A DNA stretch of 64,000 nucleotides from Amycolatopsis thermoflava N1165. Its GTDB lineage: Bacteria > Actinomycetota > Actinomycetes > Mycobacteriales > Pseudonocardiaceae. A model generated the notes under the pieces. The model saw only the letters and a program-made list of their open reading frames with translations. It had not been told where the DNA came from and searched no databases. The stretch spans positions 7,271,909-7,335,908 of the forward strand of contig NZ_KI421511.1 in the NCBI RefSeq assembly GCF_000473265.1, in the 5' to 3' direction. Both the position numbers and the translations under genes were made by a program. Positions 1-64,000 of the stretch are shown piece after piece. The first letter of the stretch is position 1. Every line of letters starts with the position of its first letter.

Positions 1-945
1 TGCCTGCCGTCGTGGGTCGCGCCGAGCCTCGTCGTGGGCGAGCCGCTCGCCGGTGCGTTCCCGGAACGCGTGCCGAAGCAGATCGTGGCGACGGCGGTGC
101 GGAGCGTGTGGGCCCCGCAGGTCGAGAACGCGCTGCGAGCGCTTTCGCCGGACGTCGTGCACGTCAACCTGGCCGACGCCGGGTCGAACCTGGCCGCCGT
201 GCAGGCCGCGGAGTCGGTGGCGCCGACCGTGGCGACGCTGCACCGGGTCGGCGGTGCGCCGCAGTCGAGCGCGGTGTGGGACTGCTACCGGCGGCTGGCC
301 GGGGCGCTGGCGCCGTCGCGGATCGTCGAGGCGAGGCTGCGGGACCTGGGCACGCCGGCGGAGCGGGTGACCCGTATCCGGCCTGGTGTGGACATCCCGG
401 CCGAGCCGGTCGAGCCGTCGGACCGGACGCCGGTCGTGATCGGCGCGATCGGCGGGGCGACCGGCCTGGACCTGCTGACCGCCGTGGCCACGCTGCGGCG
501 GCGGGGGCGCGCGGTGCGGGTGCTGGTCGCCGGGGACGGGCGGGACCTGGCGGAGCGGGCGCGCGGTCTGCCGGTGCGGTTCCTCGGGCGGCTGCGGGAC
601 GTGAGCGCTTTCCTGCGCGGGCTGGACGTGTTCTGCCTGCCGTCCCGGCGGGACACGTTGTCGCTGGCGGTGCTGGAGGCGATGGCGCACGGGGTGCCGT
701 GCGTGACGACCGCGGTCGGGGAGGTGGTGGACGAACTGGCCGGCGCGGCGATGATCGTCCCGCCCGGCGACGGGCCGGCACTGGCCGCGGCGCTGGACCG
801 GGTGAGCACGGACGTCGCGCTGCGCCGCAAACTCGCCCACGCTGCCCGCGAAAAGGCCGAGCAGGATTTCGACGTGCGACGCATGGCCTCGGAAACGGCG
901 GACGCCCTGGCCGCGGCGCACAACCTGAGCAGTTCGGCACGCTGA
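1..945 (+). CDS. Glycosyltransferase family 4 (GT-B), N-terminus cut by window edge
   Basis: The frame is open from base 1 to the TGA at 943-945, so only the C-terminal ~314 residues are seen and the true start lies upstream. The visible part is a GT-B enzyme: the end of an acceptor domain, then a nucleotide-sugar domain with the GT4 signature region (LRGLDVFCLPSRRDTLSLAV followed by LEAMAHGVPCVTT), in which the conserved E of the E-x7-E motif and the invariant 'EAMA.G.P' are present. The family transfers a sugar from an NDP-sugar to a glycan or lipid acceptor at the cytosolic membrane face. It lies near GT2, GT9, HldE and a methyltransferase further right, suggesting a surface-glycan locus. 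Donor and acceptor cannot be told. Confidence 0.8.
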   Translation, partial: CLPSWVAPSLVVGEPLAGAFPERVPKQIVATAVRSVWAPQVENALRALSPDVVHVNLADAGSNLAAVQAAESVAPTVATLHRVGGAPQSSAVWDCYRRLAGALAPSRIVEARLRDLGTPAERVTRIRPGVDIPAEPVEPSDRTPVVIGAIGGATGLDLLTAVATLRRRGRAVRVLVAGDGRDLAERARGLPVRFLGRLRDVSAFLRGLDVFCLPSRRDTLSLAVLEAMAHGVPCVTTAVGEVVDELAGAAMIVPPGDGPALAAALDRVSTDVALRRKLAHAAREKAEQDFDVRRMASETADALAAAHNLSSSAR

Positions 946-1018
946 CCGCCGCGGCGGCGCGGGGGCGGGCGCGTTCTGCGTCGCTGGTCGGGCGGGGCAG
1001 GCGTGCGATGCTGGCGCC

Positions 1019-1504
1019 ATGACGATGACCCTCAGCGAGGCGGACTTCGCCGCGCCGATCGACCAGCGCTTCTTCGATGACTACGAGCCCGGCGCGGTCT
1101 ACGAGTACGGGCACCTCTCGGTCACCGAGAAGGAGATCCTGGATTTCGCCGCCCAGTTCGACCCGCAGCCGATCCACACCCAGCCGGAGTGGGCGACCAC
1201 CGGCCCGTTCGGCGGGCTCATCGCCAGCGGCTGGCACACGACCGGCCTCATGATGCGCCTGTTCGCCGACCACTACCTCTCCCGCAACGCCAGCCTCGCG
1301 TCACCGGGCGTGGACGAACTGCGCTGGCCCGCGCCGGTCCGGCCGGGTGACTCGCTGCGGCTGCGTGCCACAGTCGTGTCCGCGCGGGCGTCCCGCTCCA
1401 AGCCGGACCGCGGCCTCGTCCACACCCGTGGCGAGCTGCTCAACCAGGACGACCAGGTCGTGCTGAGCCTCGTCGCCATGAATCTCGTCGGCCGCCGTCC
1501 CTGA
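1019..1504 (+). CDS. MaoC-like (R)-hydratase/dehydratase domain protein
   Basis: 161 residues, the usual size of a single hot-dog MaoC protein. The hydratase core is visible: 'ILDFAAQFDPQPIHTQPEWA' carries the conserved D-x4-H catalytic pair, followed by 'FGGLIASGWHT', the typical G-G-[LIV]-I-A-x-G-x-H segment. Family members hydrate enoyl-CoA or act on related acyl thioesters. No adjacent acyl-CoA gene is present to fix the substrate. There is no Shine-Dalgarno; a GATGCT hexamer at 1007-1012 sits where the -10 box of a leaderless mRNA starting at the ATG would be. Annotation at family level only. Confidence 0.85.
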   Translation: MTMTLSEADFAAPIDQRFFDDYEPGAVYEYGHLSVTEKEILDFAAQFDPQPIHTQPEWATTGPFGGLIASGWHTTGLMMRLFADHYLSRNASLASPGVDELRWPAPVRPGDSLRLRATVVSARASRSKPDRGLVHTRGELLNQDDQVVLSLVAMNLVGRRP

Positions 1505-1564
1505 ACGGGTTTCGCCACGTTCGGTGGGGCTATCCGGGGGGCAATTCGTCCCAAAGGAGTAGTC

Positions 1565-2026
1565 ATGACCGGGCGTTCCGCAACCGCGACCAGGGTCCGC
1601 AGGCCCGTGCAGACCGCGGCCACCACCGTCGCCGCCGTGTTCCTGCTCGTCGGGATCCTCGGGTTCATCCCGGGGATCACCTCGAACTACGGCGACCTCA
1701 CCTTCGCCGGCCACCACTCCGGCGCGATGCTGCTCGGGGTCTTCGCGGTGTCCATCCTGCACAACATCGTGCACCTGCTGTTCGGCATCGTGGGGCTCGC
1801 GCTGGCCCGCACCCCGGGCGGCGCCCGCGGGTTCCTCGTGCTGGGTGGCTTCGTCTACCTGCTGCTGTGGGTCTACGGACTGGTCATCGACCAGGACAGC
1901 GGCGCCAACTTCGTGCCGCTGAACAACGCCGACAACTGGCTCCACCTGGGCCTCGGCGTCGGCATGATCGCGCTGGGCTGGGGTCTCACCGGCGTCGAGC
2001 GCGCCCGCGAGAACCGCGCGGCCTAG
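1565..2026 (+). CDS. DUF4383 small integral membrane protein
   Basis: 153 residues with four hydrophobic segments (about residues 20-40, 55-80, 88-110, 125-145) and the pattern typical of DUF4383: 'SGAMLLGVFAVSILHNIVHL' followed by 'NNADNWLHLGLG', with conserved His residues inside membrane helices. Function of the family is unknown; it is common in actinobacteria as a stand-alone gene. The start is preceded by AAAGGAG at suitable spacing. The TAG stop at 2024-2026 overlaps the stop of the convergent gene on the other strand (palindromic CTAG). Confidence 0.8.
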   Translation: MTGRSATATRVRRPVQTAATTVAAVFLLVGILGFIPGITSNYGDLTFAGHHSGAMLLGVFAVSILHNIVHLLFGIVGLALARTPGGARGFLVLGGFVYLLLWVYGLVIDQDSGANFVPLNNADNWLHLGLGVGMIALGWGLTGVERARENRAA

Positions 2027-2628
2027 ATCCCGGTCAGCTGCGGGGTGGTCGCGGTGCGGCCGGCCAGCAGCATGACCAGGGCCTGGATCGGGCCGCGGAC
2101 CTCCGTGCCCTCGCCTGCGCGCCAGTCGGCGTCCGTCGCGATCAGACGGTGACCGGCCAGGCGTTTGCGGGCGTGGAACGGGAAACCGATCTCCCACAGG
2201 TGGTCCGCGGACGCGACCGCCGCCTCGGCAGGCATCGGCAGCTGCCTGCCGAGCGGCATCGCGATGTCCTGCGCGTGGACGTGCACGTCCATCAACGCGT
2301 TGTCGAGACTCTGCCGCGGCGCGAGACGGCGCACGCCGACCGCCGTGCGCAGCAGTTCCACCACCTCCGGCGGTGAGCGCCGGGCCGACTCCCGCTTGGT
2401 CAGGTCGTAGACCATGCGGTTGAAGTTCCCGCGCGCCCGCAGCGCCGCCTTGAGGACAGTCCCGAACCCGACGTGCGGCGCCAGCGCGACGTGCGTCGCG
2501 ACGTCGTGGACCGTCCAGCCGTCGCACAGCGACGGGTACGTCCGCTCGACGTCGGTGAGGGTCTCGTAGAGGTCGGCGATCCGCGTGCGTTCCGCGTCGA
2601 TCGCCAGCCACTTGTCGTTCTGTTCCAT
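2023..2628 (-). CDS. Maleylpyruvate isomerase family / mycothiol-dependent DinB-like protein
   Basis: 201 residues from the ATG at 2628, chosen because GGGAGG lies just upstream; an in-frame start 45 bases earlier has no ribosome site. The N-terminus 'LYETLTDVERTYPSLCDGWTVHDVATHVA' is the hallmark of the maleylpyruvate isomerase N-terminal/DinB-like family, where the W-x-V-x-D-x-x-x-H stretch and a later 'DVHVHAQDI' supply the three metal-binding histidines of mycothiol-dependent enzymes. The family includes mycothiol S-transferases and isomerases; which one this is cannot be told. It is divergent from the MarR gene at 2702, so it is the likely MarR target, consistent with a thiol-dependent detoxification enzyme. 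Confidence 0.75.
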   Translation of the reverse strand: MEQNDKWLAIDAERTRIADLYETLTDVERTYPSLCDGWTVHDVATHVALAPHVGFGTVLKAALRARGNFNRMVYDLTKRESARRSPPEVVELLRTAVGVRRLAPRQSLDNALMDVHVHAQDIAMPLGRQLPMPAEAAVASADHLWEIGFPFHARKRLAGHRLIATDADWRAGEGTEVRGPIQALVMLLAGRTATTPQLTGI

Positions 2629-2654
2629 GGGAACCTCCCGAAAGTGGTAAGATG

Positions 2655-2690
2655 TTCTGACTAGTTTAGGCAAGTCCTCTGACTATCGTC
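2655..2690. promoter_or_regulatory. Candidate MarR operator in the divergent promoter
   Basis: The 73 bp gap between the DinB-like gene and marR is AT-richer than its surroundings and holds an imperfect dyad (GACTAGTTTAGGCAAGTC, 2659-2676, 6 of 9 symmetric pairs) plus a direct repeat CTGACTA (starting 2657 and 2679). MarR proteins bind such 16-20 bp dyads in divergent promoters to control themselves and their neighbour. Assignment is by position and symmetry only. Confidence 0.35.
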
Positions 2691-2701
2691 AAGGAGCGGG
2701 C

Positions 2702-3121
2702 GTGAACACCGGACTGCTGCTCTACATCCCGTACCGGCACCTGGAGAACCGGGTGATGGACGCGATCCGCGCCGCCGGGTTCGAGGTGACGCTCGCGCAG
2801 GCGCGGTTGCTGCAACGGATCAACCCCGGCGGCAGCAGGCTGACCGAGCTGGCCGAGGCGGCGCAGGTGACGAAGCAGACCGCCGGGTTCCTGGTCGACC
2901 AGCTGGAGAAGGCCGGCTACGTGCAGCGGGCGCCGGACCCGCGGGACGGCCGCGCGCGCCTGATCCACGCCACGGACAAGGCCCGGGAAGCGGCGCCCGT
3001 CGCGGAGGCCGAGATCGCCCGCATCGAGGCCGAGTGGGAGCAGCACGTGGGCAAGCGCCGGATGACGCAGCTGCGGGAGACGTTGGAGAAGCTCTGTGAG
3101 ATCACCGATCCCTACCGCTGA
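2702..3121 (+). CDS. MarR family transcriptional regulator
   Basis: 139 residues beginning at GTG after GGAG. The winged helix is clear: helix 'ARLLQRINPGGSRLTELAEA', recognition helix 'VTKQTAGFLVDQLEKAGYV', and the wing 'RAPDPRDGRARLIH' with the conserved D-x-R-D-x-R. MarR proteins are dimeric repressors usually released by small aromatic or oxidizing ligands. The divergent thiol-dependent enzyme at 2023-2628 is the probable target. Its 3' end overlaps the next gene by 26 bases in another frame, so the two may be co-translated. Confidence 0.9.
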   Translation: MNTGLLLYIPYRHLENRVMDAIRAAGFEVTLAQARLLQRINPGGSRLTELAEAAQVTKQTAGFLVDQLEKAGYVQRAPDPRDGRARLIHATDKAREAAPVAEAEIARIEAEWEQHVGKRRMTQLRETLEKLCEITDPYR

Positions 3122-4025
3122 GGCGGCGCTGTCAAGAAGAACGCGGCGGCGCCAGCCGACCCGCATCGTGCCGGTGCGGTTCACGCCCACCGCGCCATCC
3201 ACGGCCGCGGTCTACCGCGTCACCGGGCCACGGCCGGCGTTCGTCAAGATCCTCCAGGCCCCATGGCATTCCGCGGTGTTCGCGACCATCCCCGCCGGCC
3301 TCCGGGAACGGTTCGCGCGCGAGTTCCCCTGGCGTGGCGAAGCGGACTTCCTCCGGTCCGGCTTCGAGCTGCCGCCCGGCCTGCGCACACCCGCCGTCTT
3401 CCGCATCGACGAGCTGGGTGACGACCGCGTGGCGATGTGGCTGGAGGACGTCCGGTGCGCGGACCTCCCCTGGGACCCGCCGCGGTTCGAGCGCGCCGCG
3501 TACCTGCTCGGCCGCTGGGCCGGGCGGCGGCTCGGCCGCGCGCCCGGGCCTGCGCTCCGGATCCTCGCCGAAGGCAGGCTCCACCTGGACGCCTTCACCC
3601 GGCTCACCAGCGACGACCAGCGCGCGCTCGCGCGACGGGTGCCGGACCTGCTCGACCGCCTCGACGCGCTGCCGCAGACCACCGGGCACCACGACGCCTG
3701 CCCGCAGAACCTCCTGGTGCCATGCGACGAACCGGACACGTTCGTGGTGATCGACGTCGGCTGGCAGTGCCCGCTCCCGGTCGGCTCCGACCTGGGCCAG
3801 CTCCTCGTCGGGCCGGCCGACGAGGGGGCGCTGCCGGTCGCCGCCCTGCCCGCGTTGCGCGAACTGGTCCTCGACGCCTACCAGGACGGCCTCCGCGCCG
3901 AAGGCCATGCCATCAACAGGGCGGAGATCGCCTTCGGCTGCGACGCGTCACTGGCGATCCGCAGCGCGTTCCACACGCCACCGGAGCTGTCCGTGTACCT
4001 GACGCGGCTCGGCCTCGCGGCTTAG
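3096..4025 (+). CDS. Aminoglycoside-phosphotransferase-fold kinase
   Basis: 309 residues. The kinase-like fold is shown by 'TTGHHDACPQNLL' (the H-x-D-x4-N catalytic loop, here with HHD instead of HGD) and 'FVVIDVGW' (the IDxG/W metal-binding Asp of APH enzymes). The family phosphorylates small hydroxylated substrates such as aminoglycosides, choline or homoserine. The GTG start at 3096 lies inside marR; internal GTG codons near 3168 and 3174 are alternatives, because the first ~25 residues are basic and poorly structured. It ends convergently against a small reverse-strand ORF with overlapping stops. The substrate is unknown. Confidence 0.7.
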   Translation: MRSPIPTAEAALSRRTRRRQPTRIVPVRFTPTAPSTAAVYRVTGPRPAFVKILQAPWHSAVFATIPAGLRERFAREFPWRGEADFLRSGFELPPGLRTPAVFRIDELGDDRVAMWLEDVRCADLPWDPPRFERAAYLLGRWAGRRLGRAPGPALRILAEGRLHLDAFTRLTSDDQRALARRVPDLLDRLDALPQTTGHHDACPQNLLVPCDEPDTFVVIDVGWQCPLPVGSDLGQLLVGPADEGALPVAALPALRELVLDAYQDGLRAEGHAINRAEIAFGCDASLAIRSAFHTPPELSVYLTRLGLAA

Positions 4026-4180
4026 GACTGCGCGTCGGCGGCGGGCGGCTCGGTCTCGTCGTGCTGCCAGAGCGCCGACCACACCAGGCCGCGGTTCTCG
4101 GTGCCGCCGGTCCGGGTCGTGCTCTCGGGCTGCTCCGGCCACAGGTTGATGGCGCCGGCCGGAATCCGGTGGGTCGTCAT
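4022..4180 (-). CDS. Possible small hypothetical protein (52 aa)
   Basis: An ORF of 52 codons from ATG 4180 (58 codons if read from ATG 4198) with protein-like composition, rich in W, E, T and N (for example GAINLWPEQPEST), unlike the Arg/Pro/Ala-rich shadow frames of this GC-rich DNA. No Shine-Dalgarno is clear. It lies between the methyltransferase gene and the convergent kinase gene, its TAA overlapping the kinase stop. No family is recognised. It could be a real small protein conserved in relatives or chance. Confidence 0.4.
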   Translation of the reverse strand: MTTHRIPAGAINLWPEQPESTTRTGGTENRGLVWSALWQHDETEPPAADAQS

Positions 4181-4247
4181 GCGATTCACGGTATGCATCC
4201 CGTGTTTCACCCCCGTTGCCGGGACCGCGCAGGTGCGAGTCAGGTCA

Positions 4248-4961
4248 CTAGTCGAAGAACCGGGCGAGGTGCGCCGCGCCCGGCGCCTCCGCGGAACCGT
4301 CCTTGACCGGCCGCAACTCGGCGAAGATGCTGGCCCCGTCGCAGCCCGCGTGCAGCGGGAACCAGGTGCGCGACGAGCCCGGCCTGCGGCAGATGCCCTT
4401 GATCGTCTGCACATCCAGCAACCGCACGTGCGTCGGGTCGGCCACCGCGTTCACATAACGCCACCACGGTGACAACACGTACGCGATGCCGTCCGGGCGC
4501 AGCACCCGGTGCACCTCGTCCACCAGCGGCAGGAAATCGATCAAGTGCTCCAGGATGTGCACCAGGAACACCCGGTCCGCGCACGAGTCCGCGAACGGCA
4601 GCGGACCGGACAGATCGGCGACCACGTCCACCTCGCCGGTGGCCATCAGGTCCACGCCGAGGTTGCCCGGGTACTGCTTCTGGCCGCCGCAGCCGAGGTC
4701 GAGGATCAGCGGGTCCTGCCCGCCGACCCGCACGCGGTCCCACACGCCGAACACCCCGTCCAGACGCCCGAGCAGCTCACGCGCGGTGTCCAGGTGCGCG
4801 CGCTCGCCGACCTCGCCGGTCAGGTGCGCGATGCCGCGGTCGAAGCGGACCTCCAGGTCGAGTCCGCGCAACCGCTCGTCGTATTTGAACAACTCCTCCG
4901 CCGCCCGGTCCAGGAACTCGTCCCGGAGCCGGAGGCGCTGCTGGGAAACGGGCTCGGTCAT
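4248..4961 (-). CDS. SAM-dependent methyltransferase with N-terminal BON-like region
   Basis: 237 residues. Residues ~1-70 resemble a BON-like segment ('GLDLEVRFDRGIAHLTGEVG'), then comes a class I methyltransferase: motif I 'LILDLGCGGQKQYPG', acidic 'GVDL' after strand 2, and 'VLHILEHL'-like 'FLVHILEHLIDFLPLVDEVH' before 'RVLRPDG'. It is the last gene of an operon hldE-GT2-methyltransferase on the minus strand, 5 bases after the GT2 stop. A role in methylating a glycan or its lipid carrier made by the neighbouring transferases is inferred from context. Confidence 0.75.
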   Translation of the reverse strand: MTEPVSQQRLRLRDEFLDRAAEELFKYDERLRGLDLEVRFDRGIAHLTGEVGERAHLDTARELLGRLDGVFGVWDRVRVGGQDPLILDLGCGGQKQYPGNLGVDLMATGEVDVVADLSGPLPFADSCADRVFLVHILEHLIDFLPLVDEVHRVLRPDGIAYVLSPWWRYVNAVADPTHVRLLDVQTIKGICRRPGSSRTWFPLHAGCDGASIFAELRPVKDGSAEAPGAAHLARFFD

Positions 4962-4966
4962 GATCC

Positions 4967-5767
4967 TCACGGGGAAACGACGTCGTAGGCTTCGGTGTTC
5001 CGGTTCACCACCGTGGTCGGTGATTCCAGGTGCACGGCTCCGGTGGGCAGGATGCCCGCCGCGCCGTACTTGGCGGCGACCTTCATCTGCGCCAGCACGT
5101 CCTCGCCGCAGTGCTCCGGCGGCAGTTCCTGCCAGAACTCGAACCCGCCCACGTTGACCAGGGCCTCGCGGTCGAACATCACGCAACCGCCGACCCAGGC
5201 GACCTTGTAGGCGGTCCACTTCGGACGGTGCCGGACCCGCTCCGACAGGTGCGTCGGGTTGGCCGCGTTGTGCAGGGTCCAGCGCCGCCACTCGCGGGTG
5301 CCGGGCGTGATCTGCTCCGGCTCCGGCCTGCCGTCCCACTCCTCGTACGGCTCCAGCTCGTGCGGCCGCCGGTCGTCCAAGTAGGACAGTCCGGTGACGG
5401 CGTTGCCGACCATCCCGCAGCCCAGCTCGGTGATCGCCGAGTGCAGGCGGCTGATCGCGCCGGGTTCGAGCCACACGTCGTCGTCGAGGAACAGCACGTA
5501 GTCCGCTTTGGACTGGTCCAGCAGGTGGTTGCGCTGCTGCGCCAGACCGCGCCGGGGCAGGTTCCGGCTCAGGTCGACCGGGTGGCCCTGGTGCCGCAGC
5601 ACCCGCACCATCGCCTCAGCCGCCGGGGAGTCGTAGGAGGCGTTCCCGTCGGACTGGTCGGCCACGTGCACGGCGAAGTCCGGGAAGTCCTGCGCGGCCA
5701 GGCCGGACAGCGTGACGGCGAGCTCGGCGGGCCGGTTGCGCGTGGGGATGAGGACGTCGACCCTCAC
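4967..5767 (-). CDS. Glycosyltransferase family 2
   Basis: 266 residues starting at a GTG that overlaps the hldE stop (GTGA, 5764-5767). The GT-A fold is evident: N-terminal 'VDVLIPTRNRPAELAVTLSG', the nucleotide/metal DxD-type 'YVLFLDDDVWLEP', and a later 'FDREALVNVGGFEFWQELPP' acceptor-loop region. It uses an NDP-sugar at the inner membrane face. Translational coupling to HldE suggests it acts in the same heptose- or glycan-related pathway. Confidence 0.85.
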   Translation of the reverse strand: MRVDVLIPTRNRPAELAVTLSGLAAQDFPDFAVHVADQSDGNASYDSPAAEAMVRVLRHQGHPVDLSRNLPRRGLAQQRNHLLDQSKADYVLFLDDDVWLEPGAISRLHSAITELGCGMVGNAVTGLSYLDDRRPHELEPYEEWDGRPEPEQITPGTREWRRWTLHNAANPTHLSERVRHRPKWTAYKVAWVGGCVMFDREALVNVGGFEFWQELPPEHCGEDVLAQMKVAAKYGAAGILPTGAVHLESPTTVVNRNTEAYDVVSP

Positions 5768-7269
5768 GCGCCCTCCCCGACCGGCGCGGAGGTGCGGATC
5801 TTCTCGATCACCGAGGTCGTCGAGTGGTCGGCGACGTACCCGAGCACGCGGACCTCGCCGCCGTAGGACCGCACCGTCGGTGCCTCCGGCAGCATGTTCT
5901 CGGTGTAGTCGCCGCCCTTGACGTAGAGCTGCGGCTCCAGCAGCTTGAGCAGCTCGATCGGAGTGTCCTCTTCGAACACGGCCACGTGGTCCACGCAGCT
6001 GAGCGCGGACAGCACGGCGGCGCGGTCCTGTGCGGTGTTCACCGGACGGTCCGGCCCCTTGAGCCGGCGCACGCTCTCGTCGGAGTTGACCGCGACGATC
6101 AGCACGTCGCCCAGCCGCTTGGCCTCGTTGAGGTAGGTGATGTGCCCGCGGTGCAGCACGTCGAAGCAGCCGTTGGTGAACACCACCCGGCGCCCGGCCT
6201 CGCGGTGCGCGGCGACGGCGCGGGCGAGTTCCCCGGCCGGCACCGCGGCCTCGCGTTCCCGGCTCAGCGCCAGGGACAGCTGAGCCTGGCTGCAGATCGC
6301 AGTGCCGTCCTGGTGCACCACGACGTTCGCCGCCGTCTGCGCCAGCTCCATGCAGCTCGTGGTCGGCAGGCCCGCGGCCCGCGCCAGCACGAGCGCCGCC
6401 GCGAACGTGTCGCCCGCGCCGCTGGCCTGGCTCTCCGGTGCGGGATCGGCCCACGTGCGGTAGCCGCGGCCCTCGCCCGTGAGCAGCATCGCGCCGTGCC
6501 GGTCCATGGTCACGACCGCGGCCGCGGCGCCGGTCTTGTCGAGTAGCGTCCGCCGCTCGTCCTCGAACAGGCGCGCGCGTTCTTCGCCGGGCTCCGGCAG
6601 GTCGGCGCCGAGCAGGTTCGCGGCCTCCGCGGCGTTCGGGGTGACGAGGTCGGGCCGGGCCTGCAGCCAGTGCTCGAAGTCGTGCGCGTCGACGACCAGC
6701 AGCGGGATGTCCGCCCGCAGCCGCGCCACCGCGTCCCGCAGCGGCTTGCCGAGCAGGCCGTTGCCGTAGTCGCACACCATCAGCGCATCCGCGCCGGCCA
6801 GCGCGTTCTCCAGCGCCTTGGTGAGGCGGTTCGTCTGCACCGCGGGCAGGTCGTCGCGGTCGCCCTCGTCGAACCGCAGCAGCACCTGGTCGTCGGCGAC
6901 CACGCGCTGCTTGCTGATGCTGCGCCGCGACGGCGCGGTGAGCAGGTTCTCGGTGTCGACGCCGTGGGAGTCCAGCAGCGCGGCCAGTTCCCGGCCGGGT
7001 TCGTCGTCGCCGACGACGCTGACGAACCGGGCCCGCGCGCCCAGCGCGGCGAGGTTCGCCGCGGTGTTCGCCGCCCCGCCGGGCGACAGGGCGCGCGCGC
7101 CCACGTCGACGACCGGCGCCGGGGCCTCGCGGCAGATGCGCTCGCAGTGGCCGGACAGCCACACGTCGAGGATCGCGTCGCCGAGCACCACGACCGTGGG
7201 CGCGGTCTCCGACAGCAGCCGGACGAGGTCCGGCGTGATGGCGGCCACGTCCTTGGTCTCGCCTGCCAT
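5764..7269 (-). CDS. hldE: Bifunctional heptose-7-phosphate kinase / heptose-1-phosphate adenylyltransferase (HldE-like)
   Basis: 501 residues; the ATG at 7269 follows GGAGG by 6 bases. Residues ~25-345 are a PfkB/ribokinase domain with the 'GGAANTAANLAALGA' sugar-binding stretch and the catalytic 'ASGAGDTFAAALVLA' (GAGD motif). Residues ~365-495 are a cytidylyltransferase-like domain with 'VVFTNGCFDVLHRGHITYL' (HxGH) and the 'VNSDESVRRLKGPDRPVN' segment. The known enzyme converts D-glycero-D-manno-heptose 7-phosphate to the ADP-activated sugar. It is divergent from a GT9 (heptosyltransferase-type) gene, so the locus plausibly makes and transfers a heptose in a bacterium without LPS. Confidence 0.9.
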   Translation of the reverse strand: MAGETKDVAAITPDLVRLLSETAPTVVVLGDAILDVWLSGHCERICREAPAPVVDVGARALSPGGAANTAANLAALGARARFVSVVGDDEPGRELAALLDSHGVDTENLLTAPSRRSISKQRVVADDQVLLRFDEGDRDDLPAVQTNRLTKALENALAGADALMVCDYGNGLLGKPLRDAVARLRADIPLLVVDAHDFEHWLQARPDLVTPNAAEAANLLGADLPEPGEERARLFEDERRTLLDKTGAAAAVVTMDRHGAMLLTGEGRGYRTWADPAPESQASGAGDTFAAALVLARAAGLPTTSCMELAQTAANVVVHQDGTAICSQAQLSLALSREREAAVPAGELARAVAAHREAGRRVVFTNGCFDVLHRGHITYLNEAKRLGDVLIVAVNSDESVRRLKGPDRPVNTAQDRAAVLSALSCVDHVAVFEEDTPIELLKLLEPQLYVKGGDYTENMLPEAPTVRSYGGEVRVLGYVADHSTTSVIEKIRTSAPVGEGA

Positions 7270-7329
7270 GTCCACCTCCACTCCTTCTCCTGCTCCACCA
7301 GTAGCCGGATCTTGCGGTACGAAACATTT

Positions 7330-7352
7330 CCGTTTGCTGCCTGCGGAAACGG
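7330..7352. promoter_or_regulatory. Inverted repeat in the hldE/GT9 divergent promoter
   Basis: CCGTTT (7330-7335) and AAACGG (7347-7352) form a 6 bp dyad with an 11 bp spacer in the only AT-richer part of the 96 bp gap between hldE and the GT9 gene. A shared operator is possible; no regulator is adjacent. Confidence 0.2.
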
Positions 7353-7365
7353 GCACCTTGAGCGC

Positions 7366-8460
7366 GTGGTGAATTCCGACGCAGGGCCCGCGGTCGGCCC
7401 GATCGAAGCGAAGTGGCCGGACGTGCGCAGGATCGCCGTGCTGCGCGGTGGCGGTCTGGGGGATCTGCTGTTCGCGGTGCCGGCGATGGCCGCGCTCCGG
7501 GCGGCCTACCCGGACGCCGAGATCGTGCTGCTGGGCACGGAACTGCACCGTGAGCTGTTCGCCGGGCGCCCGTCGCCGGTGACCGAGGTGCGGCCGCTGC
7601 CGCCGTACGAGAACGTGCACGAGCCCGCCGGGAAGCCGTTCGACGCGGCGGAGCAGCAGGCCTGGTTCGACGCGCTGAAGCCGGTGGACCTGGCCGTGCA
7701 GTTGCACGGCGGCGGGCGCAACTCCAACCCTTTTCTGCGCAGGCTGGAACCGCGGTACCTGGTCGGCGCGCGGACGCCGGACGCGGCGGAGGCCGACCGG
7801 TGGCTGCCGTTCCGGTACTACCAGCACGAGGTGTTGCGCGCGCTGGAGGTCGCCGGGCTGGCCGGGGCGCGGCCGGTGGAGCTGGAACCGTCCATCGCGG
7901 TGACCGACGCCGATCGCGCGGCGGCGGACGAGGTGCTGGAGGGACTGCCGGAGCCGCTGGTCGTGGTGCACCCCGGCGCCGGTGACCCGCGCCGCCGGTG
8001 GCCCGCGGAGCGGTTCGCCGAGATCGCGGCCAAGCTCGCGGCAGGCGGGCGCGGTGTGGTGGTGATCGGGGCGCCGGACGAACGTGAACTGGTCGAGCGG
8101 GTGGCCGGCCTGGCCGGCCCGCCGGTGCGCGGGCTGACGTCGCTCAGCATGTCCGCGCTGGTGGGTGTGCTGGACCGGTGCTCGGCGTTCGCAGGCAACG
8201 ACAGCGGCCCGCGGCACCTGGCGGCGGCGGTCGGCGCGCCGACGGTCAGCGTGTACTGGATGGGCAACGTGGTGAACGCGGGGCCGCTCAGCCGGTCGCG
8301 GCACAGGTTGCTGATCTCGTGGACGGCGAACTGCCCGGTGTGCGGCGTCGACTGCACGCGCGAGGACCTGCCCCGTTGCGAGCACGACGACTCCTTCGTG
8401 GCGACGGTCCCGGTCGAAGACGTGCTGGGGGAGCTGGAGGAGCTGCTGGCCGGCCGGTGA
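7366..8460 (+). CDS. Glycosyltransferase family 9 (heptosyltransferase-like)
   Basis: 364 residues from the GTG at 7366 (a second GTG follows at 7369). Typical GT9 features: 'RIAVLRGGGLGDLLFAVPAM' at the N-terminus (the G-D that positions the catalytic Asp), a Rossmann C-domain beginning 'LVVVHPGAGDPRRRWPAERF' and the donor-binding 'FAGNDSGPRHLAAAVGAPTV'. A Cys-rich C-terminal stretch 'CPVCGVDCTREDLPRC' is unusual and could bind a metal. Family members move ADP-heptose onto LPS cores; here, divergent from hldE, it is the obvious user of the activated heptose. Confidence 0.85.
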   Translation: MVNSDAGPAVGPIEAKWPDVRRIAVLRGGGLGDLLFAVPAMAALRAAYPDAEIVLLGTELHRELFAGRPSPVTEVRPLPPYENVHEPAGKPFDAAEQQAWFDALKPVDLAVQLHGGGRNSNPFLRRLEPRYLVGARTPDAAEADRWLPFRYYQHEVLRALEVAGLAGARPVELEPSIAVTDADRAAADEVLEGLPEPLVVVHPGAGDPRRRWPAERFAEIAAKLAAGGRGVVVIGAPDERELVERVAGLAGPPVRGLTSLSMSALVGVLDRCSAFAGNDSGPRHLAAAVGAPTVSVYWMGNVVNAGPLSRSRHRLLISWTANCPVCGVDCTREDLPRCEHDDSFVATVPVEDVLGELEELLAGR

Positions 8461-8616
8461 GCCGGGGGTCCGCGGAGCGGCGAGCCGGGGCGTTCGTGGG
8501 GTGTTGGATCGAGGGTTCGCCGGGCGGCGAGCCAGGGCGATCGGCGGGCGGTGAGTCGGGGCGGTGAGCCGTGTCCGCGGCGGTACGCCAGGCACTCGCC
8601 GAGCAGGAGCAGGTGC

Positions 8617-8643
8617 GGTGGCGCGGCGCGTAGCCGCGCCACC
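8617..8643. terminator. Bidirectional hairpin between convergent genes
   Basis: GGTGGCGCGGC (8617-8627) pairs perfectly with GCCGCGCCACC (8633-8643) around a 5-base loop. It lies between the 3' ends of the GT9 gene (8460) and the DUF2795 gene (8650). There is no U-tract, as is common in actinobacteria. The 150 bases before it hold imperfect GGCGAGCCGGGG-like repeats and no gene. Confidence 0.6.
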
Positions 8644-8649
8644 CCGAGG

Positions 8650-8862
8650 TCAGCTCCGGTCGTCGTCGGACTCGACGCGGACGGCCGAGATCAGCTCGGT
8701 CCAGCTCCCGTAGCCCACCGGCGGGATCGCGCGCAGCGCGGCGACCGTGTCGTCGTCGGCGCCGTTGCGCTCCGCGCACTCCAGGATCTGCGGCTTCTCC
8801 GCCGGGAAATCCAGGTCCTGCAGCGAGGCCTCCAGGCTCTCCCGGGTCGTGGTGCGGTTCAT
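8650..8862 (-). CDS. DUF2795 domain protein
   Basis: 70 residues after a strong GGAGGG. The sequence 'LQDLDFPAEKPQILECAERN' followed by 'DDDTVAALRAIPP' is the DUF2795 pattern (a small helical domain ending in L-x-x-L/I-P). The function of the family is unknown; in actinobacteria it often occurs as short stand-alone proteins. It is downstream of the FUSC gene on the same strand, 55 bases away. Confidence 0.75.
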   Translation of the reverse strand: MNRTTTRESLEASLQDLDFPAEKPQILECAERNGADDDTVAALRAIPPVGYGSWTELISAVRVESDDDRS

Positions 8863-8917
8863 CGTCGTCCCTCCTTTCCCGCCTGTGGGCTTGCCGCCCG
8901 CGGCGGGCTCAAACGGG

Positions 8918-10018
8918 TCAGCTCGGCGCGGCGGTCTCCAGCACCCGCACCGAGCGGGCCACCGCGAGCAGCGCCGCGTCCTCGGCCTGCCGCATCACCG
9001 TCGTGACGTGGTCGAACCGCAGCCTGTCGTCCAGTTCGCGGTGGTGGGCGGCCAGCTCGTCCAGGTAGCCGGGCAGGTCGGCGAGCCGGTCGTCGTTCTG
9101 GTCCAGGCAGGCGACCGCGCCGGCGAGCTGGTCGAGCAGCCGCGCGTACTCCGCCGTGAACTCCGGGTCGGCCTCGTCCTGCTGGGCGGCGGTCACCAGC
9201 GCCTCGGTGATGCGCTTGACCTGCTCGGAGACCTCCTTGAGCACGCTCAGCGGCGACTCGAAGGCCGACGGCAGCGGCAGGCGGCCGCGGCGGCGGTGCA
9301 CCAGCCAGCGGATGTTGAACCGCACGCTCTCGCGCCCCCAGCTGACCGCCTCGTCGGCCCGCACCACCGTGGAATCGAGGCGGCGGGCGTGCCGCAGCCA
9401 GCGGGTGGCGGTGTCGGCGTCCCAGTCCTCGCGCAGGTCGCCGGCGATCGACTGCAGCAGGTCGCGCACCTCGGCGGCGAGCGCGGTCACGGCGTCGCGC
9501 GTGTGGCGCAGGTGCACCGGCGGCAGGACCACCGTGTTCACCACCACCCCGATCGCCGCGCCGAGCAGGCTCTCGGCCGTGCGTTCGGCCAGGTAGAGCA
9601 GGTTGCCCGCGGTGCCGTAGGAGATCATCAGCAGCGCGGTCACCCCGACCCAGATGCCGCTGCCGCCGAACCGGTGCCACTGGCCGAGCAACATCCCGAC
9701 GAACACCGCCGCCGCGAGCGCCAGCGCCGGTTGCGGGATCAGGTGGGCCGCGGCGTAGGCGAGGGCCAGCCCGAGCAGCAGCGCCGCGGTCTGCTGCGCC
9801 GCGTTGGTAAGCGAGCGGTAGACCGTCGCAGTCATCAGGAACACGGCAGCGTACGGCGCCATGAACGACTGCGGCGACGGGACGACCACGCGCGCGACGA
9901 GCCAGGCGAGCACCGCGGCGAGCGCCATCTTGACCGCCTGCAGCACGGCCTCACGCTCCCGCCCGGGGAAGCGCGCGGCCCGCCGCAGCCAGTACCAGGG
10001 TGACAAAATTCGTGCCAT
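8918..10018 (-). CDS. FUSC/aromatic-acid-exporter-like membrane protein
   Basis: 366 residues. The N-terminal half has about six membrane segments ('AVKMALAAVLAWLVARVVV', 'AALLLGLALAYAAAHLI', 'VGVTALLMISYG' and others) and contains 'FMAPYAAVFLMTATVYRSL', typical of the FUSC/ArAE superfamily. The C-terminal half is a soluble helical domain (residues ~170-360) rich in Arg, Asp and Glu. Relatives export aromatic acids or related compounds by proton-motive force. The start is 33 bases from the divergent GNAT gene. Confidence 0.75.
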   Translation of the reverse strand: MARILSPWYWLRRAARFPGREREAVLQAVKMALAAVLAWLVARVVVPSPQSFMAPYAAVFLMTATVYRSLTNAAQQTAALLLGLALAYAAAHLIPQPALALAAAVFVGMLLGQWHRFGGSGIWVGVTALLMISYGTAGNLLYLAERTAESLLGAAIGVVVNTVVLPPVHLRHTRDAVTALAAEVRDLLQSIAGDLREDWDADTATRWLRHARRLDSTVVRADEAVSWGRESVRFNIRWLVHRRRGRLPLPSAFESPLSVLKEVSEQVKRITEALVTAAQQDEADPEFTAEYARLLDQLAGAVACLDQNDDRLADLPGYLDELAAHHRELDDRLRFDHVTTVMRQAEDAALLAVARSVRVLETAAPS

Positions 10019-10050
10019 CGATGTGGCGGTACCCGGTCACACTGTGCGGC

Positions 10051-10527
10051 ATGCGCATCAGGACTGCGACCGCGGCCGATTTCGACCGGCTGCCGGAGGT
10101 CGAACGGTCGGCGGGCGAGTGCTTCCGGGACATCGGGATGTCCGAGATCGCCGACGACGTGCTGCCCACGCCCGCGGAGCTCGCGAGCTACCCCTTCGCG
10201 TGGGTGGCCGACGACCCGGAACCGGTCGCGTACCTGGTCGCGGCGCCGGTGGACGGTGCGCTGCACATCGAGCAGGTGTCCGTGCACGCCTCGCGCGCGC
10301 GGCGCGGCATCGGGCGAGCGCTGATCGAGGAAGCCGCGCGGGCGGGCTTCCCGGCGCTGACGCTGACCACGTTCGCCGACGTGCCGTGGAACGCGCCGTA
10401 CTACGAGCGGTGCGGCTTCGTCCGCCTGACCGCGGACGAGCTGTCGCCCGGGCTGCGCCGGATCCGCGCGGCGGAGGCGGCGCGGGGACTCGACCGCTGG
10501 CCCCGGGTCGCGATGCGCCGCGCCTGA
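10051..10527 (+). CDS. GNAT family N-acetyltransferase
   Basis: 158 residues from ATG 10051 ('MRIRTATAADFDRL', the standard GNAT beginning; an upstream in-frame ATG at 10000 would add a non-homologous leader). The acetyl-CoA loop is 'VHASRARRGIGRALIEEA' (Q/R-x-x-G-x-G/A), and 'NAPYYERCGF' is the usual C-terminal motif. Substrate unknown. CACACT at 10038-10043 sits in the position of a -10 box for a leaderless mRNA. Confidence 0.85.
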   Translation: MRIRTATAADFDRLPEVERSAGECFRDIGMSEIADDVLPTPAELASYPFAWVADDPEPVAYLVAAPVDGALHIEQVSVHASRARRGIGRALIEEAARAGFPALTLTTFADVPWNAPYYERCGFVRLTADELSPGLRRIRAAEAARGLDRWPRVAMRRA

Positions 10528-10540
10528 ACCGGCCCGGGCG

Positions 10541-11287
10541 TCAGCGTGCGCGCACGGACTCCAGCAGGTCGATGGCGACCTGGCGGAGTTTGATGTTCTG
10601 TCGTTGCGACTGGTCCACCAGCCGGTCGAACGCCTCGCCCGCGCTGATGCCGTGCACCGCCATCAGCACCCCCTTCGCCTGGTCGATCTCGGCGCGCGAG
10701 GTGAGCGCGCTCTCCAGGTGCCGGATCTGCTGCCGCGCGTGGTACCAGCGGCGCGCGTTGCTGATCGCCGCGGAGGCGGCGCCGGTGAACAACCGCATCA
10801 GCTTCTGGTCGAACGGGTCGAACGCGCCGTCGACCCGGCTGTACAGGTTCAGCGAGCCGACGAGCTCGTCGCCGTCGCGGCTGCCCGCGCCGAGCAACAG
10901 CGGCACGGCGAGGAACGCCAGGACGCCGCGGTCCTGTGCGGCGGCGGCGAACTCGGGCCACGTCCCATTGTCCGGTTTGGACACCGCGCGGACCGGTTCG
11001 CGCGTGCGGACGGCCAGCAGGCACGGGCCGTCGCCCGCCACGTACTGGGCCTGGTCGATCCCGGTCAGTTCGTTGTCGGTGGTGGCCGCGGTGCGCGGCC
11101 CGGCGTCGTCGAGCAGCGTGACGCTGACGGCGTCGGCGTCCGCGATCGCGTTCACGGCGGTTTCGGCGAGCCGCCGCAGCACCGCGTCGAGTGGCTCCTC
11201 TTCGTCGATGCCGAGGCGCAGGTTCTCCAGCGCGAGGGTGACGTCGTCGAGTCTGGCCAGTGGCGCCGGCCGCTCGGATCTGGTCAT
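10541..11287 (-). CDS. GAF-ANTAR domain RNA-binding antiterminator regulator
   Basis: 248 residues. A GAF domain spans about residues 15-170 ('VAGDGPCLLAVRTREPVRAV', 'FLAVPLLLG', 'GSLNLYSR'), followed by an ANTAR domain (residues ~185-240: 'LTSRAEIDQAKGVLMAVHGI' then 'SAGEAFDRLVDQSQRQNIKL'), with the conserved A/D-Q-A-K-G-x-L-M and aromatic-free variant of the RNA-contact helix. ANTAR proteins bind paired hexaloop RNA hairpins and prevent termination; the GAF part senses a ligand. No paired ANTAR hairpins were found nearby, so its targets are probably elsewhere. Confidence 0.85.
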   Translation of the reverse strand: MTRSERPAPLARLDDVTLALENLRLGIDEEEPLDAVLRRLAETAVNAIADADAVSVTLLDDAGPRTAATTDNELTGIDQAQYVAGDGPCLLAVRTREPVRAVSKPDNGTWPEFAAAAQDRGVLAFLAVPLLLGAGSRDGDELVGSLNLYSRVDGAFDPFDQKLMRLFTGAASAAISNARRWYHARQQIRHLESALTSRAEIDQAKGVLMAVHGISAGEAFDRLVDQSQRQNIKLRQVAIDLLESVRAR

Positions 11288-11613
11288 GTGTGGGTTCTCT
11301 CCGCGAGTGCGCTGCCGGGCACGCCGCCGGACCGCCGCGCGGAACGCGGGCGGTGCACGGGTGCCGTGATGTGGTGGGTGATCCGGGATCCGCGGCGGAT
11401 CAGAACCGGAGCCTGCCCCCCAGCACGTTCCAGCACGGCGGGGATGAATGCGGACGTATCCGCTGGAGGTCGTTCATCGTCAAGCCCTTCGCCTCGTGGT
11501 GCCGTCCGCCGTTCGGACGGCGTTGGGCGCCGGCTGCTTGACGCTGGCCAGGATCATACGTGCCCCCGTGACGGCGACCAACAGAGCCCGGAGAAGTGGG
11601 ATCGGGGCCGCGC
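11288..11613. other. Gene-free stretch (326 bp)
   Basis: No convincing coding frame on either strand. It holds the promoter side of the GAF-ANTAR gene and the 3' side of the cupin gene, including the hairpin at 11501-11521. Nothing else stands out. Confidence 0.6.
11501..11521 (-). terminator. Hairpin downstream of cupin gene
   Basis: GCCGTCCG (11501-11508) and CGGACGGC (11514-11521) form a perfect 8 bp stem with loop CCGTT, about 90 bases past the stop of the minus-strand cupin gene. Likely a terminator; no T-run follows. Confidence 0.4.
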
Positions 11614-12042
11614 TCAGGAATCCGGCCGGTCCACCTGGGCCCACAGGCTTGGCAGGTTGACCACGACACCTTCCTGGCTGCTGCGCGCGATGATCACGAC
11701 CGCGTCCTCGTCGCCGGGGTTCTCCTCGCGATGCGGGACCCAGGGCGGCACGAAGATGTAGTCTCCCGGCTCGGTCTCCAGCCGGATCTCCTCGTCGCCG
11801 TCGGCGAACACGAACACCGGGTGCCCGGACTTGACGTAGATCGCCGTTTCGGCTTCGCCGTGGTGGTGGTCACCCGAATTGGTGCGCGGGCCGACGTGCG
11901 TCTCGCCCATCCAGACCTTCTCCGAGCCGGCCGTCTTGCCCGACACCGCCTCCAGCCGCCGCATGCCGCTGGTCTGCGCGGTGTCGCCGGTCAGCTCGCT
12001 GCCCTTGATGTGCCGCAACGGGCGGTGCCAGGCCTCGGTCAC
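11614..12042 (-). CDS. Cupin domain protein
   Basis: 142 residues from GTG 12042, chosen because GGGAGG lies 8 bases upstream; the longer frame from 12081 lacks a site. The cupin motifs are present: 'TNSGDHHHGEAETAIYVKSG' (G-x5-H-x-H-x3-E) and 'ETEPGDYIFVPPWVPHREEN' (G-x5-P-x-G/W-x2-H). A single-domain cupin; such proteins may be isomerases, dioxygenases or sugar-binding sensors. Substrate unknown. The gene stands alone. Confidence 0.8.
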   Translation of the reverse strand: MTEAWHRPLRHIKGSELTGDTAQTSGMRRLEAVSGKTAGSEKVWMGETHVGPRTNSGDHHHGEAETAIYVKSGHPVFVFADGDEEIRLETEPGDYIFVPPWVPHREENPGDEDAVVIIARSSQEGVVVNLPSLWAQVDRPDS

Positions 12043-12237
12043 GGGGACGTCCTCCCAATCCGGTGAAGCTCTGCCTCCCACGGTAGCCGGTTTCGGCGGC
12101 TCCCCGCGCGCCCGGAGGAGCCCGCGGATGCGGCAGCACGATCGAGCGCGACCCGTCGTCGGCGCTCGGCGACATCAGCGCGGCGCGCGGCAACGCGTAG
12201 CCCGAGTGGGCGGCCCGGATCGGGGTAACCGCCCGCC

Positions 12238-13041
12238 ATGACGAACACAGGAACAAGACCGCTCGCGGTCGTCACCGGCGCCTCCACCGGGATCGGGCGC
12301 GAGCTGGCGAAGCAGTTCGCCTCGCACGGCTACGACCTCGTGATCGCCGCGGAGAACGCGGAACTGGACGACGCGCAGCGCGAGTTGCTGGCGCTCGGCG
12401 CGCAGGTACTGGCCGTGCGGGGCGATCTCGCGAGTTACGACGGGGTCGAGAACCTGGTCGCCGCGGTCGCGTCGGTGGACCGGCCGCTGGCCGCGCTGGC
12501 CGTCAACGCCGGGGTCGGGGTCGGCGGCGCGTTCGTGGACGGCTCATTGCGCGACGAGCTGAACGTGGTCCACCTGAACGTCACCTCGGCCGTGCACCTG
12601 ACCCGCCGCCTGCTGCCGGGAATGGTGGAGCAGGCGGCGGGTCGGGTGTTGTTCACGTCCTCGGTCGCGGCCATGACCCCCGGCCCCTTCCAGGCCGTCT
12701 ACGGCGCGAGCAAGGCGTTCCTCGCGTCGTTCGCCGAGGCGCTGCGCGAGGAGCTGAAGGACAGCGGCGTGACGGTCACGGCCCTGCTGCCGGGCCCGAC
12801 GGACACCGAGTTCTTCGAGCGCGCCGGGATGACCGACACCAAGATCGCCCAGGGCCCCAAGGACGACCCCGCGGAGGTCGCCGAGCAGGGGTTCGCCGCG
12901 ATGATGGCCGGGAAGGACAAGGTGGTCGCCGGTTCGGCGCGCAACAAGGTTCAGGCCGCGGCGGCGCGGGCGGTGCCCGAAACCGTGAAGGCGGCGATGC
13001 ACCGCCGGATGGCCGAACCGGGTTCCGCCGGTCAGTCCTGA
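12238..13041 (+). CDS. Short-chain dehydrogenase/reductase (SDR)
   Basis: 267 residues, classical SDR. Cofactor loop 'VVTGASTGIGRELAKQFASH' (TGxxxGxG), 'LAVNAGVG' (NAG), catalytic Ser in 'VLFTSSVAAMT' and 'YGASKAFLASF' (YxxxK). It most resembles the broad 'DltE/YqjQ' group that reduces carbonyl or hydroxyl groups with NAD(P)H. Substrate unknown. Its 3' end overlaps the convergent hydrolase by 10 bases. Confidence 0.88.
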   Translation: MTNTGTRPLAVVTGASTGIGRELAKQFASHGYDLVIAAENAELDDAQRELLALGAQVLAVRGDLASYDGVENLVAAVASVDRPLAALAVNAGVGVGGAFVDGSLRDELNVVHLNVTSAVHLTRRLLPGMVEQAAGRVLFTSSVAAMTPGPFQAVYGASKAFLASFAEALREELKDSGVTVTALLPGPTDTEFFERAGMTDTKIAQGPKDDPAEVAEQGFAAMMAGKDKVVAGSARNKVQAAAARAVPETVKAAMHRRMAEPGSAGQS

Positions 13042-13694
13042 GTGGACAGACCCAGGAGGGCCCCGGTGAGCTCGTCCGGTGCGGTGACCATGCACTCGTG
13101 GCCGGTGCGCAACTCGGTGACCGGCCATCCGGCGTCCCGCGCCAGCCGGGCCAGCGGCATCCGCTCGTTGTCCAGGCACACCACGGCGTGGCAGGGGATG
13201 GACTCGACCGCGCCGGTCAGGGTCGTCGGCTCGGCGAACGACCGGCGCGGGTGCGGGACCATGTTCGCCTCCAGCCACTTGACGTCGGCGGGGTCGGTGA
13301 CGCCGACGGCCGCCGCGGGTGGCACGCCGATCAGCCCGTCGACCGTCGTCGAGTCCACCCACTCGGTGAACCATCCCGGCGCACGGCTGTCCAGCGACTC
13401 GCCGTTCCGGCCGAACCACGCATCGACGAGCACCAGCCGTGCGACCCGTTCCGGCACCCGGTCGGCGGCCTCCCGGACGACGAAACCGGCGTAGCTGTGC
13501 CCGACGAGCACGACGTCGTCCAGGTCCGCCAGCAGCGCGGCCACTTCGGCGGCGTGCGTGTGCAGGCCGGCTCCGGCGTCCATCGGCAGGTCCGGGGCGA
13601 TCACCCGGTGACCCCGCTCGCGCAGCGGGGTCGCCACGCGGTCCCAGCACCAGCCGCCGTGCCACGCGCCGGCCACGAGGACGTACGTGCTCAT
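13032..13694 (-). CDS. Alpha/beta hydrolase
   Basis: 220 residues from ATG 13694 that overlaps the stop of the upstream SnoaL gene (ATGA). N-terminal 'YVLVAGAWHGGWCWDRVATP' contributes the oxyanion HG, 'DDVVLVGHSYAGFVVREAAD' holds the nucleophile Ser in GHSYAG, and 'RTGHECMVTAPDELTG' supplies the catalytic His. The pattern fits the esterase group that includes plant MES-like and polyketide-tailoring hydrolases. Third and last gene of the operon quinone reductase-SnoaL-hydrolase. Confidence 0.87.
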   Translation of the reverse strand: MSTYVLVAGAWHGGWCWDRVATPLRERGHRVIAPDLPMDAGAGLHTHAAEVAALLADLDDVVLVGHSYAGFVVREAADRVPERVARLVLVDAWFGRNGESLDSRAPGWFTEWVDSTTVDGLIGVPPAAAVGVTDPADVKWLEANMVPHPRRSFAEPTTLTGAVESIPCHAVVCLDNERMPLARLARDAGWPVTELRTGHECMVTAPDELTGALLGLSTQD

Positions 13695-14131
13695 GCCGCC
13701 TCCCGCCACTGGGTGAACCGCTTGCCCGCCTCGTCGGTCGACAGGCCCAGCTGCTCACACATCCAGTGGAAGTCGAAGAAGAACCGCTCGTGGGCGATCA
13801 GGCCGTCGCGCACCTGCCAGTGGCAGGCGAACGGCAGCTCGAACGACTTCCCGGTCGGGTCGATCCCGGCCAGCGCGCCGCGCATCGTGGCGCTGATCGT
13901 GCCAGCCCCGACCACGAGGTCCCCGGCGGTGCGCAGGTAGTCGGCATGCACGCGGTAGTCCGGGAACGCGCGGAAGAACCCGGTGAACTGGCGCCCGGCC
14001 TCCGCGGTGCCGTGCGCGACGGCCCGGAAGGGGACGGTTTCGATGACCACGTCGGGGTGGCATTGGGCCAGTGCGGCGCCGGTGTCGGCGCGGCTCTTGG
14101 CTTCGGCGTAGGCGCGGACGGTTTGTTCCAC
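13691..14131 (-). CDS. SnoaL-like polyketide-cyclase/ester-cyclase fold protein
   Basis: 146 residues, NTF2-like fold of the SnoaL type: 'VRAYAEAKSRADTGAALAQC', 'FTGFFRAFPDYRVHADYLRT' and 'PFACHWQVRDGLIAHERFFF' with the conserved D-x-x-x-H-x-x-F/Y at the end. SnoaL proteins catalyse aldol cyclisation of polyketides, but many homologues have other or unknown roles. It lies 9 bases after the quinone reductase and overlaps the hydrolase, so the three are co-expressed. Confidence 0.8.
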   Translation of the reverse strand: MEQTVRAYAEAKSRADTGAALAQCHPDVVIETVPFRAVAHGTAEAGRQFTGFFRAFPDYRVHADYLRTAGDLVVGAGTISATMRGALAGIDPTGKSFELPFACHWQVRDGLIAHERFFFDFHWMCEQLGLSTDEAGKRFTQWREAA

Positions 14132-14140
14132 GGTTCCTCC

Positions 14141-15067
14141 TCAGTCGGTGACGGTCAGGACGACTTTGCCGGTGGTGCGGCCCTCGGCGAGCAGGTTCAG
14201 GGCGCGCTGGGCCTCGGTCAGCGGGAACGTCTCGCTGACGTGTGGCGACAACTGTCCCTTGTGGACCAGGTCGGTGAGTGCGGCGAGCCCGGCGGCGTCC
14301 GGGTCGACGAGGTAGCCCACGGCGCGCACGCCGAGTTCGGCGGCGCGCTCGTGCAGGCCCGGCGTCCACGCGGACTGGCCGCTGACCAGCAGCCCGCCCG
14401 GCCGGAGGGCGCGCAGCGCGGCCAGGCCGTGCTCGCCGCCGAACATCTGGACGACGACGTCGACGTCCCGCGCGGGCGGCCCGGTGCGGTGGTCGACCAC
14501 CTCGTCCGCCCCCAGCGCGCGCACGAACTCGTGCTTCGGCGGGCTCGCCGTGCCGATGACGTGCGCGCCGCGGGCCTTCGCGATCTGCACGGCGAGGTGC
14601 CCGACGCCGCCCGCCGCGCCCGAGACCAGCACGCGCTGCCCGGCCGTCACGCCGGCGACGTCGGTGAGGATCTGCCACGCCGTCAGCCCGGCGAGCGGCA
14701 GAGCAGCCGCTTCGGGGAAACCGAGCCCCTCCGGCATCGGCGCGAGGTGGCGGGCCGGGGCGGTGAGGTAGTCGGCGAACGCGCCCGCCGCGCGCGGGAA
14801 CCACGGCATGCCGTAGACGCGGTCGCCGGGCGCGAACCGCGTCACGCCGTAGCCGACCTGCTCGACCACTCCCGCCACGTCCCAGCCGTGGGTGTGGGGC
14901 AGCGACAGGACCATGTTGTAGGCCTGGCCGATGGCGGTGTAGTGGTCGACGGGGTTGACGCCCGCCGCGAAGACCCGGACCAGGACGTCGCCGGGGGCGG
15001 GCCGGGGTGTGGGCACCTCGGCCACTTCGAGCGGGTCGCCCCACGCCCGCTGCAGTACCGCTCGCAT
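14141..15067 (-). CDS. Quinone oxidoreductase-like zinc-free MDR family NADPH dehydrogenase
   Basis: 308 residues from ATG 15067 with GGAGGAG 6 bases upstream. Medium-chain reductase fold: N-terminal GroES-like domain ('VFAAGVNPVDHYTAIGQAYN'), then Rossmann 'RVLVSGAAGGVGHLAVQIAK' (the AAGGVG NADPH loop of quinone reductases). The zinc-binding cysteines of true alcohol dehydrogenases are absent. It reduces quinones or enones with NADPH. Divergent from a TetR regulator at 15183, which probably controls this three-gene operon. Confidence 0.88.
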   Translation of the reverse strand: MRAVLQRAWGDPLEVAEVPTPRPAPGDVLVRVFAAGVNPVDHYTAIGQAYNMVLSLPHTHGWDVAGVVEQVGYGVTRFAPGDRVYGMPWFPRAAGAFADYLTAPARHLAPMPEGLGFPEAAALPLAGLTAWQILTDVAGVTAGQRVLVSGAAGGVGHLAVQIAKARGAHVIGTASPPKHEFVRALGADEVVDHRTGPPARDVDVVVQMFGGEHGLAALRALRPGGLLVSGQSAWTPGLHERAAELGVRAVGYLVDPDAAGLAALTDLVHKGQLSPHVSETFPLTEAQRALNLLAEGRTTGKVVLTVTD

Positions 15068-15170
15068 GTCTGCTCCTCCAAGTTGGTGGACACTCGTACG
15101 GTAAGTTCGCGCGGTTCGCGCCCGCAATTCTCCGAAGGGAATCGAGCAGGCGGTGGACGGCTGTCCGAGA

Positions 15171-15176
15171 TAGACT
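15171..15176 (+). promoter_or_regulatory. -10 box of a probable leaderless tetR mRNA
   Basis: TAGACT fits the actinobacterial TANNNT consensus and lies at -12 to -7 relative to the GTG at 15183, so transcription would begin at the start codon. No Shine-Dalgarno is present. Confidence 0.5.
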
Positions 15177-15182
15177 GGGCGG

Positions 15183-15827
15183 GTGGCTGACGTGCATGTG
15201 GACAAGCGGGTGCAGCGCGGGTTGCGCTCGCGGCGGGCGATCCTGGACCGGGCGATGGACATCGCGTCCGTGGAGGGGCTGGAGAGCCTGTCCGTGCGGC
15301 GGCTGGCCACCGAGCTGGACGTGAGCAAGAGCGGGGTGTTCGCGCAGTTCGGCTCGAAGGAGGAGCTGCAGCTGGCGACCGTGCGCGCGGCCGTCGAGGT
15401 GTTCGTCGGCAAGGTCGTGAAGCCCGCGCGGAAGGCCCCGGCTGGGCTGCGGCGGGTGTGGGCGCTGGCCGAGTCGTGGCTGGCGTACGTGCGGCAGCCG
15501 GTGTTCGCGGGCGGGTGTTTCTTCGTCGCGACCGCGGCCGAGTTCGACGCCCGTCCCGGCCGCGTGCGTGACGCGATAGCCGCCGGACGGCGGGACTGGC
15601 AGTCGCTGTACCGCACGACGATCGCCGAGGCGCAGGAGCTGGGCGAGATCGACCCGGACGTGGACCCGGCGCAGCTGGCCTTCGAGCTGGACGCGCTCAC
15701 CAGGGCCGCCGCCGAGGACGCCCTGCTGCACGACGACCCGTCCCGCTACGACTACGCCCGCACGGCGGTCCGCGCGCGGCTGGCGGCGGTGGCGACGCCG
15801 GACGCGCCCGCCTTGCCTGCGGACTGA
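15183..15827 (+). CDS. TetR/AcrR family transcriptional regulator
   Basis: 214 residues from GTG. The N-terminal HTH is clear: 'RAILDRAMDIASVEGLESLS' then 'RRLATELDVSKSGVFAQFGS' and 'KEELQLATV'. The C-terminal ligand domain contains 'GGCFFVATAAEFDARPGRVR', a pattern seen in a subgroup of TetR proteins that control oxidoreductases. It is divergent from the quinone reductase/SnoaL/hydrolase operon, the likely target. No clean dyad was found in the 115 bp gap. Confidence 0.9.
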   Translation: MADVHVDKRVQRGLRSRRAILDRAMDIASVEGLESLSVRRLATELDVSKSGVFAQFGSKEELQLATVRAAVEVFVGKVVKPARKAPAGLRRVWALAESWLAYVRQPVFAGGCFFVATAAEFDARPGRVRDAIAAGRRDWQSLYRTTIAEAQELGEIDPDVDPAQLAFELDALTRAAAEDALLHDDPSRYDYARTAVRARLAAVATPDAPALPAD

Positions 15828-15879
15828 GAAGTTCCGCGCCCGGCGGTTAGCGAACCCGCCCTCGTGGAACACGTCCGGC

Positions 15880-16956
15880 ATGAAGGTCGTGGTCACCGGG
15901 GCGTCCGGCAGCATCGGCACCGCGTTCCTGCGTGCGGCCGCGCGCAGGCCGGACTGGGAGGTCGTCGGGCTGGCGCGCCGGATCCCGGACGCCCGTCCAC
16001 CGTACGACAGCGCCGAGTGGGTCGACTGCGACCTCGACTCCGACTCCGCCCCGGACGTCCTGCCGAAGGTCTTCGCCGGGGCGGACGCCGTCGTCCACCT
16101 CGCCTGGGCCATCCACCCCGGTGCCGACGAGCCGCCACGCAACCGGACCAACATCGAGGGCTCGCAGGAGGTCCTGGCCGCCGTCGCCGAGGCCGGGGTG
16201 CCGCAGCTGGTCTGCGCGTCCTCGGTCGCCGCCTACACCCCGGCCCCGCGCTGGACCCGCGTGGATGAGGACTGGCCGCGCGCCGGCGTGCCGGGCAGCG
16301 CCTACAGCCGTGACAAGGCGCGCCTGGAACGCCTCGTCGAGCTGTTCGCCCGGCAGCACCCGGACGTGCGGGTCGCGGTGTTCCGGCCGTGCGCCGTCGC
16401 CCAGTACGACTCCGGCGCGCAGCTCGTGCGGTGGACGCTGAGCCCGCTCCTGCCGACCGCGTTGATCGGCAACCGCCTGCTGCCGGTGCCGCTGTGGGGC
16501 GGTCTGCGTGCCCAGGTCGTGCACGCCGACGACGTCGCCGACGCGATCTGCCGCATGCTCGACCAGCGCGCGGAGGGCGCCTTCAACCTGGCCGCCGAAC
16601 CGATCCTCGGCGTGAACGACCTCGCCGAGCTGTTCGGCGGGTTCCGCGTCCCGGTGCCGCGGCGGCTGGTCACCACCCTGGCCCTGCCGACGTGGCGGCT
16701 CGGGTTGCAGCCGATGCACCCCGGCTGGCTCACTCTCGCCGACAAGGCGCCGCTGGTCGACACCACCCGCGCCCGCGCCCACCTCGGCTGGGAACCGCGG
16801 CACGACGCGAAGGAGGCGCTGGCCGAACTGGTCGCCGGGATGCGTGACGGCAGTGGCACCGGCAGCGGGCCGCTCGCGCCGCGGGGTGCGGAATCGTGGC
16901 TGGAGCGGTTGGCTGGGGTCAGGCTGGGGCGGCCCAGCCGTCAGACGCAAGCCTAG
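15880..16956 (+). CDS. NAD-dependent epimerase/dehydratase
   Basis: 358 residues, extended SDR. Cofactor loop 'KVVVTGASGSIGTAFLRAAA' (GxxGxxG), 'VVHLAWAIHP', 'LVCASSVAAYTP' (catalytic Ser) and 'SAYSRDKARLERLV' (YxxxK). The C-terminus 'ARAHLGWEPRHDAKEALAEL' is typical of sugar or nucleoside-sugar epimerases. The exact substrate is unknown. It ends 11 bases before the FAD oxidoreductase gene and is probably co-transcribed with it. Confidence 0.85.
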   Translation: MKVVVTGASGSIGTAFLRAAARRPDWEVVGLARRIPDARPPYDSAEWVDCDLDSDSAPDVLPKVFAGADAVVHLAWAIHPGADEPPRNRTNIEGSQEVLAAVAEAGVPQLVCASSVAAYTPAPRWTRVDEDWPRAGVPGSAYSRDKARLERLVELFARQHPDVRVAVFRPCAVAQYDSGAQLVRWTLSPLLPTALIGNRLLPVPLWGGLRAQVVHADDVADAICRMLDQRAEGAFNLAAEPILGVNDLAELFGGFRVPVPRRLVTTLALPTWRLGLQPMHPGWLTLADKAPLVDTTRARAHLGWEPRHDAKEALAELVAGMRDGSGTGSGPLAPRGAESWLERLAGVRLGRPSRQTQA

Positions 16957-16967
16957 AAGGGAGCGTC

Positions 16968-18557
16968 GTGACCGAAACTGTCGACGCGGTCGTCGTTGGG
17001 GCGGGCCAGAACGGCCTCGTGGCGGCGAACGTGCTCGCCGACGCCGGGTGGAGCGTGCTCGTGCTCGAGGCCGCGCCGGAGCCCGGTGGCGCGGTGCGCA
17101 GTGCAGAGGTCACCGCGCCCGGGTTCCGCAGCGACCTGTGCAGCGCGTTCTACCCGCTCGGCTACGCGTCGCCGGTGTTGCGGGAGCTGGGGCTGGACTC
17201 CTACGGCCTGGTGTGGAGGCACGCGCCGCTGGTGCTGGCCCACGTCCTGCACGACGACCGGTGCGTGGCGTTGTCCAGGGACCTCGACGAGACGGCTGCC
17301 TCGGTCTCGACCTTCGCCGCCAAGGACGGCGACGCCTGGCGTGACGCGTTCGCGCAGTGGGAGAGGGTGCGCGACGACCTGCTGGAATCGGTGCTGCGCC
17401 CGTTCCCGCCGGTGCGCTCGGCGTCGAGGCTGGTGCGCCGGATCGGGGTCGCGGAAACCCTGCGGCTGGTGCGGATGGTGACGCTGCCGGTGCGGCGGCT
17501 GGGTGAGGAGCTCTTCGACGGCGAGGGCGCGCGGTTGCTGTTCGCCGGCAACGCCCTGCACACGGATCTTGGTCCGGACAACGCGGGCAGCGGTGTGTTC
17601 GGGTGGCTGCTGGGGATGGTCGGGCAGGACGTGGGGTTCCCGGTGCCGGAGGGCGGCGCGGACCGGATCATCACGACACTGGTGCGCCGTCTCGCCGACC
17701 GCGGTGGCCGGGTCGAGTGCAACCGCCGGGTCCGGGACGTGCTGATCGCGGGCAACCGGGCGATGGGTGTGCGGGACGAGCACGGTGAACTGGTGCGGGC
17801 CAAGCGGGCGGTGCTGGCGGACGTGCCGGCCCCGGCGCTGTACCGGGAGCTGGTCGGGGAGGAGCACCTGCCCGCCCGGTTGGTGTCCGACCTGGACCGT
17901 TTCCACTGGGACAACGCGACGATCAAGGTCGACTGGGCGTTGAGCGGGAAGATCCCGTGGACGGCCGAAGCGGCGCGCCGGTCGGGCGTGGTACACCTGG
18001 ACGCGGACCTCGATGGGCTGACCGCGTACGGCGCGGACCTGGCGTGCAGCCGCGTGCCCGAGCGGCCGTTCCTGTTGCTGGGCCAGATGACGACGACGGA
18101 CCCGTCCCGCTCCCCGGCGGGCACCGAGGCGGTGTGGGCGTACACGCACGTGCCCCGCGGCGAGCGTTGGGACAGGGACCGGCTGGAGCGCTACGCCGAC
18201 CGGATGGAAGAACTCATCGAGCGACGCGCACCCGGCTTCCGCAGCCTGATCAAGGCGCGGTGCCCGCAGGGCCCGGCGGAGCTGGAGGCACTCAACCCGA
18301 GCCTCGTACAGGGCGCGATCAACGCCGGCACCGCGGCGATCCACCAGCAGTTCGTGTTCCGCCCAGTCCCCGGCTTGTCGAGGGCCGACACCCCAGTTGA
18401 TCGGCTCTACCTGGCCGGCGCCTCGGCCCACCCCGGCGGGGCTGTGCACGGAGCACCAGGAGCCAACGCCGCAAGGGCAGCACTAGCGCGCAACGGATTC
18501 ACCGGCGGCCTATACGCAGCCGCAATACAAACAGCACAACGAGCCATCTACTCGTAG
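16968..18557 (+). CDS. Phytoene-desaturase-like FAD-dependent oxidoreductase
   Basis: 529 residues from GTG 16968 (AGAAGGGAG upstream). The FAD dinucleotide-binding motif is 'DAVVVGAGQNGLVAANVLAD' (GxGxxG...), followed by 'VLVLEAAPEPGGAVRSAEVT' (GG doublet of the carotenoid desaturase/amine oxidase group). C-terminal 'RLYLAGASAHPGGAVHGAPG' is the FAD-contact motif of phytoene-desaturase-like proteins. The family includes retinol saturase-like and carotenoid-modifying enzymes; no carotenoid genes are adjacent, so the substrate is open. A palindromic repeat element follows its stop. Confidence 0.85.
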   Translation: MTETVDAVVVGAGQNGLVAANVLADAGWSVLVLEAAPEPGGAVRSAEVTAPGFRSDLCSAFYPLGYASPVLRELGLDSYGLVWRHAPLVLAHVLHDDRCVALSRDLDETAASVSTFAAKDGDAWRDAFAQWERVRDDLLESVLRPFPPVRSASRLVRRIGVAETLRLVRMVTLPVRRLGEELFDGEGARLLFAGNALHTDLGPDNAGSGVFGWLLGMVGQDVGFPVPEGGADRIITTLVRRLADRGGRVECNRRVRDVLIAGNRAMGVRDEHGELVRAKRAVLADVPAPALYRELVGEEHLPARLVSDLDRFHWDNATIKVDWALSGKIPWTAEAARRSGVVHLDADLDGLTAYGADLACSRVPERPFLLLGQMTTTDPSRSPAGTEAVWAYTHVPRGERWDRDRLERYADRMEELIERRAPGFRSLIKARCPQGPAELEALNPSLVQGAINAGTAAIHQQFVFRPVPGLSRADTPVDRLYLAGASAHPGGAVHGAPGANAARAALARNGFTGGLYAAAIQTAQRAIYS

Positions 18558-18586
18558 CGAACCGCCGCCCGGCAACGCAACGCCAC

Positions 18587-19027
18587 CGACTACCCCAACC
18601 AGACCTCCCCCGCCCCCGATCCACAGCCGATCTTTAGTCGCCGACCAGGGTTGTCAAGGCACGCTTTCCCGCCTTGACAACCCTGCTCGGCGACTGAAAC
18701 ACAATCAGGCATCGGGGGCGGGGGTGGTCGAAAGGTGACCGTTCGGCGCCGCAAGGCGCACCGCCCGCAGGGCGGAAAAAGATCAAAAGAGTCCTCGCCG
18801 GACGGGCAGGCTCCGGGATGACAGAAAAGCACTTCACCTCACCTTGGCGAGGTGGCTGGGTGGTCATCCCGTCGCCTTCCGGTTTGTGCATATCACCTTG
18901 AGCCAGGGCCGCAAGGTTGGCATGTTCGGCCGCCGGAGAGAGCCCGGGTTGCGGCCCTGGCTCAAGGTGATGGCGCCGGTGTCAGGCGACGGGATGACCA
19001 CCCAGCTGCCTTGGGTTTGGTTCAAAG
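18587..19027 (+). repeat. Composite palindromic element, copy A
   Basis: About 441 bp between convergent gene ends, repeated in reverse orientation at 30122-30570. Sub-structures in order: long hairpin 18638-18693 (7 + 15 bp arms, loop CTTTCCC-containing); small hairpin 18746-18759 with GCAA tetraloop; hairpin 18761-18775 (CCGCCC/GGGCGG) followed by AAAAA; conserved GATCAAAAGAGTCCTCGCCG block near 18780; nested hairpin with 22 bp outer arms (18855-18876/18985-19006) and 23 bp inner arms (18892-18914/18949-18971). No transposase or convincing ORF. Its last bases contain the stop codon of the SRPBCC gene. Likely a REP-like element acting at transcript ends. Confidence 0.9.
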
Positions 19028-19462
19028 GTCGCGGTGCACCGCGATGTCCGCCAAGCGCTTCAGGCTTTCGGTGTTCCGTGGGGCCAGCATGGCTGCTTGC
19101 ACACGCTCGGGCAGCAGGCTGAGCGGGCCCCGCGCCAACCTCTCCGCCATCTGCACCTCGGTGCCGCCCTCGGTGTCGGGCGTCAGGGTCAGCGTGATCT
19201 TCGCGGAGCCCATCGGCCACATGCGAGCCTCCAGTTCGAGGAGCTTGTTCTCCTCGACCGCGAGCACGCAGCTCACGTCCTGCACGTTGAACGGCCACGG
19301 CCCGACGCTGTGGTGGATCCGCGAACCGACCCGGGGCCAGTCGCTGTCCACCTGCCGGATGTGCGAGGCGCCCACGACCCAGCCCGCGTAGGTCCAGCCG
19401 TCGGCGAGGACGGTGAACACCTTTTCGGGCTGCACGGGAATCCGCTTGCTCACCACGATCAT
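19022..19462 (-). CDS. SRPBCC (START/Bet v1-like) family protein
   Basis: 146 residues from ATG 19462 (GGGGAG upstream). The start 'MIVVSKRIPVQPEKVFTVLA', 'GWVVGASHIRQVD' and 'GGTEVQMAERL' fit the polyketide-cyclase/SRPBCC fold, which forms a hydrophobic ligand pocket. No catalytic role can be assigned. Its final codons and TGA lie inside palindromic copy A, meaning the element abuts or has replaced the native 3' end. Downstream of the STAS gene on the same strand. Confidence 0.75.
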   Translation of the reverse strand: MIVVSKRIPVQPEKVFTVLADGWTYAGWVVGASHIRQVDSDWPRVGSRIHHSVGPWPFNVQDVSCVLAVEENKLLELEARMWPMGSAKITLTLTPDTEGGTEVQMAERLARGPLSLLPERVQAAMLAPRNTESLKRLADIAVHRDL

Positions 19463-19519
19463 CTCTCGCTCCCCGGCTCGGTCCATCGGCAGCGAGTACC
19501 CCACGCGGGAGCGGGACAA

Positions 19520-19885
19520 TCAGCTCGCTTCGGTCGCGGGCGGCGCCACGGCCTCCTCGAGCGACGACGTGATCCGCAGCTGCTCGTCGAGCCGGGTCAC
19601 CTCCAGCGGCCGCAGCACGGCGCGGCTGGTGGCCACGACCCGCAGCTCCACCGAGTTCTCCTCGCACCTCTGCTGCGCGTTCACCAGCAGGCTCAGGCCG
19701 ATCGACCCCAGGAAGGTCACCCCGGACAGGTCGACCACCACCGGTCCCGGCGGCTGCGCTTCGGCGCAGGCGGACTGCACCTCGCTCTCCAGATCGGGCG
19801 CGCTGGTCAGGTCCACATCGCCGGCGGCGGAGACCACGATGGCCCCGTCGATGAGGCGTCGCGTGACACGCAACTCGGTGGTCAC
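19520..19885 (-). CDS. STAS-domain anti-sigma factor antagonist
   Basis: 121 residues, one STAS domain: 'AIVVSAAGDVDLTSAPDLES' and 'PVVVDLSGVTFLGSIGLSLL', with Ser in the position phosphorylated in SpoIIAA/RsbV proteins. An RsbW-type kinase inactivates such proteins by phosphorylation and PP2C phosphatases reactivate them. It is divergent from an RsbW-like gene at 20119. A candidate alternative-sigma promoter lies 69 bases upstream. The paralogue at 25697-26050 is closely similar. Confidence 0.88.
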   Translation of the reverse strand: MTTELRVTRRLIDGAIVVSAAGDVDLTSAPDLESEVQSACAEAQPPGPVVVDLSGVTFLGSIGLSLLVNAQQRCEENSVELRVVATSRAVLRPLEVTRLDEQLRITSSLEEAVAPPATEAS

Positions 19886-19953
19886 CCGAGATACCTCCTA
19901 CTGTCGTCGTTCACCGCGTCCTGCCGTCGGCGGACCACAAGGAAGCTGCACCG

Positions 19954-19977
19954 GTACCCGAAGCCGCCACGGCAACA
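19954..19977 (-). promoter_or_regulatory. Candidate SigB/SigF-type promoter of the STAS gene
   Basis: On the minus strand TGTT (19977-19974), a 14-base spacer and GGGTAC (19959-19954) resemble the stress-sigma consensus of actinobacteria (GNNT-N14-16-GGGTA), except that the first base is T. A start near 19945 would leave a ~60 base leader before the STAS gene. Pattern match only. Confidence 0.35.
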
Positions 19978-20118
19978 GGCTGGCGGCTCAACCGTCCGCC
20001 GATCCTAACCGGGCTTCACCGCGGGTGAGGATCGGGGCGGAAAGTGGTTAACCGGCCACGTCCGGGGAACCACCAACACAGCCGATACGCGAGCAAGGAC
20101 CGCTGGCGGGAGGACACT

Positions 20119-20550
20119 GTGAGGACCGACGGCTCGCGCCGACCGACGAAGCATCACAGCAAGCCGTCGGAGTGGCGGCGGGCGGTGACGCGGCTGCCCG
20201 AGGAGGCGCCGGCCGCCGGCCAGGCCAGGGAGTTCGCCACCTCCGCCCTGCAGGCGTGGGAGGTGCCCCCGGACACCAGGGAGGACATCGTGCTCGCCGC
20301 GTCCGAGCTGGTCACCAACGCCGTCGAGCACGGGCAGGGCGAGGTCACGGTGGTGCTGCGCCAGAACGGCGACCGCCTGCTGCTGCGCGTGTGGGACGAC
20401 GACGTGCACGTCCCGGTCCCGCGCCCGGCCGAACGGGATTCGGTGCGCGGCAACGGCCTGGTGATCGTCGAGGCGGTCAGCGAGTCCTGGGGCTACGAGA
20501 CCGGCTCCGACGGCAAGTGGGTGTGGGCGGAGTTCGCCATCCCACACTGA
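20119..20550 (+). CDS. RsbW-like serine kinase/ATP-binding protein
   Basis: 143 residues from GTG 20119, 6 bases after GGGAGGAC. GHKL/HATPase_c_2 fold: N-box 'LAASELVTNAVEHGQGEVTV' (E-L-x-x-N-A-x-x-H), and G-box 'RGNGLVIVEAVSESWGYE'; the G1 'WDDD' replaces the usual D-x-G. These actinobacterial proteins are anti-sigma or STAS-regulating kinases. It is divergent from a STAS gene and convergent with the PP2C gene, suggesting a local partner-switch set. Confidence 0.85.
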   Translation: MRTDGSRRPTKHHSKPSEWRRAVTRLPEEAPAAGQAREFATSALQAWEVPPDTREDIVLAASELVTNAVEHGQGEVTVVLRQNGDRLLLRVWDDDVHVPVPRPAERDSVRGNGLVIVEAVSESWGYETGSDGKWVWAEFAIPH

Positions 20551-20552
20551 GC

Positions 20553-21848
20553 TCAACCGGGCGCCGGGATGTGCCGCGCGCCGCGGCCGGACGGGCGTTC
20601 CGGCTGCGCCGACCACCGGCACAGCAGCAGGCACACGTCGTCGTCGTGCTCGTCCTGGCCCAGCATCTCGGACAGGATCCGGTCGCCTGCCTCGTCCGTG
20701 GGCAGCCTGGTGACCTCGGCGAACGCCCCGGTCAGCCGGGCCAGCCCGTCGTCGAGGACCTCGGCCCGCCGCTCCACCAGCCCGTCGGTGTAGAGCAGCA
20801 GGTCGCTGCCCGGCGTGATGGTCTCCTCGTACTCGGCGATGTCGAACGCGAACGGCACCCCCAGCATCGGCGCGTTCGGGCGCTCCAGGTGCCGGACCCC
20901 GTCCTCGCCGCAGGCCAGGATCGGCAGGTGCCCGGCGCTGGCCCAGCGGATCCGGCCGGTCTCCAGCTCCAGGTCGGCGACCACCGCGGTGGCGAACAAC
21001 GTGCTGTCCAGCCCGCGCAGCAGGTGGTGGGCCAGCCGCAGCGCCTCTGCCGGGCCGTGCCCTTCCGCGGTGTAGGCGCGCAGCGCGTTCTGCAGCTTCC
21101 CCATGACCACGGCCGCGTCGAGACCGTGCCCGGTGACGTCACCCACGGTGAGCACGATCGTGCCGTCGGCCCTGGTGAACGCGTCGAACCAGTCGCCGCC
21201 GATGTTCACGCCGGTCGCCGCGGGCCGGTAGCGGGCGCACAGCTCCAGCTCGTCCGGGGTGCTCAGGGTGGGCAGCATCGCGTGCTGCAGCCGCTCGGCC
21301 AGCTCGCGTTCCCGCTCGTACTCGCCCGCGTTGCGCAGGCCGACCGCGGACCGCGCGGCGACCGCGGTGAGGAAGGACACCTCGTCGCCGGTGAACTCGC
21401 TGTCCCGGTGCAGCTCGAGCACGCCCAGCAGGTGCGGCCCGACCGTCAGCGGGAGCAGCAGCCGCTTCGGCTCGATGTGCGCCTGGTGCCCGGTCGCGAC
21501 GCGTTTCACGTCCGCGTCCGGGGCGCTGTCCGGCCGCGGCAGGCGCTTGAGCTTGCGGCTCTCGTCCGTGACCAGCCACACGCCGGCGCAGTCGGCCAGG
21601 TTCTCCCGCTCGATGAGCCCGACCAGCGCCTCCACGACCTCCCGGCCGCGCAGCGACGCCGACACGCTGCGGCTCACCTCGTCCAGGAACGCCGACCGCT
21701 GCCGCTGCAGCTCGACCTCGGCGTGCAGGGCCAGCAGGCCCGCGTTGGTCTGTTCCAGCTCCGACTGGTGCAGCCGCAGCTCACGCTCCTGCCGCGCGAT
21801 GGTCTCGCGCAGCTCGCGGAGCAGGTCCTCGGTGGTGGCTTTCGTCAC
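20553..21848 (-). CDS. GAF-PP2C (SpoIIE-type) serine phosphatase
   Basis: 431 residues from GTG 21848 overlapping the previous stop (GTGA). An N-terminal coiled coil (residues ~1-45), a GAF domain (~55-190) and a SpoIIE-type PP2C domain (~200-410: 'NIGGDWFDAFTRADGTIVLT', 'VGDVTGHGLDAAVVM', 'DLLLYTDGLVERR', 'DDDVCLLLCRW'), with the metal-binding Asp residues D of GGDW, GDVTGHG, TDGL and DDD. The enzyme dephosphorylates STAS-P. Last gene of the rsbR-rsbS-rsbT-rsbTX-PP2C operon, thus the RsbU-like output. Confidence 0.9.
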   Translation of the reverse strand: MTKATTEDLLRELRETIARQERELRLHQSELEQTNAGLLALHAEVELQRQRSAFLDEVSRSVSASLRGREVVEALVGLIERENLADCAGVWLVTDESRKLKRLPRPDSAPDADVKRVATGHQAHIEPKRLLLPLTVGPHLLGVLELHRDSEFTGDEVSFLTAVAARSAVGLRNAGEYERERELAERLQHAMLPTLSTPDELELCARYRPAATGVNIGGDWFDAFTRADGTIVLTVGDVTGHGLDAAVVMGKLQNALRAYTAEGHGPAEALRLAHHLLRGLDSTLFATAVVADLELETGRIRWASAGHLPILACGEDGVRHLERPNAPMLGVPFAFDIAEYEETITPGSDLLLYTDGLVERRAEVLDDGLARLTGAFAEVTRLPTDEAGDRILSEMLGQDEHDDDVCLLLCRWSAQPERPSGRGARHIPAPG

Positions 21849-22843
21849 CGTCCACCACCTCCCGACACGACGACCACGCACGCGTCGTCCCGGCCGCGGC
21901 CACGTTGCCCCAGGATCCAGCCCGCGACGGTGGCCGGGTCGTGGGTGAACAGGCCGGGCCAGTCGGTGTTGCTCCACTTGTCCGAAATCCCGTCGGAGTG
22001 CAGGACCAGCCAGCTGCGGGAGGACCACGAGTACGCGGAGTCCGACGGCCGCGGCCGCGCGGCGACGCCGACGATGCCGTGCCGCGACACGATGCGTTGC
22101 ACGGGCCCGTCCTGGTCCGCGTAGAACCGGGTGGACACGTTGCCCACCCCGCAGAACCGCATGCGCCCCTCCGCCGGACTCAGCTGCGCGACGGCCACGG
22201 TCGCGCCGCGGGTGGAGGCGAGGGACGGCTGCATCAGCTCCAGGATACGGGCCGGTCGCAGCTCGGGGTGCGCCGCGACGGTGGAGATCGCCGCGTCACT
22301 GGCCCGCGCCGCCAGCCGGCCATGGCCCAGACCGTCACTCACCGCGATGGTCACGCTATCGTCCGTGGTTTCCGCCGTCCAGCGGTCGCCGCATTCCGCT
22401 TCACCCGGTGCGGTGAGAATCGCGCTGCCGATCCGCAGGCCACCGGGCAGCGGCGACGGGCCGGCGTGCCAGCGCGCGAGCACGGAAGTGCCCTGGCCAC
22501 GCCTGCTGTAGACGTCGAACACGTCCGCGGCGCGGCGCACCGCGCCGAGGCCGCCGCCCAGCGTGCCGGTGGTCGAGTAGCCGTCGCGCATGCTGTCCTC
22601 GATCCGGCCGATCCCCGGACCGCAGTCGACGGCGACCACGTCCAGCCTGCCCAGCGCGGGCACCACGCTGAACACCCCGCGCCCGGCGTGTTTGAGCAGG
22701 TTGGAGGCCAGTTCGGTGGCGGCGAGCGACACCAGGTGGACCCGCTCCAGCGGCAGCCCGGCGCGGGTCGCGGCCGACGCGGCGACGACCCGTGCGCGGC
22801 CCACGTGACTCGGCTCGGTCACGATCAGGTCGTCGCGGGTCAC
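21845..22843 (-). CDS. RsbT-like kinase domain fused to RsbX-like PP2C phosphatase
   Basis: 332 residues from GTG 22843 (GTGA overlap with the rsbT stop). Residues ~1-130 are an HATPase: 'LAATELASNLLKHAGRGVFS', 'DVVAVDCGPGIGRIEDSMRD' and 'TGTLGGGLGAVRRAADVFDV'. Residues ~140-330 are a small PP2C: 'VTIAVSDGLGHGRLAARASD', 'VLHSDGISDKW' and 'GRDDACVVVV'. In Bacillus these are separate proteins, RsbT (switch kinase) and RsbX (feedback phosphatase of RsbR/RsbS). The fused form, a known actinobacterial architecture, joins opposing activities in one chain. Confidence 0.85.
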   Translation of the reverse strand: MTRDDLIVTEPSHVGRARVVAASAATRAGLPLERVHLVSLAATELASNLLKHAGRGVFSVVPALGRLDVVAVDCGPGIGRIEDSMRDGYSTTGTLGGGLGAVRRAADVFDVYSRRGQGTSVLARWHAGPSPLPGGLRIGSAILTAPGEAECGDRWTAETTDDSVTIAVSDGLGHGRLAARASDAAISTVAAHPELRPARILELMQPSLASTRGATVAVAQLSPAEGRMRFCGVGNVSTRFYADQDGPVQRIVSRHGIVGVAARPRPSDSAYSWSSRSWLVLHSDGISDKWSNTDWPGLFTHDPATVAGWILGQRGRGRDDACVVVVSGGGGR

Positions 22844-23265
22844 GGTCCCGCGCTTCTGCGGACGGACATGCTGATCTCCACCCTCGTCCCGCGGCCCGGC
22901 GCCGAGTCGATCCGGAACTGGTCGGCGAGCCGTTTGGCGCCGCCGAGCCCGAGGCCGAGGCCGGAACCCGTGGTGAAGCCGTCCGCCATGGCCGCGTCGA
23001 TGTCCGGGATGCCCGGCCCCTTGTCGGTGAAGGTCATCCGCACCGTCGGGTTGCCGCCGAGGTCCTCGACGGCGATCTCCGCCTGCCCCCCGCCGCCGTA
23101 GACCAGGGCGTTGCGGGCCAGTTCGCTGGCGGCGGTGACCAGCTTGGTCTGCTGCACGAGGCTGAACCCCGCGGTGGACGCCGCCGACCGGGCGGCGTGC
23201 CGCACATGCACGATGTCGTATTCGTCGTGGATGGCGACCGTGTTCGTGGAAGGCGCGCGTGTCAC
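22840..23265 (-). CDS. rsbT: RsbT-like serine/threonine kinase
   Basis: 141 residues from GTG 23265 (GTGA overlap with rsbS). GHKL motifs: N-box 'TAASELARNALVYGGGGQAE', G1 'TDKGPGIPDIDAAMADGFTT', G2 'GSGLGLGLGGAKRLADQF'. In the stressosome RsbT is held by RsbR/RsbS, phosphorylates them on stress, and then activates the RsbU phosphatase. Gene order R-S-T is that of known rsb modules. Alternative in-frame starts exist a few codons upstream inside rsbS. Confidence 0.88.
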   Translation of the reverse strand: MTRAPSTNTVAIHDEYDIVHVRHAARSAASTAGFSLVQQTKLVTAASELARNALVYGGGGQAEIAVEDLGGNPTVRMTFTDKGPGIPDIDAAMADGFTTGSGLGLGLGGAKRLADQFRIDSAPGRGTRVEISMSVRRSAGP

Positions 23266-23639
23266 CGCAGCGCCGTCCGCGATGACCCCGGTGGCGGGGC
23301 GAGTAGTGACAGACCCTCCTCGACGGAGAGCGCCGTGGACAGTCCGGGCAGGGTCAGGCCGAGTTCGACCAGGGTGATGGCCACGGCAGGCCGCATGCCG
23401 ACCACGACGGTGCGGGCCGCCATCAGCGAGGTGATGGCGGCGATGTCGTGCAGCGTGCGGGCGAGGAACGAGTCGATGATGTCCAGCACGGACACGTCGA
23501 TGAGCACACCCCGGGCGCGGGTCTCCACGACCTTTTCGGTGAGCTCGGACTCGAACTCGGCCACCGACTGGTCGAGGAGCTCCTCCTGGATGGTGACCAG
23601 CAGGACACCACTCAGGTTGACGATCGGGATGCCTGCCAT
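23262..23639 (-). CDS. rsbS: RsbS stressosome STAS scaffold
   Basis: 125 residues from ATG 23639 overlapping the rsbR stop (ATGA). 'IPIVNLSGVLLVTIQEELLD' and 'GVLIDVSVLDIIDSFLARTL' match RsbS, with the phosphorylatable Ser in the 'DIIDSF' context equivalent to Bacillus Ser59. It is the small STAS partner that with RsbR builds the icosahedral stressosome core and sequesters RsbT. Confidence 0.9.
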   Translation of the reverse strand: MAGIPIVNLSGVLLVTIQEELLDQSVAEFESELTEKVVETRARGVLIDVSVLDIIDSFLARTLHDIAAITSLMAARTVVVGMRPAVAITLVELGLTLPGLSTALSVEEGLSLLAPPPGSSRTALR

Positions 23640-24508
23640 CAGACCACGCCCGGTCCCGCGGACGAGCCCACCTGCAGGCCGAGCCGGTTGAGGGCGTAGG
23701 CCAGCGCGTCGGCCAGCCGGGCGCGGGTGGCGACCTCGCCGAGGTCGATGCCGAGCTGCACCATCGTGTTGGCGATCTGCGGGCGGATACCGCTGATGAC
23801 ACACTCCGCGCCCATCAGCCGCGCCGCCATGGCGGTCTTGAGCAGGTGCTGGGCCACCATCGTGTCGACCGTGGGCACGCCGGTGATGTCCAGGATCGCG
23901 ACCTTGGCCTGGTGGGTCATGATCGACTGCAGCAGGCTCTCGGTGGCGACCTGGCTGCGCATGCTGTCCAGGGTGCCGATCAGCGGGATCGCCAGCACCC
24001 CGTCCCACAGTTTGATGACCGGCGTGGACAGCTCGGTCAGCTGCTCGCGCTGGATGGCCAGGGTCTCCTTGGCCGACGCCAGCGCCGACTCGACGAGCAC
24101 CAGCCGCAGGGTGTCCACCGCGCTGGAGAGCAGCAGGGCGCCCGCTGTGAGCAATTCCGCATCCGCGGTCTCCTGCCAGAGGCGCAGCAGCGGCTTCTTG
24201 AGGTCGCTCACCTCGACGGCGGTGCGCGGGCTCACACCCTCGTTGCCGTCGAGCTGCGAGGCGAGCGCGGTGAGCAGCGAGCGCAGGTCGTTGAAGCCGT
24301 CGGCGGCCGGGCTGTCCGCGTCACCGGCCGCGATGGCCCGGCGGATCCCCCGCAGGACCTCGGCGCTGTCGCCGGCGGCCTGATCGGAATCCTGCGCCAC
24401 GGAGCGGAAGAAAGGTGAGTCGGCCCACTGCGCGACGATCGATTCCTTTTGGGCGTCAAGGAAATCGCTGACCACAGTGGTGATCTGGCGGTCGGAGGTT
24501 GTCGTCAT
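23639..24508 (-). CDS. rsbR: RsbR-type stressosome sensor
   Basis: 289 residues from ATG 24508 (GGGAG upstream). An all-helical N-terminal sensor (residues ~1-150) is followed by the RsbR linker 'ELSTPVIKLWDGVLAIPLIG' and a STAS domain with 'KVAILDITGVPTVDTMVAQH', where the Thr residues match those phosphorylated by RsbT. It carries no haem-binding His typical of globin-type sensors that I can point to. It heads the operon R-S-T-TX-PP2C; the signal is unknown. Confidence 0.9.
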   Translation of the reverse strand: MTTTSDRQITTVVSDFLDAQKESIVAQWADSPFFRSVAQDSDQAAGDSAEVLRGIRRAIAAGDADSPAADGFNDLRSLLTALASQLDGNEGVSPRTAVEVSDLKKPLLRLWQETADAELLTAGALLLSSAVDTLRLVLVESALASAKETLAIQREQLTELSTPVIKLWDGVLAIPLIGTLDSMRSQVATESLLQSIMTHQAKVAILDITGVPTVDTMVAQHLLKTAMAARLMGAECVISGIRPQIANTMVQLGIDLGEVATRARLADALAYALNRLGLQVGSSAGPGVV

Positions 24509-24661
24509 CGCTCCCAGGCTCCAGCATGGTGGAAGGTCGTAAGCAGAACGATCCGCAGTGTTGCGCAGAGTTCGTTGGCTTGCGGCAAACTTATTGCACA
24601 CGGCCGCCGGGCGACAACCGGGGCCGAAGCCGACGCCACGATTTTGGAGAGAGTTCGAACC

Positions 24662-25030
24662 ATGACGACGGACGAAGGCGCGACAAGGTCCGCCACGGCT
24701 TCCGTGGTGCGCACGGAGGCCAGCGGCGACAGCGGACGTGTGCTGCTGCTCGGCGAGATCGACCACGGCGCGGTGGACCAGCTGGACCAGGCCGTGGAGA
24801 AGCTGCTCGGATCCGGCGTGATCCACCTGGTGCTCGACTTCGAAGGCCTCAACTTCTTCGACTCGGCCTGCATCAGCGCCCTGATCAGGGCGAAGACCAG
24901 CGCGGAGGAGCAGGGCGGCACGGTGAAGCTGGCCAACGTGGACCGCTACGCGCGGCGCATCCTGGACATCACCGGACTGCTGGGCTCGTTCACCATCGAG
25001 GGTGAGGAGTCACCCAGCGCTCGTGCGTGA
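24662..25030 (+). CDS. STAS-domain protein
   Basis: 122 residues from ATG 24662 with GGAGAG upstream. The STAS core is 'RVLLLGEIDHGAVDQLDQAV' and 'HLVLDFEGLNFFDSACISAL', Ser in the SpoIIAA-like phosphosite context. Divergent from rsbR, so possibly a substrate of the PP2C or of one of the local kinases. It is more diverged from the other STAS proteins of this block than they are from each other. Confidence 0.85.
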   Translation: MTTDEGATRSATASVVRTEASGDSGRVLLLGEIDHGAVDQLDQAVEKLLGSGVIHLVLDFEGLNFFDSACISALIRAKTSAEEQGGTVKLANVDRYARRILDITGLLGSFTIEGEESPSARA

Positions 25031-25177
25031 GGCAGCCCGCGCGCGCACCCACAGTGAAATGGCAGGTTTGGGATTCGCGAGCCAGGGGTAGCCCGGCTGG
25101 GCCATGAGCGGTTTCAAACCCGTCAAGGGGCCGGTTTCCGGCGAGGCGTCAAGCAGGGGCGCCCCGCCGGGTATCTG

Positions 25178-25612
25178 GTGGGCGAAGTGCGAGGGCAGAT
25201 GTACCTGGAATACGAGGACGCGCAGGCGCGGGGGCTGCGGCGGTACGTGCGACTGGTGACCGAGGCTCTGGGGCTGGGCGGCAACGCCTACTTCGTGCAG
25301 ATAGACCCACCACCGGCAAACGCATACCTGGCGCTGGAGCGGCGCCTTCCCGAGTTCCCCGACCGCGACGCCGCCCTTCTCTGGAGTGAGGACACCGGGT
25401 GGTCGCTGGTCGTCGAATCGCACTGCGGCGAGGACCTGATCGTCCTGGCCTACCTCGGCGCCGACGTCCTGCCCGCGCCACGGGTGGTGGCGCGGTTCGC
25501 CGAGGACCTGTGCGACGGCGTGGCGGCCGGCGTCCTCGAGCCGCCGGTCTGGGATCCGGTGGACGTCCGGGAGCGGCTGGCCGCGTATTCCGCGCCGGCG
25601 CTGGCGGGCTGA
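25178..25612 (+). CDS. DUF6292 family protein
   Basis: 144 residues from GTG 25178 (ATG at 25199 is an alternative). 'RYVRLVTEALGLGGNAYFVQ', 'NAYLALERRLPEFPDRDAAL' and 'LLWSEDTGWSLVVE' are characteristic of a Pseudonocardiaceae-enriched family annotated DUF6292. Function unknown; the fold is small and mixed alpha/beta. It stands between two STAS genes, but the family is widely scattered in such genomes and need not belong to the signalling set. Confidence 0.65.
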   Translation: MGEVRGQMYLEYEDAQARGLRRYVRLVTEALGLGGNAYFVQIDPPPANAYLALERRLPEFPDRDAALLWSEDTGWSLVVESHCGEDLIVLAYLGADVLPAPRVVARFAEDLCDGVAAGVLEPPVWDPVDVRERLAAYSAPALAG

Positions 25613-25696
25613 CGAAGCTCGAGATCTGCCGACTTCCCGGCCCCGCATTAGGCTGAACGCACCGCAGGTGTCCCTACGCGTGTCCGGGAGGTTCCG

Positions 25697-26050
25697 TTGG
25701 CCGAAGAAGCTTTCGCGGTGCGTCACCGGGTGACCGGGGACGCCGTCGTGGTGACCGTCTCCGGCGGTGTGGACCTGTGTTCCGCACCGGCGATGATCAG
25801 CGAGATGGACCAGGCCCGCCGCGCGGCCGTGCCGCCGCAGCCGGTGATCGTCGACCTGTCCCAGGTGGACTTCCTCGGTTCCGCCGGGTTGTCCCTGCTC
25901 GTCGAGGCCGAGCAGCGGTGTGCCGAGGCCGGCACACCGCTGCGGCTGGTCGCGTCCAACCGAGTCGTGCTGCGCGCGCTGGAGGCGGCCGATCTGCGGC
26001 AGGTGTTCACCGTTTCCGAAACTCTCGAATGCGCCCTGGGTGAGGGCTGA
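25697..26050 (+). CDS. STAS-domain anti-sigma factor antagonist (TTG start)
   Basis: 117 residues. The start is TTG at 25697, decided by GGGAGG five bases upstream and by the absence of a nearer ATG/GTG. 'AVVVTVSGGVDLCSAPAMIS' and 'PVIVDLSQVDFLGSAGLSLL' are the STAS core, nearly parallel to the protein at 19520-19885, including the common tail motif 'LRLVASNRVVLRALE'. It lies 8 bases before the hybrid kinase gene and is surely co-transcribed, making it the probable substrate of that protein's phosphatase or ATPase domain. Confidence 0.88.
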   Translation: MAEEAFAVRHRVTGDAVVVTVSGGVDLCSAPAMISEMDQARRAAVPPQPVIVDLSQVDFLGSAGLSLLVEAEQRCAEAGTPLRLVASNRVVLRALEAADLRQVFTVSETLECALGEG

Positions 26051-26058
26051 CACGGTCG

Positions 26059-29000
26059 ATGACGCGTCCGGCTGACACGTCCTATTTGGACGCAGTGGGT
26101 GAGATGGGGGCGATGGTCGCCGCACGCGACTGGACGGCGACCGCCCTCGGCCCGATCGGGGAGTGGCCGCGTGAGCTGCACGCCGCGTTGCGCCTGGTGC
26201 TGTCGTCGCGGTTCCCGATGCTGGTGTGGTGGGGGCCCGAGCTCACCGTCTTCTACAACGACGCCTACCGCCCGGCGATGGGCGAGAAGCACCCGCGCTA
26301 CCTCGGGCGCCCGGCGTCCGAGTGCTGGGCGGAGGCGTGGGCCGAACTGGGGCCGCTGACACGTCACGTCATGACCGGTCAGGGCGCCACCTACTCGGAG
26401 AACCAGCTGCTGTTCCTCGACCGGCACAACTACCTCGAGGAGACGTACTGGACGTTCTCCTACAGCCCGATCTCCGGCGACCGGGGCGAGGTGCTGGGCA
26501 TCCTGGTCGCGGTCCAGGACACCACCGAGCAGGTGGTCCGCCAGCGCAGGATGGAAGTGCTCAACGACCTCGGCGAGGTGTCGGCGGCCGGGTCGGTGGC
26601 GCAGACCGCGCGGTCGGCGGTGTCCGCGCTGAGCCGCCACGGCGCCGATCTGCCGTTCGCGCTGGCGTACCTGTTCGACGAGGGGCAGGCGTCGCTGGCC
26701 GCCGCGTACGGGGTCGGCCCCGGGGAGCGCGCCGCGCCCGCGGTGCTGCACCGCGGCGGGGAACCGGTCTGGCCGTTGTGGGACGGCGGGACCCGGGTGT
26801 GCGACGGGTTGCGGAAGCGGTTCGGGCCGGACTTCGTGCAACCGGTGGTGGTCGGCACGGCCGCGCCGGACCGCGCCGTGGTGCTGCCGCTGGTCGCCGC
26901 CGGGCGGGTGGGGCCGGTGGGCGCACTGGTGCTCGGGGTGTCGGCCTACCAGGCGCTGGACGCGGACTACCGGGCCTTCCTCGAACTGCTCGGCGGCCAG
27001 GTGTCGAGTCTGATCACCGACGCGCTCGCCTACGAGGGCGAGCGCCGCCGCTCGGAGGCGCTGGCCGAACTGGATCGCGCGAAGAGCGAGTTCTTCGCGA
27101 ACGTCAGTCACGAGTTCCGCACCCCGCTGACGCTCATCACCGGCCCGGCCGAGGACGCGCTGGCCGACACCGCCGAGCCGTTGCCGCCCGGTCAGCGCGA
27201 GCGGCTGGAGCTGGTGCACCGCAACGCCGGACGGCTGCGGCGGCTGGTGAACGACCTGCTCGACTTCGCCAAGCTCGAAGCCGGTCGTCTGCAACCGGAC
27301 TCCGCGCCGCACGACCTGGCCGCGCTGACCACGGAGATCGCGGAGAGTTTCGCCCCGGCCGTGCGGCGCGCCGGGCTGCGGTTCGAGATCGACTGCCCGC
27401 CGTTGTCCCGCGCGGTGGTCGTCGACCCGGACATGTGGGAGAAGATCGTCCTCAACCTGCTGTCCAACGGGCTCAAGTACACGCGGGAGGGCGGGGTCGC
27501 GGTCCGGCTGCGGGAGGTGGACGGGCACGCCGAGCTGACGGTCGCCGACACCGGCGCCGGCATCCCGGCCGACGAGCTGCCCAGGCTGTTCCAGCGGTTC
27601 CACCGGGCGCGCGGGCGGGAGGGCCGCTCCCACGAGGGCGCCGGGATCGGGCTGGCGCTGGTGCAGGAACTGGTGCGGCTGCACGACGGCACGGTGTGCG
27701 CGGATTCGGTGGAGGGGGCCGGGAGCACGTTCTGCGTCCGGTTGCCGCTTGCTGCGGTCGCGCCGCCGAAGGCCGTCGACTTCGCGCTCGCCGCCGCGCC
27801 CGCCTACCGCGAGGAGGCGTTGCAGTGGCGCGTCGACGGGGAAGGCGAGACGGCGCAGTCCGGCGAGCAGCCGGGGCCGACGCTGCTGGTGGTCGAGGAC
27901 AACAACGATCTGAGCCGGTTCATCGCACGGATGCTGCGCCCGGTCGGCCGGGTCCTGCTCGCGCGGGACGGCGTCGAGGGGCTGGAGCTGGCGCGGCGGC
28001 ACCGCCCGGATCTCGTGTTGTCGGACGTGATGATGCCGCGCCTGGACGGGTTCGGGCTCATCCGGGCGTTGCGGGCGGAACCGGCGACGAAGTCGGTGCC
28101 GGTGTTGTTCCTGTCCGCGCGGGCCGGGGTCGAGGCGGCGGTGTCCGGTCTGGAGGCCGGTGCGGACGACTACCTGCCGAAACCGTTTTCCGGCGCGGAG
28201 CTGCTGGCGCGGGTGCGGGCGAACCTGGCGCTGTCCGGTCTGCGGCGGCGCGAGTCGGAGTTCCGCCGCGCGTTGTTCGAGTCGTTGCGGGAAGGCGTGT
28301 TCGTCGCGGACAGCGACGGGACGGTGGTCGAGGTCAACCCGGCGTTCGCCACGATCACCGGGTATGGCGGGGATAGCGTGCCGATGGCGTGGCCGTACCC
28401 GTGGCTGGGTGCGGAGGCCGAGCGCGTGCCGGCCGCCGACCTGGTGGGCTACCTGGGTGACGGGCACGAGGTGTCGGTCCGGGTGGAGCGCCCGGACGGG
28501 AGCGAGGCGTGGGCCGCGCTGACCCTGACGCGCGTCGCCGAGAACGACGGGCGGGCTTGGCTGGTCGGGACGCTGCGGGACGTGACGGTCGAGAAGGAGG
28601 CGGCGGACCGGGAGGCGGTGCTGGCCGCGTTCGCCGCGGACCTGGCGGCTGCCACCGATGTGGCGGAGGTGCTGAACGCCGGGGTGTCGGCGTTGCGGGC
28701 GATCCTCGGTGCGACGCGGGTGGTGGCGGCTATCTGGCCGACGGTGGAGAGCGGCGGGTTGCTCGCGGGCGATCCGGAGGCCGGTTCGTTCGACGAGCTG
28801 GAGCCCGAGTTGTACGAGCGGCTGGACCGCGCGCGCCGTCAGGCGCCGGGGCAGATCTGGCCTGCGGAGGCGAGCCGGGAACTCGGGGCGACGCTCGGCA
28901 GTGGTGATTCGGTGGTGTTGGCGGAGCGGGCGGACCAGGTGCTGGGCGCCGAGGACCGCGCGTTGTTCGGGATGCTGGTGGCGCAGCTCGCGCAGGCGCT

Positions 29001-30108
29001 CGGCCGGGCCCGCAGCTACGACGAGGCGCGTGCGGTCGCGCTGACCCTGCAGCACGCGATCCTGGGCCCGACGGACCTGCCGGCCGGATTCGCGGTGCGG
29101 TACGAACCGGCGGTGCGGCCGCTGGAGGTCGGCGGCGACTGGTACGACGTGGCGCGGTTGCCGGACGGCCGGATCGCGGTGGTCGTGGGAGATTGTGTCG
29201 GCAGGGGGCTCGCCGCGGCGTCGGTGATGGGGCAGCTGCGCAGTGCGTGCAGTGCGCTCCTGTTGAGTTACGGCGATCCCGCGCGGGCGCTGGACCAGCT
29301 GGACGGGTTCGCCCGGCAGATCCCGGGCGCCTTGTGCACCACGGTGTTCTGTGCGGTGGTCGACCCGGTGGCCGGGGTGGTGACGTACTCCAGCGCCGGT
29401 CACCCGTCGGCGGTGCTCAGCCACGCCGACGGCAGTGATCAGCTGCTGGACCAGGCGTTGTCGGTCCCGTTGGCGGTGCGCCGGTCGGCGGACCGTCCAC
29501 GTGCGACGGTGCCATTGCGGCCGGGTTCGGTGCTGTTGCTGTACACGGACGGCTTGGTGGAGCGGCACGGCCAGCCGATCGACGAGGCGATCGAAGGCGC
29601 GCGGGTGGCGGTGCGCGAGGTGCCGCGCCGGCAGTCGGCGGAGATCACCGAGCACCTGCTGGACAGGCTGTTGCCGCCGTCCGGCCACAACGACGACGTG
29701 GCGGTGCTGGTCTACGTGCACCCGCCTGGTCCGATGCGCCTGGAGCTGCCCGCGGAACCCGGGAGCCTGGTCGCCATGCGGCGGGAGTTGCGGCAGTGGC
29801 TGGCCCAGTCCGACGTCCCCGACGAGGCGGCCGCGGACGTGATCCTGGCCGTCGACGAAGCGTGCACGAACTCGATCGAACACGGCTACCCCGGCCGGGA
29901 CGACGGCACCCTGACGCTGACCGCAACCGCCGACGAGGGTTCCGTGGAAATCGTGATCACCGACGACGGCAAGTGGCGCCCACCCCCAGCCGACAAGGGG
30001 ATAAGGGGTCGGGGAGTAGGTTTGATGCGCGCACTGATGACCGAAGTGGACATCACGCCAGGGGAACAGGGCAGCCGGGTGCGCCTGATGCGAAACTGGA
30101 AAGACTAG
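26059..30108 (+). CDS. Hybrid sensor: PAS-GAF-HisKA-HATPase-REC-PAS-GAF-PP2C-HATPase
   Basis: 1349 residues. Order: PAS-like (~30-150), GAF-like (~165-330), HisKA with His351 in 'NVSHEFRTPL', HATPase (~460-570, 'NLLSNGLKYT', 'DTGAGIP', 'GAGIGLAL'), receiver (~610-725, phospho-acceptor Asp656 in 'LVLSDVMMPRLDG'), PAS (~735-845), GAF (~855-1000), SpoIIE-type PP2C (~1015-1205, 'GGDWYDVARL', 'GDCVGRGLAAASVMG', 'LYTDGLVERHG', 'HNDDVAVLVY') and a RsbW-like ATPase (~1215-1345, 'LAVDEACTNSIEHGYPG'). His-Asp signalling is thus hard-wired to a STAS-phosphatase/kinase pair in one polypeptide. The preceding STAS gene (8 bp gap) is the likely substrate. Membrane segments are absent; it is cytosolic. Confidence 0.92.
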   Translation: MTRPADTSYLDAVGEMGAMVAARDWTATALGPIGEWPRELHAALRLVLSSRFPMLVWWGPELTVFYNDAYRPAMGEKHPRYLGRPASECWAEAWAELGPLTRHVMTGQGATYSENQLLFLDRHNYLEETYWTFSYSPISGDRGEVLGILVAVQDTTEQVVRQRRMEVLNDLGEVSAAGSVAQTARSAVSALSRHGADLPFALAYLFDEGQASLAAAYGVGPGERAAPAVLHRGGEPVWPLWDGGTRVCDGLRKRFGPDFVQPVVVGTAAPDRAVVLPLVAAGRVGPVGALVLGVSAYQALDADYRAFLELLGGQVSSLITDALAYEGERRRSEALAELDRAKSEFFANVSHEFRTPLTLITGPAEDALADTAEPLPPGQRERLELVHRNAGRLRRLVNDLLDFAKLEAGRLQPDSAPHDLAALTTEIAESFAPAVRRAGLRFEIDCPPLSRAVVVDPDMWEKIVLNLLSNGLKYTREGGVAVRLREVDGHAELTVADTGAGIPADELPRLFQRFHRARGREGRSHEGAGIGLALVQELVRLHDGTVCADSVEGAGSTFCVRLPLAAVAPPKAVDFALAAAPAYREEALQWRVDGEGETAQSGEQPGPTLLVVEDNNDLSRFIARMLRPVGRVLLARDGVEGLELARRHRPDLVLSDVMMPRLDGFGLIRALRAEPATKSVPVLFLSARAGVEAAVSGLEAGADDYLPKPFSGAELLARVRANLALSGLRRRESEFRRALFESLREGVFVADSDGTVVEVNPAFATITGYGGDSVPMAWPYPWLGAEAERVPAADLVGYLGDGHEVSVRVERPDGSEAWAALTLTRVAENDGRAWLVGTLRDVTVEKEAADREAVLAAFAADLAAATDVAEVLNAGVSALRAILGATRVVAAIWPTVESGGLLAGDPEAGSFDELEPELYERLDRARRQAPGQIWPAEASRELGATLGSGDSVVLAERADQVLGAEDRALFGMLVAQLAQALGRARSYDEARAVALTLQHAILGPTDLPAGFAVRYEPAVRPLEVGGDWYDVARLPDGRIAVVVGDCVGRGLAAASVMGQLRSACSALLLSYGDPARALDQLDGFARQIPGALCTTVFCAVVDPVAGVVTYSSAGHPSAVLSHADGSDQLLDQALSVPLAVRRSADRPRATVPLRPGSVLLLYTDGLVERHGQPIDEAIEGARVAVREVPRRQSAEITEHLLDRLLPPSGHNDDVAVLVYVHPPGPMRLELPAEPGSLVAMRRELRQWLAQSDVPDEAAADVILAVDEACTNSIEHGYPGRDDGTLTLTATADEGSVEIVITDDGKWRPPPADKGIRGRGVGLMRALMTEVDITPGEQGSRVRLMRNWKD

Positions 30109-30121
30109 CGCGCAGCGCAAT

Positions 30122-30570
30122 CTTTGAACCAAACCCAAGGTAGCTGGGTGGTCATCCCGTCGCCTGACACCGGCGCGATCACCTTGAGCCAGGGCCGCAA
30201 CCTGCGTGCTTTCCGGCGGCCGACCATGCCAACCTTGCGGCCCTGGCTCAAGGTGATATGCACAAACCGGAAGGCGACGGGATGACCACCCAGCCACCCA
30301 CCCAAGGTGAGACGAGGCACCCCTAGGTCATCCCGGAGCCTGCCCGTCCGGCGAGGACTCTTTTGATCTTTAAACCCGCGCCTTCGCGCAAAAAACAGCG
30401 CCTCACGGCGCCGAACGGTCGCCTTCCGACCACCCCCGCCCCCTCTCCCTGATTGTGTTTCAGTCGCCGATCAGGCGTGTCAAGGCGGGAAAGAGTACCT
30501 TGACACGCCTGATCGGCGACCAAAGATCGGCTGTGGATCGGGGGCGGGGGAGGTCTGGTTGGGGTAGTCG
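30122..30570 (-). repeat. Composite palindromic element, copy B
   Basis: About 449 bp, the reverse-orientation counterpart of 18587-19027, again between convergent gene ends (30108 and 30599). Nested hairpin: outer arms 30143-30164/30273-30294 and inner arms 30178-30200/30235-30257, identical in sequence to copy A. Small hairpins: 30378-30389 (GCGC arms) and 30398-30411 (minus-strand GTGA tetraloop). Long hairpin: perfect 22 bp arms 30464-30485/30498-30519. The long hairpin differs from copy A at two positions on each arm, compensated so that pairing is kept. Confidence 0.9.
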
Positions 30571-30598
30571 CTTGCTTTTCGTTGCCGGGTTCCTGTTT

Positions 30599-32377
30599 TT
30601 AGCTCTTGTTGAAGTGTTGTGCCCAGCTGTCCTTTGTGGTCATGTCAGGCAAGGCTGCTCGGTATTGGTCCGCGGCCTGTTCTGCCTCTTTGCGGAATCG
30701 CAGGAGGACCTTCGCCCCTTCGGTGGCCAGTTTCCTCGCCAGGGCCCGGTCCCGCTGCCGAATCTTCACCCCCTCTTGCGACGGGTCCGTCACCACCGCC
30801 CTATCGAACAGTGCCACATGCCACCACTCGCTGTCCCGCGCCGAAACGGCCGCCTCCCCATGCGACTTCCCCAGCAGGTGCCACGCGATTCGCTTCGCCA
30901 TCACCAGTCCTGGGCGCGATGGCTCCGGTCCGGATCGGACAGTGCGCGTGCCGGCAACCGACGATACCGGCCGCAGCTGGGTTTCCGGGTGTTCCAGGCG
31001 CAGCTTCCGCACCGCTGCCACGGCTTGCGCGCCGCCATCCGACAGTACCTCCGGGCCGCGCAGGAAGTCCTCTATCGCCAGGATGAGCGTCGCGGCCAGG
31101 GCGTACCTCATCGACACCAGGTAGCGTGCCAGTTCACCCGCCAGGAAAGCCGCGGTCCCTTGGAAATCGCCGTGCAGGGCGGCCACGATCAGGCCGTTGC
31201 GGACGCTGAAGTACCGCGGCCAGTCGTCCCAGTCCTTCCACCAGAAGTCCGCGTGCCAGACTCCGGCGCCGGCCAGTGTGATGCTCGGGTGGCCGGCGGC
31301 CCGGGCTCGCAAGCCGTACTCGATGTCGTCCCACTGGAAGAACATCGGCAGCGGCAAGCCGATCGACTCCACCACCTCGGGCGGCACCAGGCACGTCCAC
31401 CACGCGTTGTACTCGCCGTCCACGTGCAGGTCCAGCTTGTGTTCCCGCAGGTCCACGTCCTGGTAGGCGCCCGGCACCGGACGGCCCGCTCGCAAGCGTG
31501 GCAGGTCCGCATACTCGGCCGCCACCTGCAGGCGGTGCGGGTGCAGCAGTTGCAGCATCTGCGAACCGACGATCGCCGGGGCCACGGTCAGCTCGGCGAA
31601 CGCGATCAGGCGCAACACCGTTTCCGGCTCCAGCACGATGTCGTCGTCCATCAGCACCACGTGCGGGCGACGACCCTCGGTCATGGCCTCGCTCAAGCCG
31701 CGCGCGAACCCGCCCGCGCCGCCGAGGTTCGGCTGCCGCACGTACCGCAGCTTCCCGCCCAGCCCGGCGCGCTCGACGGGCGCCGGATCGCTGCCCTGGT
31801 CCACCACGAACACGGCGTCCAGCGCGTCCAGGCACTCCCGGTCCGCGGCGAGCGTCCGCAGGGTCGCGACGCACTCGTCCGGACGGTTGTGGGTGCACAT
31901 CGCGACCACCGCGCCGTGACCCCGGCCCGGGCCCGGCACCAGCCACCGGACGTCGTCGATCCGCAGCCGCCGGTTCTCTGTCGCGGCCTCCAGCCACAAT
32001 CCGCCACCGTCGGCGAAACGATTCAGCTCGGCCGTCAGTTCGGCGTATTCCGATTCCGCCGAATGGACGCGTGCGGAATCCACTGTGCGTTCCCGGCCGA
32101 GGCTGTCGGACGCCATCAGGAAAATCATTCCCGACCCACGCGCCCGCACCCGCAGCGTCACCCGCGGCACATCGGTCCACCGCTGCCAGTGACTGGCAGG
32201 GAAACGGCCGAAGTACGTGTTGGTGCTGATCCGCGCGTGTGGCTCCAGCGCGAACGCGGTGCGGCTCGCGGTGGCCGATCCGGCGACGATCTCCCGGTAC
32301 AGCTCGGCCGGTTCCCGGTCCCGCGGCGGCGCGAAGAATGTGCGCTGCGCCGTTCGTTCTCCGATCATGGGCGTCAC
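30599..32377 (-). CDS. glfT2: GlfT2-type UDP-galactofuranosyltransferase
   Basis: 592 residues (ATG 32368 with GAGGA upstream is an alternative start). N-terminal beta-rich domain, then a GT-A core: 'AVVAMCTHNRPDECVATL', 'HVVLMDDDIVLEPETVLRLI' (DDD metal/UDP motif), 'PMFFQWDDIEYGLRARAAGH' (catalytic base region) and 'GAGVWHADFWWKDWDDWPRY' (His ligand), all characteristic of mycobacterial GlfT2, which polymerises the alternating beta-1,5/1,6 galactan of arabinogalactan at the membrane. The C-terminal helical part fits the tetrameric enzyme. Isolated here from other arabinogalactan genes. Confidence 0.88.
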   Translation of the reverse strand: MTPMIGERTAQRTFFAPPRDREPAELYREIVAGSATASRTAFALEPHARISTNTYFGRFPASHWQRWTDVPRVTLRVRARGSGMIFLMASDSLGRERTVDSARVHSAESEYAELTAELNRFADGGGLWLEAATENRRLRIDDVRWLVPGPGRGHGAVVAMCTHNRPDECVATLRTLAADRECLDALDAVFVVDQGSDPAPVERAGLGGKLRYVRQPNLGGAGGFARGLSEAMTEGRRPHVVLMDDDIVLEPETVLRLIAFAELTVAPAIVGSQMLQLLHPHRLQVAAEYADLPRLRAGRPVPGAYQDVDLREHKLDLHVDGEYNAWWTCLVPPEVVESIGLPLPMFFQWDDIEYGLRARAAGHPSITLAGAGVWHADFWWKDWDDWPRYFSVRNGLIVAALHGDFQGTAAFLAGELARYLVSMRYALAATLILAIEDFLRGPEVLSDGGAQAVAAVRKLRLEHPETQLRPVSSVAGTRTVRSGPEPSRPGLVMAKRIAWHLLGKSHGEAAVSARDSEWWHVALFDRAVVTDPSQEGVKIRQRDRALARKLATEGAKVLLRFRKEAEQAADQYRAALPDMTTKDSWAQHFNKS

Positions 32378-32414
32378 GTCCTCGGCGTCGAGAATTGCGA
32401 CACCCTAACCGATT

Positions 32415-32810
32415 TCAGGGAAGCGTGTACGCCAAAACGAAGTGGTGGTCCGGCCGGATTTCCCCGCGGCCGCTGATCCCGGTCAGCTCGTCGCGTCCGG
32501 AGCCGGGGACGATGGTCCACTCGCCGCCGGTTTCCTCGCCGAGCGAGGTGGCGTTGTGGGTCAGCAGGAAGCTGCCCTTGCGCCCGTGCAGGCTGCATTC
32601 GAACCGCTCGACGCCGACGTAGATCGCGCCCGCCTCGCCACCCGGCGCGGGCTCGACCTGGAGCATGATCGCCTCGACGACGCTCGTGCCCTCCAGGTCG
32701 CCGCTGAACTCCTTCAGCCACCGCGTCCTGGCCATCGACCCGCCGGTCCACTCGCGCGGGGTGGTCTCGCTGTTCTCGCTGGTGAAGGTGCTTTCCGCGC
32801 GTGTCGTCAT
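32415..32810 (-). CDS. DUF3224 domain protein
   Basis: 131 residues. 'RTRWLKEFSGDLEGTSVVEA', 'YVGVERFECSLHGRKGSFLL' and 'TIVPGSGRDELTGISGRGEI' fit DUF3224, a beta-barrel resembling allene-oxide-cyclase folds, of unknown function. It is divergent from an AraC-type regulator 60 bases away, and such DUF3224/AraC pairs would be consistent with local control, although the link is only positional. Confidence 0.75.
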   Translation of the reverse strand: MTTRAESTFTSENSETTPREWTGGSMARTRWLKEFSGDLEGTSVVEAIMLQVEPAPGGEAGAIYVGVERFECSLHGRKGSFLLTHNATSLGEETGGEWTIVPGSGRDELTGISGRGEIRPDHHFVLAYTLP

Positions 32811-32858
32811 GCCCGCACGCTAGGCGAGCGCCGTCAGCCGGTCTTGAAGAAACGCGAC

Positions 32859-32864
32859 TAGGCT
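32859..32864 (+). promoter_or_regulatory. -10 box of a probable leaderless araC-type mRNA
   Basis: TAGGCT matches TANNNT and lies exactly -12 to -7 from the GTG at 32871. No Shine-Dalgarno precedes the gene and no clear -35 box is visible. Confidence 0.5.
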
Positions 32865-32870
32865 CGGGGC

Positions 32871-33674
32871 GTGGTCGAGCCGGTCGAGCGGGACAGCCGC
32901 GGCATCCTGCACCCGAACACGGGGCTGCGGCGGTTCGAGCTGACCCGGTACGCCCCGTCGCCGGGCGTGGACCGGTTCGTCGACCGGTACTGGCTCGTGT
33001 CCTGGGACCTGCCGGACGTCCACGAGCAGCACATCCTCGTGCACCCGGTGGTCAACGTCGTGTTCGACGAGGGCCGCGGCATGGTCAGCGGCGTGCAGAC
33101 CCAGCGCTTCACGCGCCGGCTGTCCGGGCGCGGCCGGGCGCTGGGCGTGATGTTCCGGCCCGGCGGGTTCCGCCCGTTCCTGGGCAGGTCGATGGCCACG
33201 ATCACGGACCAGGTCCACCCGGTCGCCGACGGTTTCCCGGCACTGCACCGTGCCGAGCCCGCGCTGGCCGAAGCGCTCGCGGGCGACACCGGTGGCGACG
33301 AGATCGCCGCGATGCTCGACGATGCCCTCGCCCCGCTGGTCCCGGCCGAGCGCCAGCCGTCGGAGGACACCACGGCCCTCGCCGAACTCGCCGCGCGCGA
33401 CCGCGACCTGCGGCGCGTCGAGGACCTGGCCGCGCGCGGCGGGATGAGCGTGCGACAGCTGCAGCGCGCGTTCGCCGACCACATCGGTGTGAGCCCGAAG
33501 TGGGTGCTGCGCCGGTACCGGATCTACGACGCGGCCGAGCGGGCGGCGCGCGACGAGTCCGTGGACTGGGCCGAACTGGCCGCCGACCTCGGCTACGCCG
33601 ACCAGGCCCACCTGACCCGCGAGTTCACCGCGGTGGTCGGTGAGCCGCCGGGCCGCTACGCCCGCCGCTCCTGA
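32871..33674 (+). CDS. AraC family regulator with DUF6597-like N-terminus
   Basis: 267 residues from GTG. Residues ~15-140 form the sensor ('RYAPSPGVDRFVDRYWLVSW', 'ALGVMFRPGGFRPFLG') seen in a group of one-component AraC proteins, and ~170-265 hold two HTHs ('RVEDLAARGGMSVRQLQRAF', 'VDWAELAADLGYADQAHLTR', 'EFTAVVGEPPGRY'). Ligand unknown. Target may be the divergent DUF3224 gene. Confidence 0.88.
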   Translation: MVEPVERDSRGILHPNTGLRRFELTRYAPSPGVDRFVDRYWLVSWDLPDVHEQHILVHPVVNVVFDEGRGMVSGVQTQRFTRRLSGRGRALGVMFRPGGFRPFLGRSMATITDQVHPVADGFPALHRAEPALAEALAGDTGGDEIAAMLDDALAPLVPAERQPSEDTTALAELAARDRDLRRVEDLAARGGMSVRQLQRAFADHIGVSPKWVLRRYRIYDAAERAARDESVDWAELAADLGYADQAHLTREFTAVVGEPPGRYARRS

Positions 33675-33705
33675 CCGCATCCGCGCCGCATCGCCACCTG
33701 CTATA

Positions 33706-33731
33706 TTGCAATGAGAACAACGGCATTGCAA
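33706..33731. promoter_or_regulatory. Candidate IclR/KdgR-type operator
   Basis: TTGCAATG (33706-33713) and CATTGCAA (33724-33731) are perfect 8 bp arms with a 10 bp spacer, 21 bases before the KDG kinase start. A TATATT hexamer (33702-33707) overlapping the left arm could be the -10 box, so binding would block transcription. The IclR regulator encoded two genes downstream in the same operon is the obvious ligand-responsive binder. Confidence 0.55.
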
Positions 33732-33751
33732 CATGTGCAACGGAGGCGGGC

Positions 33752-34651
33752 GTGGACGTGCTGACGGTCGGCGAGACCATGGTCATGGTCACGCCCGAAG
33801 CGGGCGGCCGCCTGGTCTCGGACAGCCGCTTCCTGCTGCGGCCCGGCGGCGCGGAGTCGAACGTCGCGGCCCTGCTGGCCCGCCTCGGGCACAAGGCGGC
33901 CTGGGCGAGCGCGCTCGGTGTGGACCCGCTCGGCGACCTCGTGCTCGACGACCTCCAGCGGCACGGCGTCGACACGTCGCTGGTCCGTCGCGACGAGCGA
34001 CGTCCCACCGCGGTCTACTTCAAGGACCCCACCCCGGACGGAACCCGCGTCTACTACTACCGCGCAGGCTCCGCCGCCTCCGCGATCACGACCGCCGACA
34101 TCGCGCACTGGACCGCCCACCCGGCGCGGCTCGTGCACGTCTCCGGCATCACGGCCGCGCTGTCCGAGGAGGCCCGCGAAGCCACGCGCGCGCTGATCCG
34201 CGGCCCGGGCCTGGTCAGCTTCGACGTCAACCACCGCCCGCGGTTGTGGCACGGCGACGCGCCCGAGGTCCTGCGGGAACTCGCCCAGGACAGCGACATC
34301 GTGTTCGTCGGCCGGGACGAGGCGGAGGCGTTGTGGGGCACGAGCGACGCGGAGAGCGTCCGCGAACTCCTCGACCGCCCGCGCTACCTGGTGGTCAAGG
34401 ACGCCGCGATCGAGGCGGTCAGCTTCACGCCGTCCGGGGTCCACCGCGCGCCGTCCACGAAGGTCGACGTGGTGGACGCCGTCGGGGCCGGGGACGCGTT
34501 CGCGGCCGGGTGGCTCAGCGGCTTCCTCGACGACCGCGACGAGCTGACCCGCCTCCGGCTCGGCCACTACGCCGCCGCCCGCGTGCTCGAATCGCCGTCG
34601 GACTTCGCCGAGCTGCCCCCGGCCGCCGACATCATCGGAAAACTGGGCTGA
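33752..34651 (+). CDS. kdgK: 2-keto-3-deoxygluconate kinase (PfkB family)
   Basis: 299 residues from GTG, GGAGG upstream. PfkB signatures: N-terminal 'LTVGETMVMVTPE', 'RPGGAESNVAALLARLG' and C-terminal 'DVVDAVGAGDAFAAGWLSGF' with the catalytic Asp in GAGD. The YYYRAGSAAS stretch is typical of KDG kinases, where it contacts the substrate. The product KDPG is cleaved by the aldolase two genes on. Its TGA overlaps the ATG of iclR (TGATG). Confidence 0.85.
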   Translation: MDVLTVGETMVMVTPEAGGRLVSDSRFLLRPGGAESNVAALLARLGHKAAWASALGVDPLGDLVLDDLQRHGVDTSLVRRDERRPTAVYFKDPTPDGTRVYYYRAGSAASAITTADIAHWTAHPARLVHVSGITAALSEEAREATRALIRGPGLVSFDVNHRPRLWHGDAPEVLRELAQDSDIVFVGRDEAEALWGTSDAESVRELLDRPRYLVVKDAAIEAVSFTPSGVHRAPSTKVDVVDAVGAGDAFAAGWLSGFLDDRDELTRLRLGHYAAARVLESPSDFAELPPAADIIGKLG

Positions 34652-35406
34652 TGTCCCAGACCGTCGCCCGCGCGATCGACATCGTCGCGTTCGTCTCCCG
34701 CCGCCACCGCACCCTCGGCGAGATCGCCGACCACCTCGGTGTCCACAAGTCGACCGCGCTGCGGATCCTGCAGACCCTGGAGGAGGGCGGGTTCGTCCGG
34801 CGCGTCCCGGACAACCGCTACGCGATGGGGTTCCAGCTGATCGCCTACGGCCAGCTCGCGCTGGACCAGGTCGAGGCGCGCGCCCTCGCCCGCCCGGTCC
34901 TGCAGGAGCTGGGCGAACGCTGCGGGCACACCGTGCACTTCGCGGAACTGGTGGGCGACCGGGTCGTGTACGTGGACAAGATCGACGGCCGCGGCAGTGT
35001 CGCGATGGGGTCGCGTATCGGGCTGCCGGCGATTCTGCACACCGCCGGCGTGGCGAAGGCGATCCTGGCGCACCAGCCGGACCGCGAGCGCTGGCTGTCC
35101 CTGTGCGACTACCAGCGCTTCACGCCCACCACGGTCGCCGGCCCCGCGGAGCTGTCCGCCGAGCTGGACCGCGTCCGCGAACGCGGCTGGGCCGAGGACG
35201 ACGGCGAACACGAGGACTTCCTGAACTGCCTGGCAGTGCCGGTGCGTGACGCGCGGGGCCAGGTGACGCACAGCCTGTCCGTCACCGCGCTCAAGGTCGT
35301 CGCGCCGCTGGCCGAACTGCGTGCACACCTCGACGAGTACCGGACCGCCGCCCACCGGATCTCCCGGGCACTGGGCTGGGGAGGAGACGACCATGGATCC
35401 CGCTGA
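34651..35406 (+). CDS. IclR family transcriptional regulator (KDG operon)
   Basis: 251 residues. Winged helix ~1-60 ('TLGEIADHLGVHKSTALRIL', 'GFVRRVPDNRYAMGF') and the IclR effector domain ~75-245 ('CGHTVHFAELVGDRVVYVDK', 'LPAILHTAGVAKAILA', 'DDGEHEDFLNCLAVPVRD'). It lies between the kinase and aldolase and overlaps both, so kdgK-iclR-eda is one transcription unit; the dyad at 33706-33731 suggests autoregulation. The effector is probably KDG or KDPG (inference). Confidence 0.9.
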   Translation: MSQTVARAIDIVAFVSRRHRTLGEIADHLGVHKSTALRILQTLEEGGFVRRVPDNRYAMGFQLIAYGQLALDQVEARALARPVLQELGERCGHTVHFAELVGDRVVYVDKIDGRGSVAMGSRIGLPAILHTAGVAKAILAHQPDRERWLSLCDYQRFTPTTVAGPAELSAELDRVRERGWAEDDGEHEDFLNCLAVPVRDARGQVTHSLSVTALKVVAPLAELRAHLDEYRTAAHRISRALGWGGDDHGSR

Positions 35407-35998
35407 CTTCTTCGCCGCACACCTCGGCCGCAACCCCGTGCTGGGCATCTTCCGCGGTCTCGATCCACAACAGACTGTGGAGATGTGCGTGCGCGCCTGG
35501 GACTTCGGGGTGGAGCTGGTGGAGATCCCGGTGCAGACGCCGGACGCGATGCCGTCGCTGCGTGCGGCCGTGGCCGCGGCGGCCGAGCGGGGCAAGAGCG
35601 TCGGCGCGGGCACGGTGACCACAGTGGACCAGCTGGTTGCGGTGCGGGAGATCGGCGCCGAGTTCACCGTGGCGCCCGGGCTGCACCCGGACGTCGTGCG
35701 GGAGTCGCACCGGCTCGGCCTGCCGCACCTGCCCGGCGTGGCGACGGCGACCGAGATCGCGAGCGCGCTGGCGCTGGGGAACACGTGGCTGAAGGCGTTT
35801 CCCGCGCGGCAGTTGGGGGCGGGCTGGATCGCGGCGCAGCTGGCTCCTTTCCCGTCGGTGCGGTTCGTCGCGACGGGTGGTATCGATGCGGGCAATGCGG
35901 CGGACTTCCTGGCCGCCGGCTGTCGTGGCGTGGCGGTCGGTTCGGCGCTCGCGGACCCGGATGCGCTGGCCGCCCTGAAGGCGGCTGTCGGAGGCTGA
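35393..35998 (+). CDS. eda: KDPG / 2-keto-4-hydroxyglutarate aldolase
   Basis: 201 residues from ATG 35393 (GAGGAG upstream), overlapping iclR by 14 bases. Class I aldolase barrel: 'PVLGIFRGLDPQQTVEM', catalytic Glu in 'VELVEIPVQTPDA', 'KSVGAGTVTT', the Schiff-base Lys in 'NTWLKAFPARQLG' and phosphate loop 'VATGGIDAGNAADFLAAGCR'. It splits KDPG to pyruvate and glyceraldehyde 3-phosphate. A broken copy of its 3' third follows at 36024-36244. Confidence 0.9.
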   Translation: MDPADFFAAHLGRNPVLGIFRGLDPQQTVEMCVRAWDFGVELVEIPVQTPDAMPSLRAAVAAAAERGKSVGAGTVTTVDQLVAVREIGAEFTVAPGLHPDVVRESHRLGLPHLPGVATATEIASALALGNTWLKAFPARQLGAGWIAAQLAPFPSVRFVATGGIDAGNAADFLAAGCRGVAVGSALADPDALAALKAAVGG

Positions 35999-36023
35999 GC
36001 TGGTCGTGCTCGGTGTTGGCGTG

Positions 36024-36244
36024 CCGCTGGCGCTCGGAACTGGCTTAAAGCGTTTCCGGCGGGGCAGTTGGGGGCGGGCTGGATTGCGGCGCAGTTGGCG
36101 CCGTTCCCGTCGGTGCGGTTCGTCGCCACGGGTGGTGTCGATGCGGGCAATGCGGCGGACTTCCTGGCCGCTGGGTGTCGTGGTGTGGCGGTCGGTTCGG
36201 CGCTCGCGGACCCGGATGCGCTGAAGGCGGCTGTCGGAGGCTGA
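36024..36244 (+). pseudogene. Partial tandem duplicate of the eda 3' end
   Basis: This stretch repeats the last ~235 bases of the preceding aldolase gene (35763-35998) with high identity up to and including the stop (for example GGGGGCGGGCTGGAT, GCGGACTTCCTGGCCGC and CTGTCGGAGGCTGA occur in both). The copy has small deletions near 36040 that break the frame before the lysine region and lacks six bases (one GCCGCC) near its end. It has no start codon or ribosome site. It is a degenerating duplicate, not a gene. Confidence 0.88.
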
Positions 36245-36286
36245 TCAGGTTCACCACCACGACAACGCGGCGGCCTCCTGAGCGGC

Positions 36287-37363
36287 CTACCGCAGGCTGA
36301 GCAGGTCCACCACGTCGGTGAGCCGCTCGTTCACCGCGAAGGCGCGTCGCTGGCATTGGGCGCCGTTGCCGTGCTCGTGCACCCACGCCAGCGACTCCAG
36401 CACGAAGTCGAGGTCGCCGGTCTCGGTGAGCGCGCCGCGGACCCGTTCGACCAGCTGGCTGACCAGCGCCGGGGCCGGAGTGAGGCGCCCGGTCTCCGGG
36501 TGCAGGGCCGAGCCGTCCAGGCCGTCGCGCGCCGCGCGCCACAGGTTGGCCCGCAACACTTCCCCGGGCACCGGCGGCGGCGGAACGTCCAGTTCGGACA
36601 TCGCAGTGAGCACGAGCCCGCGCACCACGGCCGCGAGGGTGGCCGCCTCTCGGGCCGTCGCCGCGACGTCGCTGATGCGGAACTCCAGCGTCGGGCGCTT
36701 CTCCGACAGCCGGATGTCCCAGTAGATCATGCCCCGGTCCAGCATCGCGCCGGATTCGAGCATCGCGGCGACACGGGACTCGTACTCGTCGAGCGAGGCG
36801 AACACCGGTGGCGGGCCCGCGGACGGCCAACGCGACCACAGCACGTGCCGCCAGCTGCTGTACCGGGTGTCGTGGCCGCTGTCGAACGGCGAGTTCGCGG
36901 TCAGCGCGAGCAGCACCGGCAGCCACGGCCGGACGTGGTTACTGATCCGCACCCCGGTGCCCCGGTCCGGGATCTTCACGTGCACGTGGCAGCCGCACGT
37001 GGTGCCGGTGCGCGCGATCATGCCGAAGTGCTCGCCCATCCGCCGGTACCGCGGAGTCGGGGTGAGGGCGGGCGGGTGCGCCTCGGCCAGCGGCGGGGTC
37101 GCGCTGGCGATCAGGCGCAACTGGCGCTTCGCCGCCTCGCCCGCGAGCCGGGAGCGGAAGTGCGTGAGCTGATCCAGGAGTTCGCCCGCGCCCCGGCAGA
37201 CCTCGCTGGCCAGCTCCACCTGGCTGCGCGCGAGTTCCCGCTGCACGTCGCCGTCGGGGCGCTCGAAGGCTTCGACGATCTCCGGACCGCGGTCCGACAG
37301 GTGACCCCGATCGTCGACGAGCAGGAACTCCTCTTCGACGCCGAACGTCGGTATCTGCTCCAC
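36287..37363 (-). CDS. Carboxylate-amine ligase (GCS2/YbdK type)
   Basis: 358 residues from GTG 37363 (GGAGGG upstream). GCS2 motifs: 'TFGVEEEFLLVDDRGHL' (metal-binding EEE), 'VELASEVCRGAGELLDQL', 'RTGTTCGCHVHVKIPDRGTG' and 'PTLEFRISDVAATAREAATL'. Enzymes of this group form gamma-glutamyl or related amide bonds with ATP; in actinobacteria many are annotated as weak glutamate-cysteine ligases. Substrate unproven. Stand-alone gene, divergent from a thioredoxin-reductase-like gene. Confidence 0.85.
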   Translation of the reverse strand: MEQIPTFGVEEEFLLVDDRGHLSDRGPEIVEAFERPDGDVQRELARSQVELASEVCRGAGELLDQLTHFRSRLAGEAAKRQLRLIASATPPLAEAHPPALTPTPRYRRMGEHFGMIARTGTTCGCHVHVKIPDRGTGVRISNHVRPWLPVLLALTANSPFDSGHDTRYSSWRHVLWSRWPSAGPPPVFASLDEYESRVAAMLESGAMLDRGMIYWDIRLSEKRPTLEFRISDVAATAREAATLAAVVRGLVLTAMSELDVPPPPVPGEVLRANLWRAARDGLDGSALHPETGRLTPAPALVSQLVERVRGALTETGDLDFVLESLAWVHEHGNGAQCQRRAFAVNERLTDVVDLLSLR

Positions 37364-37454
37364 CCTCGCCCTCCTCGTTGGTGGCCGGTGTTTACCCGCT
37401 TCCCGGCTCTTCAAGCCCGGCCCCGCCCCGGGTTTGCCATCCCGGCAAAATTTC

Positions 37455-37484
37455 TTGTCACCCGCGGCCGGTCGCGCGGATAGT
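37455..37484 (+). promoter_or_regulatory. Promoter of the thioredoxin-reductase-like gene
   Basis: TTGTCA (37455-37460), 18 bp spacer, GATAGT (37479-37484), in a locally AT-rich patch. Predicted start is at or next to the ATG at 37492, giving a leaderless mRNA. Confidence 0.5.
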
Positions 37485-37491
37485 CGCGGTC

Positions 37492-38505
37492 ATGGACGAG
37501 AAGTACGACGTTGTGGTGGTGGGTGGTGGAGCGGCGGGGCTGGCCGGCGCCCTCGCGCTGGCCAGGGCGCGCCGGTCGGTGCTGGTCGTCGACGCGGGCG
37601 ACCCGCGCAACGCGCGAGCCGGACACGTGCACAACTACCTGGGCCGGGAGAGTACTCCACCGGCCGAGCTGGTCGCCATCGGTCGCGACGAGGTGACCGG
37701 GTACGGCGGCGAGATCGTCACGGGCACGGTCACCGCGGCCGAGCGGACCGCGGACGGTTTCGAGGTGACCCTCGACGGCGGCCGGTCGGTCCGCGCGCGC
37801 CGGTTGCTCGTGACCACTGGACTGGTCGACGAGCTGCCGGACATCGACGGTGTCGCGGAGCGGTTCGGCCGCGACGTCCTGCACTGCCCGTACTGCCACG
37901 GGTGGGAGGCGCGGGACCAGGCGATCGGCGTGATCGGCGGGAACCCGATGGCGGTGCACGCGGCTCTGCTGTGGCGGCAGCTCAGCGCCGACGTGACGTT
38001 GTTCCGGCACCGGGCGCCGGAGCTGACCGACGAGCAGCGCGAGGAACTGGCCGCCCGCGGGATCCGGGTGGTCGAGGGCGAGGTCGCGGCCGTCGAGGTG
38101 GACGACGACCGGTTGACCGGGGTGCGGATGCGGTCCGGCGAGGTCGTGCCGCGGCAGGTGGCTGTGGTCGCGCCCCGGTTCACGGCGCGGGCCGGGCTGC
38201 TCACCGCGCTCGGGGTCGAAGTGTCGGAGCAGGTCGTGCAGGGCCACGTGATCGGGAGTTACGTCGCCGCGGACCCGACCGGCGCCACCGCGGTGCCGGG
38301 CGTGTGGGTCGCGGGGAACGTCGCGAACGTGACCGCGCAGGTGATCGTGTCGGCGTCCGGGGGACTGACGGCCGGCGCGGCGATCAACGCCGACCTGGTC
38401 GCGGAGGACACGCGCGCGGCGGTCGCCGCGCACCGGGCCGGGGTGTTCGCGGACGAGAGCGACGTGAGCGAGCTCGTTGGAGGGGCACGGCGTCATGGGA
38501 TCTGA
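37492..38505 (+). CDS. Thioredoxin-reductase-like FAD/NAD(P) oxidoreductase
   Basis: 337 residues. FAD loop 'DVVVVGGGAAGLAGALALAR', the redox pair in 'RDVLHCPYCHGWEARDQAIG' (CxxC in the low-molecular-weight TrxR position), NADPH loop 'IGVIGGNPMAVHAALLW', and C-terminal 'GVWVAGNVANVTAQVIVSAS'. The 'CPYCHGWE' variant marks a subgroup of TrxR-like enzymes near methyltransferases in actinobacteria whose electron acceptor is unknown. It overlaps the methyltransferase by 11 bases. Confidence 0.85.
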   Translation: MDEKYDVVVVGGGAAGLAGALALARARRSVLVVDAGDPRNARAGHVHNYLGRESTPPAELVAIGRDEVTGYGGEIVTGTVTAAERTADGFEVTLDGGRSVRARRLLVTTGLVDELPDIDGVAERFGRDVLHCPYCHGWEARDQAIGVIGGNPMAVHAALLWRQLSADVTLFRHRAPELTDEQREELAARGIRVVEGEVAAVEVDDDRLTGVRMRSGEVVPRQVAVVAPRFTARAGLLTALGVEVSEQVVQGHVIGSYVAADPTGATAVPGVWVAGNVANVTAQVIVSASGGLTAGAAINADLVAEDTRAAVAAHRAGVFADESDVSELVGGARRHGI

Positions 38506-39115
38506 GGAGTACGGCGAGGAGTTCTGGGAGGAGCGGTACCGCTCGCACACCGCGGTCTGGAGTGGACGGCCCAACCCGCAGCTCGTGGCGGAGGCCGGGG
38601 ACCTGCCGCCGGGCACGGCGCTGGACATCGGCGCGGGCGAGGGAGCCGACAGCTGCTGGCTCGCGGAGCGCGGCTGGCGCGTGACGGCGCTGGATCTGTC
38701 GGAAACCGCGCTGCGACGCGGATCCGAGCACGCCGCGGCGGCCGGGGTCGGGGACCGGATCGAGTGGGAGCGGGCCGACGTGCGGACCTGGGACCCGGGC
38801 GACCGGCGGTTCGACCTGATCTCGTCGCAGTTCCTGCACCTGCGCAACACGGAGCTGCGTGACCTGGTCGGGCGCTTCGCCGGGTGGCTCAACCCGGGCG
38901 GCACGGTGCTGCTGGTGCACCACGACGCGCGCGACCTGCACACCACGATGGGGCGGCCGCACGTACCCGAGCGGTTCAGCAGCGCGGAGGAGGTGGCGAG
39001 CTGGCTGCCCGGCGAGTGGAGCGTGGAGGTCGCCGAGGCGCGGCCCCGGGAAGCCACGGACCCGGACGGCAAGGCGGTGACCATCTACGACGCGGTGGTG
39101 CGGGCACGCCGTTGA
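38495..39115 (+). CDS. Class I SAM-dependent methyltransferase
   Basis: 206 residues from ATG 38495 (GGAGGGG upstream). 'YGEEFWEERYRSHTAVWSGR' and motif I 'ALDIGAGEGADSCWLAERGW' followed by 'VTALDLSETALRRG', with 'LDLISSQFLHLRN' as motif post-II. Matches small-molecule methyltransferases often paired with TrxR-like proteins. The last 24 bases are the beginning of the 89 bp tandem repeat, so the repeat arose by copying this 3' end. Confidence 0.85.
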   Translation: MGSEEYGEEFWEERYRSHTAVWSGRPNPQLVAEAGDLPPGTALDIGAGEGADSCWLAERGWRVTALDLSETALRRGSEHAAAAGVGDRIEWERADVRTWDPGDRRFDLISSQFLHLRNTELRDLVGRFAGWLNPGGTVLLVHHDARDLHTTMGRPHVPERFSSAEEVASWLPGEWSVEVAEARPREATDPDGKAVTIYDAVVRARR

Positions 39116-39289
39116 GGTGTGGGGGTGGTGCGGGCTGGGATGCCGTGGATCCGGGCGGTAGGCGGGTGTCCAGTTGTGTCGCGGTGGTGCGGGCACGCTG
39201 TTGAGGTGTGGGGGTGGTGCGGGCTGGGATGCCGTGGATCCGGGCGGTAGGCGGGTGTCCAGTTGTGTCGCGGTGGTGCGGGTACGCCG
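39092..39289 (+). repeat. 89 bp tandem direct repeat, 2.2 units
   Basis: Units start at 39092, 39181 and 39270 (third cut after ~20 bases), each beginning GCGGTGGTGCGGG. Units 1 and 2 differ at one base (CGCCG/CGCTG near 39109/39198). Unit 1 starts inside the methyltransferase 3' end; the partial third unit merges into the coding sequence of a truncated permease. The layout suggests slippage or unequal exchange at a deletion junction. Confidence 0.9.
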
Positions 39290-40116
39290 ACGAGACGTCC
39301 GGGCTCAGCGTGCTCGCGGCCACGCCTGAGCTGCTCTCCGTCCTCAATGGACATGTGTACACCGGTGCGTTCCTCGACGCGGCGAACTCGCGGTTCCCCG
39401 TCGTGGTGCTGGGTTCGGTCGCCGCGACGCGGCTCGGGGTGCGGGAACCCGGGCGTCAGGTGTGGATCGACGGCCAGTGGTTCACCGTCGCCGGCGTCCT
39501 GGACGCGATGCCGCTCGCGCCGGAGATCGAACGCTCGGTGCTCGTCGGCTGGGAGGTGGCGAAGGCGCGCCTCGGGTTCGGCGGCCACCCGACGACCGTG
39601 TACGTGCGGGCGGAGGAGTCCGCCGTGGAGGACGTGCGGTCGGTTCTGGCGGCCACGCTGAGTCCACAGCGGCCGGGCGAGGTGGAGGTGACGCGGCCGT
39701 CGGAGGCACTGGTGGCGAAACGGCTGTCCGAGTCGTCGTTCAGCGCGTTGTTCCTCGCGCTGGGCGGCGTCGCGTTGCTCGTCGGCGGGGTCGGCGTGGC
39801 CAACACGATGGTGATCTCGGTGCTGGAACGGCGGCGCGAGATCGGGCTCCGGCGGGCGCTCGGCGCGACGCGGCGGCAGGTGCGGGGCCAGTTCCTCGCC
39901 GAATCGGTCCTGTTGTCCCTGCTCGGCGGGGTGGTGGGGGTGCTGGCCGGGGTCGGTGTGACCGCCGGGTACGCGCTCACCCAGGACTGGCCCGCGGTGC
40001 TGCCGCCGCTCGCGTTGTTCGGTGGGGCCGGGGTGGCGGCGCTGGTCGGCGCGATCGCCGGTGCGTACCCGGCGATGCGCGCCGCCCGGCTCACGCCGAC
40101 CGAGGCGCTGGCGTGA
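39208..40116 (+). pseudogene. 5'-truncated MacB/FtsX-type ABC transporter permease
   Basis: From about 39287 the frame encodes the C-terminal part of a MacB-like permease: the end of the periplasmic domain ('RQVWIDGQWFTVAGVLDAMP', 'TTVYVRAEESAVEDV'), then three membrane helices with 'NTMVISVLERRREIGLRRAL' 'GATRRQVRGQFLAESVLLSL' and 'YPAMRAARLTPTEALA'. The first membrane helix and most of the periplasmic domain of a ~400 residue protein are missing, replaced by 89 bp repeat sequence that supplies only a chance GTG (39208). No ATPase or partner gene is adjacent. Most likely a remnant; expression of the stump cannot be excluded. Confidence 0.8.
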
Positions 40117-40746
40117 TCAGCCGCGGTAGGCCTGCGACAGGCGCGCGTAGGCCACGACGTTGTCCGCGTAGTTGCGGGTCGACCGGTCGAACGCGCCGCC
40201 GCAGGTGATCATGCGCAGCTCCGGGCCCGCTGTGTCGCCGTAGACGTCGTCGGTCGGGAACTGCGACTTCGGGTACCGCTCGACGCGGTAGACGGTGAAC
40301 ACCGCGGTGGTCCCGTCGGCCCGGTGCACGATCGCCTGGTCGCCCGGCTTGGTGTCCTTGAGGCGGTGGAACGCGCCGGGCACGTGGTTGTAGTCGACGT
40401 GCGCGGCGAGCACCGCGGGCCCGGTCTCGCCGGGGGACGGGCTGCCGGTGAACCAGCCGGTGGTGACGGCGTCCCCGGGGACTTCGAGCTCGCCGTCGTC
40501 GGCCAGGCCGAGGTCGATGATCGGGCCGGTGCTGACGCCGATCGACGGCACCTCGAGCTTGACCGGCCGGGAGTGCGGCAGGGGCCCGTCGACCGGGGCG
40601 GCGGCGGTGGTGGAGACCGGAGCCGGCAGCGTCGACGTCGGGGGCGCGGCCGGCGCGGGCTGCGGCTCACTGGGCGAGCCGCAGGCGGTGAGGGTGGCGC
40701 CGATGGCCGCGATCGCGAGCCATCGGCGCCATCGTGCGGTGGTCAT
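40117..40746 (-). CDS. Class F sortase, lipoprotein-type signal
   Basis: 209 residues. A signal 'RRWLAIAAIGATLTACGSPS' with lipobox LTAC, a Pro/Ala/Thr linker (~25-60), then the sortase core (~65-205): 'PAVLAAHVDYNHVPGAF' (catalytic His), 'RMITCGGAFDRSTRNYADNV' (Cys and the following Arg). Class F sortases are actinobacterial and their substrates are poorly known. Its ATG overlaps the stop of the upstream excalibur gene (ATGA), making a two-gene operon. Confidence 0.87.
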   Translation of the reverse strand: MTTARWRRWLAIAAIGATLTACGSPSEPQPAPAAPPTSTLPAPVSTTAAAPVDGPLPHSRPVKLEVPSIGVSTGPIIDLGLADDGELEVPGDAVTTGWFTGSPSPGETGPAVLAAHVDYNHVPGAFHRLKDTKPGDQAIVHRADGTTAVFTVYRVERYPKSQFPTDDVYGDTAGPELRMITCGGAFDRSTRNYADNVVAYARLSQAYRG

Positions 40747-41345
40747 CGGCCGGCGCGCCGCCGCATGAGCAGCACGGTGCCGGCGCTGCCGCCGACGAGG
40801 ACGAGCGCCCCGACCGCGACCGCCGGGCCGGCGTCGGTGCCCTGGTCGCCGCCGCCGGTGTCCACGCCACCGACCGGCTTGACCTTCACCTGCGAGCCGC
40901 CGGTGGAGTTCTGCTCACCGAACTTGGTCTCGCACGCGATGCCGTCGTGGTCGGCGTCCAGGCGGTGCGGGTCGCTGCGGTCGGCGTCGAGGACCGCCTG
41001 GGCCTGCGCCTGGGTCGCGAAGTCGGCGCAGTCGAGGTCCGCGGTGGTCGTCTCGGGCGGAGCCGTCACGGGCGGCGCCTGGGTGGCGGGGCTGCTGCTC
41101 GGGGTGGACGGCTGCTCCGACGGCTTGTGCGGCAGGCTTTCGCAGGCGATGCCGTCGTTGTCGTCGTCGAGGTTGTACGGATCTCCCGGCGTCTGGTCGA
41201 AAATGGCCTGCGCTTCTTCCTGGTAGGTGAAGTCGCCGCAGTCGTAGAGATCGGTCGGCTGAGCCGCGAAAACCGCAGGTGCCGGACCGAGCAGCGCGAT
41301 ACCCGCCACCGCGACCGTGCCGAGAACGCGACTGATCATGCGCAT
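40743..41345 (-). CDS. Secreted excalibur-domain protein with C-terminal membrane anchor
   Basis: 200 residues. Signal peptide ~1-28 ('VLGTVAVAGIALLGPAPAVF'), two excalibur calcium-binding modules ('YNLDDDNDGIACESLP', 'HRLDADHDGIACETKF'; D-x-D-x-D-G-x2-C-E with a Cys partner 'YDCGDF'/'LDCADF'), a Pro/Thr/Ser linker between them, and a C-terminal membrane helix ('AVAVGALVLVGGSAGTVLL') ending in RRR. This is the tail architecture of a sortase substrate but no LPxTG-like motif is evident. Coupled to the sortase gene. Upstream 41346-41557 is an AT-rich promoter region without a gene. Confidence 0.85.
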   Translation of the reverse strand: MRMISRVLGTVAVAGIALLGPAPAVFAAQPTDLYDCGDFTYQEEAQAIFDQTPGDPYNLDDDNDGIACESLPHKPSEQPSTPSSSPATQAPPVTAPPETTTADLDCADFATQAQAQAVLDADRSDPHRLDADHDGIACETKFGEQNSTGGSQVKVKPVGGVDTGGGDQGTDAGPAVAVGALVLVGGSAGTVLLMRRRAGR

Positions 41346-41557
41346 GGGGACGTCCTTTTCGGAAGGAATTGATCTCGGGGCAATGCAGCCGCTTTGTCGT
41401 TCCGGAAAGGATGAACGTTACGCGCACGGAAATAGGAATTTGTTGTCGAAATTATGGCGGTATCTGGATGTTGTTCACCGTGCAAGGACGGCGCGAAGAT
41501 CGACCTCCGGGTGGCGGTGGCCGGCGACGACATCCCCGCCGGACCGCCACCACCGCA

Positions 41558-43369
<1,812 letters not shown>

Positions 43370-43392
43370 GCCGCGGAGCCTGACCGGCGAAC

Positions 43393-43408
43393 GTTGGCGC
43401 GACGTTGG
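43393..43408 (-). promoter_or_regulatory. CCAAC element upstream of acs
   Basis: On the minus strand CCAACGTCGCGCCAAC; 14 of 16 bases agree with the element before the aldehyde dehydrogenase (44710-44725). It contains CCAAC twice, 11 bp apart, about one helical turn. It lies 24 bases upstream of the acs start. Confidence 0.6.
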
Positions 43409-43500
43409 AACCCTCCGTGCGGGTAGGTGCGCCCGCGGCGATCGTCAGGCATCATGGAGCACCATCGCGCCGGAAGCACGAGGACGACGGGGTCGCGGAA

Positions 43501-44706
43501 ATGGCAGAGCGTAGTGCGCTCCACCAGCGCCGCGCGGCCCTGGAACGGGAATGGGCCCGCTGGGTGCCGGCTCAGGCACGCCCGGAAACCCTGGAACTGC
43601 GCAGCGAGGTGGCCGAATCCTGGGCACGTTCGCTGTCCATCGTGGATCCGTCACGGGACAGCGCGCCCGCGGCCGGTGACGAGGTGCGCTCCCGATGGCG
43701 CGAGTCGCCGCTGCGGGCCCCCGTCACCGAACTGGCCGACGAGCTGCGCAGCATCGCCGACGACGCCGGTTTCGTCGCGGCCGTCACCGACGAGTCCGGC
43801 ACGATCCTGTGGACCTGCGGCGGACGGGTCATGCGGCGGCGGGCCGAGCGCGTGAACTTCGCGCCCGGCGGCCGCTGGGACGAGCCGGACATGGGCACCA
43901 ACGCGTTGTCGCTGGCGCTGCGCACCGGCCGCCCGAGCAGCGTCTTCTCCGCCGAGCACCTGGTCGCGGCCCTGCACGGCTGGGTCTGCTACTGCGCGCC
44001 GATCCGCGACCCGCGCGGGCGCCACCTCGGCGTCCTCGACCTGTCCACCACCTGGGACCGGTCGCACCCGCTGGCCATGTCGACGGTCCGCACGCTGGTC
44101 ACCGCGATCGAATCGCGGCTGCAGGCCGCCCCGCCCGCGGCCCCGGGCATCCGGCTGTCCTGCCTGGGCTCCGGCAGCGCCACGTTCGACGGCGTCCCGC
44201 TGCGGTTGTCGCCGCGGCAGCTGGAGGTGCTCACCCTGCTCGCGCTCGAACCCGGCGGCTTCTCGCCCGACGGGTTACGCGAAGCGCTGTACGGGGATCT
44301 GCCCGTCACCAGCACGACGTTGCGCGCCGAGGCCTCCCACCTGCGGCGCATGCTCGGCGGCGGGCTGGCGAACCGCCGCTACGCCCTGACCGCGCCCATC
44401 GACTGCGACGCCGTCGACGTGCTGACCGCGCTCAAGGCTGGGGACACCGCGACGGCCGTGCGCCGCTACACCGGGCCGCTGCTGCCCGCGTCCGAGGCGC
44501 CCGGCATCACCCGGTGGCGGGACCACCTGGAGGTCGCCGTGCGGGAGGCCGTGCTGTCCTCGCGCGAGCCCGACCTGGCGCTGACCTACGGCGAGCGGCA
44601 CCCGTTCGACCTGCAGGTCCACGAGCACGCGCACCGCCTGCTGAGCCCCGGCGACGGCCGGCGCGGCATCGCGGCGGCCCGCCTGCACGAGGCCCTGCGC
44701 GACTGA
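43501..44706 (+). CDS. GAF-domain regulator with C-terminal winged helix (alcohol/aldehyde control)
   Basis: 401 residues from ATG 43501. Residues ~60-210 form an AcoR-like GAF sensor ('FAPGGRWDEPDMGTNALSLA', 'HGWVCYCAPIRDPRGRHLGV', 'LDLSTTWDRSHPL'), ~230-330 an OmpR-like winged helix ('FDGVPLRLSPRQLEVLTLLA', 'LREALYGDLPVTSTTLRAEA', 'SHLRRMLGGGLANRRYAL'). Such proteins commonly sit beside ExaC-type aldehyde dehydrogenase genes in actinobacteria and lack the sigma-54 module of AcoR. Flanked by acs and the dehydrogenase, both with the CCAAC element, so it probably binds there. Confidence 0.8.
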   Translation: MAERSALHQRRAALEREWARWVPAQARPETLELRSEVAESWARSLSIVDPSRDSAPAAGDEVRSRWRESPLRAPVTELADELRSIADDAGFVAAVTDESGTILWTCGGRVMRRRAERVNFAPGGRWDEPDMGTNALSLALRTGRPSSVFSAEHLVAALHGWVCYCAPIRDPRGRHLGVLDLSTTWDRSHPLAMSTVRTLVTAIESRLQAAPPAAPGIRLSCLGSGSATFDGVPLRLSPRQLEVLTLLALEPGGFSPDGLREALYGDLPVTSTTLRAEASHLRRMLGGGLANRRYALTAPIDCDAVDVLTALKAGDTATAVRRYTGPLLPASEAPGITRWRDHLEVAVREAVLSSREPDLALTYGERHPFDLQVHEHAHRLLSPGDGRRGIAAARLHEALRD

Positions 44707-44709
44707 GCG

Positions 44710-44725
44710 CCAACGTTTCGCCAAC
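44710..44725 (+). promoter_or_regulatory. CCAAC element upstream of the aldehyde dehydrogenase
   Basis: CCAACGTTTCGCCAAC, the partner of 43393-43408, 59 bases before the dehydrogenase ATG and just after the regulator gene. Confidence 0.6.
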
Positions 44726-44784
44726 CCGCGACGGGCACGGTGGCACCCATCACACCGATGTGATCGAGTGAATGGAGTGCTTCC

Positions 44785-46301
<1,517 letters not shown>

Positions 46302-46302
<1 letters not shown>

Positions 46303-46661
46303 TGGTGCAACGGGTCTCGATGACCGGGGCCGCGGTCGCTCTGCTGCGCCGGCTGATCGAGCAGCACGGACCGGTGATGTTCCACCAGTCCGGCGGCTGC
46401 TGCGACGGCAGCGCCCCGATGTGCTACCCGGACGGCGAGTTCCGGGTGGGCGACTCGGACGTGCTGCTCGGCCATGTCGGCGACGGCACGCCGTTCTGGA
46501 TGAGCGCCGACCAGTATGCCTACTGGCGGCACACGCACCTGACGGTGGACGTCGTGGCCGGGCGGGGCAGCGGGTTCTCGCTGGAGGCGCCCGAAGGCGT
46601 GCGCTTCCTGATCCGGTCCCGTCTGCTCACCGACGAAGAACTGGCCCTGCTGGACAACTGA
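46302..46661 (+). CDS. DUF779 protein (aldehyde dehydrogenase companion)
   Basis: 119 residues. 'ALLRRLIEQHGPVMFHQSGG', 'CCDGSAPMCYPDGEFRVGD' and 'FWMSADQYAYWRHTHLTVDV' are the DUF779 signature, rich in Cys and His that could bind a metal or acyl group. The family is almost always adjacent to ExaC-type aldehyde dehydrogenases; its biochemical role is unknown. Translationally coupled (TGATG). A strong terminator follows. Confidence 0.88.
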
Positions 46662-46666
46662 AAACC

Positions 46667-46705
46667 GCGAAAAAGGCCCGGACCCCGCGTCCGGGCCTTT
46701 TTCGC
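46667..46705 (+). terminator. Strong intrinsic terminator after DUF779
   Basis: A perfect 17 bp stem (46667-46683 with 46689-46705, loop CCCGC) including AAAAAGGCCCGGAC/GTCCGGGCCTTTTT, so T-runs occur on both strands. It separates the dehydrogenase/DUF779 unit from the methanol dehydrogenase promoter. Confidence 0.92.
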
Positions 46706-46713
46706 GTCCAGGG

Positions 46714-46737
46714 GCACCTGTCCGATCGGGCAGGTGC
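46714..46737. promoter_or_regulatory. Palindromic operator upstream of methanol dehydrogenase
   Basis: CACCTGTCCGATCGGGCAGG lies at the centre of a 24 bp dyad with one mismatched pair. The same 20 bp core occurs as a perfect palindrome at 55748-55767 before the second alcohol dehydrogenase. Size and symmetry resemble sites of NarL/DosR-type response regulators, one of which is encoded at 52328-52978. Confidence 0.65.
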
Positions 46738-46874
46738 GCGCCCCGCCGGTCGTGCGGAGTCGCGTGCCGGGCGAGGAGTATTGCGCCACAAGCGTTTCCG
46801 CGCCGTGCGACGGGAGCTAGCTTCGGTGTGCGCGTCACCACAGTCGCTCGTCGCGCAGGAAGGAAAAGTGCGTC

Positions 46875-48167
46875 ATGCAGGTCGACGAATTGCTGAAGCC
46901 GTTCCCCATCAAGGAGTTCCACCCGTTCCCGCGGGCGCTCCTCGGCCCCGGGGCCCACGAGATGATCGGCCCGGAGGCGCTGAAGCTGGGCTTCAAGAAG
47001 ACGCTGGTGATGACGAGCGGGCTGCGCGGGTCCGACATCGTCCACAAGATCACCGAGTCGATGAAGTACCACGGGCTGGAGGTCGTCCTCTACGACAAGG
47101 TCGAGTCCAACCCCAAGGACTACAACGTCATGGACGCGGTCAAGCTGTACCAGGAGAACAAGTGTGACAGCTTCGTCTCCATCGGCGGCGGGTCCTCGCA
47201 CGACGCCTGCAAGGGCGCCCGCATCTCGGTCGCGCACGACGGCCGCAACGTCAACGACTTCGAGGGCTTCAACAAGTCCGAGAACCCGCGCAACCCTCCG
47301 CACATCGCGGTGTCCACCACGGCGGGCACCGGCTCGGAGACGTCCTGGGCCTACGTCATCACCGACACCACCACCGACCCGGACAACCCGCACAAGTATG
47401 TGGCGTTCGACGACGCCTCGGTCGCCACGCTGGCGATCGACGACCCGGTGCTCTACTACAGCTGCCCGATCGACTACACCGCGCAGTGCGGGTTCGACGT
47501 GCTCGCGCACGCTTCCGAGCCGTACGTGTCGCGGCTGAACTTCGAGCCGTCGCTGGGCAACGCGCTGCGGGCCATCAAGCTCACCGCGGAGAACCTGCGG
47601 CAGGCCACCTGGAACCCGACCGAGCTGTCCGGCCGTGAGGGCATGATGTACGCGCAGTACATCGCCGCGCAGGCGTTCAACTCCGGCGGACTCGGGATCA
47701 TCCACTCCATCTCGCACGCGGTCAGCGCCTTCTACGACACCCACCACGGCCTGAACAACGCGATCGCCCTGCCGCGCGTGTGGGCGTTCAACATGCCGGT
47801 GGCGTACAAGCGGTTCGCCGACATCGCCGAGGTGATGGGCGTGGACACGCACGGCATGACCGACGTGCAGGCCGCGGACGCGGCGCTGGCGGCCGCGATC
47901 CGGCTGCTGCGCGACGTGGGCATCCCGGAGAAGTTCACCGACGTCACCCAGGACAGCTACTCGAAGAACCGGCTCGGCCAGGGCCCGACGAAGTTCTACG
48001 AGCAGGCGAGCGTCATCAAGGGCGACGACGAGGACGTGGACCGCATCACGAACCATGTCCTCGGCGACGCCTGCACGCCAGGCAACGCCAAGGAGTGCAC
48101 CTTCGAGACGGTCCGCCCCGTCGTCGATCACTGCATGAACGGCGACCTGGACGACCTGCTCAGCTGA
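46875..48167 (+). CDS. mno: NDMA-type (nicotinoprotein) methanol dehydrogenase
   Basis: 430 residues, AGGAAGG upstream. Iron-ADH (type III) fold: 'LLGPGAHEMIGPEALKLGFK', NAD-binding 'SFVSIGGGSSHDACKGARIS', 'STTAGTGSETSWAYVITDTT', and the metal region 'GGLGIIHSISHAVSAFYDTH' 'HGLNNAIALPRV'. The long, acidic C-terminal region and the overall sequence are those of the decameric actinobacterial enzymes that keep NAD(H) tightly bound, are assayed with NDMA, and in vivo pass electrons through mycofactocin. Likely substrates are methanol, ethanol and other primary alcohols. Starts the operon mno-moxR-VWA-mftM-satP. Confidence 0.9.
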   Translation: MQVDELLKPFPIKEFHPFPRALLGPGAHEMIGPEALKLGFKKTLVMTSGLRGSDIVHKITESMKYHGLEVVLYDKVESNPKDYNVMDAVKLYQENKCDSFVSIGGGSSHDACKGARISVAHDGRNVNDFEGFNKSENPRNPPHIAVSTTAGTGSETSWAYVITDTTTDPDNPHKYVAFDDASVATLAIDDPVLYYSCPIDYTAQCGFDVLAHASEPYVSRLNFEPSLGNALRAIKLTAENLRQATWNPTELSGREGMMYAQYIAAQAFNSGGLGIIHSISHAVSAFYDTHHGLNNAIALPRVWAFNMPVAYKRFADIAEVMGVDTHGMTDVQAADAALAAAIRLLRDVGIPEKFTDVTQDSYSKNRLGQGPTKFYEQASVIKGDDEDVDRITNHVLGDACTPGNAKECTFETVRPVVDHCMNGDLDDLLS

Positions 48168-48230
48168 CTCAACCGCCGGGGGCGGGCTGGACGGGGCCGC
48201 CCCCGGCACCCCTACCGAGGAGGGTTTGGC

Positions 48231-49262
48231 GTGACCGCATTCGACTCCGTCGAGGAGGCGGGGAAGGCGCTCGCGGCGCAGGGTTACCTGACCGACGACC
48301 GGCTCGCGACGATGGTGTTCCTGATGACCCGGCTGGAGAAGCCGGTGCTGCTGGAGGGCCCGGCCGGCGTCGGCAAGACGGAACTGGCGAAGTCACTCGC
48401 CGCCGCAACCGGCCGACGGCTGCTGCGCCTGCAGTGCTACGAGGGCCAGGACGAAGCCAGCGCGCTCTACGAGTGGGACTACGGCAAGCAGCTGCTCTAC
48501 ACCCAGATCCTCCGCGAGAAGATCGGCCAGCTCGTGGCCGACGCGCCGGACCTGCACGACGCGGTCGACCGCATCGGCGCGCAGGAGAGCGTGTTCTTCT
48601 CCGAACGTTTCCTCGCCGCGCGCCCGCTGCTGGAGGCGGTCCGCTCCGAGGAACCCGTGGTGCTGCTGATCGACGAGATCGACCGCGCCGACGAGGCGCT
48701 GGAGGCGGTGCTGCTGGAGATGCTGGGGGAGTACCAGATCTCGGTGCCGGAGATCGGCACGTTCACCGCCCGCAACCGCCCGTACGTGATCCTCACCTCG
48801 AACAACACCCGCGACCTCGCGGCCGCCCTGAAACGCCGCTGCCTGCACCTGTTCCTCGACTACCCGTCGGCGGAGCGCGAGCTGGACATCGTGCGCAGCA
48901 AGGACACCGGCCTGCCCGAGGCGCTCGCCCGCCAGCTCGTCGAGATCGTGCGCGGCCTGCGTGAGCTGGAGCTGCGCAAATCGCCCAGCATCTCGGAGAC
49001 CATCGACTGGGCACGCACGCTCGCCGTGCTGGGGGTCGACGAACTGACCGCGCCGGTGCTGTCCGACACGGTGTCGGTGGTGGTCAAGTACGACAAGGAC
49101 GTGCGCAAGGCCCTCGAAGCGCTGCCGCGGCTGGTCGACCCGAACGCCGAAGTGCCCGAGACGCTGCACGGCCACGGACACGGGCACGGACACGGCCACT
49201 CGCACGAGGCGCCGAAGGTCAGCGCCGACCGCGGCAGCCGGTCGTTCGGCCGGCGGTCCTAG
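48231..49262 (+). CDS. MoxR-type AAA+ ATPase with His-rich C-terminus
   Basis: 343 residues from GTG (GAGGAGG upstream). Walker A 'LEGPAGVGKTELAKSLA', Walker B 'VVLLIDEIDRADEALEA', sensor 'ILTSNNTRDLAAALKRRCLH' (Arg finger). Residues ~310-325 are 'HGHGHGHGHGHSHE', a metal-binding-like tail absent from ordinary MoxR proteins. MoxR/VWA pairs act as chaperones that insert metals or cofactors into dehydrogenases, Rubisco, NO reductase or CO dehydrogenase. Placed directly after mno, it probably activates that enzyme. Confidence 0.88.
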   Translation: MTAFDSVEEAGKALAAQGYLTDDRLATMVFLMTRLEKPVLLEGPAGVGKTELAKSLAAATGRRLLRLQCYEGQDEASALYEWDYGKQLLYTQILREKIGQLVADAPDLHDAVDRIGAQESVFFSERFLAARPLLEAVRSEEPVVLLIDEIDRADEALEAVLLEMLGEYQISVPEIGTFTARNRPYVILTSNNTRDLAAALKRRCLHLFLDYPSAERELDIVRSKDTGLPEALARQLVEIVRGLRELELRKSPSISETIDWARTLAVLGVDELTAPVLSDTVSVVVKYDKDVRKALEALPRLVDPNAEVPETLHGHGHGHGHGHSHEAPKVSADRGSRSFGRRS

Positions 49263-49271
49263 GGACACGCG

Positions 49272-50774
49272 ATGGAGGCCAGTCTGCACCGGTTCGTGCG
49301 GCTGCTGCGGCTGCGGGACGTCCGCATCTCGGTGCCGGAGACCATCGACGCCCTGCGCTGCGCCGCCGAGCCCGGCATCCTCGCCGACCGGGCCGTGCTC
49401 AAGGAGGCGCTGCGGCTCGCGCTGGTCAAGGACCACCGCGACGACCCGGCGTTCGACGAGATCTTCGACGCGTTCTTCGCGCTGGTGCGGGTCGGGCCGT
49501 CCGAGCACGGGCACGGCCACGGGCACAGCCACGACGACCTGTCCGACACCGGCGAGCTGGAGAGCTTCACGCTGTCCGAGGAGCCGAGCGAGACCCCGCA
49601 GCAGGGGCACGAGCACGGCAAGCCCAGCGACATCCGGGACTACTTCGACCAGTCCGACCTGGCCCAGCAGTACAACCTGCACCAGGAGGCCAACAAGGTC
49701 GACCTCGCGTCGATGACCGACGAGATCGTGTTCTCCACGGACAACGCGGTCGCCGGCGACGCCGGGTACCGGGTGCAGCTGGACACCGACCGCCTGCACG
49801 GCGCGGGCGTGCCCGGCCGGTTGTCCCAGGAGACCGGCACGAAGGTCGACGCCGAGTTGAGCATCGCCGAGCAGGACGCGCTGCTGGGCTGGCTCGAGCA
49901 GGCCGCGGACGGCGACGAGGACGACGCCGCACAGTTGCGCCGCCGGCTCGCCGGGGTGCTGGAGAACCTGCCGGAGGCGTTGAAACGGCACCTGGAAGCG
50001 TTGCTGGAGCTGGAGAACACGGTCGTCGAGACGCGGGAGAAGCGAGCGGCCCACGTCGACCAGGCCGGGGAGAGCGAGCGGGCCGAGCTGGAGGAGTCGT
50101 TGCGCCGGCTCGCGTCGTCGCTGCGCGGCGCGCTGACCCACCGCAGGCGCATCGCCAGCGCGGGCCGCGTCGATCCGGGGCGGACCATGCGGCGCAACAT
50201 GCGCTTCGACGGCATCCCGTTCAGCCCGGTCACCGTGCGGCGCGCGGAGGACCGGCCACGGCTCGTGGTGCTCGCCGACGTCAGCCTGTCCGTGCGGGCC
50301 ACCGCGCGGTTCACCCTGCACCTGGTGCACGGCCTGCAGAACCTGTTCGCGCAGGTGCGGTCGTTCGCGTTCGTCGACGACATCGCCGAGACCACCGAGC
50401 TGTTCGCCGAGCACCCGGTGGAGCGCGCACTCGGCCTGATTTTCGGCGGCGACGTCCTCGACGTGGACGCCAACTCGAACTACGGCGCAGCGTTCGGCGA
50501 GTTCCTGGCCGAGCACTCGTCGGCCGTGACCCGCCGGACCACCGTGCTGGTGCTGGGCGACGGGCGGGGCAACGGCAACGACCCGAACCTGGGCGCCTTC
50601 GCCGAGATCTCCCGCCGCGCACGGGAGACCATCTGGCTCACCCCCGAGCCGCGCTACTCGTGGGGCCTGGGCGGCTGCGACCTGCCCGCCTACGCCGAGT
50701 ACTGCAGCAAGGTCCGGGTGGTCCGCGATCTGTCCGGATTGGACCGGGTCGCGCTGGACCTGGTGACGCGATGA
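49272..50774 (+). CDS. VWA-domain (CoxE-like) protein with internal His-rich stretch
   Basis: 500 residues. N-terminal helical region 'RFVRLLRLRDVRISVPETID' typical of CoxE-like partners, a His-rich insert at ~78-90 ('HGHGHGHSHDD') plus 'QGHEHGK' near 117, and a C-terminal VWA (~310-495) with the MIDAS D-x-S-x-S in 'LVVLADVSLSVRATARF' and 'DANSNYGAAFGEF'. It is the substrate-recruiting partner of the MoxR ATPase. Its stop overlaps the methyltransferase start (ATGA). Confidence 0.87.
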   Translation: MEASLHRFVRLLRLRDVRISVPETIDALRCAAEPGILADRAVLKEALRLALVKDHRDDPAFDEIFDAFFALVRVGPSEHGHGHGHSHDDLSDTGELESFTLSEEPSETPQQGHEHGKPSDIRDYFDQSDLAQQYNLHQEANKVDLASMTDEIVFSTDNAVAGDAGYRVQLDTDRLHGAGVPGRLSQETGTKVDAELSIAEQDALLGWLEQAADGDEDDAAQLRRRLAGVLENLPEALKRHLEALLELENTVVETREKRAAHVDQAGESERAELEESLRRLASSLRGALTHRRRIASAGRVDPGRTMRRNMRFDGIPFSPVTVRRAEDRPRLVVLADVSLSVRATARFTLHLVHGLQNLFAQVRSFAFVDDIAETTELFAEHPVERALGLIFGGDVLDVDANSNYGAAFGEFLAEHSSAVTRRTTVLVLGDGRGNGNDPNLGAFAEISRRARETIWLTPEPRYSWGLGGCDLPAYAEYCSKVRVVRDLSGLDRVALDLVTR

Positions 50775-51646
50775 CCGCCGCACTGGACCCGCTCGCGCCG
50801 TTCCCGGTCGCCGAGTACCTCGACGACCTGGTGCGCGTCGTGCGGGCCGAGGACGACGGGCGGGCGGCGGTGGTGCGCACCGAGCATTTCCGGCTGCACC
50901 GGGCCGGGCGGCGCATCGAGGTGAGCCACTGCCTGCGCCCCGACCAGCTGCACAACGGCCTGACCGGGCTGCTGATCGACGAGTTGTTCACGCCCGGCTG
51001 GCTGTGCGGCCAGGACACCTTCGAGCGCGTGTTCTGCGGCGTCGTCCGCAGCACCGTGCCGGACCCGGCCCGCGCCTGGGAAACCTTCTACGCCAACACC
51101 CTGGAGCACCTGCGCGATCCCCGCACCGCGCCGGAACTGATCGCGGGGATCGCGCCGGTGTACGCGCGGGTGCTGCGGCTCGTGCCGCCGGGCAGCGTGC
51201 TGGATCTGGGCTCGTGCTTCGGCTTCCTCGCGCTGATGCTCGCGCAGCGGCCGCGCACGACCGTGATCGCCTCCGACATCGTGGCCGGAACCATGCGCGT
51301 GCTGGCGACGGTCGCCGCCGCCTGGCAAACGCCGCTGCGCACGATGGTGTGCGACGCGGCGCGGGTGCCGCTGCCGGACCGGTGCGTCGACACGGTGACG
51401 GTCGTGCACCTGCTGGAGCACCTCGATCCCGCGACCGGCGCCGCGGTGCTGGCCGAAGCCCAGCGACTGGCCCGGTCCCGGGTCGTCGTCGCCGTCCCCT
51501 TCGAGGAGGTCCCCAACGCCGACTACGGTCACGTGCGCCGCTTCGACCTCGCGACGCTCACCGGACTCGGGTCGGCGAGCGGATGGCGCCACCGCGTCTC
51601 CGGTTTCCACGGTGGCTGGCTGATCCTGGACCGCCGTCCCGCCTGA
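50771..51646 (+). CDS. mftM: SAM methyltransferase, probable mycofactocin-glycan methyltransferase MftM
   Basis: 291 residues from ATG 50771. Class I core: 'SVLDLGSCFGFLALMLAQRP' (motif I), 'TVIASDIVAGTMRVLATVAA', 'VDTVTVVHLLEHLDP'. An N-terminal segment of ~100 residues ('DQLHNGLTGLLIDELFTPGW') precedes it. In Mycolicibacterium smegmatis the enzyme that methylates the oligoglucose chain of mycofactocin is encoded at the mno-type locus with the same kind of neighbours; that parallel, not a motif, is why I name it. If wrong, it is an unassigned methyltransferase of the alcohol-oxidation operon. Confidence 0.65.
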   Translation: MTAALDPLAPFPVAEYLDDLVRVVRAEDDGRAAVVRTEHFRLHRAGRRIEVSHCLRPDQLHNGLTGLLIDELFTPGWLCGQDTFERVFCGVVRSTVPDPARAWETFYANTLEHLRDPRTAPELIAGIAPVYARVLRLVPPGSVLDLGSCFGFLALMLAQRPRTTVIASDIVAGTMRVLATVAAAWQTPLRTMVCDAARVPLPDRCVDTVTVVHLLEHLDPATGAAVLAEAQRLARSRVVVAVPFEEVPNADYGHVRRFDLATLTGLGSASGWRHRVSGFHGGWLILDRRPA

Positions 51647-51676
51647 CCGCGTTACCCGCTCAACGAGGAGCACACG

Positions 51677-52291
51677 ATGACCACTGCCGTTGCCACCGAA
51701 GCCCCCGTCCGCACCGAGATCACGGGCGATCCGGCCCTGATCGGGGTGCCCACCTTCATCGTCGGCGCGATCGCGCTCGGCCTGGTGCTGACCGGGTACG
51801 TCCCGGCCGGCGCCGTCGGCGCGTCGATCGCCATCATCCTGCCCGCCACCGGCCTCGGCCAGCTCGTCGCCGCGGTCTGGGCGGCCGCGCTGGGCCAGAA
51901 CGCCGTGGCCGCCGTCTTCGGCGTGTTCACCGGTTTCTGGCTCAGCTACGCCGCACTCGTGCTCGGCCTGATCCACGGCTGGTTCGGCATCACCGCCGAC
52001 GCCGCGGTCGCCACGCAGGGCCTGTTCCTGATCGCCTGGCTGGTCACGGTGGTCCTGCTGACGCTGGGCACCCTGCGCCTGCCCGCCGCGTTCACGCTGT
52101 TGTTCACGCTGATCGACATCGCGCTCGCGCTGGTTCTCTACGGCACGGTGAGCGGTTCCACCTCGGCCACCACCGCCGGCGGGTACGTCGTCTTCGCCTT
52201 CACCGCGGTCGGTGTCTACCTGTTCGCCGGCGCCCTCTCGACGGCGACCGGCGGGCGTGGTCTGCCGCTGGGCCGCCCGGTCCTGCGCTGA
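51677..52291 (+). CDS. GPR1/FUN34/YaaH (SatP-type) acetate transporter
   Basis: 204 residues with six predicted membrane helices. The N-terminal 'GDPALIGVPTFIVGAIALGL' corresponds to the N-P-x-P-L-G-L gate motif of SatP transporters in a diverged form, and 'GFWLSYAALVLGL' matches the second conserved segment. Relatives carry acetate or other small carboxylates; the context (aldehyde oxidation, acs) fits acetate uptake or release. Last gene of the mno operon. Confidence 0.75.
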   Translation: MTTAVATEAPVRTEITGDPALIGVPTFIVGAIALGLVLTGYVPAGAVGASIAIILPATGLGQLVAAVWAAALGQNAVAAVFGVFTGFWLSYAALVLGLIHGWFGITADAAVATQGLFLIAWLVTVVLLTLGTLRLPAAFTLLFTLIDIALALVLYGTVSGSTSATTAGGYVVFAFTAVGVYLFAGALSTATGGRGLPLGRPVLR

Positions 52292-52297
52292 CGCCGG

Positions 52298-52327
52298 GGC
52301 ACCGGGCGGGCCACCCCGCCCGGTGCC
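52298..52327. terminator. Bidirectional terminator between convergent operons
   Basis: GGCACCGGGCGGG (52298-52310) and CCCGCCCGGTGCC (52315-52327) form a perfect 13 bp stem with loop CCAC, exactly between the SatP stop and the response-regulator stop. Confidence 0.75.
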
Positions 52328-52978
52328 TCAGATCAGACCCCGCTTGCTCGCCTCGTACACCACTTCCGCGCGGCTGGAGGCGTCGATCTTGCGCATGATG
52401 TTGCGGACGTGGAACTTCACCGTCGTCTCGGAAATGAACAGCCGCGACCCGATGTCCCGGTTGCTCAGCCCACGCGCGAGCAGCTCCAGCACCCCCTGCT
52501 CACGGCTGGTCAGCACCGGCTCCTCCGGCGCGGTGCGGATCGACCGGACCATCGCCGAGGCCGACCGCGAGTCGAACGCGCTCTCGTTGCGCGCCACCGC
52601 GCGGATCGACGACACCAGCCCGGTCGTGTCCACGTCCTTGATCACGTAACCACGTGCGCCGCGGTGGATCGCCTCCACCACCAGTGCGTCGTCGAGGAAC
52701 GTGGTCAGCACCAGCACCCCGAGTTCCGGGTACCGCGCGGTCAGCTCCGAGCAGATCTCCAGGCCCTCGGTGTCCGAGCCGGTGGACAGCTTCAGGTCGA
52801 GCAGCACGATGTCCGGCCGGGTCCGCTCGACCACCGCACGTGCTTCGGCCGCCGTGGCCGCCTCCCCGATGACGGTGATGTCCTCCTCGCGCTCCAGGAT
52901 GGACCGCAACCCCTGCCGGACGATGGCGTGGTCGTCCACCAGCACGATCTTCAACGTCCGCTCACCCGTGATCATCAC
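52328..52978 (-). CDS. NarL/LuxR-type response regulator (MnoR-like)
   Basis: 216 residues. Receiver (~5-125) with phospho-acceptor Asp in 'PDIVLLDLKLSTGSDTEGLE', Thr/Lys switch in 'GYVIKDVDTTG'; LuxR HTH (~150-212) 'LTSREQGVLELLARGLSNRD' 'IGSRLFISETTVKFHVRNIM'. Coupled to the kinase (ATGA, 52975-52978). In M. smegmatis a NarL-type pair (MnoSR) next to mno controls methanol and 1,3-propanediol use; the gene order here is comparable. The 20 bp palindrome before both alcohol dehydrogenases is its best candidate site. Confidence 0.88.
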   Translation of the reverse strand: MMITGERTLKIVLVDDHAIVRQGLRSILEREEDITVIGEAATAAEARAVVERTRPDIVLLDLKLSTGSDTEGLEICSELTARYPELGVLVLTTFLDDALVVEAIHRGARGYVIKDVDTTGLVSSIRAVARNESAFDSRSASAMVRSIRTAPEEPVLTSREQGVLELLARGLSNRDIGSRLFISETTVKFHVRNIMRKIDASSRAEVVYEASKRGLI

Positions 52979-54312
52979 GCCGCCCCCGTGTCCAGCGGCA
53001 GCGGTATCTCCAGCAGCAACAGGATCCCTCCGATCCGGGACCGCCGGATCGACAGCGTCCCACCCAGTTCCTCGGTACGGGCGCGCATGTTCGCGAGCCC
53101 GCGGTGCGCACCCGCCAGGTCCGTCGCCGAGGACAGCCGCAGCATCCGGCGCAGCTGCGCCGGATCACCGTCCCCGTCGTCGGCGATGGACAGCCGGATG
53201 GAGTCCGCCCGGTAGTCCAGCCGGATGCGGGCGCGGGCCGCGTTGGTGTGCATCACGGTGTTGAACAGCGCCTCGCCGGTGATGCGCAGCAGCGAGTGCT
53301 CGGCCTCGCCGGGCAGCGGGACCGGCTCGCCGTGCACCGACACGCTCACCGTCAGGTCCGTCGGCAGGTGCACTGTGGACAGTCGTTCGAGCAGCACCGG
53401 CAGTGAGCCGGACGGCTCGGACTCGGAGTGGTGCAGCGCGTAGATCGCGGCGCGCAGCCGTTCCACCGCGTGCCGGGTCAGGTCCTTCGCGCCGGTGAGC
53501 TTGTCCCGCAGCGCGTCGAGGTCCGCGCCCGGCTCGGTCATCTCGGCGCGGCAGATCTCGATCATCATGCCTGCGGAAAGGACGTCCTGCGTGACGCTGT
53601 CGTGTAGCTCGCGCGCGATCCGGTGCCGCTCGTCGTCGAGCGCCTGCCGCTGCATCACCTCGATCAGCCTGCGCTGCGTCTCCTGCAGCTCGGCGTTGCG
53701 GGCCGCTAGATCCCTGGCCTGCTGCTCGGCCGCTTCGGACAGCGCCTCGGTCCGCCCGCGCAGCTGCATCGTGGCGTGCACGAGGTAGGAGTTGTGCAGC
53801 GCGACCGCGGCCTGGTTGGCCAGCACGCGCAGCACCGCGAGGTCGGTGTCGGCGATGTCCATGCCCGGCGCGGGCCGCGCGGCGATCCCGCCGACGGGCT
53901 CGCAGTCCAGGGTCATCGGCACCCGCACCCCGGACTCGGCGGGGTCCCCGGCCTCCCACGGCCTGCTCCGCAGGACCCGCAGGTGCGCGAGCGCGTCGGG
54001 CGGGAACTGGCGCTCGTCCTCGACCAGCTCGCCGCCGGTGAGCAGCAGGAACCGCGGCCGCGCCGCCCGCAGCGCGCCGTCGGCGACCGCGAACAGCAGC
54101 CAGTCCGCCTGCACGTGTTCCGCGGCCGCGCGCACCACCGCCTCGACCAGCGCCCGCGGACCCTCACCGGTGCGGACCAGCGCGCGTGAGATGCGGTCGA
54201 GGGCGCCGACGGCGCGCTCCAGCCGCTCCGCCGTGCGCACGTACTCGGGGTAGAAGGACCGCTTGCCCGACCGCACACCGGTCAGCGCGCCGAGGTAGTT
54301 CTCCGCCGTCAT
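52975..54312 (-). CDS. GAF sensor histidine kinase (MnoS-like)
   Basis: 445 residues, no membrane segment. GAF domain (~45-190), a coiled coil (~195-235), HisKA_3 with the phosphorylated His in 'RHRIARELHDSVTQDVLSAG', and an HATPase (~335-440: 'TGEALFNTVMHTNAARARIR', 'IADDGDGDP', 'AHRGLANMRARTEEL'). A cytosolic sensor, plausibly of a metabolite of alcohol oxidation. It lies 3 bases after the alcohol dehydrogenase gene, so dehydrogenase, kinase and regulator form one operon. Confidence 0.88.
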   Translation of the reverse strand: MTAENYLGALTGVRSGKRSFYPEYVRTAERLERAVGALDRISRALVRTGEGPRALVEAVVRAAAEHVQADWLLFAVADGALRAARPRFLLLTGGELVEDERQFPPDALAHLRVLRSRPWEAGDPAESGVRVPMTLDCEPVGGIAARPAPGMDIADTDLAVLRVLANQAAVALHNSYLVHATMQLRGRTEALSEAAEQQARDLAARNAELQETQRRLIEVMQRQALDDERHRIARELHDSVTQDVLSAGMMIEICRAEMTEPGADLDALRDKLTGAKDLTRHAVERLRAAIYALHHSESEPSGSLPVLLERLSTVHLPTDLTVSVSVHGEPVPLPGEAEHSLLRITGEALFNTVMHTNAARARIRLDYRADSIRLSIADDGDGDPAQLRRMLRLSSATDLAGAHRGLANMRARTEELGGTLSIRRSRIGGILLLLEIPLPLDTGAA

Positions 54313-54315
54313 GGT

Positions 54316-55668
54316 CTACAGCGCCTGCCGGAACAGAGCCGCCACGTCCGCCGCGCTCGCCTCGCGCGGGTTGGTCGCCAGGCACGCGTCCTGCAGCGTG
54401 GTGCGGGTCAGGGTGTCGATGTCGGCCTCGGTGACGCCCAGCGCGGCCAGCCCCCGCGGCACGCCGACGGCGTCGGCCAGCTCGCGCACCCGGCAGGCGA
54501 ACAGCTCGGCCACCTCGGCCGCGGGCTTGCCCGCCACGTCGATCCCGGTGGCCGCGGCCAGCGGGACGAACCGCTCCGGCTCGGTGGCGGCGTTGAAGCG
54601 GATCGCGTGCGGCAGCAGCACACCGTTCAGCACCCCGTGTGGGGCGTCCAGCAGGCCGCCGACCTGATGGCTCATCGCGTGCGTGATGCCGAGGATCGCG
54701 TTCGTGAACGCCATCCCGGCCTCCAGCGCGCCCTGCGCCATCGCGATGCGCGGGTCGGCCGCCCGCGGGTGGACCATCGTGTGCAGCAGGTTGCGGGTGA
54801 TGAGCGTGGCGGCGTGCAGCGCGTGCTGGTCGGTCAGCGGGTTGTGCGCGCGGGACACGAACGACTCGACGGCGTGAGTGAGCGCGTCCAGCCCGGTCGC
54901 CGCGTTCAGCTCGTCCGGCATCGTGATGAGCAGGCGCGGGTCGACGATCGAGATGTCCGGGACCAGCGTGCGGCTGATGATCGTGATCTTGGTGTGCTGC
55001 GTGGTGTCGGTGACGACCGCGAACTGGGACACGTCCGCGCCGGTTCCGGACGTCGACGGGGCCATGACCAGCGGCGGGATCGGCTGCACCACCTTGTCCA
55101 CCCCGGCGTAGCCGAGGATCGTGCCGCCGTTGCCGGACAGGATCGCCACGCCCTTCGCGGCGTCGATGCACGACCCGCCGCCGACCGCGATGATCACGTC
55201 CGCGCCCACCGAGGCGTACTGCTGGTAGGCGGCCTCGATCTCGTGGTCCTTGGGGTTCGGGGTGACGCCGGAGAACACGACCGGCCGCAGCCCGGCCAGC
55301 CGCAGGTGGCTCTCCGCCTCGTCGACCCAGCCGGCCTCGATCAGGCCGGGGTCGGTGACCACGAACGGCCTCCGGGCGCCCACCCGCAGCGCGGCGTGCC
55401 CGAGTTCGGCGAGCGAGCCCGGCCCGAACACGACCTCCGGCACGTGGAACTTGGCCAGCTCGGCAGGCTCGGACCGGGTCCGCGCGACGCACGGTCCGGT
55501 GAGGCGCTCGGACTTGTCGAGGACCCTGCCCGTCACGGCGACCTCCCGCGGCTCACGGTCCCCGCGGCGGCGCGGCGACCGCTCCCACGGTACGTGACGG
55601 GGGCTGTCCGCGAGAACACCACCGGCCACGGCGCCGGGCAGTTTCGGCAGGTCGGACAGTCGTGGCAT
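54316..55668 (-). CDS. Iron-containing alcohol dehydrogenase (1,3-propanediol-type), N-extended
   Basis: 450 residues from ATG 55668 (GAGGAG upstream). Type III ADH: 'VVFGPGSLAELGHAALRVGA', 'VIIAVGGGSCIDAAKGVAIL', 'VMAPSTSGTGADVSQFAVVT', metal ligands in 'ATGLDALTHAVESFV', 'ILGITHAMSHQVGGLLDAPH', 'HGVLNGVLLPHA'. The first ~65 residues (basic, Pro-rich) exceed the family length of ~385. A second good start exists: GTG 55536 preceded by GGGAGG, which would give a 406-residue enzyme. Divergent from the Ni/Co transporter with the shared palindrome between them. Confidence 0.88.
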   Translation of the reverse strand: MPRLSDLPKLPGAVAGGVLADSPRHVPWERSPRRRGDREPREVAVTGRVLDKSERLTGPCVARTRSEPAELAKFHVPEVVFGPGSLAELGHAALRVGARRPFVVTDPGLIEAGWVDEAESHLRLAGLRPVVFSGVTPNPKDHEIEAAYQQYASVGADVIIAVGGGSCIDAAKGVAILSGNGGTILGYAGVDKVVQPIPPLVMAPSTSGTGADVSQFAVVTDTTQHTKITIISRTLVPDISIVDPRLLITMPDELNAATGLDALTHAVESFVSRAHNPLTDQHALHAATLITRNLLHTMVHPRAADPRIAMAQGALEAGMAFTNAILGITHAMSHQVGGLLDAPHGVLNGVLLPHAIRFNAATEPERFVPLAAATGIDVAGKPAAEVAELFACRVRELADAVGVPRGLAALGVTEADIDTLTRTTLQDACLATNPREASAADVAALFRQAL

Positions 55669-55747
55669 GGGGTGCTCCTCGTCCTTCGACCGCCTCGACG
55701 CTACCCCCTGAGGTGACGGCCGACACACTGTCCGGGTGGCTGCCCGC

Positions 55748-55767
55748 ACCTGTCCGATCGGACAGGT
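55748..55767. promoter_or_regulatory. Perfect 20 bp palindrome, operator of the second alcohol dehydrogenase
   Basis: ACCTGTCCGATCGGACAGGT is fully self-complementary and shares 19 of 20 bases with the site before mno. A degenerate copy of the core, CTCCGATCGGGCAG, lies at 55794-55807. Both are between the divergent dehydrogenase (80 bases away) and Ni/Co transporter (about 110 bases), so both genes could be controlled. Confidence 0.7.
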
Positions 55768-55877
55768 TCTCACCCCTTGACCGGCGCCGTCCCCTCCGAT
55801 CGGGCAGTGCCGCCGTCGGCGCCCGGCTGCGACGGTGCTGGTACCGGCGACGAGGCCGGCGGCGGAGGGAGCGGGAC

Positions 55878-56945
55878 ATGGCGGTCCTCGACCGGCAGGG
55901 CAGGCGCAGCATCACCGGGATGGCCGCGACGGTGGCCCTGTTGCACGTGATCGGCTGGGGCACGCTGGTGCTGCTGGTGGTGCCCGGCCACTACGCGATC
56001 GGGCAGGCGGGGGTGTTCGGCGTCGGCCTCGGCGTCACGGCGTACACCCTCGGCATGCGGCACGCGTTCGACGCCGACCACATCGCCGCCATCGACAACA
56101 CCACCCGCAAGCTGATGATGGACGGCAGGCGCCCGCTGTCGGTCGGGTTCTGGTTCTCCCTCGGGCATTCCAGCGTGGTGTTCGGCCTGTGCCTGCTGCT
56201 CGGGCTGGGGGTGCGCACGCTGGCAGGCCAGGTCACTTCGGACTCCTCGACGCTGCACGCCGTGACCGGCCTGATCGGCACGCTCGTGTCCGGCGGGTTC
56301 CTGCTGCTGATCGGCGTGCTGAACCTGGTGGCGCTGCGGCACATCGCGGGGGTGTTCCGGCGGATGCGCGCGGGCGACTACGACGAGGCCGAACTGGAGC
56401 GGCGGCTGGACGAGCGCGGTTTCCTGAACCGGATCCTGGGCCGGGTCGCACGGTCGGTGCGCAAGCCGTGGCACATGTACCCGCTGGGCCTGCTGTTCGG
56501 GCTCGGGTTCGACACCGCGACCGAGGTGTCGCTGCTGGTCCTCGCCGGCGGTGCGGCGGCCTTCGACCTGCCCTGGTACGCGCTGCTGACGCTACCGGTG
56601 CTGTTCGCCGCCGGGATGAGCCTGCTGGACACCGCGGACGGGGTGTTCATGAACTTCGCCTACGGGTGGGCGCTGGTCACGCCGGTGCGGAAGGTCTTCT
56701 ACAACCTGACGGTCACCGCGTTGTCGGTCGCGGTCGCCCTGGTCATCGGCGGTGTCGAACTGCTCGGCCTGCTCGCGGAGCGGCTGAACGTGACGAGCGG
56801 ACCGCTGGCCTGGGCGGCGAGCATGGACCTGGCCGACGTCGGGTACCTGCTGGTCGGCCTGTTCGCGGTGACCTGGCTGGTCGCGCTCGTGGTGTGGCGC
56901 GCCGGGCGGATGGGGCAGCGCTGGGCGCCCGAGGCCGCCGAGTGA
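55878..56945 (+). CDS. NiCoT-family nickel/cobalt transporter
   Basis: 355 residues, eight predicted membrane helices, ATG 55878 after GGAGGGAG. The family signature 'GMRHAFDADHIAAIDNTTRK' (RHAxDADHI) in helix 2 is intact, as are 'FSLGHSSVVFGLCLLLG' and 'PLGLLFGLGFDTATEVSLLV' (LGFDTATE). NiCoT permeases import Ni2+ or Co2+ with high affinity. Its place beside metal-dependent dehydrogenases and His-rich MoxR/VWA proteins suggests metal supply to this system. Confidence 0.9.
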   Translation: MAVLDRQGRRSITGMAATVALLHVIGWGTLVLLVVPGHYAIGQAGVFGVGLGVTAYTLGMRHAFDADHIAAIDNTTRKLMMDGRRPLSVGFWFSLGHSSVVFGLCLLLGLGVRTLAGQVTSDSSTLHAVTGLIGTLVSGGFLLLIGVLNLVALRHIAGVFRRMRAGDYDEAELERRLDERGFLNRILGRVARSVRKPWHMYPLGLLFGLGFDTATEVSLLVLAGGAAAFDLPWYALLTLPVLFAAGMSLLDTADGVFMNFAYGWALVTPVRKVFYNLTVTALSVAVALVIGGVELLGLLAERLNVTSGPLAWAASMDLADVGYLLVGLFAVTWLVALVVWRAGRMGQRWAPEAAE

Positions 56946-56958
56946 CGGCGGCCCCGGG

Positions 56959-58488
56959 TCAGAACGGCCAGCGCGCGACGCGGCCGGCTTCCAGCAGCGG
57001 GATCATCCGGAAGGCCGCGTCGGTCAGCCCGCCGAACGTGTGCCGGTTGCCCAGCCCGGACGGCGTGCCGCCGTACCGGTACCCGGCGACGTTCCACACG
57101 TAGAGCGGAACCCGGCGCGGCAACCCGGCCGACGCGTCCGCCGTCGCGGACTGCTCGTCGGTCAGGAGGACGACCCGGTCGTGGCGGCGGTAGTGCCTGC
57201 GCACCGCCGCCGCGGTGTTCGTGGCCGAGAACATGTCGAGACTTTCCACGAACGGCAGCAGTGCGCCGTCGCGCGGAACCTCGACCTCGCGGCTGTCCCA
57301 GCCGAACACCACGACCGTCGGCTTCTCCGCCCGCACCGCCAGCGCGCACCCGAACACGGCGGCCTGGTCGGCGAACGTGACGGCCGACCGCCGGTCGCAC
57401 ATCCACATGGAGGCGGACCGGTCGATCAGGATCAGCGTCCGCCCCGGCAGGGACGGCACGTTGGCCAGCGACGCGTCCAGGGCCCGCTCCAGAGCCGCGT
57501 CCCACCGCGACGACCGCGCGGAGCGGTAGGCGGACAGGAACCGGAACGGGAACTGCCGCGACCGCGCCACCTGACCCGGATCGGCGAGCCGCGCCGCCAC
57601 CCGGTCCGCCACCTCGTCCGGGATGCCGGCCTCGTCGAAGTTCCGAACGTTACGGAGGAGTGCCATGTACCCCATGCCCGGGATGACAGCCTGCCAAGCC
57701 TCGGCGTCCAGCGGGCCCTGCAGCCACCCGGCGAGCGCCTCCCACGTCATGCCCGCCCCGCGCAGCTCCGCCGGGTCCAGTGCTGTCCGGCGCTGGTCGA
57801 CCGGGAGTGCCATGAGCGCCCGTCGCCGGGTCAGCACGGTCAGCTCCGGCGCCGGCGGGCCGTCGCGCAGGATGTGCTCGAACAGGGCGTCCTGCACGGC
57901 GTCCCGCGGCGCCGGGTGCACCAGCCGCAGCACGTCGGCGAACCGCACGCCGCGGTTGCCGCTGTCCCACTTCAGGAAGGACCGCTCGTCGTACAGCGCG
58001 CGCACGGCGTCGGCGACCCCGCGCTTGACGGGCTTCGGCAGGCGGCGGCCGTACCTCGCGAACCAGTACGCGATGAGCTCACCCGGCTCGTCCGCGCGCT
58101 GCAGGACGCTCGCCACCACGGCGCGGTTCGACAGCCCGTCGTCCGCGCGGTTGTCCAGGCGTGCCTTGACGAACTCGGCCGCGCCGACGAGCGACGCGGA
58201 GCGCATGTTCGCCTCGGTGCGCAGCCACCGCAGGAACCGGGAAGTCCACTGTGGATCCTTCAGCGTGACGCGGCGGACCAGCTCGGCGTACCGGCTGTCG
58301 CGGTCGTCCGCGGCCTCGTAGAAGGTGTCCTCGCCGACCATGTTCGCGACCGCGAGCAGGAACAGCTCGGACTTGGCGTCGCGGACGTGACCGGCGCCAC
58401 CCTGGTGGTTGACGACGCCGGGCGCCGCGACCGTGACGATCGGGGACCGGGCCGCCGGTCTTCGGCGGAGCAGGTTGAACTTGGACAT
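56959..58488 (-). CDS. rsr: Ro60 orthologue Rsr (TROVE + VWA RNA-binding protein)
   Basis: 509 residues from ATG 58488. TROVE domain (~20-340): 'NHQGGAGHVRDAKSELFLLA', 'LLAVANMVGEDTFYEAADDR', 'LRWLRTEANMRSASLVGAAE', 'NRAVVASVLQRADEPGELIA', followed by a VWA (~345-505) with MIDAS 'TLILIDRSASMWM' (D-x-S-x-S) and 'FSATNTAAAVRRHYRRHDRV'. Ro proteins are ring-shaped and bind Y RNA on the outside and misfolded or single-stranded RNA ends in the cavity; the bacterial form works with PNPase and RNA turnover. The Y RNA candidate is directly upstream. Confidence 0.92.
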   Translation of the reverse strand: MSKFNLLRRRPAARSPIVTVAAPGVVNHQGGAGHVRDAKSELFLLAVANMVGEDTFYEAADDRDSRYAELVRRVTLKDPQWTSRFLRWLRTEANMRSASLVGAAEFVKARLDNRADDGLSNRAVVASVLQRADEPGELIAYWFARYGRRLPKPVKRGVADAVRALYDERSFLKWDSGNRGVRFADVLRLVHPAPRDAVQDALFEHILRDGPPAPELTVLTRRRALMALPVDQRRTALDPAELRGAGMTWEALAGWLQGPLDAEAWQAVIPGMGYMALLRNVRNFDEAGIPDEVADRVAARLADPGQVARSRQFPFRFLSAYRSARSSRWDAALERALDASLANVPSLPGRTLILIDRSASMWMCDRRSAVTFADQAAVFGCALAVRAEKPTVVVFGWDSREVEVPRDGALLPFVESLDMFSATNTAAAVRRHYRRHDRVVLLTDEQSATADASAGLPRRVPLYVWNVAGYRYGGTPSGLGNRHTFGGLTDAAFRMIPLLEAGRVARWPF

Positions 58489-58514
58489 GCCGGCCTCGCA
58501 AGGGGAAGGGGAGA

Positions 58515-58645
58515 GCCGGTGACCTCGGACAGGCCCGAGAAGGGAGTCGGTGAAGGTCTTCACCTCCCGAAAGGAGGGCAGGAGTCGAACCTGTGGACCA
58601 GAAGTAACCCTCGCCTGCGCACCGGGCCTGTCCGAAGTGGCCGGC
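58515..58645 (-). ncRNA. Candidate bacterial Y RNA (YrlA-like) upstream of rsr
   Basis: Minus-strand RNA. Ends pair over ~21 bp: 58645-58641 with 58519-58515 (GCCGG/CCGGC), a 2x2 internal loop, 3 pairs including one U-G, and a perfect 13 bp run (58635-58623 with 58537-58525, TCGGACAGGCCCG/CGGGCCTGTCCGA). Inside: a T-arm CAGG-TTCGACT-CCTG (58593-58579) flanked by GAGGG/CCCTC (58612-58608 with 58578-58574), i.e. an acceptor/T-arm-like minihelix, and a 6 bp hairpin 58564-58549. Terminal Ro-binding stem plus tRNA-like module is the known YrlA architecture. It ends ~26 bases before the rsr start. Confidence 0.8.
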
Positions 58646-58656
58646 GTGCGGAGATC

Positions 58657-58684
58657 AGCGTACGAGCCCAGCGCCCTGGAACAA
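58657..58684 (-). promoter_or_regulatory. Candidate promoter of the Y RNA
   Basis: Minus strand: TTGTTC (58684-58679), 16 bp, TACGCT (58662-58657, TANNNT). Predicted start near 58650, 5 bases before the first paired base of the terminal stem. rsr may be read through from the same promoter. Confidence 0.5.
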
Positions 58685-58741
58685 ACCGGTTTTCCACGCC
58701 CGGTGACGCTGCGTGCCCGGCAGTGGATCACACTAGTCCGG

Positions 58742-60025
58742 ATGGAGGCTTTTCCTTGCCCCGAGCTGGGCGAGTGTGGATTGTTGAGCGACGTGAGCCA
58801 GTCCAGTGATCCGGCGACCGCCGATCCGGTGCGGGACCGAGCCCGGACCTTCGACCACCTCGACCCTGCCCAGGCCGCGACGATCCACGAGACGCTGGCA
58901 GCGTTCCGGAAGACGTGCCCAGTAGCGCACAGCGAGGCGCACGGTGGGATGTACGTGGTGACTCGGTTCGACGACCTGCGGCACGTGGCCCGGCACGGCG
59001 AAACCTTCTCCTCCGCGGCCGAGGTCGGCGCCGTGGTCGTGGCGCCGGAGACCGGTGGCGTGATCGCGCCGCTGTTCGAGCAGGACCTGGAGGAGCACGC
59101 CGGCTGGCGCCGCCACCTGCAGCCGTTCTTCACCCCGCCCGCCGCGGCCGGGCACGAGGACTACATCCGCCGCGTGGCGCGGGAAGTCGTGGCCGCTCTG
59201 GCGCCGCGCGGGCAGGCGGACCTGGTGCCGGACCTGTGCGCGAAGATCCCGCCGCTGGTGATCGCGTCCCTGCTGGGCCTGCCGGAAGAGCAGCGGCCGA
59301 CGCTGGCCGCGCTCGTGCACGGCCTGGCGGCGGCCGACAGCGCGGCGGCCGCGGAGGCGATCGGTCGCGAGTACACCGAGTTCCTGCTGGCGCACATCCG
59401 GTCCCGCCGCGGCAAGTCCGGGTCGGACGTCCTCACGTCGGTGGTCAACAGCGAGATCAACGGCAGGCTCGCGAGCGACCACGAGCTGCTGAAGTTCGCG
59501 TTCCTGCTGATCGCGGCGGGCAACCTGACCACGACGGACCAGCTCGCCAGCATCCTGCTCGAACTCGCGCAGGACCCCGCCCTGCGCCGGCGGGTCGTCG
59601 CCGAGCCGGGGCTGATCCCGCAGCTGGTGGAGGAAAGCGTGCGGCACGAGTCCGCCGTCGCCGCGACCGGCCGGACGGTGGTGCGGGAAACGGAGCTGGC
59701 CGGCGTCCCGCTGCGGCCCGGTGACCGGATGCTGCTGACGTGGGGGTCGGGCAACCGCGACGAAGAGCACTTCCCCGACGGCGACGAGTTCCGGCTGGGC
59801 CGTCCGCGCCGCCCGCACCTCGGCTGGGGCGCGGGCGCCCACCGCTGCCTCGGGCTGCACGTCGCCAGGGTCGAACTGCGGGTCATCTGCGAAGAGTTCC
59901 TCGCGGCGATCCCGGAGTTCACGCTCCCGGACGGCTTCGTGCCCGAACGGACCTACGGCGTCATCCGCGGGGTGAAAGCGCTTCCGGTGACCTGGCCCGT
60001 CCAGGCCGGCCCGAGCGGGAGTTGA
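58742..60025 (+). CDS. Cytochrome P450
   Basis: 427 residues from ATG 58742; GTG 58793 (410 residues) is an equally possible start. Haem-binding 'HLGWGAGAHRCLGLHVARVE' with the axial Cys369, ExxR in 'QLVEESVRHESAVAATGRTV', and an I-helix 'FAFLLIAAGNLTTTDQLASI' with AGNxT in place of the usual AGxET/DT. 'FTPPAAAGHEDYIRRVAREV' fits bacterial class I enzymes needing a ferredoxin and reductase, none of which is nearby. Substrate unknown. CACACT at 58729-58734 would be the -10 box of a leaderless mRNA from 58742. Confidence 0.88.
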   Translation: MEAFPCPELGECGLLSDVSQSSDPATADPVRDRARTFDHLDPAQAATIHETLAAFRKTCPVAHSEAHGGMYVVTRFDDLRHVARHGETFSSAAEVGAVVVAPETGGVIAPLFEQDLEEHAGWRRHLQPFFTPPAAAGHEDYIRRVAREVVAALAPRGQADLVPDLCAKIPPLVIASLLGLPEEQRPTLAALVHGLAAADSAAAAEAIGREYTEFLLAHIRSRRGKSGSDVLTSVVNSEINGRLASDHELLKFAFLLIAAGNLTTTDQLASILLELAQDPALRRRVVAEPGLIPQLVEESVRHESAVAATGRTVVRETELAGVPLRPGDRMLLTWGSGNRDEEHFPDGDEFRLGRPRRPHLGWGAGAHRCLGLHVARVELRVICEEFLAAIPEFTLPDGFVPERTYGVIRGVKALPVTWPVQAGPSGS

Positions 60026-60052
60026 CTTTGACGCAGCGTCAACTTCTAACGT
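60022..60052 (+). promoter_or_regulatory. MerR-type promoter/operator of the DUF2268-tipA operon
   Basis: TTGACT (-35, 60022-60027), a 19 bp spacer and TAACGT (-10, 60047-60052). The spacer carries the perfect dyad TTGACGC-A-GCGTCAA (60028-60042). An over-long 19 bp spacer with a dyad between the boxes is the hallmark of promoters that MerR-family proteins activate by untwisting DNA; a MerR/TipA protein is encoded by the second gene. Confidence 0.75.
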
Positions 60053-60059
60053 CGCTGCC

Positions 60060-60944
60060 ATGTCGATCACTGTTCTGGACACCTGCTCCGCCATGCGCCG
60101 GATCCTGCGGGCCCCGGTCGCCGAGCGCACCGAGCTGCTGCGTTCCATGCTCGAGGCCAACCGGGGCATGTACCGCTACTTCCCCGGTGAGCTCGATCTG
60201 GTGGCCCTGCACCACCAGTCGGCCGGGTTCCCGGTCGACCGGGACGAGGAGCGGTGCCTCGAAGCGCTGGACACGCTGGAGGCGGCCGGGGCTTGGGAGC
60301 GGATGCAACGCGCGCTCGACGACGCCCTCGTCGTGCTGTCGGAGGCGAACCCGGGCCTGGCGGCCCCGGACATCACCGTGCTGTTCGTCCTCGGCGATCC
60401 GGGTGACGAGCACTTCATGGGTCCCTGCAAGGGGTTGACCGGGTTCGGCGGCATCTCGGGCAACATCGCGATCACGTTCTGGCCCTTCCCGGAGAACGTG
60501 GAGCGGCTGGAAGCCACCGCCGTGCACGAACTCCACCACAACCTGCGGTGGGCGCCGGGCGGGGTCGTGTGGGACCCGACGACCGTCACGGTCGGCGATC
60601 ACGTGGTCGGCGAGGGCCTGGCCGACGCCTTCGCCCGGGAGCTCTACGGCGAAGAGCTCGGCCCGGCCCGCATCGGCGTGCCGTACCGGCACGACGACGA
60701 GGTGTTCGCGAAGGTGCTCACCGGTCTCGACGTGACGGGCATGGAGAACTTCACCGCCTGGGTGCACGGTGACCCGGGCGCCGAGCGCATGGGCGTCACC
60801 CCGGTGGGGTTGCCGATGGGCGGCGGGTACGCCGCGGGCCTCCGGCTGGTCGACACCTACCTGGCGGCGACGGGGACGACCGCGGCGCAGGCCCTGCACG
60901 TCGAGGCGTCGGAGATCATCGCCGCCACGCTCGGGCGCGGGTGA
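60060..60944 (+). CDS. DUF2268 putative zinc-dependent protease
   Basis: 294 residues. Zinc motif H156-E157-L-H-H160 in 'ATAVHELHHNLRW', and a distal Glu in 'VVGEGLADAFARELYGEEL' as the third ligand. DUF2268 members (such as Bacillus YjaZ) are predicted cytosolic metallopeptidases of unknown substrate. No signal peptide. Predicted leaderless: the -10 box TAACGT ends 7 bases before the ATG. Operon with the TipA-type regulator 12 bases downstream. Confidence 0.82.
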   Translation: MSITVLDTCSAMRRILRAPVAERTELLRSMLEANRGMYRYFPGELDLVALHHQSAGFPVDRDEERCLEALDTLEAAGAWERMQRALDDALVVLSEANPGLAAPDITVLFVLGDPGDEHFMGPCKGLTGFGGISGNIAITFWPFPENVERLEATAVHELHHNLRWAPGGVVWDPTTVTVGDHVVGEGLADAFARELYGEELGPARIGVPYRHDDEVFAKVLTGLDVTGMENFTAWVHGDPGAERMGVTPVGLPMGGGYAAGLRLVDTYLAATGTTAAQALHVEASEIIAATLGRG

Positions 60945-60956
60945 CACACTGCGACC

Positions 60957-61715
60957 ATGGAGTGGACCATCCAGGAGCTCGCGGCGCGGGCCGGCATCAC
61001 CAGCCGGACCCTGCGCCACTACGACCGCGTCGGGCTCCTGACGCCCTCCCGGATCGGCGCGAACGGCTACCGCTACTACGACGCCACCGCCGTGGCGCGG
61101 CTGCAGCGGATCCTGCTCATGCGCCGGCTCGGGATGGGCCTGCCCGCCATCGCCGGCGTACTGGCCGAGGAGGTGGACGTGTGCGACGGGCTGCGCGCCC
61201 ACATCGCTCAGCTGGAAGGGGAACGGGACCGCATCGACCGGCAGATCCGGTCGGTGCGGCACACCCTGGAAGCGCTCGAGGCGGGCGCGGAGCCGCAGAT
61301 GGACGTCATGCTGGCGGGGTTCAACGACCACTACGAGGAAGAGGTGGTCTCCCGCTGGGGTGAGCGCGCGTTCCGCGCGGCGAACGACTGGTGGCACGGC
61401 AAGACGCTCGACCAGCAGCGAGCCTGGAAGCGGGCCGCCGAGGACCTCGTCGCCGCCTGGGTCGCGGCGGCGAGGAGCGGGATCTCCGCGACCTCGGAGC
61501 CCGCACAGGCGCTCGCGGCCCGGCACGTCGAATGGCTGAGCCGGATCCCGGGCACCCCCACCGCCGACGGCGACCGGGAACGCTCGATCGAAATGGTGCA
61601 CGCCATCGGCGACATGTACGTCGACGATCCCCGCTACGCGGGCATGTACGAGGACGCCACGAAGGCAGCCTTCGTCCGCGACGCGCTCCAGGCGTACGCG
61701 CGGACCCGGATGTAG
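60957..61715 (+). CDS. MerR family regulator with TipAS ligand domain
   Basis: 252 residues. MerR HTH (~1-70) 'TIQELAARAGITSRTLRHYD' 'RVGLLTPSRIGANGYRYYDA' 'RLQRILLMRRLGMGLPAIAG', a long coiled coil (~75-115), then a globin-like TipAS domain (~130-250) 'WGERAFRAANDWWHGKTLDQ' and 'DPRYAGMYEDATKAAFVRDA'. TipAL of Streptomyces binds thiopeptide antibiotics covalently and activates its own promoter. Here the Cys used by TipAS for covalent capture is not visible in the C-terminal part, so the ligand may differ. Autoregulation through 60022-60052 is likely. Confidence 0.9.
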   Translation: MEWTIQELAARAGITSRTLRHYDRVGLLTPSRIGANGYRYYDATAVARLQRILLMRRLGMGLPAIAGVLAEEVDVCDGLRAHIAQLEGERDRIDRQIRSVRHTLEALEAGAEPQMDVMLAGFNDHYEEEVVSRWGERAFRAANDWWHGKTLDQQRAWKRAAEDLVAAWVAAARSGISATSEPAQALAARHVEWLSRIPGTPTADGDRERSIEMVHAIGDMYVDDPRYAGMYEDATKAAFVRDALQAYARTRM

Positions 61716-61752
61716 CCGCGCCGCGGCCTCAGCCATCCACAAAGGACGATTC

Positions 61753-62343
61753 TCAGGTCGTCTCTTCCGCCTGCCGCGAGCGGCCCAGCGTGATGAAGAA
61801 GCACTCGTGGCACTCGAACCAGATGTTGTGGTAGGAGTCGACGAGCACTCCAGTCAGATGGCTGTCCGAACCGGCCCCGAAGGCTTCCCGTGCCCGGGTG
61901 AACCGGTCGCTGTACCCGGCGAAATGCGGTGCTCCCGGCGTGATCTCCGCCAGGATCCGCTGCACCCCGCTGTCCACGGCGGCGAGCGGGGCGACGAAGT
62001 CCGCGGGCCCCTGGGTTTCGGCGCGGCCCTGCCAGTCCGCGCACAACTGCTTCAGCTCGTCGTTGAGCTTCCGGAAGGTCTCGTAGTGCTCGGCGACGAG
62101 CGCGCGGGCCTCCGGGCTGATCCCCGTCATCCGCGCCTCCGCGGACTGCTTGCCCGCCGCGGTGATCTTCCACCCCAGTCGCGGCTTGCCGGTGTCCTCG
62201 GCAAGGCCGCGGGACGCCAGTTCGAGCAGGGTGGCCGAAACCCGCCCCGGAGTGGAGCCGAGCGCCGCTGCGAGCGACTCGGGTGTGGCACGTCCCCTGA
62301 TGCGGAGAACGTGCAGCATCGGCGCCGCGATGTCGGCGGTCAT
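61753..62343 (-). CDS. Winged-helix protein divergent from PPDK
   Basis: 196 residues from ATG 62343 (GAGGAGG upstream). N-terminal winged helix (~8-65): 'LHVLRIRGRATPESLAAALG' 'STPGRVSATLLELASRGLAE' followed by a wing. The rest (~75-190) is helical with a terminal 'SYHNIWFECHECFFITLGRS' segment containing H/C/H/C residues that could bind metal. The family is unknown to me. Divergence by 88 bases from the pyruvate phosphate dikinase gene suggests it regulates it. Confidence 0.65.
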   Translation of the reverse strand: MTADIAAPMLHVLRIRGRATPESLAAALGSTPGRVSATLLELASRGLAEDTGKPRLGWKITAAGKQSAEARMTGISPEARALVAEHYETFRKLNDELKQLCADWQGRAETQGPADFVAPLAAVDSGVQRILAEITPGAPHFAGYSDRFTRAREAFGAGSDSHLTGVLVDSYHNIWFECHECFFITLGRSRQAEETT

Positions 62344-62431
62344 CGGTGGTTCCTCCTCGGTCCCTGAGCGAGTACCCTTCCGCTTTTCCTTCCCCGAGCG
62401 GGATTCGAGCCACCCGAGCACAGGAGCGGAC

Positions 62432-64000
62432 ATGCGTGTGACAGCGATCGGAGCGCCGAGGGTACTGATCCTCGACGGCTCCGTCGACCCGGACCCGGTG
62501 GTCGTCGGCGGCAAGGCAGCCGGTATCGCGCGCATGATCTCCGCGGGTTTCCCGGTGCCGCCCGCGTTCGCGGTGTCCACCGCGGTGTGCCGGGACTTCC
62601 TCGCCGGCGGTGACCCCGTGCTCGACGCGGTGTGGGCCGAAATCCGTGCTGCGATGGGCCATTTGGAGCAACAGACCGGCAAGGAGTTCGGCTCGGCCGA
62701 CGCGCCGCTGCTCGTCTCCGTGCGCAGCGGTGCCGCGACGAGCATGCCCGGCATGATGGACACGGTCCTCAACCTGGGGCTGACCCCGGAGATCGCGGAG
62801 GGACTGGCACGCACCCGCGGCGCGGAGTACGCGCGCGACACCCGAAGCCGCTTCGAAAAGCTCTTCTCCGAAGTTGTCGGCGAGGAAGTCCCGGCCGATC
62901 CGTGGGACCAGCTGCGTCTCGCGATCGCGGCCGTCTTCCGGTCCTGGCGCTCGCCCCGTGCGGTGGCCTACCGGCGCAAACACCGGCTCGACGACGACGC
63001 GGGCACCGCCGTCACCGTGCAGGCGATGGTGTTCGGCAACGCCGACGAGCGCTCCGGAACCGGCGTTCTGTTCACCCGCAACCCGTCCACGGGCGAGCCC
63101 GCACCGTTCGGCGAGTGGCTGACCCGCGCGCAGGGTGAGGACGTGGTGTCCGGTGCCCGGGCGCCCGAGCCGCTGGACGCGCTTGCGCGGCTCCTGCCCG
63201 ACGTCCACGCCCGGCTCCTCGACCACGCGCGACGTCTCGAACAGCGCAATCGCGATGTGCAGGACGTCGAGTTCACGGTGGAGAGCGGCAGGCTCTGGCT
63301 GCTGCAGACGCGTTCGGCGAAACGTTCTCCGCGCGGTGCGGTCGCTTTCGCCGCGGCGCTCGCCCGGGAAGGTCTCATCTCGCCTGCGGAAGCCGTCTCC
63401 CGGGTGACCGCGGACCAGGTGCGAGCCCTGCTGGCGCCCGGCTTGGACCCCGGCGCACGCGCCGCGGCCGCCCTGGTGGCGCGCGGCACGCCGGCCTGCC
63501 CGGGGGTGGGCGCCGGGGTCGTCGTGACCGACCCGGACGAGGCCGAAGCCCGTGCCGCCGACGGTGCGGCGGTGGTGCTCGCCCGCCGGACGACCAGCCC
63601 GCACGACCTGCACGGGATGCTCGCCGCCGCCGCGATCGTGACCGAGGTCGGTGGCGCCACCTCGCACGCGGCCGTGGTCAGCCGCGAACTCGGGGTGCCC
63701 TGCGTGGTCGGGTGCGGTGAGGGCACCGTGACCGCACTCGACGGTGGGACGGTCACCGTGTGCGGCGACACCGGCGAAGTGCTGCGAGGCGAACTCCCGG
63801 TCCGCACGGTGTCCGAAGTGGACGACGAAGACCTGCGCCTTCTCACGCGGTGGGCACGTGCGGTCGCACCGCTCGCGGCTTGGCGCCCGGACGAGGCGCC
63901 CGCCGGGGCCGAGGTCGTCCACGGGCTCGACGTCTCGTCGGACTCGGCTGTCGCGAACGCCTTGCGTGACAACGTTCGCGCCGTTGTCACCGACCATCCG
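62432..64000 (+). CDS. ppdK: Pyruvate phosphate dikinase, compact form, 3' end outside window
   Basis: 523 residues visible from ATG 62432 (AGGAGCGG upstream), open to the window end. PPDK hallmarks: 'VGGKAAGIARMISAGFPVPP' (N-terminal ATP-grasp), 'VSVRSGAATSMPGMMDTVLN' , 'GNADERSGTGVLFTRNPSTG', 'FTVESGRLWLLQTRSAKRSP', and the phospho-His loop 'TEVGGATSHAAVVSRELGVP' with His412. In canonical enzymes this His is at about 455, so ~40 residues are missing from the ATP-binding half, mainly between the SVRSG and GNADE motifs. It interconverts pyruvate and PEP; the PEP/pyruvate barrel would follow. Confidence 0.88.
   Translation, partial: MRVTAIGAPRVLILDGSVDPDPVVVGGKAAGIARMISAGFPVPPAFAVSTAVCRDFLAGGDPVLDAVWAEIRAAMGHLEQQTGKEFGSADAPLLVSVRSGAATSMPGMMDTVLNLGLTPEIAEGLARTRGAEYARDTRSRFEKLFSEVVGEEVPADPWDQLRLAIAAVFRSWRSPRAVAYRRKHRLDDDAGTAVTVQAMVFGNADERSGTGVLFTRNPSTGEPAPFGEWLTRAQGEDVVSGARAPEPLDALARLLPDVHARLLDHARRLEQRNRDVQDVEFTVESGRLWLLQTRSAKRSPRGAVAFAAALAREGLISPAEAVSRVTADQVRALLAPGLDPGARAAAALVARGTPACPGVGAGVVVTDPDEAEARAADGAAVVLARRTTSPHDLHGMLAAAAIVTEVGGATSHAAVVSRELGVPCVVGCGEGTVTALDGGTVTVCGDTGEVLRGELPVRTVSEVDDEDLRLLTRWARAVAPLAAWRPDEAPAGAEVVHGLDVSSDSAVANALRDNVRAVVTDHP

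Follow-up and report, generated by a model that had tools for sequence, protein, structure and literature searches.

Y RNAs usually depend on Ro proteins for stability, and in the YrlA kind the T-arm is followed by the acceptor arm. In tmRNA and other mimics of the tRNA top half, the cloverleaf is incomplete and a T-arm stacks on an acceptor-like helix. Three papers (PMC11472068, PMC8394870, PMC7790460) describe YrlA as having D, T, and acceptor parts that superpose on tRNA as a circular permutation, and as a substrate of DusA and TruB. One of the three, a Cell Reports paper, suggests that YrlA might competitively inhibit an anticodon nuclease. Two of them (PMC7790460, PMC8394870) also describe a Deinococcus Y RNA that tethers Rsr to PNPase.

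We analyzed a 64,000-nucleotide stretch of the Amycolatopsis thermoflava N1165 genome (the window), in which the gene for an Rsr protein lies behind a structured element at positions 58515-58645 of the minus strand. Judging from sequence, we put the probability at roughly 0.86 that this element is a Y RNA, the RNA partner of Rsr, with a reduced tRNA mimic that lacks the D-arm and the anticodon arm. Position, frame, and covariation identify the predicted RNA as a reduced variant of the YrlA kind. Like Salmonella YrlA (PDB 6CU1), it combines a tRNA-like module with a terminal stem to which Rsr would bind, and it is encoded with rsr; Salmonella YrlA has D, T, and acceptor arms, whereas the window RNA has no D-arm, a comparison made by published description rather than by sequence. 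The RYPER complex of Deinococcus radiodurans (Rsr, Y RNA, and PNPase; PMC7790460, PMC8394870) also joins Rsr to a Y RNA with a proposed tether role; this likeness too is one of description, and PNPase tethering at our locus is putative. The window RNA differs from tmRNA and the other top-half mimics in that its acceptor is a closed hairpin and a Ro-type stem joins its two ends. A literature search for D-less or anticodon-bearing Y RNAs, which missed key primary studies of bacterial Y RNAs, found no report of either, and a search on Amycolatopsis small RNAs or Y RNAs returned no paper.

The rsr gene and its neighborhood

The rsr gene occupies positions 56959..58488 of the minus strand and codes for a 509-residue bacterial Ro60 orthologue, as judged by Pfam, structure matches, and conserved residues. 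An earlier reading made from the sequence alone had called the gene complete, with TROVE and VWA parts and an intact MIDAS, and our searches bear this out. The reading frame is complete from the ATG at 58488. Pfam matched TROVE at 54.3 bits (cutoff 23), and residues 24-502 align with the solved TROVE protein 9kop (E 7e-27), followed by a second structure match, 9l5y. No vWA family model is among the listed Pfam matches of Rsr, and we assign the vWA part from invariant motif residues and from the alignment to 9kop, which covers nearly the full length of Rsr. D356, S358, S360, T423, and D444 are invariant in 16/16 aligned Rsr sequences; from the DxSxS...T...D motif, we take these to be the MIDAS residues. 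Rsr therefore shows the combination of TROVE and a MIDAS-bearing vWA domain that defines bacterial Ro60 orthologues.

The 8.69-Mb genome contains a single rsr match. The closest named Rsr proteins that we found are from Amycolatopsis tucumanensis (94% identity), A. deserti, and A. thermalba (86% each). The genes on either side are both on the plus strand, with a NicO transporter downstream of rsr and a P450 upstream. As listed, the P450 reading frame (58550-60025, plus strand) overlaps the Y RNA on the opposite strand. The true P450 start is probably the GTG at 58793, which would leave about 300 bases between the divergent genes.

Structure of the predicted Y RNA

Covariance models and pairing within the clade delimit an RNA of about 131 nt including its lower 5-bp stem (58515..58645, minus strand), with a core at 58522-58638. 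It lies on the same strand as rsr, 26 bases from the start codon when measured from the lower stem and 33 when measured from the core, which is the placement next to rsr expected of a bacterial Y RNA gene. The sequence-only reading had proposed a same-strand RNA of about 130 nt at this place, and the boundaries, the stems, and the folding statistics agree with it: the folding z-score for 58490-58660 is -2.6, and only one of 200 shuffled sequences scored as low.

The ends of the RNA pair in a long stem that carries conserved internal-loop sequences, as is characteristic of bacterial Y RNAs. This terminal stem is 17 bp long counting G-U pairs. Its 5' strand lies at 58622..58638 and its 3' strand at 58522..58538, it presumably binds Rsr, and GCCGG/CCGGC forms the lower stem beneath it. 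The conserved internal loop at the long stem reads GGTGCGCAG...CTCGG, and the motifs GGTGCG and CTCGG are common to the window RNA and the units of its relatives. All 17 pairs form in all six members of the window clade. Seven pairs changed on both sides and all still pair; these changes all stem from one divergent member, L006. Two further pairs have a one-sided change (in L006, and for one pair also in L010). Covariation of this stem had been proposed as a check of the earlier reading, and we found no uncompensated stem change in the six clade members, each of which keeps rsr.

Within the terminal stem, helix 2 pairs GGCGAGGG (58608..58615) with CCTTCACC (58549..58556). Seven or eight of its eight pairs form in each of the six members, with an unpaired C-A at one pair in four of them, and the helix covaries in the full-type relatives described below. 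The T-arm, CAGG-TTCGACT-CCTG, occupies 58579..58593 and contains the GG-TTCGACT-CC motif named in the earlier reading. Its four base pairs form in 6/6 members; the T-stem is invariant within the clade and covaries in full-type relatives, and the T-loop varies by a single base, in L006 only. Directly 3' of the T-arm, all six members have a hairpin of 6 to 9 bp, which in the window is CCTCCT-TTC-GGGAGG (58563..58577) and which we regard as the acceptor-like helix. The hairpin is built from CGCCTCC/GGAGGTG in L010 and from CCGTGCGGG/CCCGCACGG in L006. Across the three helices, 97.7% of cells are paired in the clade, compared with 32-58% in slid controls.

Short linkers occupy the places of the missing arms. 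The 10-nt linker TTCTGGTCCA (58594..58603), with its TTC(Y)GG start, stands where full-type relatives have an anticodon arm. Alignments to the clade and to the covariance model R1, described below, place the 6-nt linker TGAAGA (58557..58562) where those relatives have a D-arm; R1 aligns to the window RNA with its D-arm region deleted, and the arm is absent in 6/6 clade members. Of the tRNA-like features of YrlA, the window RNA thus has the T-arm and an acceptor-like helix and lacks the D-arm.

The earlier reading had drawn a 5-bp acceptor-like helix around the T-arm, and this assignment proved mistaken, the acceptor equivalent being the hairpin 3' of the T-arm. The helix in question, GAGGG/CCCTC, competes with helix 2, which all six clade members keep. 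Pairing of the GAGGG/CCCTC type, with G-U allowed and in the best register, reaches 5/5 pairs in four of the six members and 4/5 in L010 and L006. The partner of GAGGG in relatives is CCTTC, the two strands forming helix 2, and most of the window's CCCTC belongs to the hairpin as its 5' strand.

The minimum-energy fold of the core (-59.4 kcal/mol) is lower by 6.9 kcal/mol than the consensus structure (-52.5 kcal/mol). The two differ in their inner folds, and the acceptor-like hairpin is missing from the former. Because the energy minimum is not the consensus structure, the inner structure that we propose rests on homology. Among 4227 Rfam families searched at the gathering threshold, none matched in the window, and the library may lack a bacterial Y RNA family. 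Relaxing the threshold to E values up to 10 within 58300-58900 gave two weak matches, neither of which is a Y RNA. ARAGORN called no tRNA gene in the window, and the Y RNA site is not among the 51 RF00005 matches of the genome.

Covariance searches and co-occurrence with rsr

For model R1 we used 34 full-type units from other genera (alignment A2) and excluded the window clade. These units are themselves strongly paired (97.6% of cells, with 19 of 31 pairs changed on both sides), and none of 500 shuffles scored as high on any of five measures. In the genome, the top R1 match is exactly 58522-58638, at 70.1 bits (E 1.5e-12). The runner-up scored 30 bits and spans two tRNA genes, and six of the eight other matches at E values up to 1 overlap tRNA genes. 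When the window was searched alone, the Y RNA scored an E value of 1.1e-14 and aligned end to end. That a model free of clade sequences ranks this site first genome-wide gives good support to the central idea of the sequence-only reading, an Ro RNP locus with a tRNA-mimicking Y RNA upstream. R1 recognized one Y RNA in the genome, with 150 of 9687 first-look candidates scored. In this search and in those with model R2, each genome yielded several thousand first-look candidates, of which 150 were scored; absence of a match is therefore not absolute.

Model R2 was built from the six window-clade members. It scored at least 108 bits in six of 19 genus genomes, which are exactly those with an intact rsr, and gave at most 27.2 bits or no match in the other 13 (12 without an rsr match, plus G012). 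Since R2 was trained on its six positives, only the 13 negatives are informative. In G012, the rsr match (C38:121017-122504, L007) has an internal TGA stop, and we found neither an upstream Y RNA motif nor an R2 match there.

Survey of regions upstream of rsr

We collected rsr loci from 79 named genomes, from the genus genomes, and from the family, in which 66 of 297 genomes had a match. A usable protein match was available for 144 upstream regions; with 13 duplicates dropped and the region of the broken G012 copy (L007/L008) excluded, 129 distinct regions were examined. L124 has no protein match. Each region extended 700 bases upstream, and units farther out are missed. Within this distance of rsr, 121 of the 129 regions contain the frame CCGGTGCG...GG-TAC-TTC...CTCGG.

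Units were found by pattern, and classes were overridden by hand for 23 of them. Full units have a T-arm, an acceptor hairpin, and a D-arm; H units have a plain hairpin replacing the D-arm; M units have only the T-arm and acceptor; and S units are short, without a T-arm. The 261 units comprise 114 full, 34 H, 9 M, 6 T-arm only, 89 S, and 9 unclear, class S including some false motif pairs such as those at -582 in the window and -566 in L002. Six of the nine M units are those of the window clade, which has one unit per locus. An M unit and a full unit stand side by side in two related genomes, L094 and L095. A MAFFT alignment of D-less units (A1, A3) misplaces acceptor hairpins, and its consensus was not used for the acceptor. 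The aligned units could serve as the basis for Rfam-type models.

Two features set the window RNA apart from full units. In tRNA, T-loop residue 59 lies close to the elbow on its D-arm side. It is a purine in 107/114 full units, 1/34 H units, and 3/9 M units (Fisher's p = 4e-25, relatedness ignored), and a pyrimidine in 33 of the 34 H units and in all six window-clade members. The missing D-arm alone does not explain the pyrimidine, because the other three M units and the six T-arm only units have a purine. The TTC(Y)GG start is found in 9/9 M and 20/34 H units, compared with 1/114 full, 3/89 S, and 0/6 T-arm only units. From the pyrimidine at 59 and the TTC(Y)GG start, we infer that the window RNA descends more plausibly from the H/M kind than from a full unit shortened recently, and a separate D-less kind of Y RNA may be its source. 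The sequence-only reading had called it a minimal form in which the D-arm and anticodon part is reduced to a short remnant. That description fits the short linkers, the 10-nt TTCTGGTCCA on the 5' side of the T-arm and the 6-nt TGAAGA past the acceptor hairpin; its implied origin from a longer unit is the part that a separate D-less kind would replace.

The H-type units of Lentzea, Streptosporangiales, and Nocardia resemble the window RNA in having a T-arm followed by an acceptor hairpin, the pyrimidine at 59, and, in 20 of 34, the TTC(Y)GG start. They keep a third hairpin at the place of the D-arm, whereas the window clade has a short linker. Such units with a third hairpin occur as the distal unit in Lentzea (around -445 in L022, L108, and L143), around -300 in Streptosporangiales, and at -406 in Nocardia L025. 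The third hairpin, for example GCTCACCTCGGTGAGC, looks like a D-arm that additional base pairs have closed. Reduction goes further than in the window RNA in lone T-arm units (CAGG-TTCGAAT-CCTG) without acceptor hairpin or D-arm, which we observed in Streptomyces smyrnaeus (L056, -247), S. spirodelae (L057, -256), and S. oryzae (L058, -257). Before hand correction, anticodon-arm-like hairpins were seen in 21/85 S, 5/41 H, and 3/15 M units; the rate in shuffled full-type units is 1%.

Less likely alternatives: a regulatory leader or a decaying remnant

The letters of the promoter proposed in the earlier reading are present, with a -35 element TTGTTC at 58684-58679 and a -10 element TACGCT at 58662-58657 (58657..58684, minus strand). 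The form TA[CT][GC]CT of the -10 is kept in the window, L011, L002, L009, and L010; the -35 is less well kept, and a consensus scan of 58400-58850 found neither a promoter nor a terminator. We therefore regard this as a possible promoter. Because consensus finds no promoter or terminator belonging to the Y RNA itself, the element could be part of the rsr leader, and the structure would then be a cis-acting 5' leader of the rsr mRNA through which Rsr autoregulates by binding. The shared strand, the 33 bases from core to start codon, and the similar distance of the last unit from the gene in many relatives are in keeping with such a leader. Against it, 89 of the 121 loci (91 before two window-clade loci with false S units were excluded) carry two to four units within 700 bases, mostly of different kinds, and a simple operator would not need compensated tRNA-like modules. 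Known Y RNAs also share one operon with rsr (PMC7790460), and both roles are possible for one RNA. We consider an exclusively regulatory leader unlikely.

Less probable still is that the clade is losing its Y RNA and that the inner module is a decayed, non-functional remnant. In favor of decay, the D-arm and anticodon arm are absent, and the clade has a single unit whereas several are usual in its relatives. Moreover, rsr has no match in 12 of 19 genus genomes and carries an internal stop in a further one. Decay would not be expected to leave the compensatory changes that keep both the stem and the hairpin in L006, whose protein is only 55-58% identical. The T-stem is unchanged in 6/6 members, and the one difference in the T-loop is a single base in L006. 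D-less units also occur in Lentzea, Streptosporangiales, and Nocardia.

A proposed role for the reduced RNA

The RNA upstream of rsr is conserved, its helices are paired across the clade, it co-occurs with rsr, and it has no D-arm or anticodon arm. If it is a Y RNA, it would be transcribed separately, bound by Rsr, and used to recruit a partner. In the model that we propose, the Rsr ring most likely holds the long terminal stem. The opposite end would present the top half of a tRNA, a T-arm followed directly by the acceptor-like hairpin. This minihelix could tether Rsr to a reader of T-arms, for example the T-loop-modifying enzyme TruB, or alternatively to an RNA-degrading partner, for example PNPase. 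The tethered partner would be steered toward structured or misfolded RNAs. Such a partner should not need the tRNA elbow, because the RNA has no D-loop for its T-loop to contact and no other Y RNA was recognized in the genome.

The locus would thus amount to a natural deletion experiment. Since the only recognized Y RNA has neither D-arm nor anticodon arm, the expected partner would recognize nothing but the T-arm side, and the reduced RNA limits the parts of the mimic that could be important.

Full-type relatives and an apparent permuted complete tRNA

Many actinobacterial Y RNAs appear to hold a complete tRNA that is circularly permuted and cut between nucleotides 28 and 29. Among the full units, as classed before hand correction, 67 of 115 have a 3-bp hairpin with a 7-nt loop of the form [CT]T-NNN-[AG]A after GGTTACTTC, a pattern found in 1.1% of shuffles. 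Anticodon-bearing full units are found, for example, at -178 in L106, -186 in L017, and -189 in L032, relative to the rsr start. Without the loop pattern imposed, a hairpin of 3 bp with a 7-nt loop is there in 94 of the 108 units whose D-arm could be parsed; in these, T33 is present in 81, a purine at 37 in 86, and A38 in 72, and positions 34-36 vary. Two bases after position 26 and two after the hairpin complete a 5-bp anticodon stem in 63 of the 67 pattern-bearing units. Dealt controls completed the stem in a mean of 23 and a maximum of 34 units in 1000 trials, and the best slid register, which shares one true pair, reached 49. ARAGORN called a tRNA in 67/67 modules placed in restored order, in 0/67 in native order, and in 43/67 with halves mixed between units. 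Some of the remaining full units seem, by eye and uncounted, to be cut in the anticodon loop instead.

These relatives bear on the idea that the tRNA likeness of the window RNA arose by chance, in an Rsr-binding RNA that is merely rich in hairpins and happens to have a TTCGA loop: its T-arm has just 4 bp and ARAGORN is silent in the window, but the T-arm stands at the same place as in full-type relatives, R1 aligns end to end, and all 67 pattern-bearing modules read as tRNAs once un-permuted, so that chance likeness is scarcely credible.

The anticodons of the pattern-bearing full units are diverse, with 27 kinds, and show no tie to the tRNA body. Glu-like and Leu-like D-arms, as we took them to be, first gave us the idea that full-type Y RNAs recurrently captured different tRNA genes, and this idea is not supported once anticodons are masked. 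The nearest of the 51 tRNAs of our genome shares the amino acid of the module's anticodon in 12/67 cases (shuffles, mean 4.3; 1/2000 as high), which is no proof of capture because the anticodon itself adds to the identity. With anticodons masked, agreement fell to 6/67, equal to chance (mean 4.6; 603/2000 as high), although two of the 51 native tRNAs escaped the mask. Identity between module and nearest tRNA was 0.72-0.83, and the test is weakened by reference tRNAs from another genus than the modules.

In the complete forms, the loop frame of C/U32, U33, R37, and A38 is kept while the anticodon drifts and mismatches the body, which suggests that these RNAs may serve as decoys or baits for anticodon-loop enzymes. 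A link between Ro RNPs and tRNA modification, cleavage, or repair would follow from complete permuted tRNAs whose anticodon loops are intact yet variable. Actinobacterial Ro particles may use a graded series of tRNA mimics, from the complete permuted tRNA through D-less forms to the lone T-arm, in which the window clade would have lost the decoy role and keeps only the T-arm and acceptor; we think this picture, decoys included, somewhat doubtful. If it is true, the single Y RNA of the window clade would isolate a T-arm-dependent function of Ro RNPs.

Contigs from a viral collection also carry these modules. We found 234 stretches that encode Rsr relatives, and 66 of the best 80 loci (L196-L275) hold motif-bearing Y RNA units. 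In 18 distinct units classed as D-less there, T-loop residue 59 is A in 13, against the rule for D-less units; by eye, several of these units have D-arms that the pattern missed. The same 80 loci contain 48 distinct full units, 29 of them with the anticodon pattern. In these 29, bases pair across the cut in 27 (controls, mean 14 and maximum 21 in 1000), and ARAGORN calls a tRNA in 29/29.
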